From NCBI GenBank assembly GCA_017881685.1, contig JADGQR010000137.1, forward strand, positions 1 through 34,320: DNA of 34,320 nt. The letters are read 5' to 3'. The notes under the pieces were generated by a model, which ran no database searches, was not told the origin of the DNA, and saw only the letters and a list, made by a program, of their open reading frames with translations. The position numbers and the translations under genes were made by a program. Shown one piece after another: positions 1-34,320 of this stretch; the stretch's first letter is position 1; each line of letters starts with the position of its first letter. The DNA comes from Gemmatimonadaceae bacterium (GTDB lineage: Bacteria > Gemmatimonadota > Gemmatimonadetes > Gemmatimonadales > Gemmatimonadaceae).

Positions 1-210
1 GTCGATCGCATGCGGCACTTCGTCGAGAATTCGATCGGAATCGTCACCGCTCTCCTTCCGGTCCTCGGCTACGAGAAGGCGACAGAAATTGCAAAGGAAG
101 CTCTCGAATCAGGTCGCGGGGTCTACGACCTTGTCCTGGAGCGAGGGCTCATGACGCGCGAGGAGCTTGCCATGGCGCTGAATCCCGAGGCGATGACTGC
201 CCCACGCTAA
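1..210 (+). CDS. Class II fumarase / aspartate ammonia-lyase, C-terminal fragment
   Basis: The reading frame is open from base 1, so the gene starts outside the window and only its last 69 codons are seen. The residues match the C-terminal domain of the fumarase/aspartase superfamily: an NSIGIVTAL segment, then GYEKATEIAKEAL, then VLERGLMTREEL and a final NPEAMT, the usual last helix of these tetrameric lyases. Enzymes of this family add water or ammonia across fumarate in the cytoplasm. The catalytic SSxMPxKxN loop lies upstream and is not visible, so fumarase (FumC) cannot be separated from aspartase (AspA). Either would suit the respiratory genes that follow. The stop is followed by a 131-base gap before the oxidase operon. 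Confidence 0.85.
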   Translation, partial: VDRMRHFVENSIGIVTALLPVLGYEKATEIAKEALESGRGVYDLVLERGLMTREELAMALNPEAMTAPR

Positions 211-280
211 GTTTCTGCGGTGATTCCCGACTCCCTATACAGGGCAGTTGGGGTTATTTTCTAGCGTTTGTTACCTATTC

Positions 281-311
281 TGAGCGCTCGATGACTCCCG
301 TCGAGCGCTTA
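281..311 (+). promoter_or_regulatory. Stem-loop in the leader of the oxidase operon
   Basis: A perfect 9-base inverted repeat (AGCGCTCGA at 283-291 and TCGAGCGCT at 301-309, 9-base loop) lies 30 bases before the coxB start. No T tract follows it, so it is a poor intrinsic terminator for the upstream lyase. It could be an operator or an mRNA leader hairpin. The rest of gap 211-341 shows no gene. A Shine-Dalgarno AGGA lies five bases before the coxB ATG. Confidence 0.5.
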
Positions 312-341
312 ACGCAACCGATGGCTCAATAAGGACTCGGA

Positions 342-1604
342 ATGAAAGGAAATTCACGCCTGCGTCAGATCTTAACTCCAGGCCTGATAATCATGCTCGC
401 CCTGGCGTTTACAGCAGGGGCACAGACGTACCCCAACTCGACATTTCAGCCGCACTCCGAGCTCGGACGGTCGATCGATTTTCTGTGGAACCGGCTTTTT
501 CTCCTCGCCACAATCGTGTTTGTGCTGGTCGAAGGCGCGCTCATCTACGTGATCTTCCGCTATCGCCATACTGGAAAAGAGACAGAGAAGCCACCCCAGA
601 CGCACGGACATGCAGTTCTTGAAGTGATATGGACTTTGATTCCTGCTCTCATCCTTCTCTTCATCGCGGTTCCGACAGTTAGAATCATTTTCCAGACGCA
701 GGCGAAGGTTGCCGCCGGTGCTCTCGAGATCGACGTGATCGGACATCAGTGGTGGTGGGAATTCCGTTATCCCGAGTACAATATCACGACGGCCAACGAG
801 ATCTACATTCCAGTCGGCCGCACGGTGAACTTCAAACTCAATTCCAACGACGTCAATCACTCATTCTGGACGCCGGAGCTCGGCGGAAAGCGTGACCTGA
901 TCCCGAACCACACGAATTACATCTGGTTCACGCCCGATTCGACGATGAAGTCATCGGTGTGGAATGGGTTCTGTACGGAATACTGCGGGACGTCGCACGG
1001 GAAAATGCGCTTCCGCGTGTTCACAGTTCAGCCAGCCGAGTTTGCGAGCTGGGTCGCGGGGCAGCAGCGGCCGGCTACGTTCGGCGCGACGGCCCCGGCT
1101 GTTCCAGCGCCGGCCTCCGCTCCGACGGTCGCTCCGCCTCCGTCCAACGGCGCACAGCTCGCAAGTCTTCCGGTCGGGTACACCTTCCCGCACAATCAGC
1201 CGGAATTCGCTTATGCAAAGCCGAACACGCCAATTCCGGCGGATCTCAACTTCACCAAGGGTCTCACCGGAAGTGCCGCGCGAGGAATGCAGGTCTATTC
1301 CTCCGCTGCCTGCATCGGCTGTCACGCGATCAACGGCAACCCCTCGTCGGTTGGCGTGGTCGGACCGAACCTGACGCACTTTGGATCGCGTTCGACAATC
1401 GCCGCTGGAAATTTTCCAAACACGCCGGCGTACCTCGCGCTCTGGATCAAGAACGCGCGAAAGATGAAGCCCGGAGTCATCATGCCGACGCTCGGTCTCA
1501 ACGAGTATGATCCGCAGCTAAAAAAGCCAGTTGAAAAAGCAATGGGCGGGCTCGACGACCAGCAGATCGCTGACATCGTCGCCTACCTTTCGTCGTTGAA
1601 GTAG
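342..1604 (+). CDS. coxB: Cytochrome c oxidase subunit II with fused cytochrome c domain (caa3 type)
   Basis: This subunit takes electrons from the fused or external cytochrome c through the CuA centre and passes them to subunit I. The order is: signal-like hydrophobic segment (about 11-27), two transmembrane helices (about 52-72 and 93-117), a cupredoxin domain with the aromatic QWWWEF electron-entry stretch (136-141), and CuA ligands H173, C211, E213, C215, H219 and M222. A Pro/Ala linker (about 243-275) leads to a class I cytochrome c domain with CIGCH at 324-328 and a likely distal Met at 381 (IMPTLG). At 420 residues it has the length expected of the cytochrome c-fused form. The ATG at 342 has AGGA five bases upstream. 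It is the first gene of the operon; the gap to coxA is 12 bases. Confidence 0.97.
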   Translation: MKGNSRLRQILTPGLIIMLALAFTAGAQTYPNSTFQPHSELGRSIDFLWNRLFLLATIVFVLVEGALIYVIFRYRHTGKETEKPPQTHGHAVLEVIWTLIPALILLFIAVPTVRIIFQTQAKVAAGALEIDVIGHQWWWEFRYPEYNITTANEIYIPVGRTVNFKLNSNDVNHSFWTPELGGKRDLIPNHTNYIWFTPDSTMKSSVWNGFCTEYCGTSHGKMRFRVFTVQPAEFASWVAGQQRPATFGATAPAVPAPASAPTVAPPPSNGAQLASLPVGYTFPHNQPEFAYAKPNTPIPADLNFTKGLTGSAARGMQVYSSAACIGCHAINGNPSSVGVVGPNLTHFGSRSTIAAGNFPNTPAYLALWIKNARKMKPGVIMPTLGLNEYDPQLKKPVEKAMGGLDDQQIADIVAYLSSLK

Positions 1605-1616
1605 GGGAAATACAGA

Positions 1617-3473
1617 ATGGCCACGACAGCTGTGCCCGCCCACGCTGCCCACATCAATGAACACGCGTTCGATGAGCAGTCGGGTATCTGGGGCTGGCTC
1701 ACCACGGTAGATCACAAGCGGATCGGTGTTCTCTACCTCTTCACTGCGCTCGCGTTCTTCATCATCGGTGGTCTCGAGGCGGAAATCATTCGCCTTCAGC
1801 TTCAGGGACCGAACGGCCACATAGTATCGGCGGAGCTGTACAATCAGCTTTTCACGATGCACGGGACGACGATGATCTTCCTCGCCGTCATGCCTTTGTC
1901 CGCAGCGTTCTTCAACTTCCTGATTCCTCTGCAGATCGGAGCACGTGACGTTGCGTTCCCGCGCCTCAATGCATTCAGCTACTGGGTGTACGTGTTCGGC
2001 GGAATCTTCATCACGCTTCCGATTCTGTTCAACGTCGCTCCGAACGGCGGATGGTTCGGCTACGCTCCGCTGACGACAAAGCTGTTCGCTCCCGGCCTGA
2101 ACATCGACTTCTGGGTGATCGGTCTTCAGATCCTCGGCGTCTCGTCACTCGCTGCGGCTTTCAACTTCATCACGACGATCATCAACCTTCGCGCGCCCGG
2201 TATGTCGCTGATGCGCATGCCGATGTTCACGTGGATGTCGTTCATCGTGCAGTTCATGCTCATCCTGGCCTTCCCGGTCATCACGATCGCGCTCGTCTTC
2301 CTGCTGCTCGATCGCTTCTTCGGCACGCAGTTCTACGAAACTGCCGCAGGCGCTGATCCGCTTCTCTGGCAGCACCTTTTCTGGATCTTCGGACATCCTG
2401 AAGTTTACATCCTGATTCTGCCGGCATTCGGTCTTGTATCCGAAGTTCTGCCGACGTTCTCGCGCAAGCCGCTGTTCGGTTACCCCGTCATGGTTTACTC
2501 CGGCATGCTGATCGGTGTGCTCGGCTTCGGAGTCTGGGCTCACCACATGTTCGCCGTCGGATTGGGTCCAATCGGCGACAGCGTCTTCTCGCTCGTCACG
2601 ATGCTCATCGCGATTCCAACCGGTGTGAAGATCTTCAACTGGATCGCAACGATGGTCCAGGGACAGCTTCGATTCACGACGTCGATGATGTTCGGTATCG
2701 GACTCATCGCCCTCTTCACGATCGGTGGAATCTCCGGCGTCATGCACTCGTCGCCGCCGGCGGATCTTCAGCAGACCGACACGTACTTCATCGTAGCGCA
2801 CATCCACTACGTGCTGTTCGGCGGCTCGATCATGGGAATCTTCGCGGGCATCTATCTCTACTTCCCGAAGATCACCGGCCGCCTGATGGACGAGAAGCTC
2901 GGCAAGATTCACTTCTGGATCAACTTCGTCGGAATGAACCTCACGTTCTTCCCGATGCACTTCTCCGGAATGCTTGGAATGCCGCGCCGTATCTACACGT
3001 ACGATTCCGGTCAGGGCTGGGACACGTTCAATCTCATGTCCAGCATCGGCGCGTACATACTTGCCGTCGCGACGCTGATCTTCGCGTACAACTTCCTCAA
3101 GAGCCGCAAGCGCGGCGAGATAGCCGGATCGAATCCGTGGGGCGCGGGAACGCTCGAGTGGACGATCCCTTCGCCGCCGCCGGAGTACAACTTCGCGGTG
3201 CTGCCGACCGTAACGTCGCGATATCCCCTATGGGAAGGCGATGAGCGTGACGCTGAGAGCGCACGCATTAATTCCCAGGAAGGGAAGACTGCGGAAGATC
3301 TTCACATCGTCATGCCCTACAACACCATCAAGCCGGCGATCGTTGCCGGCGGATTGGTGATCATGTTCAGCGGACTCATCTTCGCCAAGGCTCTCATTTT
3401 CCTCGGCGCCGCTTTGATGGTCACGTCACTTTACAGCTGGCTGCTGAGCCCGCTCGAGCCGGAGCACCACTAA
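1617..3473 (+). CDS. coxA: Cytochrome c oxidase subunit I
   Basis: This is the catalytic heme-copper subunit that reduces O2 to water and pumps protons. Ligands are visible: heme a H82 and H397, heme a3 H395, CuB H260 with the cross-linked Y264 (GHPEVY), and the H309-H310 pair. E262 and the D of GARDVAFPRLN support a D-channel, and K338 in TGVKIFNW a K-channel, so it is an A1-type oxidase. After the twelve-helix core there is a C-terminal extension with two more hydrophobic helices (about 565-610), as in other caa3-type subunits I. GGGGAAA lies about eight bases before the ATG. CoxC begins three bases after the stop, so the two are cotranscribed. Confidence 0.98.
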   Translation: MATTAVPAHAAHINEHAFDEQSGIWGWLTTVDHKRIGVLYLFTALAFFIIGGLEAEIIRLQLQGPNGHIVSAELYNQLFTMHGTTMIFLAVMPLSAAFFNFLIPLQIGARDVAFPRLNAFSYWVYVFGGIFITLPILFNVAPNGGWFGYAPLTTKLFAPGLNIDFWVIGLQILGVSSLAAAFNFITTIINLRAPGMSLMRMPMFTWMSFIVQFMLILAFPVITIALVFLLLDRFFGTQFYETAAGADPLLWQHLFWIFGHPEVYILILPAFGLVSEVLPTFSRKPLFGYPVMVYSGMLIGVLGFGVWAHHMFAVGLGPIGDSVFSLVTMLIAIPTGVKIFNWIATMVQGQLRFTTSMMFGIGLIALFTIGGISGVMHSSPPADLQQTDTYFIVAHIHYVLFGGSIMGIFAGIYLYFPKITGRLMDEKLGKIHFWINFVGMNLTFFPMHFSGMLGMPRRIYTYDSGQGWDTFNLMSSIGAYILAVATLIFAYNFLKSRKRGEIAGSNPWGAGTLEWTIPSPPPEYNFAVLPTVTSRYPLWEGDERDAESARINSQEGKTAEDLHIVMPYNTIKPAIVAGGLVIMFSGLIFAKALIFLGAALMVTSLYSWLLSPLEPEHH

Positions 3474-3476
3474 ATC

Positions 3477-4127
3477 ATGTCAGCACCAACCGCAGGGCAC
3501 TACACCGCCACCGGGCTCGACAGCAGAAAGATCGCAATCTGGGCCTTCATCGGCTCGGAGTGCATGCTGTTCGTGTCGCTCATATCGACCTACCTGATCT
3601 ACAAGGGCCGAAGCGTCGTCGGACCTTATCCACACGAGGTTTGGGTTAGTCCGAGCGGCGAGCACTTCAAGCCGATTCTGAATATCCCGGTCACGTCGGC
3701 GTCGACCTTCGTGCTTCTCATGTCGTCGCTCTTCATGGTGCTCGCTCTTGCAGCGGTCCAGAACAAGGATCTTCCGAAGCGCACGCGCGGTGACAGGATT
3801 CTCGGATCGTCGAAGCTCTGGCTCTGGGCGACGGCCGCCGCAGGAACCACGTTCCTTGGCTTCCAGGCGTTCGAGTTCACGTCGTTCGTACATGAAGGCC
3901 TGACGATTCGCACGAATCTCTTTGGATCGTCGTTCTTCACGCTCACCGGATTCCACGGCGCGCACGTTACCGCCGGTGTGATCTGGCTTCTGACGCTTCT
4001 CGCGATCGATTATCGCAGAGGTCTCGGACCGAAGGATGCGCTCAACGTTGACATCGCCGCGCTGTACTGGCACTTCGTCGACGTTGTCTGGATCGCGATT
4101 TTCACGCTTGTTTACCTGATCAAGTAG
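3477..4127 (+). CDS. coxC: Cytochrome c oxidase subunit III
   Basis: A 216-residue integral membrane protein of the heme-copper oxidase subunit III family, which stabilises the core and holds lipid near the proton entry path. The hallmark SECMLFVSLISTYLIYKGR helix lies near residues 27-45, and the C-terminal GFHGAHVTAGVIW and WHFVDVVWIAIF stretches are typical. Five helices are apparent, which is the short bacterial form. An insertion rich in polar residues lies between helices one and two (about 46-65). It starts three bases after the coxA stop, without a strong Shine-Dalgarno site, suggesting translational coupling. Confidence 0.96.
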   Translation: MSAPTAGHYTATGLDSRKIAIWAFIGSECMLFVSLISTYLIYKGRSVVGPYPHEVWVSPSGEHFKPILNIPVTSASTFVLLMSSLFMVLALAAVQNKDLPKRTRGDRILGSSKLWLWATAAAGTTFLGFQAFEFTSFVHEGLTIRTNLFGSSFFTLTGFHGAHVTAGVIWLLTLLAIDYRRGLGPKDALNVDIAALYWHFVDVVWIAIFTLVYLIK

Positions 4128-4133
4128 GCGACG

Positions 4134-4496
4134 ATGGATAATCACACAGCTCATTCAGATTCCGCTCCTCTCGACGTCGCCCACGCGGAAGAAACGCATC
4201 ATCCGGGGTGGTCTGTCTACTGGAAGGTGGCACTGATCCTGGGGCTCATCACGGTGGCGGAAGTGTGGGGGTACTATGTGCCCTCGTTCGTCGCATCCCG
4301 TGCCTTCGTTCCGTCGCTGCTCGCCATGTCGGCGGTAAAGTTCGCGATCGTCGTGTCTTTCTACATGCACCTCAGGTACGACCACAAGCTGTTCCGTGCG
4401 CTGTTCACGGGTCCGCTTTTCATCGCCGCATCCACGCTCATCGCCCTGCTCTTTCTTTTCGGACAGCTCGTAGCGCGGTTCGGTCCCGCCAGGTAG
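4134..4496 (+). CDS. coxD: Cytochrome c oxidase subunit IV (prokaryotic type)
   Basis: A 120-residue protein with a His-rich polar N-terminus and three hydrophobic helices (about 30-48, 60-78 and 88-110). The segment VKFAIVVSFYMHLRYD and the terminal FLFGQLVARF match the small subunit IV / CtaF family that accompanies caa3 and bo3-type oxidases. It is an accessory membrane subunit without cofactors. The start is six bases after the coxC stop and the next gene follows after six bases, so it sits inside the operon. Confidence 0.9.
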   Translation: MDNHTAHSDSAPLDVAHAEETHHPGWSVYWKVALILGLITVAEVWGYYVPSFVASRAFVPSLLAMSAVKFAIVVSFYMHLRYDHKLFRALFTGPLFIAASTLIALLFLFGQLVARFGPAR

Positions 4497-4502
4497 CGCG
4501 TC

Positions 4503-5342
4503 ATGATGGTGCTGGCACTGTTGCACCCGTTCGGCCAGATGAGCTGGCTGAAATGGTCGATACATCCCAGCACCGTCATTGGCCTTGCAGCACTCGGCGC
4601 GATCTATCTGTGGCGCGCCCGTCAGGCTGGTCCGGGCGAAGAAGTAAGCGGATCACGGAAGCTCCTTTTCTTCTCCTCGCTCTTCCTGATCTTTGCGTCG
4701 CTGAACGGTCCGCTGCATGACCTGAGCGACGACTATCTCTTCAGCGCCCATATGGTGCAGCATCTGGTTCTCACTCTCGCGATGCCGCCGCTGATGATCG
4801 CCGGCATCCCGGGCTGGATGCTCCGACCCCTGCTTCGCAACCGTGTACTCGGCGCAATCGCTCGCAAGATCACGAAGCCGGCCTGGTGTTTCGTGATCTT
4901 CAATCTCGCAATTGCGATCTGGCATCTGCCGATGTTCTACAATGCGGCGATGGCGAACCACAACATCCACATCGTCGAACACCTCATTTTCATGGCGGCA
5001 GCAGTACTCATGTGGTGGCCGCTGACGAGCCAGCTTCCCGAGCTGCCGCGACTTCCGTATCCGGGACAGGTTCTTTACTGCTTCCTGATGACCCTGCCGA
5101 TGTCGGTTGTCGCGGTCTACATCACGCTGGCCGACCACATTCTTTATCCGGCTTATTCATCGGCGCCGCGAATTTTTCCGCTGTCGCCGATGGAGGATCA
5201 GATGCTTGGCGGTTTGATCATGTGGGTGCCAGGCGGACTGATCTTCGTGATCATCATGTCCGTGGTGTTCTACAAGTGGTCAGCCAGCGGCGAGGACAAC
5301 GCCGCTGGCGCTCAGGTGGACTGGAATCCGCGAGCCGTCTAG
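4503..5342 (+). CDS. ctaG: caa3-type oxidase assembly factor CtaG
   Basis: A polytopic membrane protein of 279 residues matching the Caa3_CtaG family, needed for assembly of caa3 oxidase (a different family from the copper chaperone Cox11, which is also called CtaG). Typical parts are HMVQHLVLTLAMPPLMIAGI near 82-101, IWHLPMFYNAA near 140, and HLIFMAAAVLMWWPL near 160-174. The start could be either of two adjacent ATGs (4503 or 4506). It closes the oxidase operon. Its TAG stop overlaps the TAG stop of the opposite-strand gene through a shared CTAG, leaving no space for a terminator between the two. Confidence 0.92.
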   Translation: MMVLALLHPFGQMSWLKWSIHPSTVIGLAALGAIYLWRARQAGPGEEVSGSRKLLFFSSLFLIFASLNGPLHDLSDDYLFSAHMVQHLVLTLAMPPLMIAGIPGWMLRPLLRNRVLGAIARKITKPAWCFVIFNLAIAIWHLPMFYNAAMANHNIHIVEHLIFMAAAVLMWWPLTSQLPELPRLPYPGQVLYCFLMTLPMSVVAVYITLADHILYPAYSSAPRIFPLSPMEDQMLGGLIMWVPGGLIFVIIMSVVFYKWSASGEDNAAGAQVDWNPRAV

Positions 5343-5869
5343 TGGTTTGAGCTTCCAGGTGGCACGTGGTGATCGTCGGTTCCCGTCAGTGCCTTGTCGA
5401 TATCGCTTCTCAGGCCTGGATGCCGGTGCCACATGAACCAGAACATTCCCGCGGCCGCGAGCAGATTCGCGATGAAGATCTGGTACCACGCCATTCCTCC
5501 GAGGCGAGACTCGGTGAGCAGCGTGGTGAGTCCGATTGCGCCGAGCTCGAAGGCGACGAACGCGATCAGAAATCCGGCGAGAATAGCCGGCGTGCGCGCG
5601 GACTGATGAACGATGCTGGCCATTATGACGCCGACGAGCATGAAGGCCACATAGTGGAACACCGTGTAGAAGAAAACGTGAAAGCCGACGGTGTCCGGCA
5701 TCATTGGAGGCTTGCCGAGGATGCTGATGAGCCCGGCGCCGAGGACGTTGGGCGTGTTGAGTGCGTGCCCCGCAGTCGTGTCGATGATCGCGAACCACAC
5801 GGCGATTATCGTGGCGCCGATGAACCCAGCGTAGACTCCTTCACGAATTGAACTATGCCGCTCAGCCAT
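5339..5869 (-). CDS. Uncharacterised four- to five-helix membrane protein
   Basis: No family is recognised. The protein has about 176 residues and hydrophobic helices near 11-30, 60-83, 90-112 and 128-147, with a soluble, His-rich C-terminus (HHVPPGSSNH). The reading frame also allows a TTG one codon earlier (5872), but the ATG at 5869 has GAGG at a better spacing of seven bases. It converges on ctaG with overlapping stops and is read from a region shared with dacB on the other strand. Position next to the oxidase operon hints at a membrane or respiratory role, but nothing in the sequence proves it. Confidence 0.75.
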   Translation of the reverse strand: MAERHSSIREGVYAGFIGATIIAVWFAIIDTTAGHALNTPNVLGAGLISILGKPPMMPDTVGFHVFFYTVFHYVAFMLVGVIMASIVHQSARTPAILAGFLIAFVAFELGAIGLTTLLTESRLGGMAWYQIFIANLLAAAGMFWFMWHRHPGLRSDIDKALTGTDDHHVPPGSSNH

Positions 5870-6046
5870 CAATCAGCCTCATTGTGGTGTCGTTAGCGGG
5901 AAGTTATCAAATGACCGCAGGTTTGCCTAGGCGTCGGTCTGCCGCTCTGCTTCCATGCCGTTTCGTCAAACCTCTGGTGTGAAATTCGCAATTGCGGTGT
6001 AGTATCGCCATGACGACGTACTGCACGTAACGACCAACCGAGATCA

Positions 6047-7609
6047 ATGCTGTTTCGAAAGCTTCGCATACTAACCGTAATCCTTCTCGCATCTGTTGCC
6101 GCTGCTCCAGTCCAGTCACAGACGAGAACGAAGAAGAAGACCACAAGCTCCGCTACACGACGCCGCGCTGCTGCGAAGAAAGCGGCGTCATCCAAGAAGT
6201 CTCGCAGGGCGGCAAAGACGCCAGCCGCTCCTGCGGTAAGCTCGACGGCACCCCGGACCGTCGCATCGCTGATGTCGGACATGACGTCGATGGCCGGACG
6301 GATTCGGAGCGGCAAGTTCGGGATCATGGCCATCTCGCTGACTCGGGGAGACACGCTCTTTTCCGAAAATGCTGGAACGGCGCTCATGCCGGCTTCGACC
6401 ATGAAGATGTTGACGAGCGCCGTGGCATTCGAGCGACTCGGTCCTTCATACCAGTTCAGCACGGATGTGCTGCACGATGGCACTCTCGGGCCTGACGGAA
6501 CGCTTTCGGGAAATCTCTACCTGAGAGGAGACGGCGATCCGTCGTTGTCAGGTCGTTACATGCCGGGCGGTCCGAGTGCACCAATGAATTATCTGGCCGA
6601 TCAGCTCGCGAGCCGCGGTGTGAAGCGAGTTACGGGCGATGTTATCGGAGACGCGTCAGCATTCGACGATCAGAAGATTCCCGAGGGATGGCTGACCAGA
6701 TATCTCCAGGCGGGGTACGCTGCTCGAGTATCGGGACTGTCGTTGAACGAGAATCTCGTGTGGGTGACAGTTACTCCCGATGGCGCGAAGCTCGAGCCGG
6801 CGACGAGCGCGATCCCGCTCATCAGCAACGTGAAGACGGTCGCCGGAAGCGGAGCAAGTCTTTCGGTGCGTCGTCAGGGTGACGGGACGATTCTCGTTTC
6901 CGGCCGCATCGGATCGAACTCGCCTCCGCGCCGTTACGAGTACGTAGTCGAGGATCCTGCGACGTTTGCTACTGGAGCGTTGAAAGCGGCACTCGTCGCC
7001 AGAGGTATTGCCGTAGACGGAAATATTCGTCTCGGCATCACTCCGGCGACGGCCGCAAAGATCGCAAGCATCCAGTCTCCCACGCTCGACCGCATCATCT
7101 CAGCGATGAACCGCGAAAGCATCAATCACTTCGCAGAGTTGTTGATGCGTGATGCCGCGAGGGGACCGCGACATGAAAAGCAGGGGAACGTCGCGAATGG
7201 CCAGGCATTGCTCCGCAACTTCTTCGCGACACGCGTCGGCGCTGACACCATGACGCTCGAGGTCCATGATGGAAGCGGCTTGTCTACTCTCGATCGGGTT
7301 ACGCCGCGCGAGATGGTGCAGATGCTGGCGTACGCGCACAATGCGAGCTGGGGCCCGTGGTTTCATGCGTCGCTTCCGGTCGCAGGAGAATCGGAGCTGT
7401 TGAAGCGCCGGATGCGGGGAGGCGCGGCTCAAGGCAACCTCCACGCGAAGACCGGAACGACGAACGATGTAATCGGACTCGGCGGCTATGTTACCGCACT
7501 GAACGGGGAAGTGATTGCGTTCTCGTTCATCTACAACGGCAACGATCGCTGGACCGCCAAGTCGATGATCGATGTGATGGGTGCAACACTCGCCAACTTC
7601 GCCAGATAG
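6047..7609 (+). CDS. dacB: D-alanyl-D-alanine carboxypeptidase/endopeptidase, PBP4 type (peptidase S13)
   Basis: A periplasmic penicillin-binding protein that trims or cleaves peptidoglycan peptides. A signal peptide (about 1-24, ending near VQSQ) is followed by an unusually basic Lys/Arg/Ala/Ser-rich stretch (27-60). The active-site motifs are all present: S117-T-M-K120, S358-I-N360 (in MNRESINHFAE) and K468-T-G470. DGSGLS at 408-413 is also typical of S13 enzymes. The 520 residues fit the family. The basic segment, rich in AAKK and RR, is low-complexity and may bind the wall or nucleic acid; that is inference. A large inverted repeat follows eight bases after the stop. Confidence 0.93.
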   Translation: MLFRKLRILTVILLASVAAAPVQSQTRTKKKTTSSATRRRAAAKKAASSKKSRRAAKTPAAPAVSSTAPRTVASLMSDMTSMAGRIRSGKFGIMAISLTRGDTLFSENAGTALMPASTMKMLTSAVAFERLGPSYQFSTDVLHDGTLGPDGTLSGNLYLRGDGDPSLSGRYMPGGPSAPMNYLADQLASRGVKRVTGDVIGDASAFDDQKIPEGWLTRYLQAGYAARVSGLSLNENLVWVTVTPDGAKLEPATSAIPLISNVKTVAGSGASLSVRRQGDGTILVSGRIGSNSPPRRYEYVVEDPATFATGALKAALVARGIAVDGNIRLGITPATAAKIASIQSPTLDRIISAMNRESINHFAELLMRDAARGPRHEKQGNVANGQALLRNFFATRVGADTMTLEVHDGSGLSTLDRVTPREMVQMLAYAHNASWGPWFHASLPVAGESELLKRRMRGGAAQGNLHAKTGTTNDVIGLGGYVTALNGEVIAFSFIYNGNDRWTAKSMIDVMGATLANFAR

Positions 7610-7617
7610 GAACTACA

Positions 7618-7727
7618 AACCCAGAGAGTCCGGAGTTTTCAGATTGGAGTGTTGAGTCGTGAGTATTGAGTGACTCAAAACTCAATCACTCAAGACTTAT
7701 GACTGAAAACTCCGGACTCTCTGGGTT
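7618..7727. terminator. 110-base palindromic element between convergent genes (copy 1)
   Basis: Perfect 25-base inverted arms at 7618-7642 and 7703-7727 (cores GAGAGTCCGGAG and CTCCGGACTCTC) enclose about 60 bases made of repeated TGAGT words on the left and ACTCA words on the right, which can pair in part. The right arm runs into the stop codon of the minus-strand gene. In minus-strand transcripts the stem is followed by TTTGTAGTT. The most likely job is a bidirectional terminator for dacB and the dehydrogenase. A second copy lies at 17712-17833. Confidence 0.85.
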
Positions 7728-8878
7728 CATGATTCCTGACTCTCTCTGATGTGAATGCCTCGCCTGCCGAGCTCGCTGATGTACTTCTCAGCGGGGATGC
7801 ATTCGTCGGGAGTGTGAACTCCCGGCGGCGTGACTTCGCCGCGCGCCTGCATCTGCCCGGTAATTGAAAGAGAATATCCTGTCGTACGCATCATTGCGCT
7901 GATGCCGCGCTCTTCGTCGTAGCGATCAACGAGCTCGAACGTGATGGTTTTGTCCTTTCCGTCTTTCTGCCCTTTCACGGTCACTCGCAGCGCGACGAGG
8001 TCCTTGCTCTGCGGCTTGGTGAGGCGGGGACCCATTGCCGCAACTGCGACATCGCGTGGAGAAACCATCACGCCCTTCACTTCGATGGGCTCGAGCTCCA
8101 GAAGACCCAGATCGCGGACTGCTTCCATGATCTTCGCGTGGCCGGGATAGCGAAGAGTCTTGTACTCCATCGTCGGAATCTTTCCTTCGTATCTGAACGC
8201 CATCGTCGACAGCCCGCCGGCGGTGTGAAACGCTTCCAGATCTCCGACCGGCGCGTCGAAATGCACCGGCTCGAGCTCTGACAGCGCTTTCACGTGCGCT
8301 CGTTTCCCATTTCGCACGACCCACGACAACGTCGTGTAGTAATCGAGTACGCCTTCGAGCGAGTAGACGATCTGGTAGTTGAGCGGTCCTTCAGGATGCT
8401 GAGGCAATCCCCCGACGAATATCTTCACCTCATCGACCTTGTCGAGCTCATCGATTCCGCGCTGCGCAAGAATGTTCACCATTCCCGGAGCGAGCCCGCA
8501 GTCGGGAATGATCGTTATGCCTTTTGCGCGAGCGCGCGCGTCGAGCTTCTTCTGCTCGAAGACGATGTCAGTATTTCCACCGAGGTCGCAGAAGTGAACA
8601 CCGCACTCCGCCGCGAGCGTGGCGAGCTCGAGATTGAAGTAGTAAGGGATCGCGCTCATCACGGCGTCGGATTGCCGCATCAGCGCGCGAACTGCATCCT
8701 TGTCCCTCACGTCTACCGCAGTGGGAATGAGTCGCTTGCCCGAATAAGGCGCAAGAAAGTGAGCGACGTGTCCGACATCGATGTCGGCGAGCCTTACTGT
8801 CGTGACTTCGTCGTTCTGAAGCAGATCATAAGCACAAGCGGAGCCTTGCAGCCCCGCGCCAAGTACGAGCATTCGCAT
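7727..8878 (-). CDS. Saccharopine dehydrogenase family protein (lysine 6-dehydrogenase-like)
   Basis: A 383-residue cytoplasmic NAD(P)-dependent oxidoreductase. The N-terminal Rossmann motif GAGLQGSACA (7-16), followed by LADIDV at the second strand end, and the segments DLGGNTDIV and IIPDCGLAPGMVN are characteristic of the saccharopine dehydrogenase/lysine 6-dehydrogenase group. The catalytic domain (about 130-310) includes GGLPQHPEGPLNYQIVYS and YEGKIPTMEYKTLRYPGH. Family members deaminate the epsilon amino group of lysine or handle saccharopine; which substrate applies here cannot be read from sequence. GGAG lies nine bases before the ATG at 8878; a second in-frame ATG at 8872 would be too far from it. 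Confidence 0.85.
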   Translation of the reverse strand: MRMLVLGAGLQGSACAYDLLQNDEVTTVRLADIDVGHVAHFLAPYSGKRLIPTAVDVRDKDAVRALMRQSDAVMSAIPYYFNLELATLAAECGVHFCDLGGNTDIVFEQKKLDARARAKGITIIPDCGLAPGMVNILAQRGIDELDKVDEVKIFVGGLPQHPEGPLNYQIVYSLEGVLDYYTTLSWVVRNGKRAHVKALSELEPVHFDAPVGDLEAFHTAGGLSTMAFRYEGKIPTMEYKTLRYPGHAKIMEAVRDLGLLELEPIEVKGVMVSPRDVAVAAMGPRLTKPQSKDLVALRVTVKGQKDGKDKTITFELVDRYDEERGISAMMRTTGYSLSITGQMQARGEVTPPGVHTPDECIPAEKYISELGRRGIHIRESQES

Positions 8879-8979
8879 CAGTCAAATCTCCATGTATTAC
8901 TTGAGCCGCAACGCGAAATCTATCGGGCTTTGTGACTCATTGTCACCCCGGGCGCGTTCGTTGCACACTTCAATTGCCC

Positions 8980-9438
8980 ATGACGACAACAATCGACGAT
9001 GACATGAGCTGGCGCGAACATCTGATCGAGACATCCGATGGAATTCGTCGGGTAATCGATGACACGCGACGCATCGCAGTGCTCGGCATCAAGATGGAAT
9101 TCGACCGGCCGGCGTTTTACGTGCCTGAGTATGCACAGCATGCGGGTTATGAAATCGTTCCCGTGCCGGTGTTCTACCCGGACGCGACGGAGATACTCGG
9201 ACAACCTGTGTATCGATCGGTTTCCGCGATCGCCGGTGACATCGACATGGTGAATGTGTTCCGGCGGCCAGGAGACATTCCACCACATGTGGACGACATC
9301 ATCGCGAAGAAGCCGCAGTCAGTCTGGTTTCAGCTCGGCATTCGAAATGAAGCAGCCGCCGAGAGACTCGCGCGTGCGGGAATCGACGTCGTGCAGGACC
9401 GGTGTCTCCTCGTGGAGCTGCAGAATATCGGTAAGTAG
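8980..9438 (+). CDS. CoA-binding domain protein (YccU/CoA_binding_2 type)
   Basis: A small Rossmann-like protein of 152 residues. The pattern TRRIAVLGIK near 25-34, RPAFYVPEYAQHAGYEIVPV, then VYRSV, DIDMVNVFRRP, VWFQLGI and the late VVQDRCLLVE is that of the CoA_binding_2 family, stand-alone proteins that bind CoA or a nucleotide and whose role is not established. The frame extends upstream to a GTG at 8932, but that part is not family-like. ATG 8980 or ATG 9004 is a better start, and neither has a clear Shine-Dalgarno site. It is divergent from the dehydrogenase gene; the stop lies 18 bases from the converging lipoprotein gene. Confidence 0.85.
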   Translation: MTTTIDDDMSWREHLIETSDGIRRVIDDTRRIAVLGIKMEFDRPAFYVPEYAQHAGYEIVPVPVFYPDATEILGQPVYRSVSAIAGDIDMVNVFRRPGDIPPHVDDIIAKKPQSVWFQLGIRNEAAAERLARAGIDVVQDRCLLVELQNIGK

Positions 9439-9456
9439 CGGGCGCATTTCCCCGAA

Positions 9457-10497
9457 TCACCAGCCCACTACATACACTACCGCTTCGACAGGAATCGCAT
9501 TAGCGACAGCCTTCGCTCTCGGAGCAAGCGCGAGGATGTAACGTCCGCCTTTCGTCGCCGCCAACGCTTTGCCCGAACCAATGGTGTATGTTCGCGCAGT
9601 CGAGTCAGATGCGGTTCCGGTTTCACGAGCAGTGATCACTCCATGGAGACTCTCGATCGACAGTGTTCGCGATCCTGTCCTGATGGCGATCGGAGCTGAG
9701 CTCTGCATGTCCACGGGCGTCGACACATCGAGCACCGGACCATTCACCCATCGAGGAACGACGAGCTGAGAGTTCGCCGGCAGCGTTCCATGAAATGCGC
9801 CAGTCTTTGGATCGAGCGCGGCCCACGTCTCCGATTCTTCACTGTCCTGAGCCTTTGCCGGGCTGTTCCCCAGCGCGACGGTCGCACCATCGGGAGTCCA
9901 TCGCACATGCCAGCCGAGTGCGATGGGGAACATTCGCGCCGCTGCGGCATCCGCAGCACCCGCAGCGCGTGTGTCCGCAGGAATCTGAATTATGCCGGGC
10001 TGCGCAACACTGCGCGCCGCAGTCATTCCGCTGGTCGCGAACGATCCGTTTCGCAGTGTCGCGGTATCGATGCCCGTGCGTCTCGACAGATCCTGCCACA
10101 TCGCTGCCGGAATTGAATCCTCGCCACCATTAGTCAGCACATGCGCGCGCGAAAACGCTATCGCACCCCAATCCGGTGATGGTGCGACATCCCACACACT
10201 GTCCATTCTGGTCTGGAAATTTCTGCTTTCGCTTCCATAGAAGAACGCGTTTGGCAGTGCCTCGCTTTCGACGCCGGCCGGATCCACCATCGCAATGATC
10301 GCCGAGCTGTCGGGTGAAATGACCCATTTGAGCCGGGTGGTCATTCCATACGTCCCTTGGTTCACTCTGACTGAAGTGATCACGGGATTCTGCCGCGACG
10401 CAGATGTAGTGTCGGAGCTCGTGCGAGTGGATGAATCGACGCACGCGATTGTGAGCGCTACGAGTGGCAGCAGTTTGAATCTTGTCGACTTCTTCAT
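9457..10497 (-). CDS. Putative exported protein or lipoprotein, unknown function
   Basis: 346 residues with a basic start and a hydrophobic signal segment ending in TIAC at 16-19. This is a weak lipobox because residue -3 is Thr, so lipidation is likely but not certain. A Ser/Thr-rich stretch (21-35) tethers the rest. The body contains repeated blocks such as LKWVISPDSSAIIAMVD, DVAPSPDWGAIAFSR and VRWTPDGATVALG, spaced like WD40/PD40 beta-propeller blades. A periplasmic propeller is therefore plausible. No enzyme motif is seen. It is the last gene of the minus-strand run that begins with the PAS-GGDEF-EAL gene, 47 bases after the cyclase gene. Confidence 0.7.
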   Translation of the reverse strand: MKKSTRFKLLPLVALTIACVDSSTRTSSDTTSASRQNPVITSVRVNQGTYGMTTRLKWVISPDSSAIIAMVDPAGVESEALPNAFFYGSESRNFQTRMDSVWDVAPSPDWGAIAFSRAHVLTNGGEDSIPAAMWQDLSRRTGIDTATLRNGSFATSGMTAARSVAQPGIIQIPADTRAAGAADAAAARMFPIALGWHVRWTPDGATVALGNSPAKAQDSEESETWAALDPKTGAFHGTLPANSQLVVPRWVNGPVLDVSTPVDMQSSAPIAIRTGSRTLSIESLHGVITARETGTASDSTARTYTIGSGKALAATKGGRYILALAPRAKAVANAIPVEAVVYVVGW

Positions 10498-10544
10498 TTG
10501 TCTGCGCGTAGTTGGAGCGACGCGACCGTTCGCGCCTCGTTACT

Positions 10545-11663
10545 TCAGCTGCAGACTAGATTACGTCCGCTTCCCTTGGCTCGATAGAGAGCCGCGTCAG
10601 CAGCTCTGAAAAGATCTTCCGCCGAGTCGAGCCCCGGCGCGGGATAAGTCGCGACGCCGATGCTCGCGGTGACGTGAATCTCACGGTGTCCCGCCACCTC
10701 GAAGCCATGAGCCGATATCTTGTCCCGAATCCGCTCGGCGAATGCAACCGCGCCCTGCTTGCCGGTTTCGGGGAGCACGATGACGAACTCTTCGCCGCCA
10801 TAGCGTGCCACTGTGTCGACCGTCCGCACCGCCCGCTGAAGAAGATTCGCAAGCCCGAAAAGGATGTCGTCGCCGGTGAGATGTCCGTACGTGTCATTCA
10901 CGAGCTTGAAGTGATCGAGGTCGAGCAGGAGCATCGTCAACGGAGCATTGTAGCGGCGAACGCGCTCCATCTCGGTGACCAGGCGCACTGTCAGCGCTCG
11001 TCGATTGACGAGCTGCGTGAGGGGATCTGTCTGAGCCAGCGCTTCGAGACGGTGATTATCCGCACGTGTCGACTCGATCGCGTGAGCGCGCCGAATCGCG
11101 GCTACTCCACTGCGTACGACTGTTGACGCAAACTCGACATCGGCTGCTTCAAACTTAGGCGTGTCGAACGTGCGTCTGAGGAGAAAGACGCCCCAGTTGT
11201 CGTCGTCGAGCGGGAACGGAAGCGCCATCACGGAGCGGATCTTCACCTGGGTTCCTTCTTTTTCCCATTTGTCCCGCAGTTGAGCATATAGCGGACAGTA
11301 CATCAAATCGGGAATCAGAACGGGGATCCGGCCGTGCAATGCGGAGATTACCTCAGGATACTTGTCGAGCTCGATCTCGAGATCGTGAAGATGAGGTTGC
11401 TCGAACGCCGTCGCGACAACACCAGTCGGTGAGCCAGGCTTGGCGAGAATTACCGACGCATGTGACAGATTGAGGGCACGGGCGAGACGCCGGGCAAGCA
11501 GGTGGAAAATCTCCTCCGTCGGAAGATTTCCCATGACTTCATGAAGAATGTCGACGAGGTGCCGTCGTGATTCACCCTCATCACGAACGCGCTGAAGCTC
11601 GGCCTCCGCTTTCCGGAGCGCCGCTCTCAGCGCCTGCACCTCGTTTCCATTCAGTGCGTCCAA
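10545..11663 (-). CDS. Diguanylate cyclase with GAF domain
   Basis: This cytoplasmic protein of 372 residues makes c-di-GMP from two GTP. A coiled coil (about 6-35) leads to a GAF-like sensor domain (about 45-195) and a GGDEF domain starting at TDPLTQLVNRR (212). The active-site motif is GGEEF (289-293), and an inhibitory RxxD site (R280-T-V-D283) sits five residues before it, so product feedback is expected. The start is a TTG at 11663 with AGAGGG six bases upstream; the first in-frame ATG would remove the coiled coil. It begins 21 bases after the gyrA stop and is probably cotranscribed with it. Confidence 0.95.
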   Translation of the reverse strand: MDALNGNEVQALRAALRKAEAELQRVRDEGESRRHLVDILHEVMGNLPTEEIFHLLARRLARALNLSHASVILAKPGSPTGVVATAFEQPHLHDLEIELDKYPEVISALHGRIPVLIPDLMYCPLYAQLRDKWEKEGTQVKIRSVMALPFPLDDDNWGVFLLRRTFDTPKFEAADVEFASTVVRSGVAAIRRAHAIESTRADNHRLEALAQTDPLTQLVNRRALTVRLVTEMERVRRYNAPLTMLLLDLDHFKLVNDTYGHLTGDDILFGLANLLQRAVRTVDTVARYGGEEFVIVLPETGKQGAVAFAERIRDKISAHGFEVAGHREIHVTASIGVATYPAPGLDSAEDLFRAADAALYRAKGSGRNLVCS

Positions 11664-11684
11664 GCCGATCCCTCTTGAAGTAAA

Positions 11685-14213
11685 TCACTCTTCTTCGGAT
11701 CCACCCGACTGTTCGTCGCCACCGACGACGACAGAGTCCTCGCCTGCCCCATCCCCTTCATCGTCTTCGGGAATGACGCGGGCGACTGCGGTCAGAATGT
11801 CCCCGTCATCCAGATTGACGAGTCTGACCCCCTGCGCGATACGTCCCGTGACCCGAATCTGAGCCACCGAGGAACGGATGATTACGCCGTTCCTGGTGAT
11901 GAGCATGATCTCATCCTCGGGCAGGACCTCCATCACGCCGACGACGTTGCCGGTCTTCTCGGTACGATTGACGGTGATGATACCCTTTCCGCCACGTTTC
12001 TGCACCCTGTAGTCGTCGATGTGCGAGCACTTGCCAAGGCCTCGCTCCGTAACGACGAGGATCGTCGCCTCGCGCTTGATGACCACCATCCCGACAAGAC
12101 TGTCGTCCGGCTTGAGCTCGATTCCCTTCACGCCGGTGGTGTCGCGACCCATCTCGCGGACATCCTGCTCGTGGAACCTGACAGACAAACCATGCTTCGT
12201 GGCAAGAACGATGTCATTCGTGCCGCTCGTCACCTGGACGTCGATCAGCTCGTCGCCGGGCTCGATCTTGATCGCCTTGATGCCGTTGGCGCGGACGTTC
12301 GAGTACTGCGACAGCGCGCTTTTCTTGACGGTTCCCTTCTTCGTGCAGAAGAGCAGGAACTGAGTGTCCGTGAACTCGCGGACAGGCACCATCGCCTGGA
12401 TCTGCGTGTCAGGCTGCACGTTGATCAGATTCACGATCGGCTTGCCCTTCGTCGCGCGGCCGGCCTGCGGAATCTCGTGCACCTTGAGCCAGAAGCAGCG
12501 GCCATCATCCGTGAAGCACAGGATGTAATCGTGCGTCGAGCCGATGAAGAGCTTCTCGATGAAGTCCTCGTCCTTCAATGTCTGGCCACTCAAGCCTCGG
12601 CCACCTCGACGCTGCTTTCGATACGTCGACACCGACGTGCGCTTGATGTAGCCAGAGTGCGAGATCGTGATCACCATGTCTTCCTCGGCGATCAGATCTT
12701 CGATTGTGAATTCGCCTTCGTCGCTGGTGATCTCCGAGCGTCGCTCGTCGCCGAAGCGCTTGAGGACATCCTGAAGCTCGTCACGAATGATTCCCATGCG
12801 GCGCGGACGCGACGCGAGAATGTCGCGCAGCTCCTTCACAAACGCGCGGACTTCCTTGAGCTCGGCTTCGAGCTTTTCGATCTCCAGACCGGTGAGCTTC
12901 GCGAGGCGCATGTTGAGGATCGCTTCTGCCTGACGCTCGCTGAGCTTGAACCGCTTCTGAAGCTGCTCGCTCGCTGTCGGCGTGTCTTCGGCCGCACGAA
13001 TGAGCTTGATGACTGCGTCGATGTTGTCGACGGCGATCTTCAGACCTTCGAGGATGTGCTCACGCTCGACAGCCTTCTCGAGGTCGAACTGAGTGCGACG
13101 GACGACCACTTCATGCCGGTGCGCGATGTAGTGCTGAAGCACTTCCTTCAGCGGCATGATCTTCGGCACCAGTTGGCCGGTGCCCGGGTCAGGCACAAGT
13201 GCCAGCATGATCACGCCGAAAGTCGACTGCATCGTCGTGTGCTTGAACAACCCGTTCAGCACGACACGCGGAATTGCATCCCGCTTGAGCTCGATCACGA
13301 CGCGCATTCCATCCTTGTCGGACTCGTCGCGCAGGTCGGAGATTCCCTCGAGCTTCTTGTCACGTACGAGATCGGCGATATCCGAAACCAGTTTCGACTT
13401 GTTGACCTGGTACGGCAGCTCGTTGATGACGATCTGCGACTTGCTGGAGCTTTCCTTTTCCTCGATCACTGCACGGGCGCGCATCACGATGCGGCCGCGG
13501 CCTGTCTCCTGATAATCCTTGATGCCGGCGCGGCCGTAGATGTAGCCACCAGTCGGAAAATCGGGGCCCTTGATGATCTTGCGCAGCTCCGAAACTTCGA
13601 GCTCGGGATTGTCGATGAGCGCGATTACCGCGGTAACCACCTCGTTGATGTTGTGAGGCGGAATGTTCGTCGCCATTCCAACCGCGATACCCGACGATCC
13701 GTTGATGAGGAGATTCGGAACCGCCGATGGCAGAACCTTCGGCTCCATCAGCCTGTCGTCGAAATTCGGCGCGTAATCGACCGTGTTCTTGTCGATGTCG
13801 GCCAGCATTTCCATCGCGATGCGCGTCAGCCGCGACTCGGTGTACCGGTAGGCGGCCGCCGGATCACCGTCAACGCTTCCGAAATTTCCCTGGCCATCGA
13901 CCAGCGGATATCTCAGAGAGAAATCCTGAACCATTCGGACGAGCGCGTCGTACACGGACTGATCACCATGCGGGTGATACTTGCCGAGCACATCGCCGAC
14001 GACCGTTGCGGATTTCTTGTACGGACGGCCGGGTACCAGCCCGAGTTCGTTCATCGCGTAGAGAACGCGGCGATGGACTGGTTTCAGGCCGTCGCGGACG
14101 TCCGGAAGAGCGCGTGAAACGATCACGCTCATCGAGTAGTTGATGAACGATTCCTTCACCTCTTCGTGGATGAGGCGCGGAAGGATCCGCTCGCGGTTGT
14201 TGGGCGCGGTCAT
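11685..14213 (-). CDS. gyrA: DNA gyrase subunit A
   Basis: The breakage-reunion subunit of gyrase, which introduces negative supercoils with GyrB. The winged-helix and tower domains are complete, with catalytic Y124 (YRYTES) and the quinolone region [10 protein letters not shown] at 80-89. The GyrA box Q534-RRGGR-G540 identifies it as gyrase, not topoisomerase IV, and begins the six-bladed C-terminal propeller. The tail (about 817-842) is highly acidic, as in GyrA proteins whose tail modulates wrapping. Position 85, equivalent to Ser83 of E. coli, is Gln. Total 842 residues. The ATG at 14213 has only a weak ribosome site. gyrB is not in the window. A likely promoter lies at 14258-14286. Confidence 0.98.
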
Positions 14214-14252
14214 GAGGCTTTTCTAAGGGCTGCGGAGGGTGGGAAAGGCAAC

Positions 14253-14286
14253 CCTCAAATATACGTTTTTGAGGACCTTTCCGCAA
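14253..14286 (-). promoter_or_regulatory. Likely gyrA promoter with overlapping palindrome
   Basis: On the minus strand TTGCGG (14286-14281) and TATATT (14263-14258) are separated by exactly 17 bases, a good match to a housekeeping sigma-70 promoter, placed about 45 bases before the gyrA start. The inverted repeat CCTCAAA / TTTGAGG (14253-14259 and 14268-14274) covers the -10 element and could be an operator. A further six-base stem (14235-14240 with 14251-14256) lies in the predicted leader. Confidence 0.55.
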
Positions 14287-14301
14287 CCAGAACGACTATC
14301 G

Positions 14302-17214
14302 CTAACTTATTGCCAGTCTAGGAGTTAGCGGCGTCCAACGGGGGTGATTGGCGGACAGCGGGAAATGGGCGCCAGGAAGCCCCTTTGCAGCCCGTGCCGA
14401 CGTCTCCAGGAGATGCGCGAATTCAAAGGGCGGCAGCGGGTAGGAAATGTGGAAGCCCTGACCAAGACCACACCCGAGTGTGCGCAGCCGCTCCCACTGT
14501 TCCCTCGTTTCGATTCCTTCCGCAACTACTCTCAGCCCGAGAATCCGGCCGAGTCCTATTACCGCCTCTGCAAGCGGTGACTTCGAGTTCTCTTCGCCGA
14601 GTCCGGCGATGAACGAGCGATCCATCTTGAGGCTGTCCACCGGGAACCGCTCGAGGTACGCGAGCGAGGAATACCCGGTCCCGAAATCGTCGATCGAAAG
14701 GCGAACGCCGAGTCCCTTGAGCGCGTGCAGTCGCTCGAGCGTGGCTCGATTGTCGTGAACGAGCATGCTCTCCGTCATCTCGAGTATGAGATGGCTTGGT
14801 GTCAATCCGGACCCTCGCAGCGAGTCGGCGACGTCGTGCACGACTCCGGGTTGTGACAGGTGCCGGCCCGAAAGATTTACGCCGACCATCAGCGACATTC
14901 CCGTTCCGCGAAGTATCTGCTGATACCGGAGCTGCCATTCGCGGGTTTGTCTGCATGCTTCCTGAACGACCCAGCGGCCCAATGGAACGATGAGTCCGGT
15001 TTCTTCGGCGAGAGAAATGAAGTCGAGCGGCTCGAGTAACCCGCGCTCCGGGTGCTGCCAGCGCACGAGTGCCTCGAATCCGAACATGCGGCCGGTTGAG
15101 AGTCTCGATATCGGCTGATAGAAGAGGACGAGGTTGCCCGTTTCGCGTTCTCCATTGATCGCTCGACGGAGTTCTGTCTCGAGCTCGAGTCGACGTCGTG
15201 CTGCGACGTGCATTTCGGGCTCGAAGCTCGCAGCGCACGCTTTTCCTTCTCCTTTCGCGCGGTAGAGTGCGAGGTCGGCATTGCGAAGGACGTCGTCAGC
15301 TCCCTGGTGCGGCAACATTGTCGCAATGCCGATGCTCATCGTCACGACAATGTCGGTGCCCTGCACCGAGAACGGTTCCATGAACGCTTCGAGAATTACA
15401 TCGGCGACCCGCATCGGCCGTGCAACTTCGTCGTCGAGAAGGACGGCGAACTCATCGCCGCCAAGTCGCGCGACCGTGTCCGCCGGACGAAGGCATGAGG
15501 TCAGCCGGCTCGCAACTTCAATGAGGAGCCAGTCGCCGGCAGAGTGTCCAAGCCCGTCGTTCACCGCCTTGAAATTGTCGAGATCGATGAAGAGCACGGC
15601 GGGTGATGCGGTTCCGCCGGCGGCTCGCTGGAGCGCGTGCTCGACGCGGTCCTTGAACAAAACGCGATTGGCCAGATTCGTCAGCGGATCGTGGAAAGCC
15701 TGATGCGCGAGCTGTTCCTCGAGCTGTTTTCGCTCGGTGACGTCGTGCAGAATCGACAGCACGCCGGCCCGACCGTTGTAGCTCACCGGCACTGAAGTGA
15801 CTTCGACCGCGAGCAGGCGCGTGTCGCCTATCTGATGAAACTGGCATTCCGCCGTGAGTGCGCGCGTGGGAACTCGTCCAAGCGAGGCGAGACTTTCGAG
15901 CAGGCGCGGTGCAGTCTCGGGCGTAATGAATCTCAGGAGCGGAGCTCCCAGCAACTTCTCTGGATCTGTGAAACCGAGCAGTGTCGCACAGGCCGGGTTT
16001 GCGTAGAGCATGCGGCCTTCGGCGTGAAGTGCGACTGCCTGCGGGGAATGCTCGACGAGATTTCGGAAGCGTGCCTCGCTTTCCTTCAGCGCCTCGGCCG
16101 CTGCTCTCGCTTCACTGACGTCACGGACAACCCAGAGAACGCGATCGTCGCTGAGAGGAGTGACGGTGCCGGCGAACCAGACCGTCTTGCCCGCAAGATC
16201 GAGTGGATACTCAATCTTGACTCGCTGGTTTGTATCGAGCGCTTGCGATATCGATCGCAGCGCGAGCCCTGCAACCGGAGCGGGAAGAACTTCATGTACG
16301 CGCTGCCCGAGCAACTTGTCGCGCGGACCGGAGAGAAGCTGATCATTGGTCGGAGATACCTTGTGGTAGCGTCCGTCGCGATCGAGGATGAAGAACACCT
16401 CGGGAATCGCGTTGAAGAGCGCAGCCTGCTCCGCCGCTGCTTCTTCCGCTATCGTGCGCGCGCGCTCTGCAGCTTCGATGGCGATTGCAAGATCGATGTT
16501 TGAACGCTCGAGCTCATCTGTCTGAGCCTGGAGCCTGTCTGACTGAACCTGGAGGCGGCTCGATTGTTCCAAAGCCTCGTTCGCCTGGTACATGAGACGA
16601 CGACTAAGACGATTGAACACCAGCAGAAGAATCAGCAGCTCCGCGAGTACCCCCGCTGTGGTAAGGACCGAGACAGTTCTCTCGTCACCCTGGCTTTCCG
16701 CATACCGTACGTCCTCGGCCAGCGTGAGTACGGCGAGGCGTGTCCGCAGAATGTCGAATCTCTTTCGCTGAGCTTCACGGCGTGAGTCCCTTCGACCGGA
16801 AATACTCTCGTCCCAGCGCACCTGTGCTTCGTGGATAGCAGTAATGTGATTTCTTCGCTCGGCGCTGTTGCCCGCTGCGCGTACCAGTGAATCCATGGTA
16901 GCGGAGAATCTTCTTGCAGCGGCAGTTGCTGCTTTTGTCTCTGGCCGGGTGGGAGACTCATTGAGGAGCGCCAGCTCACGCTCGACCGTGAGGACGTAGG
17001 CGGTGCGAGCAAGCCTGGAGACTTCGCGACTTTGTTCGACCAGATCGCTGGTGCGCTCGTGCGCGTAGTATGTGCCCCCGATCGTCGCCGCGATCGCGAC
17101 GAGCGCAATTGCAGCAACCGCAAATAAGCTGGTCGTTACTCCAACGATCTGCTTGCGAAGCAAATCGCCGGGGCGCTGCTGTCTTTGACCTTCGCGTGCG
17201 GGGGGTTCCATCAC
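14302..17214 (-). CDS. Membrane PAS-PAS-GGDEF-EAL signalling protein
   Basis: A 970-residue c-di-GMP protein. A first transmembrane helix (about 24-48), a helical periplasmic region (about 50-180) and a second helix (about 184-202) are followed by a coiled coil (210-265), two PAS domains (about 266-370 and 382-495), a GGDEF domain and an EAL domain. The cyclase motif GGDEF (585-589) is intact with an RxxD inhibitory site (576-579). The EAL domain keeps EAL 714-716, E812 (EMTES), DDFGTG 842-847, K863 and E899, so both activities look possible. The start is either GTG 17214, ten bases after AAGGAA, or ATG 17211. gyrA begins 88 bases downstream and has its own likely promoter. Confidence 0.94.
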   Translation of the reverse strand: MMEPPAREGQRQQRPGDLLRKQIVGVTTSLFAVAAIALVAIAATIGGTYYAHERTSDLVEQSREVSRLARTAYVLTVERELALLNESPTRPETKAATAAARRFSATMDSLVRAAGNSAERRNHITAIHEAQVRWDESISGRRDSRREAQRKRFDILRTRLAVLTLAEDVRYAESQGDERTVSVLTTAGVLAELLILLLVFNRLSRRLMYQANEALEQSSRLQVQSDRLQAQTDELERSNIDLAIAIEAAERARTIAEEAAAEQAALFNAIPEVFFILDRDGRYHKVSPTNDQLLSGPRDKLLGQRVHEVLPAPVAGLALRSISQALDTNQRVKIEYPLDLAGKTVWFAGTVTPLSDDRVLWVVRDVSEARAAAEALKESEARFRNLVEHSPQAVALHAEGRMLYANPACATLLGFTDPEKLLGAPLLRFITPETAPRLLESLASLGRVPTRALTAECQFHQIGDTRLLAVEVTSVPVSYNGRAGVLSILHDVTERKQLEEQLAHQAFHDPLTNLANRVLFKDRVEHALQRAAGGTASPAVLFIDLDNFKAVNDGLGHSAGDWLLIEVASRLTSCLRPADTVARLGGDEFAVLLDDEVARPMRVADVILEAFMEPFSVQGTDIVVTMSIGIATMLPHQGADDVLRNADLALYRAKGEGKACAASFEPEMHVAARRRLELETELRRAINGERETGNLVLFYQPISRLSTGRMFGFEALVRWQHPERGLLEPLDFISLAEETGLIVPLGRWVVQEACRQTREWQLRYQQILRGTGMSLMVGVNLSGRHLSQPGVVHDVADSLRGSGLTPSHLILEMTESMLVHDNRATLERLHALKGLGVRLSIDDFGTGYSSLAYLERFPVDSLKMDRSFIAGLGEENSKSPLAEAVIGLGRILGLRVVAEGIETREQWERLRTLGCGLGQGFHISYPLPPFEFAHLLETSARAAKGLPGAHFPLSANHPRWTPLTPRLAIS

Positions 17215-17415
17215 TCGGCGGTGTTTCCTTGTGAAGCTGAAAGCGGACGGCGAGCCAAACCCTGCGGGGTGGGCCGCCTAATGTTTCTCGTCAGAATGAC
17301 TGTGCAAGGTGATGTGGCGTCACAACATCCGTCTCTTGCCGGGATTCACGTGCTTCACGACTTTGATACGCGGTGCCGCTCAAGGCGGTTTCCTCAAACC
17401 ATTTCTGGCGAGACG

Positions 17416-17709
17416 ATGATCTTCAAATCGAGCAGGCTTACGTCGGGCAATCACATTTTCCGGACATCGCTCGATGTCGAAGGGCACCAGATCACGTTCC
17501 GTAAGCGGCGCTGGTTCGGATCGACGGAGGAGACGATCAACGTCGACCATATCTCGTCGGTGAGGGCACAACACGGGGTGATGTTCTCGTCGATTACGAT
17601 CGAGTCATCGGGTGGATCACAGCCGATTCAGATAACGGGGCTGCGGACGTCTGACGCCCGGGCGATTGAGGCAGCAATCAAGGCAGTACAGGCGCAGAAG
17701 GAGGGCTGA
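17416..17709 (+). CDS. Small PH-like domain protein
   Basis: 97 residues from the ATG at 17416; the frame is open further upstream to 17185 but that part overlaps the opposite gene and lacks any domain character. The sequence resembles a compact bacterial PH-like beta domain: alternating strands with ITFRKRRWFGSTEETINVDHISSV, then FSSITIESSGG and IQITGLRTSDARAIEAAIKAV as a closing helix. Such domains often occur in envelope or stress proteins; no specific function can be named. There is no signal peptide. The bases 17215-17415 upstream show no gene. The stop is two bases before the second large palindrome. Confidence 0.7.
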   Translation: MIFKSSRLTSGNHIFRTSLDVEGHQITFRKRRWFGSTEETINVDHISSVRAQHGVMFSSITIESSGGSQPIQITGLRTSDARAIEAAIKAVQAQKEG

Positions 17710-17711
17710 TA

Positions 17712-17833
17712 AAACCCAGAGAGTGCGGAGTTTTCAGGAAGGAGTCATTGAGTCTTGAGTCTTGAGTTTCTGGCTGCATTCCAAACTCAGAACTCGATCA
17801 CTCTACTCTGAAGACTCCGCACTCTCTGGGTTT
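17712..17833. terminator. 122-base palindromic element between convergent genes (copy 2)
   Basis: Arms of 26 bases (17712-17737 and 17808-17833) pair with one G:U-type mismatch. The core is GAGAGTGCGGAG with CTCCGCACTCTC opposite, so relative to copy 1 a C:G pair has become G:C on both sides. The interior again holds TGAGT words (three CTTGAGT-like units) then ACTC words. TTTGTCTTTT follows in the plus direction and TTTTATC in the minus direction, which suits a bidirectional intrinsic terminator. Confidence 0.87.
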
Positions 17834-17838
17834 GTCTT

Positions 17839-18639
17839 TTAGTGCGCCGGCCCCCGATATCCTGCCGCCTCGGCTTCATCCTCGAGGTCCAATTGCGCGT
17901 TGTCCTTGTCAATCGCTTCGCGCTCAGCACGGTAGCGGTTGTACCACTCGCGCGTCACTTCGCCGGCCAGCTCTCTGTTGCCAAGTCCGAACGAGAGTGC
18001 GATCGCGAGAGCGATGGCACCGAAGAGAATCGCGAACGCAGTAGTGACGATCTCGCTCGCGACGCCAAGCTCCTGAAGCGCCATGAATACCGCGAGGACA
18101 ATTACTCCGCCCTTGCCTACTCGCGAAAGCGTCGGTCCGCCGTGCAGTCCGCCGGCGCTGGCCATGATCAGTCCGCCGACAAATCCGCCAAGCACGATGC
18201 CGACAATGATGATCACGATCGCAGCGATCACACTCGGGATGTAGCTCACCAGCTCGCTGAACACGTTGGCCAGTGACTGAAGACCGAGCGCGTTGGCAGC
18301 AACGAGCATCACCGTGAACATCACGAACCAGAACACCAGGTTCGAAGCGATACGCGTTGGGTTGATGTGCGACCCTGCTCGCTCCATCGCGTCCATCACG
18401 CCGCCGCGCTCAAGCAGCTGATTGAAGCGGATCCGCCGGAGAACCTTCTCCGTCCCTTTCTCGAAGAGACGCGCCAGAAGATAACCAGCGAAAAGAATTA
18501 CCAGCGCTCCGACCAGTGCCGGAACGTACTGATATAGTTGTGAGAAGCTGTCCTGAAGCCGGTCGCCGAAGTTCTGAGTCGTGTCGCCCACGGTATTGCT
18601 CTGGAATGAGGTGCGGAGGAACAGGCTTAACAATAGCAA
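17839..18639 (-). CDS. Conserved TM-helix (MscS-related) membrane protein
   Basis: A membrane protein of up to 266 residues with helices near 37-57, 98-118, 130-160, 175-192 and 198-222. Paired Gly/Ala-rich helices such as LVGALVILFAGYLLARLFEKG and VIAAIVIIIVGIVLGGFVGGL, the link RIRFNQLLERGG, and the end LSFGLGNRELAGEVTREW match the conserved TM-helix repeat family related to small mechanosensitive channels, although no MscS beta domain follows. The tail is charged. The start is uncertain: TTG 18639 sits just after a stem-loop and has no ribosome site; TTG 18633 or GTG 18591 are alternatives. Role in osmotic response is inference. Confidence 0.8.
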   Translation of the reverse strand: MLLLSLFLRTSFQSNTVGDTTQNFGDRLQDSFSQLYQYVPALVGALVILFAGYLLARLFEKGTEKVLRRIRFNQLLERGGVMDAMERAGSHINPTRIASNLVFWFVMFTVMLVAANALGLQSLANVFSELVSYIPSVIAAIVIIIVGIVLGGFVGGLIMASAGGLHGGPTLSRVGKGGVIVLAVFMALQELGVASEIVTTAFAILFGAIALAIALSFGLGNRELAGEVTREWYNRYRAEREAIDKDNAQLDLEDEAEAAGYRGPAH

Positions 18640-18640
18640 T

Positions 18641-18659
18641 CGAGCGGGAAATCCGCTCG
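18641..18659 (-). terminator. Short perfect stem-loop between two minus-strand genes
   Basis: Seven-base arms CGAGCGG and CCGCTCG flank a five-base loop in the 21 bases between the zinc-ribbon stop and the TTG start of the TM-helix gene. There is no T run after it, so it may attenuate, process or stabilise the mRNA; a full terminator is unlikely. Confidence 0.45.
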
Positions 18660-18660
18660 T

Positions 18661-18885
18661 CTAATTACGAGTGCCGCGCTTGATGTCGTAGATCGCGCTG
18701 CGGCGGCAGTTCGGGCAGATCAACCATTCGCGGCGGCGCGCATAGCCCAGCCCGAACGAGCCACCGCCAATCGGACGCTCTGTCATGTGCACGCGGCATC
18801 GCGGGCACTCGGGCATGCTCCCCCCCACGAAAACCTCGCGCATCTGCTTCAGCTCGGCCGGAGTGTACTGGGCTTGCTCGATCAT
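18661..18885 (-). CDS. Small zinc-ribbon protein
   Basis: A 74-residue soluble protein with two CxxC knuckles, CPRC at 27-30 and CPNC at 58-61, separated by a Gly/Arg-rich hairpin. This is the layout of a single zinc ribbon. The N-terminal segment YTPAELKQMREVFVGG is a short helix. No partner or enzyme is recognisable. Its ATG overlaps the TGA stop of the upstream oxidoreductase (ATGA), which indicates translational coupling. Zinc-ribbon proteins of this size are often nucleic-acid or protein adaptors; that is only a general expectation. Confidence 0.8.
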   Translation of the reverse strand: MIEQAQYTPAELKQMREVFVGGSMPECPRCRVHMTERPIGGGSFGLGYARRREWLICPNCRRSAIYDIKRGTRN

Positions 18886-19919
18886 TCGGCAACCTTTACG
18901 ACGATCTTGCCGAAGTGGTTTCCGGCAGCGGCTCGAGCGAAGCCTTCCCTGCCGTCTTCGAGAGTGAAGACCGAGTCCACCACAGGCTGAAGTCGCCCTT
19001 CATTGAATTCGCGGACTACGGCTTCGAACTCCGAATCGTTCCCCATCGTCGATCCCATGATTGTCCACTGATTCCAGAAGAGGCGTCGCACGTCGGTCTG
19101 GACAATTGGTCCGGAAGTTCCGCCGCAGGTCACGAGCCGTCCCGCGCGTCCGAGCGCGGCGAGCGAGGACTCCCAAGTCGCCTGGCCCACGTTGTCGAGA
19201 ACGACGCTGACTCCGTGCTTGCCGGTTCGTGCCCGGATCTCCTTGCCGACGTTCATCGTGCGGTGATTGATGACTTCGTCGGCGCCAAGGAGGCGTGCGC
19301 GCTCGAGCTTTTCATCGCTGCCTGATGTCACCCAGACCTTCGCTCCGATCTGCTTGCAGATACGAAGTGCAGCCTGCGCGACGCCTCCGCCGATTCCCCA
19401 GATCAGCACTTCGTCATTTGGGCGGACGTTTGCGCGGGATACGACCATCCGCCATGCCGTAAGAGTTGCGAGAGTGTAGGCAGCGGCGACTTCAATCGGT
19501 ACTTCGGCGGAGATTTTTCTGACGTTGCGGGCCGGAACGACGATGTAATCGGCGAGAGTACCCGGCAAGTGCTCACCGAGGAGCTTGAACTGAACGCATT
19601 CGGATTGTTCGCCCTGGCGGCAGAATTCGCAGGTGCCGTCGCTGATGCCGGGGTTGATTACTACGGTATCACCGACCACGATGCTGTCGACGCCTTCGCC
19701 AATACGATCGATGACACCGGCGCCATCGGCTCCCATGACCCAGGGCGGCACTATGTTCACACCGGGTAGCCCCGCCAGCATGAATACATCGAGATAATTC
19801 AACGCGGCGGCTTTGATACGGACGCGAACGGTGCCGTGAGCCACGTCCGGCTCAGCGACGTCTGTTCGGAATTCCAGGCTGTCCAGTCCGCCATGGGCGG
19901 AGATGGTGAGTGCTCGCAA
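18882..19919 (-). CDS. Zinc-type MDR alcohol dehydrogenase / quinone oxidoreductase
   Basis: A 345-residue cytoplasmic medium-chain dehydrogenase/reductase. The GroES-like half begins MRALTISAHGGLD and has NYLDVF (41-46) and GADGAGVIDRIG where zinc enzymes have GHEGAG, so the catalytic zinc site is absent. Three cysteines (97, 100, 108) of the structural zinc loop remain, one fewer than usual. The Rossmann half has a GIGGGVAQAA-type nucleotide loop near 175. NAD(P)H-dependent reduction of a quinone or enone is likely, substrate unknown. The start is a TTG at 19919 with GAGG six bases upstream. It is coupled to the zinc-ribbon gene. Confidence 0.88.
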   Translation of the reverse strand: MRALTISAHGGLDSLEFRTDVAEPDVAHGTVRVRIKAAALNYLDVFMLAGLPGVNIVPPWVMGADGAGVIDRIGEGVDSIVVGDTVVINPGISDGTCEFCRQGEQSECVQFKLLGEHLPGTLADYIVVPARNVRKISAEVPIEVAAAYTLATLTAWRMVVSRANVRPNDEVLIWGIGGGVAQAALRICKQIGAKVWVTSGSDEKLERARLLGADEVINHRTMNVGKEIRARTGKHGVSVVLDNVGQATWESSLAALGRAGRLVTCGGTSGPIVQTDVRRLFWNQWTIMGSTMGNDSEFEAVVREFNEGRLQPVVDSVFTLEDGREGFARAAAGNHFGKIVVKVAE

Positions 19920-19950
19920 CGAAAACCTCGAGCGTTATATTGAGTTTCTA

Positions 19951-19966
19951 CCGCCTTGCGAGGCGG
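19951..19966. promoter_or_regulatory. Small palindrome in the divergent gap before odhB
   Basis: CCGCCT and AGGCGG with a four-base loop lie in the 93-base gap (19920-20012) between the divergent oxidoreductase and odhB genes. It could be a regulator site or leader hairpin; the gap must hold both promoters, though no clear -35/-10 pair was found. Confidence 0.3.
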
Positions 19967-20012
19967 AAGAGGCAGAAGATACGGGGTACGTTCTCATTTC
20001 GCTTCCATTGTA

Positions 20013-21284
20013 ATGCTATCCATCAAGGTACCACCGCTCGGTGAATCGATCGTCGAAGCCACCGTGTCGCGATGGCTCAAGAACAAGGGCGACGCTGTTG
20101 CCAGCGGCGATACGATCGTCGAGCTCGAGACTGACAAGATCACGGTCGAGGTCCCGGCGCCGCGAGCTGGAGTTCTGACCGCGCAGTCAGTTGCCGAAGG
20201 TGACGTCGTAAAAGTTGACCAGCTACTCGGCGAGATCGACGAGACAGCAACTGCCGCCCCGGCAAAAATCGCTACTCCAGCAACGCCGGCTCCAGCAACG
20301 CCGGCTCCAGCAACGCCGACCGCCCCAGCTCAACCGGTCGCGGCTCAACCCGTCGCGGCCACGGCCCCCGCAATATCAGACGCGAAATCTTCTCCCGCGG
20401 CGCGACGAGTTGCCGCTGATGCGGGAATCGATATCGGAAGCGTCGCAGGCTCAGGCCGCGGTGGCGTCGTCAGCAAACCTGACGTGCTCGAGCACGTCGC
20501 CTCAGCGAAGCCCGCGCAAACGAGCGCGCCAGCTTCGGCCCAACCGGCCGCCAGCTTCGCGCCATCACCGACATTCGCATCGAACGGTGAACGCGAAACA
20601 CGCGAAAAGATGTCGACGCGACGGAAGCGAATCGCCGAGAATCTTCTTCAGTCACAGCACAACACTGCTCATCTCACGACGTTCAACGAGATCGACATGT
20701 CGGCCGTGAACGCGCTGCGTGAGCGCATGAAGGAAAAGGTTGAGAAGGAGCACGGCGTCAAGCTGACGTTCATGCCGTTCTTCGTGAAAGCTGCGTGCAT
20801 GGCTCTCGAGACATACCCCGTGGTCAATGCGCAGATCGACGGCGACTCCATCATCTACAAGCATTACGTCAACATGGGTATCGCTGTCGCATCGGAAGGG
20901 GGACTCGTCGTTCCGAACCTGAAGGACGCACACAGCAAAGGCATACTCGATATCAGCCGCGACATCTCCGCCGTTGCAAAGCGGGCACGCGATGGCAAGC
21001 TGTCGATGGACGACCTCACCGGCGGCACGTTTACCATCACGAACGGCGGTGTATTCGGCTCTCTCATTTCGACACCGATCATCAACTATCCGCAGGTTGG
21101 CATCCTCGGGCTCCACAAGACGCAGGATCGTCCAATCGCGGTTGACGGAAAAGTCGAGATCAGGCCGATGATGTACATCGCGCTTTCGTATGATCACCGC
21201 ATTGTCGACGGACAGCAGGCAGTGCTGTTCCTCGTCCGGATCAAGGAGCTGCTCGAGGATCCGGCCGCAATGCTGATCTCCTGA
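20013..21284 (+). CDS. odhB: 2-oxoglutarate dehydrogenase E2, dihydrolipoyllysine succinyltransferase
   Basis: The E2 core of a 2-oxo acid dehydrogenase complex, which carries the acyl group on lipoate and moves it to CoA. The N-terminal lipoyl domain has ETDKITVEVPAP with modified K42. A Pro/Ala linker contains three exact or nearly exact 15-base repeats. A peripheral subunit-binding domain (about 127-162, SPAARRVAADAGID) and the catalytic domain follow, with H395 and D399 in HRIVDG. The opening SIKVPPLGESIVEATV is that of succinyl-type E2. The frame is open upstream to 19956 but family similarity begins at ATG 20013. E3 follows after six bases; E1 is not in the window. Confidence 0.93.
   Translation: MLSIKVPPLGESIVEATVSRWLKNKGDAVASGDTIVELETDKITVEVPAPRAGVLTAQSVAEGDVVKVDQLLGEIDETATAAPAKIATPATPAPATPAPATPTAPAQPVAAQPVAATAPAISDAKSSPAARRVAADAGIDIGSVAGSGRGGVVSKPDVLEHVASAKPAQTSAPASAQPAASFAPSPTFASNGERETREKMSTRRKRIAENLLQSQHNTAHLTTFNEIDMSAVNALRERMKEKVEKEHGVKLTFMPFFVKAACMALETYPVVNAQIDGDSIIYKHYVNMGIAVASEGGLVVPNLKDAHSKGILDISRDISAVAKRARDGKLSMDDLTGGTFTITNGGVFGSLISTPIINYPQVGILGLHKTQDRPIAVDGKVEIRPMMYIALSYDHRIVDGQQAVLFLVRIKELLEDPAAMLIS
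20276..20357 (+). repeat. Tandem 15-base repeats in the odhB linker
   Basis: Three tandem copies of TCCAGCAACGCCGGC (20276-20320, last copy with one change) code for a repeated PATPA-like unit, followed by two copies of GCTCAACCSGTCGCG (20328-20357). They extend the flexible linker by units of five residues and are a likely length-variable site between strains. Confidence 0.85.
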
Positions 21285-21290
21285 CCGGCA

Positions 21291-22697
21291 ATGGCTGACA
21301 TGAAATCCGCGGATGTCGTCATCATTGGTGGCGGTCCGGGCGGTTACGTCGCCGCGATTCGCGCCGCGCAGCTCGGCCTCAACACCGTCTGCGTCGAGAT
21401 GGACAAGACGCTCGGCGGAACCTGCGTGAACGTCGGCTGCATTCCGTCTAAGGCGCTTCTCACATCCTCAGAACATTACGAGTGGGCCCGGCTCCACGCG
21501 GCCGAGCACGGCGTGAGGATCGAAGGTGTGTCCGCCGATCTGGCAACGATGCTGAAGAGAAAGGATGCCGTTGTTCTTCAGAACACAAAGGGCATCGAGT
21601 TCCTGTTCAAGAAGAACAAGATCGAGTGGGCGAAGGGCCGCGGAACGTTGAAGGCAGGAAACGTCGTCGATGTGACTGCGGAAGATGGAACGACCACTTC
21701 GTATCAGGCGAAGAACGTCATCATCGCGACCGGGTCAGTTCCGATCGAGCTGCCGTTCGTCAAGTTCGACGAGGAGCGTGTGCTGTCGAACATCGGCGCT
21801 CTCAAGATTCCAGAAGTGCCGAAGCATCTCATCGTCATCGGCGGTGGCGTCATCGGACTCGAACTGGGTTCCGTCTGGCGTCGTCTCGGCGCAAAGGTCA
21901 CGGTCGTCGAACTGTTTCCGACGATTCTTCCGGGCAACGACGAAGAAATCATCAAGGAAGCCGACAAGATTTTCAGAAAGCAGGGACTGGAGATTCGCGC
22001 CGGAACGAAAGTCGTAGGTGCGAAGCGCGACGCGAACAGCGTCAAGGTGGACATCGAGAAGGACGGACAGACTGAGACGCTTGAAGCCGATTACGTGCTC
22101 GTTTCAGTTGGCCGCAGATCGTCGCTGTCGGGCATCGACGCGGCCGCGCTTGGCCTCAATGTCGGAAAGCGCGGCGAGATCATCGTCAATGCCGAGATGC
22201 GCACTAATCTTCCGAACGTCTTCGCGATCGGTGACGCCGTTGGCGGAAAGCTTCTCGCCCACAAAGCAGAGGAGGAAGGCGTCGTCGCTGCCGAGGTTAT
22301 CGCCGGGCATCACGCGCGCATGGATTACAAGTCCATGCCGTCGGTTGTCTACACCTGGCCAGAGATCGCCAGTGTCGGATTGGCCGAGCACGAGGTGAAA
22401 GCGTCGGGCAGGCAATACAAGGTTGGGAAATTCCCCTTCTCCGCGAACGGACGCGCCCGGACGATGGCTGAGACGAGTGGATTCGTGAAGTTCATCGCCG
22501 ACGGGGCCACTGATGAGCTGCTCGGCTGTCACATCATCGGAGCAAACGCATCCGATCTGATTCAGGAAGTTGTGCTGGCGTTCGAGTACCGCGGATCGTC
22601 GGAGGACATCGGAATTACGGTCCACTCGCATCCGACGCTTTCCGAGACTGTGAAGGAGGCCGCCCTTGGCGTCCTCGGCCGATCGCTACATATATAG
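21291..22697 (+). CDS. lpdA: Dihydrolipoyl dehydrogenase (E3)
   Basis: The FAD enzyme that re-oxidises dihydrolipoamide in 2-oxo acid dehydrogenase complexes, using NAD+. Seen: FAD Rossmann GGGPGGYVAA (13-22), redox pair C45 and C50 in GGTCVNVGCIPSKALL, an NAD-binding GGGVIGLE, the FAD ribityl segment FAIGDAVGG, and the C-terminal dimer-interface catalytic pair H447 and E452 (HPTLSE). At 468 residues it is full length. It begins six bases after odhB, so E2 and E3 are cotranscribed. Confidence 0.97.
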   Translation: MADMKSADVVIIGGGPGGYVAAIRAAQLGLNTVCVEMDKTLGGTCVNVGCIPSKALLTSSEHYEWARLHAAEHGVRIEGVSADLATMLKRKDAVVLQNTKGIEFLFKKNKIEWAKGRGTLKAGNVVDVTAEDGTTTSYQAKNVIIATGSVPIELPFVKFDEERVLSNIGALKIPEVPKHLIVIGGGVIGLELGSVWRRLGAKVTVVELFPTILPGNDEEIIKEADKIFRKQGLEIRAGTKVVGAKRDANSVKVDIEKDGQTETLEADYVLVSVGRRSSLSGIDAAALGLNVGKRGEIIVNAEMRTNLPNVFAIGDAVGGKLLAHKAEEEGVVAAEVIAGHHARMDYKSMPSVVYTWPEIASVGLAEHEVKASGRQYKVGKFPFSANGRARTMAETSGFVKFIADGATDELLGCHIIGANASDLIQEVVLAFEYRGSSEDIGITVHSHPTLSETVKEAALGVLGRSLHI

Positions 22698-22702
22698 GTA
22701 GT

Positions 22703-23206
22703 GTGTCAGGGGGACCGGTGCTTGCTCCTGCTCTGAAACGGCTTGTTGTACACGCGGCGCGCGAGGAAGACCTTGCCGCCGCGCTTGCGTTGATAGAGCG
22801 CGAAAAAGAGAAAAACCAGTGGATCGAGCGAACTGCTGATCTCGTGAAAAGCGCTGTCTCTGACCCGGAAGGCGAATACCGGGTGATCGTAGCCGAGCGT
22901 GACGGAGATCTCGTTGGACTCGCTGCCTTCGGAATTGTTGCAGGCACGATCGGCACCGGAATTATCTATTCGATTCTGGTAGCGCCGAGATCGCGGAGAG
23001 CCGGCATCGGAGAGCGTCTGCTATTTCAGATCAGGGATGACCTCGCCTCCATCGGCGCGAGAATTATCGTCGCCGAAATTCCGGGAGATCCCGTGGTCAT
23101 GCGATTTCGCGCATTGTTGTTGACGCACGGATTTGTTGAAGAAGCTCGCATCGAGGATTATTACTCGGACGGCGTTCCGCAGATCGTTTCTGTTTTCGAC
23201 ATCTAG
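22703..23206 (+). CDS. GNAT family N-acetyltransferase
   Basis: A 167-residue protein with the GNAT fold: a central strand block YRVIVAERDGDLVGLAAF, then IIYSILVAPRSRRAGIGERLLFQIRDDL, where RSRRAGIG is the acetyl-CoA pyrophosphate loop (R/Q-x-x-G-x-G/A), and a late RALLLTHGFVEEARIEDYY. It transfers acetyl from acetyl-CoA to an unknown amine. The start is GTG 22703, or GTG 22718 which has GGGGGA only three bases upstream. It lies five bases after lpdA and 31 before ppk2, apparently in the same transcript, so a small-molecule or protein-lysine substrate in central metabolism is possible but unproved. Confidence 0.83.
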   Translation: MSGGPVLAPALKRLVVHAAREEDLAAALALIEREKEKNQWIERTADLVKSAVSDPEGEYRVIVAERDGDLVGLAAFGIVAGTIGTGIIYSILVAPRSRRAGIGERLLFQIRDDLASIGARIIVAEIPGDPVVMRFRALLLTHGFVEEARIEDYYSDGVPQIVSVFDI

Positions 23207-23237
23207 GTATTGAAAGTCACCTTTCACGAGACGACAC

Positions 23238-24044
23238 ATGCTTCTCGATCCAGTTAGCGCTCATGAGCCTCTCGAGCTTCGCGACAAGGACGCGGCAGCC
23301 CCGAAGGCACTTCCCAAGGGCGATGAGCTGAAGGACGAGATTGCCAAGCTGGAGCAAAAGCTGGCTGACCTGCAGAGTGCCTTCTACGCGGATTGCCGCC
23401 ACTCTCTGCTGATCATTTTGCAGGGTCGCGATGCATCAGGAAAAGACGGCGTGATACGGACCGTGGTCGGCGCGTTCAATCCCGCCGGGGTGCGTGTGAA
23501 TTCCTTCAAGGCACCCACTGCCATCGAGCTGGCGCACGATTATTTGTGGCGGATTCACCAGGTAGTACCTGAAAATGGAATGGCCGCGATCTTCAACCGG
23601 TCGCATTACGAGGATGTACTCGTCGTTCGGGTGCACAATCTGGTTCCGAAAGCAGTCTGGTCGAAGAGGTACAAGCAGATCAACGACTTCGAGCAGATGT
23701 TGACGGAGAACGGAACTGTAATTCTTAAATTCTTTCTGCACGTATCACGTGACGAGCAGCGGACGCGTCTTCGTGAGCGTGTCGAGGATGAGACGAAGAA
23801 CTGGAAGTTCAACGCGAAAGATCTTGATGAGCGCAACCGGTGGGACGAGTACACCGATGCGTATCGCGATGCGCTGCGGAAATGCAGCACGAAGTGGGCG
23901 CCGTGGTATGTCGTTCCCGCCGACAGCAACAAGGTGCGGAATTATCTCATCGCAAAGCGAATTGTCGAAACGCTCGAGGGTCTCGACCTGAAATATCCCG
24001 AGCCGAAGACAGACCTGAAGCAGTACCTGAAGACTTTGAAGTAG
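23238..24044 (+). CDS. ppk2: Polyphosphate kinase 2 family phosphotransferase
   Basis: 268 residues of the PPK2 family, which moves phosphate between polyphosphate and nucleotides. The Walker A loop GRDASGKDG (63-71), FNRSHYEDVLVVRVH (119-133), FLHVSRDEQRTRLRERVED (166-184) and KDLDERNRWDEYTDAY (194-209) are all family blocks. A helical N-terminus (25-50) precedes the core. Whether it prefers AMP, ADP or GDP cannot be settled here. The ATG at 23238 is the first family-consistent start. A diverged copy of its last 40 or so codons lies 1.3 kb downstream (25391-25519). Confidence 0.93.
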   Translation: MLLDPVSAHEPLELRDKDAAAPKALPKGDELKDEIAKLEQKLADLQSAFYADCRHSLLIILQGRDASGKDGVIRTVVGAFNPAGVRVNSFKAPTAIELAHDYLWRIHQVVPENGMAAIFNRSHYEDVLVVRVHNLVPKAVWSKRYKQINDFEQMLTENGTVILKFFLHVSRDEQRTRLRERVEDETKNWKFNAKDLDERNRWDEYTDAYRDALRKCSTKWAPWYVVPADSNKVRNYLIAKRIVETLEGLDLKYPEPKTDLKQYLKTLK

Positions 24045-24203
24045 CCGCTCAGCCAGTGTCATTCTTGTCACACATGGTCGAAAAATATATGTGCTCGCTC
24101 GCGTACAACCCGAGGATGCGCTCACGGTGCACGACGCAGCGCTCGGCGCAACTGTGGATTCGCTGTTCCTCGCAGACCTGCTTTAAGTGAACGAGGAGAG
24201 TGC

Positions 24204-24701
24204 ATGACGTGGAATCATCAGCTCGTTCTGCTGCTTGTTCTCCCGATTCCGATTGCGTGCATCGCGTGGACGGTGACGCACGAAGAATTGTTTCGAGAGC
24301 CGCGTGACTGGTGCGCCACGAAAAGCAAATCGTGCCGGCGTCTGTACTCGCGCAAGTTCTTCTACGTGTTCACATGCGAATATTGCTTCACTCACTACGT
24401 GACGGCGTTTTTCCTGTTCATCACGCGATTTACGCTGATGTTCGACGGGTGGCGAGGCTATCTCATTGCAGGCTTTTCGCTGGTATGGCTGGCCAATGTC
24501 TACATGAGCTTCTTTGGGAGACTGCGCCTGGAGATACGGGAAGACCGGCTGGAAATCGCCGAAGCAGAATCGCGAGAACGCGCTGAAAGCGGGGGTACGC
24601 CGAACGGCATTGGAGATCGAGGTTTGCCTACGATGAGGGCACAAAAGAATGAGGGACGAAAAACAAGGAAGGAGTCGTTCCCGCCCTCGGATGGTCGCTG
24701 A
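24204..24701 (+). CDS. Small membrane protein with a CxxC-H motif, unknown function
   Basis: 165 residues; GAGGAGAG lies just before the ATG, so translation is well supported. One N-terminal helix (about 6-23) is followed by a Cys-containing loop (C37, C44), then C58-E-Y-C61 with H64 at the start of a second helix (about 62-80) and a third helix (88-104). The C-terminal third (about 125-165) is polar, charged and probably disordered. CEYCFTHY at a membrane edge recalls the CPxC motif of DUF1360-type proteins, but I do not assign it. The four cysteines could bind metal or form disulfides. The 159 bases before it hold nothing recognisable. Confidence 0.75.
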   Translation: MTWNHQLVLLLVLPIPIACIAWTVTHEELFREPRDWCATKSKSCRRLYSRKFFYVFTCEYCFTHYVTAFFLFITRFTLMFDGWRGYLIAGFSLVWLANVYMSFFGRLRLEIREDRLEIAEAESRERAESGGTPNGIGDRGLPTMRAQKNEGRKTRKESFPPSDGR

Positions 24702-24773
24702 AACCGGAAACGTCTGCGCTGCTAATATTGGTATCCTCATGGTTCCGCATCTAATGCCGCTCTTTCGATATCA

Positions 24774-25381
24774 GTGATTGGCGCAACCAGCGCGTCAAGG
24801 AAGTTGCTGTGCTTGGTCGTACCATTGCTCGTCACCGGGCCTCCCTCGGCCCAGGGTCAGGCGCGCAATGCCGTTGTAACACCCCGAAGCCAGCAACGAT
24901 CAGCGGAATCGTCACGGACGAATATGGTGATCCGCTTTCAAGGGCTGAGATTGTGGTTCAGCCGGGCAACTATTCTGCTCTTATCGATGACGGCGGAAAA
25001 TTTCGGATTCAGGTGCCAGTAGGTGAGTACAATGTCGTATTCCGCCGCGTCGGGTACGGCCCCGAGGATTTCAGATGGCGCGCCCGCGCTGGTGAGGGCA
25101 CAGTGCTCTCTATCCGACTCAATCCATTGCCACAGGCACGCGACACAGTTGTGATTCGCGACTCGCACAACCGAGTTGCCGAAGCGTGGGAGGAATTCGA
25201 CCGCCGACAGCGATGGACAAGCGCAAGCAACTACACAGTTGGCCGCGACGTGTTTGCGCGTCTTGGAAAATCTCGCTCGACGCGGCGATACACGGCACGC
25301 AGGCGCAGTCGCTGCTCAGACTTCCAGCCGGAGGCGATGGACCCATTTCTATCAACTCGGCCAACACCGGGCACCTCATGA
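24774..25381 (+). pseudogene. Frameshifted gene with signal peptide and carboxypeptidase regulatory-like domain
   Basis: A good signal peptide (RKLLCLVVPLLVTGPPSAQGQA) is read from GTG 24774 in one frame, but the domain that should follow is in another frame. From about 24890 the second frame reads ATISGIVTDEYGDPLSRAEIVV, GKFRIQVPVGEYNVVFRRVGY and LPQARDTVVIRD, a CarboxypepD_reg / TonB-receptor N-terminal type domain. The switch occurs near 24870-24895. The second frame degenerates after about 25250 and ends at 25381. It is likely a broken secreted or outer-membrane protein. Alternatives are a sequencing error at the shift or two unrelated ORFs. Confidence 0.6.
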
Positions 25382-25390
25382 TGACGACAA

Positions 25391-25519
25391 CGGTATGTCG
25401 TTCCTGCCGGCAGCAACAAGGCGCGCAACTATCTCATTGCGAAGAGAATCGTCGAGGCCCTCGAGAGCCTCGACCTCCGTTACCCCGCCCCGAAGCCCGA
25501 CCTGAAGTCGCAGAAGTAG
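25391..25519 (+). pseudogene. Isolated 3' end of a second PPK2 gene
   Basis: Forty-two codons and a TAG stop read YVVPAGSNKARNYLIAKR, then IVEALESLDLRYPAPK and PDLK. They align with residues 224-261 of the PPK2 at 23238-24044 with 31 of 38 identical, followed by a shorter tail; the CCG after the stop also matches. Many differences are synonymous, so this is the remnant of a diverged paralogue, not a fresh copy. The similarity stops abruptly at 25391, directly after the decayed domain gene. It has no start codon and cannot make an enzyme. Confidence 0.85.
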
Positions 25520-26249
25520 CCGATGCCATGACTTTGTCGATCCAGTCAGCGTGGGTCGAGACTCGCGTGAACACGTCCACCGCGCCGTAACTGCCCGGAC
25601 CATCCTTGCCGTCGTATCCGGCGGAGCTGACGCCGACAATGAATGTCTTTCCATCGATCACAGCCAGCGCCGGGCCGCCGCTATCGCCTGCGCCCAGTGC
25701 GCCTTCCAACTCGGTTCCTGACGGAGGCGCGTCGAAGCTGAAGTAGAGCCATCGCGCGTCTACGCTGTCAATGCGGCTCGTGGCTCCGCGCGCTCTTCCA
25801 TCCTCTATTCGATCGGACGTCGCACCTGTTCCTGTCATACCGTGGCCGAGAAGAGTGGCGACTATACCCTTTTCTGCATCGTCGCGATAAAGAAGAGCAG
25901 GTATCACTCCCGCTACCGGACGCTCGAGATAAAGCAATCCGATATCGTGGGGACCCATCTCGGTCCACTCCGGATGAACGAAAGTCGCTTTCACGGCGTA
26001 GGTCACTCCGCCGACATCAACCGACCTCATCTCTGGCTGTCTCTCCGACAGCGATCGCGCGACATGGCCCGCGGTCAGCACCCAACGCGAGCCAATCAAG
26101 GTGCCATCTCCGGCTCGGCCAATTGAAACGAGTGCCCGCGCCTGCGAGCCAAGGTTGCAGTAGGCAGAATCGGGACGATCGTCCCGCCGGATAATTGGAT
26201 TCGACGTGGGAAGGACGAGCGCTAGAACGACGGGAAGCAGGGGGATCAT
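25434..26249 (-). CDS. Secreted trypsin-like serine protease (S1 family), with an altered C-terminus
   Basis: A signal peptide (1-15) precedes a chymotrypsin-fold domain with the complete triad H62 (TAGHVA), D102 (HDIGLL) and S190 (GAGDSGGPA). The ATG at 26249 is chosen because the signal peptide starts there; the frame extends to a GTG at 26282. The fold should end near residue 241 (THADWIDKVM). Residues from about 244 to 271, Ser/Gly/Arg-rich, are encoded antisense to the PPK2 remnant, so the original stop seems to have been lost in a fusion with that fragment. The protease core looks intact and probably active. It is divergent from the DUF1800 gene. Confidence 0.87.
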   Translation of the reverse strand: MIPLLPVVLALVLPTSNPIIRRDDRPDSAYCNLGSQARALVSIGRAGDGTLIGSRWVLTAGHVARSLSERQPEMRSVDVGGVTYAVKATFVHPEWTEMGPHDIGLLYLERPVAGVIPALLYRDDAEKGIVATLLGHGMTGTGATSDRIEDGRARGATSRIDSVDARWLYFSFDAPPSGTELEGALGAGDSGGPALAVIDGKTFIVGVSSAGYDGKDGPGSYGAVDVFTRVSTHADWIDKVMASATSATSGRASGRGNGGRGSRGPRRFSSQ

Positions 26250-26360
26250 CTCGGTCGCGTGTTTGAGGTAACCGTACGACACCCGATGTAGACGAAGAGT
26301 TGCTGGTTTAACGCCGCCTTGTCCGTGGCGTCTACCAGTTCAAGCAAAATCGGACTGGAC

Positions 26361-28283
26361 ATGAAGAGACGGAACTCGTTGTTGATCGTAGGAGCGCTCG
26401 GACTCGGGGCCGGCGTGACCCTTCCCTGCACCACTACAGCACAATCAACCGCTCGACCAGCTGCGTCACCCGCGCGCCTGGATCACCGCGAGCTTGCGGC
26501 CGATCAGCAGGTAATCCACGTCCTGAATAGACTCGCCTTTGGAGCAAGACCAGGAGACGTGCAGAAAATCCGCGCGTTGGGTGTCGACAAGTGGATCGAC
26601 CAGCAGCTCCATCCAGAGCAGATCGACGATCAATCGATCGAAGCGTTTCTCAATCATTACGACATCCTTCGCGAAGACCAGGGCCAGCTTCTGCAGGAGT
26701 ATGCAGTCGCGCAGCGCGATCGTCGTCTCGTAAAGCGACAGGCCGGTGATACGACGCAGGGCCCCGGTGGCGTTTCACGCGAAGACAGCATGGCGTTCCA
26801 GCAGATCCAGCTCAAACGGCGACAGGTTGGCGGCCAACTTCAATCGTCACGCGTCGCGCGTGCAGTTATAAGCAACCGTCAGCTCGACGAAGTGATGACC
26901 GACTTCTGGCTCAATCACTTCAACATCTTCATTCAGAAAGGGCCGCCGGAAGCGTATTACCTGACCGAGTACGAGCGTGATGTGATTCGTCCGCATGCGC
27001 TTGGCAAATTTCGCGATCTGCTCGAAGCGGTCGCGAAGAGTCCGGCGATGCTCTTCTATCTCGACAACGCACGCAGCATGGTCGACAGCACGCGGCCGCG
27101 TCTCGCAAGCATTGACAGAAACCAGCGATTTGGCCCTCTCGGCGGACAACTCAGACGAGTTGATCCTGGACAGGCTCAGCAGATACGACAGAGACTGAAT
27201 CAGCTGCAGAATGGCGGACTCAATGAGAATTATGGCCGCGAGTTGCTCGAGCTGCACACGCTGGGCGTAGATGGTGGATACACGCAGAAGGATGTAATCA
27301 ACGTCGCGCGTGCGCTTACGGGCTGGACAATCAAGCCACCGGCCCAGGGTGGTGGATTCATCTTCCGCCCGCAGATGCACGACGCGGGTGAGAAGATCGT
27401 CCTCGGGCATAAACTCGCGGCAGGCAGAGGAATTGAAGACGGTGAAGACGTGCTCGACATCGTGTCGCGTCATCCGTCGACTGCTCACTTCATATCAGAA
27501 AAGCTCGTTCGGCATTTCGTCTCCGACAATCCGCCAAAGGCGCTGGTCGATCAGGCCGCGGCTGTGTTCATGAAGACCGACGGTGATATTCGCGAAGTCG
27601 TCCGCACAATTGTCACGTCCAACGAGTTCTTCTCCCAGCAGGCATATCGCAGCAAGGTGAAGTCGCCGTTCGAAGTTGTCGTCAGCGCGATGCGTGCGAT
27701 GGGCGCGCAACCAGACAGCACGCCGCGAACCGCGCAGGTAATCGCATTCCTCGGCGAGCCGATCTATGGCCACCAGGCACCGAATGGTTATCCGGACACC
27801 GGAGACGCGTGGATGAATGCAGGCGCGATTCTGAACAGGATCAATTTCGGAATGTCTGTTGCCGCGAACAGGATTCCCGGTGCAAGGATAAATGAAGTTC
27901 CCGGACTCGACACGCTCCTTTCTGCGTCACGCGCAAAGCAGGTCGATGCAGTCGTGTCACTCATGCTTGGCGGATCGGTATCGCCCGATACGCGCGCTGT
28001 TCTGATGTCAGGAGAGAATCCGCTGCTCGCCAGCGGTGCTCCCGCTCCTGCGCCGGCAGCGCCGGAGATGGCAGCTCAGCCACCGAATAATGAAATGATG
28101 CAGCAGGCGCAGGGCGCACAGAACGCCCGCAACGCGCAGAACAGAAGGCTTCAGCAGGGACCGTCGCCGCAGCGTCCGCAGGGAAATCCGCTCGCTGGTC
28201 GCAACGGAGCAGTGCCACAACTCAACGGAATCGCCCAGGTGGTCGGCCTGGCGCTCGGCTCGCCCGAGTTTCAGCGCCATTAG
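26361..28283 (+). CDS. DUF1800 family secreted protein
   Basis: 640 residues from the ATG at 26361; a frame extension back to 26319 adds nothing family-like. A signal peptide (MKRRNSLLIVGALGLGAG) is followed by the DUF1800 body: HVLNRLAFGARPGDV, then TDFWLNHFNIF, LGKFRDLLEAVAKSPAMLFYLDN, NENYGRELLELHTLGVDGGYTQKDV, ARALTGWTI, and SEKLVRHFVSDNPP. Low-complexity Pro/Ala/Gln/Asn insertions near 565-625 precede the short end. Function is unknown in the family. Its partner, DUF1501, follows after 13 bases; the two are commonly found together in Planctomycetes, Gemmatimonadota and Proteobacteria. Confidence 0.92.
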   Translation: MKRRNSLLIVGALGLGAGVTLPCTTTAQSTARPAASPARLDHRELAADQQVIHVLNRLAFGARPGDVQKIRALGVDKWIDQQLHPEQIDDQSIEAFLNHYDILREDQGQLLQEYAVAQRDRRLVKRQAGDTTQGPGGVSREDSMAFQQIQLKRRQVGGQLQSSRVARAVISNRQLDEVMTDFWLNHFNIFIQKGPPEAYYLTEYERDVIRPHALGKFRDLLEAVAKSPAMLFYLDNARSMVDSTRPRLASIDRNQRFGPLGGQLRRVDPGQAQQIRQRLNQLQNGGLNENYGRELLELHTLGVDGGYTQKDVINVARALTGWTIKPPAQGGGFIFRPQMHDAGEKIVLGHKLAAGRGIEDGEDVLDIVSRHPSTAHFISEKLVRHFVSDNPPKALVDQAAAVFMKTDGDIREVVRTIVTSNEFFSQQAYRSKVKSPFEVVVSAMRAMGAQPDSTPRTAQVIAFLGEPIYGHQAPNGYPDTGDAWMNAGAILNRINFGMSVAANRIPGARINEVPGLDTLLSASRAKQVDAVVSLMLGGSVSPDTRAVLMSGENPLLASGAPAPAPAAPEMAAQPPNNEMMQQAQGAQNARNAQNRRLQQGPSPQRPQGNPLAGRNGAVPQLNGIAQVVGLALGSPEFQRH

Positions 28284-28296
28284 CGCAGAGGTATTC

Positions 28297-29559
28297 ATGC
28301 AACGCAGGGCATTTGTAAAATCGGGAGCACTGGCTCTCGTAACGATCGGACTCAGTCCCAGCTTTCTCCGTCGCACCGCGTTCGGCGCCCAAATGATGCA
28401 GGCTCCGAAGGGCAAGACGCTGATTTGCCTCTTTCAGCGCGGTGCGGCGGACGCACTCAACATCGTTGTTCCTCACGGTGACAAGTCGTACTACGGCCTG
28501 AGACCAACGATTGCCATTCCCCGTCCCTCGGGACTATCGGGCACAATTTCGCGCGACGCGGCGATCGACCTCGACGGATTCTTCGGATTGCATCCGTCAC
28601 TCGCTCCCTTCAAGCCGCTTTACGATCGCGGACTTCTCGCACCGGTGCATGCAGTCGGAAGTCCGAGCACGACACGCTCGCACTTTGACGCGCAGGATTA
28701 CATGGAGACAGGCACGCCCGACGTGAAGGGAACGCCCGACGGCTGGCTGAATCGCTATCTAGCCGTGAAAGGAACATGCGATGAATGCAAGATCACGCCG
28801 TTCCGTGCAGTCGCGCTAACGCAGCAGACTCCGCGCATCATGGAAGGCGCGAACGAAGTGGTAGCCATGAACAGCCTCGACGAGTTCACCGTCCGTGCGA
28901 CGGGATCACAAGTCGATCGACTCGAAGCGTTGTATCGAACAGGTTCCGCCGATCTGGTTCACGGCACCGGAACCGAGATGTTCGAAGCAGTGAGGATGTT
29001 GAAGGCAGCAAATCCGCAGAAATACCTGCCACGCAACGGTGCCGAATATCCAAGATCACAGTTTGGTCAGCGTCTGCTTCAGATCGCTCAGCTCATCAAG
29101 GCTGATGTCGGACTCGAGATCGCGTTTGCGGATGTCGGCGGATGGGACACTCACGTGAACCAGGGCTCAACGAACGGACAGCTTGCAGGACGCCTTGACG
29201 ACTTCGCACAATCGATCGCAGCACTTGTTACCGATCTTGGCGACAAGATGGGCGACGTCGTGATCCTCACGATGTCGGAGTTCGGCCGCATGGCGAGAGA
29301 GAACGGCAACGGCGGCACAGACCACGGTCACGCCGGCGCTCTGTTCGTAATCGGCGGCGACGTGAAAGGCGGCAAGGTTCACGGAAAGTGGCCAGGCCTG
29401 GAGCAGGACCAGCTTTACGAAGGACGCGATCTCGCGCTGACGACTGATTTCAGATCTGTGTTCTCGGAGGTGACCGCGCGCCATCTCGGAGCGACGAAGC
29501 TCGATAAGATCTTTCCAGGATTCAACGCACCGAGCAGCGGCTGGCTGGGGCTGGTTTAG
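28297..29559 (+). CDS. DUF1501 family Tat-exported protein
   Basis: 420 residues with a twin-arginine signal (QRRAFVKSGALAL at 2-14, matching the RRxFxK consensus). The body has CLFQRGAADALNIVVPHGD, HFDAQDYMETGTP, GWDTHVNQGS, TMSEFGRMARENGNGGTDHGHAG and DVKGGKVHGKWPGL, the hallmark blocks of DUF1501, an alkaline-phosphatase/sulfatase-like fold. Enzymatic activity is not established for the family. GAGG lies five bases before the ATG. It is cotranscribed with the DUF1800 gene, and the Tat signal suggests export after folding, perhaps with a metal cofactor. Confidence 0.92.
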   Translation: MQRRAFVKSGALALVTIGLSPSFLRRTAFGAQMMQAPKGKTLICLFQRGAADALNIVVPHGDKSYYGLRPTIAIPRPSGLSGTISRDAAIDLDGFFGLHPSLAPFKPLYDRGLLAPVHAVGSPSTTRSHFDAQDYMETGTPDVKGTPDGWLNRYLAVKGTCDECKITPFRAVALTQQTPRIMEGANEVVAMNSLDEFTVRATGSQVDRLEALYRTGSADLVHGTGTEMFEAVRMLKAANPQKYLPRNGAEYPRSQFGQRLLQIAQLIKADVGLEIAFADVGGWDTHVNQGSTNGQLAGRLDDFAQSIAALVTDLGDKMGDVVILTMSEFGRMARENGNGGTDHGHAGALFVIGGDVKGGKVHGKWPGLEQDQLYEGRDLALTTDFRSVFSEVTARHLGATKLDKIFPGFNAPSSGWLGLV

Positions 29560-29665
29560 CGTGCCGCGTGGCGCGTGACGTGTGGCGCGTGACGTGGCTG
29601 TTAGCGATTAGCAGAACTAGCTATTCAGCTATTGGCAGCAGTCAGCAGTCAGCAGTCAGCGCGTT
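29560..29665. repeat. Word-repeat region between convergent genes
   Basis: Two tandem copies of GTGGCGCGTGACGT (29568-29581, 29582-29595) are followed by an imperfect hairpin of TAGC and GCTA words (about 29596-29638), then 3.4 copies of AGCAGTC (29637-29660). No gene is present. The region separates the DUF1501 and PBP1A stops. Unlike the other convergent gaps it has no long perfect stem, though the imperfect hairpin may still serve as a terminator. Confidence 0.75.
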
Positions 29666-31780
29666 CTAAAACTTGAAGATCTTACCGAGTGCCTTGCTGA
29701 TTTTCTTGCCGAGGTTGTCGGCCTGGCGGCCGATTTCCTGACCGGGGTCAGGCCAGCCGGGTTCAACTTCCGGTGGACCGTGCTCCATGCACTCCGTGCG
29801 CGGACCAGTGCCGGGCTTGAAGTATTCGACTTTGCGCGCCGGGCACCAGTCGTTCGCGATCCAGCCGGTGGTTGGATCGATCATCACTGCTTCAGTGACA
29901 CCCGGCGGAGGTTGCCACGCATCGGCCGGAACCGGTTCACGCCATCCGGTCGTGTAGAACTCAGCCCACGCTGGTGATGCAAGACGTCCGCCTGACGCAT
30001 CGCCGCTGATCTGATGCGGGTCGTCATATCCAAACCAGAAAGCGGCGACGAGGTTCGGAGTGTAACCAACAAACCACACGTCGGTGCCGTTGTTGGTCGT
30101 TCCTGTCTTTCCGGCGATCATTCCTTTCGCGCCGTAATCGCGAATGGGACGCCCTGTTCCGTAATCGACAACCGCGCGCAACATCGACGTCAGCTCGTAT
30201 GCATCCGCGGGCGCGATCACGCGTTGCAGTGGAGCGGTTTCATCACTCCAGAGAACTTCCCCGTCGCGTGATTCGATGCGTTTCACCAGACGTGGCGTGA
30301 CCTTGAACCCGCCGTTAGCGAACGGAGCGTACGCGCGAACCAGCTCGATCGGCGTAACGTCGGCTGCGCCGAGTGCAATGGCGGGAACGTTTGGAATGTC
30401 GCTGTCGATTCCCATTCGGTGCGCGTTCTCGATGATCCTCGACGTGCCGACCATCTGGCTTACACGAACCGCCGCAACGTTCGACGATTTCATCAAGGCG
30501 CGACGGAACGTGATGAGTCCGATGTAGTCGTCGTTGTAATTCGACGGTGACCAGACTTTACGGCCCTGTACGACTTCGACCGGTTCATCTTCGACCTCGG
30601 ATGCCGGCGAATATCCGGCGCCGAGCGCGGTGACGTAGACGAATGGCTTGAACGCGGAGCCAGGTTGGCGTTTCGCTTTCAGGGCGCGGTTGTAGTTGCC
30701 GCGCTCGTACCGTCGTCCGCCCGTCAGCGCGCGAATATCTCCGTTGCGCGGATCGATTCCGATCATTGCGCCCTGAATCAGGTGTCGCGATCCGTTGAAG
30801 TACCCGCTCGATTCGTCCTGAATCGCAGCGGCCCGACGGGCAACGGCACGATCGGCGGCAAGCTGCGCTCTGTTGTCGAGCGTCGTGTAGACCGTGAGGT
30901 CGGCGGCGTCTTCGTCACTCTGGCTGAGCACGGAATCCGTGATGGCGCGCACTGCGTCGAGTGCGAACGAATCAGTTCGATCATCCGGCCGCCATTCGTC
31001 GCGGGCGATTCGCAACGGTGTCGCCTGAAGTCCGGGCAACCGGCCTGCCGATACATATCCCTCGTTCACCATCAATGAGAGAACGAGATTGCGGCGAGTG
31101 AGCGCGCGGTTCGGATTGCGACGTGGCGTGTATGCTGACGGCGCTTTCGGAAGTGCAGCGAGCATCGCGGCTTCAGGAAGAGTCAGCCGATTCACGCTCT
31201 TTCCGAACAGATCGCGGCTTGCCGCTTCGACTCCATAAACGCCGTTGCCCATGTAGATCGCGTTCAGGTACAGCTCGAGGATCTGATCTTTTGTGAGGGA
31301 GCGTTCCATCAATCTTGCGACACGCAACTCGATCAGTTTTTGCGGCAGCGAGCGGTTCTTATACTTATGGACGACGAAGCTGTTGCGCGCGGCCTGCATC
31401 GTGATCGTGCTGAAGCCTTCGCGCACTCCGAACGAGCGGACATTTCGTGCTGCCGCCCGCAGGAATCCGCGCCAGTCGATACCGTTGTGGGCGTAGAATC
31501 TGCGGTCTTCGGTTGCCACAAACGCCTGACGGACGAACTGGGGGACCACGGAAATCGGTACATTGACTCTGCGGACGATGGCCAGCCGGCCCATCAGCGT
31601 GCCGCTCCGATCGTAGATCCGGCCGCCTTCGTCCGGATGGTACGATTGGATCTGACGCGGTGTAGGACAGCCATCGTACCCACAGGTCGCAAGCCAGGAG
31701 TCGATTGCAATGACACCTAGAATGCTTATTGCTAGTGCACTTTTCAGTACTACATCCCGCTTTATCTCAATCTTTCTCAT
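29666..31780 (-). CDS. Penicillin-binding protein 1A, glycosyltransferase-transpeptidase
   Basis: A 704-residue bifunctional enzyme that polymerises and cross-links peptidoglycan. One N-terminal membrane anchor (about 13-32) precedes the GT51 domain with catalytic E91 in EDRRFYAHNGID and a variant motif GFSTITMQAARN (122-133) where GGSTITQQ is usual. The transpeptidase domain has S375-A-F-K378, S432-S-N434 and K558-T-G560 (KTGTTNNGTDVWF). The C-terminus, after about 640, is short and charged. The start ATG at 31780 lies only 13 bases from that of the divergent lipoprotein gene, so its promoter must lie inside that gene. Confidence 0.96.
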   Translation of the reverse strand: MRKIEIKRDVVLKSALAISILGVIAIDSWLATCGYDGCPTPRQIQSYHPDEGGRIYDRSGTLMGRLAIVRRVNVPISVVPQFVRQAFVATEDRRFYAHNGIDWRGFLRAAARNVRSFGVREGFSTITMQAARNSFVVHKYKNRSLPQKLIELRVARLMERSLTKDQILELYLNAIYMGNGVYGVEAASRDLFGKSVNRLTLPEAAMLAALPKAPSAYTPRRNPNRALTRRNLVLSLMVNEGYVSAGRLPGLQATPLRIARDEWRPDDRTDSFALDAVRAITDSVLSQSDEDAADLTVYTTLDNRAQLAADRAVARRAAAIQDESSGYFNGSRHLIQGAMIGIDPRNGDIRALTGGRRYERGNYNRALKAKRQPGSAFKPFVYVTALGAGYSPASEVEDEPVEVVQGRKVWSPSNYNDDYIGLITFRRALMKSSNVAAVRVSQMVGTSRIIENAHRMGIDSDIPNVPAIALGAADVTPIELVRAYAPFANGGFKVTPRLVKRIESRDGEVLWSDETAPLQRVIAPADAYELTSMLRAVVDYGTGRPIRDYGAKGMIAGKTGTTNNGTDVWFVGYTPNLVAAFWFGYDDPHQISGDASGGRLASPAWAEFYTTGWREPVPADAWQPPPGVTEAVMIDPTTGWIANDWCPARKVEYFKPGTGPRTECMEHGPPEVEPGWPDPGQEIGRQADNLGKKISKALGKIFKF

Positions 31781-31793
31781 GCACCGTCAGTCC

Positions 31794-32888
31794 ATGGTCA
31801 ACCAACTCAAAGCCGCCGCGCTCGTCCTTATTATCTCAGCCTGCGCGACCAAAGCCGACAGCAAGCCGGCCCCTGCTTCCCCAAACGCCGCCAGCTCAGC
31901 GGCAGTTTCATCTGGTAATACCCCATCTGCCTCAACTGACGCCAATTCGGCCCAGAATACCTCCACCGGGCCGGGTGGTTTCCATCTCTCGGCCGAAGAT
32001 TCCAAGCGGGTTCCCAATGAGCTCGGGCATATCCCCGTTCTCGAATATCACCTGATCGTGGACAAGGATGCGACGTACTCCCGCGACCGTGACCATTTCA
32101 AGCGGGACCTCGAGTTCGTCTACAACAAGGGATACCGGCCGGTCACCATCTCGCAGATTCTAGACCGAAAGATCAATCTGCCTCGCGGGTTGTCGCCGGT
32201 TGTCTTCGTTTTCGATGACGCGTCACCCAGTCAATTCAGGTACATCGAGAAGAACGGCCAGCTGGAAATCGATCCGACGAGCGGAGTCGGAATCTGGCTC
32301 GCATTCAGGAAGACGCATCCTGATTGGGCGAATGCAGCCGTCTTTTGCATGCTGCCTGGCGCTGCCGCTGGACACAACTTCTTCGGCAACCGGGGAATCG
32401 AGGGGCAGAAGGACGAGTGGCGTTTCAAGAAAGTTCAGTTCCTTCACGACCAGGGATTCGAGCTCTGCAATCACACATTGTGGCATGCGCAGCTGAACAA
32501 ATACTCTGATGCCGTCGTCCAGGAGCAGATCGCCCGGGGCCAACTGGCGATCGATTCGGCCGTCCCCGGCTTCAAAGTGCGGACCTTTGCGCTGCCGCTC
32601 GGTGTCTGGCCGAAAAATCGTGCTCTCGCGAAGTCAGGATCATGGACGGATCCGAAGACGCATCAGGTCACACGCTACAACAACGAGGCGATTCTTGAAG
32701 TGTCAGGCGGCCCGACGAGGAGTCCATATGATCCCGCGTTCAATCCGCTGAGCATTACGCGAATCGAGATGATCGGAAATCAGGCGGAGCAGATTCTCAA
32801 CAACATGGATAAGAACGGGACGCGGTATGTCTCCGATGGGGATCCGTCGAAAGTCGCAAAACCTTCTGCTGCTCCCACGGATAAGTAG
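31794..32888 (+). CDS. Lipoprotein with polysaccharide deacetylase (CE4/NodB-like) domain
   Basis: 364 residues from ATG 31794, which places the lipobox IISAC (13-17) correctly; ATG 31779 is an alternative. A Pro/Ala/Ser/Thr-rich tether (20-65) leads to a NodB-like domain: HIPVLEYHLI, then FVFDDA with D141-D142, and the metal pair H227 and H231 in CNHTLWH, then TFALPLGVWP. These are the metal-binding motifs of CE4 deacetylases acting on acetylated sugars. A long insertion between motifs one and two (about 150-215) is typical of the longer periplasmic forms. It is divergent from PBP1A and may act on peptidoglycan; that is inference. Confidence 0.87.
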   Translation: MVNQLKAAALVLIISACATKADSKPAPASPNAASSAAVSSGNTPSASTDANSAQNTSTGPGGFHLSAEDSKRVPNELGHIPVLEYHLIVDKDATYSRDRDHFKRDLEFVYNKGYRPVTISQILDRKINLPRGLSPVVFVFDDASPSQFRYIEKNGQLEIDPTSGVGIWLAFRKTHPDWANAAVFCMLPGAAAGHNFFGNRGIEGQKDEWRFKKVQFLHDQGFELCNHTLWHAQLNKYSDAVVQEQIARGQLAIDSAVPGFKVRTFALPLGVWPKNRALAKSGSWTDPKTHQVTRYNNEAILEVSGGPTRSPYDPAFNPLSITRIEMIGNQAEQILNNMDKNGTRYVSDGDPSKVAKPSAAPTDK

Positions 32889-32925
32889 GCCCTGAGTTCG
32901 TTTGCCGCGACCAGCCCCTCGACAC

Positions 32926-33103
32926 TGAAAGGGTTCGGGTTGGAGAGACCGAAGAGACTGAAGAAACTGCAAAACAGATAAGAACAATTTTTGGGTTTAT
33001 CAATCCGCATGCGCGGGACTATCTCGCGCCACGAAGTGACGAACCCAATTTTTTTTCCGCCTTTTCTTCGGTCTCTTCGGTCTCTCCAACCCGAACGCTT
33101 TCA
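32926..33103. terminator. Large palindrome with 41-base arms between convergent genes
   Basis: Arms 32926-32966 and 33063-33103 pair over 41 bases with two mismatches, one of them G:U-compatible. Between them (32967-33062) lie a second small pairing of TTGGGTT with AACCCAA and a GCGCGGGA/TCTCGCGC pairing. The left arm repeats GAGACCGAA-type words. The direct CAC trinucleotide at 32923-32925 and 33104-33106 flanks the arms, so a decayed miniature inverted-repeat element is an alternative to a terminator. No ORF is carried. Confidence 0.82.
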
Positions 33104-33134
33104 CACGGGGATGAGCCGCCCCAGCAAAAGGATG

Positions 33135-33509
33135 CTAGGACTTTTTCTCGAGTTGCGACCACCGATCAACAGCACGTCGCAAGTGTGGAATTACAATCGA
33201 TCCACCAACCACAAGCCCGACCGACATCGTCTCGAAGATCTCAGGACGCGTCACGCCTTCCTCGGCACAGCGAGTGAGATGATACGTCACGCAGTCGTCA
33301 CAGCGAAGTACGAGCGACGCGACAAGCCCCAGCAGCTCCTTCGTCTTCACGTCGAGCGCACCAGCTTCGTAAGTCCGCGTATCGAGAGCGAAGAAGCGAT
33401 TGATTACCAGGTTGTTCTCGCCCAGGATCTCGGAGTTCATCCGCTCGCGAAATTTTCGAAACTCCTCCAGCGAATCCGATCCTTCGGCGTTGTCGTGCTC
33501 GTGGCTCAT
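33135..33509 (-). CDS. Carboxymuconolactone decarboxylase / AhpD-like protein
   Basis: A 124-residue cytoplasmic protein of the CMD family. The helical core VKTKELLGLVASLVLRCDDCVTYHL contains C70-D-D-C73 and H77, the redox CxxC...H arrangement of AhpD-like peroxidase partners, which is absent in true decarboxylases. The tail GLVVGGSIVIPHLRRAV is family-typical. ATG 33509 overlaps the TGA of the TPR gene (ATGA) and has GGAG three bases upstream; GTG 33518 is the alternative. Translational coupling suggests joint expression with the TPR protein, possibly in redox stress. Confidence 0.88.
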   Translation of the reverse strand: MSHEHDNAEGSDSLEEFRKFRERMNSEILGENNLVINRFFALDTRTYEAGALDVKTKELLGLVASLVLRCDDCVTYHLTRCAEEGVTRPEIFETMSVGLVVGGSIVIPHLRRAVDRWSQLEKKS

Positions 33510-34060
33510 AGTCTCCACCCGCGCAATGTTCTGAGCGCAGTATCGAGTGCGTCGCGCTGCTCCTTGTGTGTCGCTGTCTTCAGCAACTGTTCGTAGGTCT
33601 CAATCGCCAGGTCGAGCGCATCAGGATCGTGCTCGGCTCCGGCGAGCGATGCCGCATTGTCGGCGACATTCGCGCGCGCGAGATCATCTGTCGGGAAGCG
33701 CGCTGAGACCTGCTGCCATCGCGTGACACGCTGGCGCGGATCCGATTCCGCTAACGCCCACAGATGCCAGGCAGCACGATTGTCGGGGTCTGCGGCGATT
33801 GCCCTCGAGGCAAGGTCGCTCACGGGCTCGGGGCCTGAACCCGCCAGCCAGTACTGGTTTGCAAGCGCGACCAGGGCACGGGCGTCATTCGGATTCTCGG
33901 CTACAGCTCGCTCGAGCTCGGGTATGGGGTCTGAATTCTGGTCCAAGATCTGTCTCAGGTTTGGTCGATGTGTTGCGAAAGATAGCGTCCCCGCGTCTCC
34001 ATTCGACGTGCCCGATTTGCGCTTGAATGGACACATACGAACGGAGACTGCGCTGGACAT
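33506..34060 (-). CDS. Small TPR-like protein
   Basis: 184 residues; from about residue 33 the sequence is helical with TPR character: ELERAVAENPNDARALVALANQYWLAGS, LASRAIAADPDNRAAWHLWALAESD, and DLAIETYEQLLKTATHKEQRDALDTAL, each resembling a 34-residue A/B helix pair with conserved small and aromatic positions. No signal peptide. The basic first 25 residues are weakly supported, so the true start could be downstream of 34060. TPR proteins bind other proteins; the partner is unknown. Its stop overlaps the start of the AhpD-like gene. Confidence 0.72.
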   Translation of the reverse strand: MSSAVSVRMCPFKRKSGTSNGDAGTLSFATHRPNLRQILDQNSDPIPELERAVAENPNDARALVALANQYWLAGSGPEPVSDLASRAIAADPDNRAAWHLWALAESDPRQRVTRWQQVSARFPTDDLARANVADNAASLAGAEHDPDALDLAIETYEQLLKTATHKEQRDALDTALRTLRGWRL

Positions 34061-34252
34061 TTACCAGTACCGGCAGTACCATTCGTTAAGATCGCTGGAC
34101 AATTCCAGCCTTCGTATGTACCATTCCGAAATAGCGCAGCCCATCGAGGCGCGCCTACGAACCGAATGAAGTTGCGGGATGCCGCGTGAGTTTTGACCGC
34201 GCCCGCCGCAGCAGCCAGTCGCGCTACTTTTTCCCTGCCACACCACAATTTG

Positions 34253-34320
34253 ATGAACGAACGCCGACGTCCTTTTCGTCGCGGCCGAGGCCCACGCCCG
34301 TCCGGTCCTCGTACCAACGA
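34253..34320 (+). CDS. Possible N-terminus of a basic Arg/Gly/Pro-rich protein, cut by the window end
   Basis: From ATG 34253 the frame reads MNERRRPFRRGRGPRPSG and on to the window end, a strongly basic RG-rich leader of the kind that precedes RNA-binding proteins such as pseudouridine synthases, helicases or Rho. No ribosome site is visible and only 22 codons are available, so the call is tentative. The 192 bases before it (34061-34252) hold no other gene that I can support. Confidence 0.35.
   Translation, partial: MNERRRPFRRGRGPRPSGPRTN

Follow-up and report, generated by a model that had tools for sequence, protein, structure and literature searches.

A dispersed family of palindromic repeats, mostly between convergent genes, of a Gemmatimonadaceae genome, with a possible role as a two-way 3'-end signal

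The window analysed here, that is, the whole stretch of 34,320 nucleotides from contig JADGQR010000137.1, is a single contig of the draft genome of an uncultured Gemmatimonadaceae bacterium (G000; 3.37 Mb in 341 contigs, 84% complete). Its nearest named relatives by protein comparison, at 82% identity for the S13 peptidase, are metagenome-assembled genomes of the Gemmatimonadaceae. Two long palindromes, copy 1 and copy 2, were found by sequence inspection and inverted-repeat search where the earlier note had placed them, each in a gap between convergent genes (Table 1). They are the strongest inverted repeats of the window, one other long one excepted, and on either strand their fold z-scores range from -8.0 to -13.0, with none of 200 dinucleotide-preserving shuffles equalling them. 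The arm word occurs four times in the window, compared to 0.31 expected by chance. Both copies fill their gaps as tightly as had been described. Copy 1 begins 7 bases past the peptidase stop (7609), and at its other end the final base of the stem falls on the stop codon (7727-7729) of the minus-strand saccharopine dehydrogenase gene, while copy 2 starts 2 bases past the left stop (17709) and finishes 5 bases short of the right one (17839). The TGAGT and ACTCA words of both interiors were also confirmed in the sequence, as was the compensated base pair between the copies, C7630:G7715 in copy 1 and G17725:C17820 in copy 2.

Table 1. Palindromic elements in the window, their parts, and the genes that flank them.
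Feature	Coordinates	Strand	Evidence
D-Ala-D-Ala carboxypeptidase (peptidase S13), left of copy 1	6047..7609	+	Pfam PF02113, E 1.3e-90
Copy 1, whole element	7617..7727		Inverted repeat; fold z -11.7 / -13.0; covariance-model match 106.7 bits on +
Copy 1, left outer arm AAACCCAGAGAGTCCGGAGTTTTCAG, units AGAGAGT-CCGGAGT-TTTCAG	7617..7642		Sequence, alignment
Copy 1, C of the compensated pair	7630..7630		Alignment
Copy 1, interior: left GAGT words, right ACTC words, hypervariable bases between	7643..7702		Sequence, alignment
Copy 1, right outer arm CTGAAAACTCCGGACTCTCTGGGTT	7703..7727		Sequence
Saccharopine dehydrogenase family protein, right of copy 1	7727..8878	-	Pfam PF16653 / PF03435
Bacterial PH-domain protein, left of copy 2	17185..17709	+	Pfam PF03703, E 5e-5
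Copy 2, whole element	17712..17833		Inverted repeat; fold z -8.8 / -8.0; covariance-model match 122.1 bits on +
Copy 2, left outer arm AAACCCAGAGAGTGCGGAGTTTTCAG	17712..17737		Sequence
Copy 2, G of the compensated pair	17725..17725		Alignment
Copy 2, right outer arm CTGAAGACTCCGCACTCTCTGGGTTT	17808..17833		Sequence
Mechanosensitive-channel TM-helix protein, right of copy 2	17839..18639	-	Pfam PF05552

Other repeats were seen in the same window and genome. A third long hairpin, at 32926-33103 in what appears to be a convergent gap, has 41-nt arms that are 95% complementary and a 96-nt loop with 9-base units of the GAGACCGAA type, its words being unlike those of copies 1 and 2. The convergent gap at 29560-29665, flanked by a DUF1501 gene and a penicillin-binding protein, is filled by two kinds of 7-base repeat (GCGTGAC / GTGTGGC and GCAGTCA) without a strong hairpin (z -1.7). 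Arrays of the 9-base units CACAGAGAC / GGTCTCTGT, often palindromic, recur in convergent gaps of G000 (L089:13559-13891, L095:4667-5012, and L095:10632-10761) and of the genome G040 (L107, L112, and L103). The tandem gap at L089:16044-16236 holds a palindrome that is very strong (z -15) and belongs, with its GATGGCACAGATG words, to yet another family.

Searching G000 first with the arm word and then with a covariance model built from 11 copies recovered a dispersed family, as had been anticipated, with 12 full copies (contigs C62, C79, C157, C171, C207, C212, C281, C307 with two, C318, C18, and C64) and a set of partial or variant members: a longer variant on C154, a related, re-worded one on C257, one cut by the contig edge on C76, half-copies on C21 (left arm) and C211 (right arm), and a copy on C100 that is interrupted by an IS3-family element. 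From CCC to GGG the elements measure 106-202 bp, usually about 110-130, with the consensus ends TAAACCC...GGGTTT, and in the alignment their outer arms are nearly identical across all full copies, that is, they are terminal inverted repeats. The loop word TGCAACCAG of C171 and C64 reads CTGGTTGCA or CTGGCTGCA in C212, C318, and the second copy of C307 (C307b), and alignment over the whole element also favours a flipped orientation for pairs of the C171/C64 versus C212/C318/C307b type. It is evident that these elements have been copied as whole units in both orientations, which upholds the earlier suggestion of a repeat copied around the genome. An extra unit of about 7 bases is present on both arms of C154 and of its relative C100. 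The paired outer arms were absent from every other genome in the GTDB-based contig collection searched and the arm pattern had no match among the viral contigs searched, so a family common to other GTDB genomes or viruses was rejected. A known RNA family was rejected as well, the window having no Rfam match above the gathering score.

Dispersal of whole units in both orientations speaks for a tolerated selfish repeat, MITE- or REP-like, which would survive only where it is harmless and whose hairpin would be a substrate for mobilisation and not a terminator. Close species lack the family and have their own families instead, and two copies lie in divergent gaps (see below), both of which fit this explanation, as do the IS3-family element within one copy, an arrangement known for REPs (PMC1525189), and the convergent or 3' location that is typical of REPs too (PMC3733652). 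We nevertheless consider a purely selfish repeat possible but on the unlikely side. No transposase could be tied to the family by a Y1_Tnp search of five genomes, and no mobilising enzyme was identified there: G018, G023, G040, and G022 yielded no Y1_Tnp gene, and the only one in G000 has no palindrome match in its 2.4-kb locus, for which reason mobilisation by a RAYT was rejected. Furthermore, conserved words beside hypervariable bases, most sharply in G023 (see below), are unlike the outcome of recent neutral copying. The single Y1_Tnp gene of G000 (L206, contig C196) is IS200-like/RAYT-type and encodes more than 300 aa with a C-terminal extension.

An autonomous partner with the same ends was not seen in the 84%-complete G000 either. 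The 1.4 kb between the arms of C100 was rejected in that role, being an IS3-type element (orfA + orfB, at about 150-1460 of L029) that has its own ends and sits in the palindrome loop. The left half of the C100 palindrome matches C154 and the right half does not, and since the two halves do not match one copy C100 looks like an IS-associated rearrangement. No flanking target-site duplication was evident by eye, the copy-1 gaps of the congeners being too divergent to serve as empty sites.

The convergent position of the window copies extends to the family. Nine of the 11 full copies with both neighbours called lie in convergent gaps (the call for C62 involving a weakly scored left gene at the contig end) and two in divergent ones, whereas only 17 of the 72 gaps with a length of 40-350 bp are convergent in a G000 sample of 200 kb (binomial p = 8e-5), so the expected concentration between convergent genes was borne out. 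Most full copies have a stop codon no more than about 15 bases away. The refuting outcome named in the earlier note, no further copies or copies inside genes, did not occur: the further copies are intergenic, with the exception of one C64 arm, which extends about 36 bases into the end of a predicted gene. The two copies in divergent gaps are those of C79 (M48 peptidase / hydrolase) and C318 (xseB / methyltransferase); the former has two predicted start codons about 50 bases away, and in such a place a terminator would do harm, unless the start codons were wrongly called. The only members in tandem gaps are the two half-copies, which lack the hairpin, one of them separating the E2 and E3 genes of a 2-oxoacid dehydrogenase complex. 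Hairpin-less halves as the sole occupants of tandem gaps are what the polarity of an intact hairpin would predict, which is only suggestive with n = 2. In the families of G018 and G023 a stop codon is found within about 60 bases in 18 of 19 elements; many of these elements sit in tandem gaps behind the stop, and convergent-only placement for all such families was therefore rejected. Integron attC sites are also imperfect palindromes located behind stop codons. Here an attC site was judged unlikely, as the ends are different and the copies lie dispersed among housekeeping genes.

Hairpins in convergent gaps are in themselves ordinary. In sampled genome stretches, and taking z < -4 as a strong hairpin, one was present in 59% of the convergent gaps, 14% of the tandem ones, and 0% of the divergent ones in the 200-kb sample of G000, similar to the 56, 12, and 0% obtained by the same method for a sample of E. 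coli K-12, whose convergent gaps contain known terminators. The convergent fraction was 67% in the G040 sample, 43% in G022, 32% in G023, and 8% (1/12) in the close relative G013. This last value, together with the five congeners that lack the element at the copy-1 junction, indicates that a hairpin is not obligatory there.

It is the period-7 arrays, and not the hairpins of convergent gaps, that constitute the unusual feature. They were present in 32/175 sampled gaps of G023 and 20/49 of G022, compared to none of 44 in E. coli, with almost none at neighbouring lags, and in the first two genomes they are near-exact tandem 7-mers of many different words. They thus occupy 18-41% of the intergenic gaps in the stretches sampled from these two genomes (L115-L118, L221-L240, L254-L260), with words that include GGCATCG, GACTAGT, and GCTATTG, and one G023 array precedes an apparent tRNA gene. 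Tandem gaps commonly hold these heptad arrays, which lie only a little nearer the stop (13/22 in G023 and 10/17 in G022). On a broader scale, 22 of the 179 Gemmatimonadaceae genomes had the pattern of palindromes with AGT units, a reversed-pattern control being rarer and giving lower counts, and a phylum-wide draw of 150 genomes gave 14 matches, all within the order of the host. The relatives G018 and G023 have families of their own, with a shared 7-base plan and other words.

The elements appear to turn over quickly. The copy-1 junction is found without a palindrome in the five congeners G006, G013, G003, G012, and G018, with gaps of 54, 19, 30, 0, and 40 bp, respectively, and in G015 its 195-bp gap contains an unrelated palindrome of the CACAGAATCACAGGAACACAG type, which argues that the element was gained by the host lineage. 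As for the copy-2 junction, the G000 bin includes, as some of its contigs, a second close strain, and C257 duplicates the junction with a channel protein 97% identical. Compared to 17712-17833, the C257 palindrome (L043) has the same AAACCCA / TGGGTTT ends and a core replaced on both arms, being about 7 bases longer per arm than copy 2; this points to strain mixture and to a natural core swap. Comparison of the two junctions indicates that elements are gained or rebuilt at the species level.

The arms are built of units of about 7 bases, mostly ending in AGT. In G000 the left arm carries AGAGAGT, CCGGAGT, TTTCAGT, nnACAGT, and several nnTGAGT at a spacing of 7 or 8 bases, and the right arm is the reverse complement of these units. 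Covariance-model matches gave AAACCC...CAGT-GGCGCGT-nGTGAGT-TTCCAGT... in G018 and GGGGAATCCAAGT-nnGGAGT-GTGGCAGT-nnGGAGT in G023. Mean pairwise identity in word versus spacer columns was 84 versus 45% in G000, 83 versus 54% in G018, and 97 versus 32% in G023, and since words and spacers were delimited on the same alignments the first two contrasts are partly circular, the third being too large for that. After the GGG of the stem base, T makes up 96, 75, and 88% of the first, second, and third positions, both ends pooled, and 25-54% beyond; the G023 family has no T-tract. No G-quadruplex-capable run of four GGG tracts was found in the G000 arms.

The earlier note had taken the compensated pair as a sign of selection or copying that preserves the stem. 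The pair itself is genuine, being C:G in eight of 11 aligned full copies, G:C in two (copy 2 and C18), and a broken G/G in one (C64), but compensation is neither universal nor widespread. Covariation over the whole G000 stem is modest (nine double-changed pairs against 5.4 in shuffles, 91.3 versus 88.7% of cells paired), and spacers pair across the stem no more than when shuffled among copies (51 versus 51% in G000, 50 versus 52% in G018, and 33 versus 34% in G023). A permutation test in the three families showed that arms match their own partner no better than arms from different copies (p, outer and inner parts, 0.24 and 0.05; 0.17 and 0.92; 0.77 and 0.10). The case for selection on pairing built on one compensated pair is weakened by these three tests, and selection on pairing alone is not demonstrated because the interior spacers do not covary. 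The dominant conserved signal is the words on each arm, with compensation as the exception.

This result bears on two further explanations. One is an array of protein-binding sites, in which AGT words inverted at the centre would be bound by a nucleoid, gyrase-like, or RNA-binding protein, the hairpin being a by-product; gyrase binding in gaps in which positive supercoils build up by convergent transcription, as with the BIMEs of E. coli, would be a known analogue. Conservation of arm words beside spacers that vary without compensation in all three families agrees with such an array, and so does the fact that arms fit a shared consensus rather than each other. We consider it quite improbable all the same, because the words change from species to species and a single genome can hold several sets of them, making one fixed recognition site unlikely, and no protein is pointed to by the data. 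The other is a functionless mutational product, with 7-base arrays grown by slippage and a palindrome kept by template switching (quasipalindrome correction), the paired C/G change being one correction event. The abundance of many-word period-7 arrays in G023 and G022 and their absence from the E. coli sample fit this origin, and slippage has been proposed for heptamer repeats (PMC4692102, PMC4679880); the extra unit on both arms of C154 and C100 also fits. Template switching, however, predicts the best match between an element's own arms, which was not observed, the spacers do not covary, and neither the convergent bias nor the recurrence of one outer arm at a dozen sites unrelated to each other would be explained, so we rate it as distinctly improbable. 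Still, the selfish repeat, the protein array, and slippage with template switching each account for part of the data and are serious rivals.

The explanation that we favour, at about an even chance, is a non-autonomous, species-specific palindromic repeat whose hairpin would serve as a bidirectional signal for transcription termination or 3'-end formation. Being palindromic, the element would present the RNA of either flanking gene with a long hairpin a few bases past the stop codon, an outer stem of about 25 bp followed by a word-paired interior, if such a structure forms in vivo. The likeliest effect of this hairpin would be to end both convergent transcripts, or else to set or stabilise their 3' ends, and each gene would then be spared antisense reading. 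Of the earlier proposal of a dispersed family of bidirectional terminators, the dispersed family and a terminator-like position and shape have stood, the activity itself being a prediction from sequence. One typical feature of intrinsic terminators, a stable GC-rich hairpin beside a stop codon, is present according to folding and the gap survey, and the GGG stem base with three mostly T positions at both ends resembles an intrinsic terminator of the bidirectional kind in a weak form. Against this reading, the T-tract is short in G000 (about 3) and missing in G023, where the mechanism would therefore have to work without one or consist of 3'-end protection. A wider version, that palindromes phased at 7 bases occur throughout the Gemmatimonadales as species-own families, built on one plan of conserved words, mostly AGT-ending, with free variation between them, spread by an undescribed word-reading system of mobilisation or copying, and reused by their hosts as two-way 3'-end signals, seems to us unlikely as it stands.

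If a bidirectional 3'-end signal is the right reading, gene-end signals in a little-studied phylum would be supplied by repeats of fast turnover and not by conserved terminators, as one gene pair, that of copy 1, carries the G000 element in one species, an unrelated palindrome in another, and nothing in others. Fixed words set against free, unpaired bases also provide a ready test that separates explanations by RNA structure, DNA recognition, and mutation, a question that is unsettled for bacterial palindromic repeats generally.

In the mainly open-access literature searched, nothing was found on such palindromes in Gemmatimonadota, and the nearest comparisons come from other bacteria. Ordinary bidirectional intrinsic terminators share with the G000 element the convergent gap, the GC-rich stem base, T on both sides, and the vicinity of stop codons, but the element is much longer, belongs to a repeated family, and has a weak T-tract. 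The ERIC sequences of enterobacteria, long imperfect intergenic palindromes of about 127 bp, are similar, comparing by description only, in size, imperfect palindromy, and intergenic location, although to our knowledge 7-base units and species-to-species replacement of words are not features of ERIC. REPs, with BIMEs and REPINs and their RAYT transposases, are 20-40 bp long with a GTAG or CGTC tag and commonly exceed 100 copies (PMC3733652, PMC3116915, PMC2817692). They resemble the G000 family in being dispersed, intergenic, and palindromic, with a convergent or 3' preference and as targets of IS3-family elements (PMC3733652, PMC1525189). The G000 elements, in contrast, have long arms, usually 110-130 bp in total, a tagless consensus, and about a dozen copies, and neither the 20-40 bp stem-loop, the GTAG/CGTC end tag, nor a flanking RAYT was found in them. 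Among published cases, the GGGAATC heptamer repeat of Xanthomonas comes closest (PMC4692102). This repeat and those of the GGGGATT type in Nostoc have period 7, are intergenic, and often lie less than 50 bases from a stop (Rehm et al. 2015, PMC4692102), and in Xanthomonas two convergent arrays often make an inverted repeat, with 70 and 75 cases in two genomes (PMC4692102). The 7-base period and the inverted pairs near stop codons are thus common to both systems (PMC4692102), but while Xanthomonas uses exact tandem units of one G-rich, G-quadruplex-capable word, G000 has degenerate units at 7-base spacing within a dispersed family of fixed outer arms and species-specific words.
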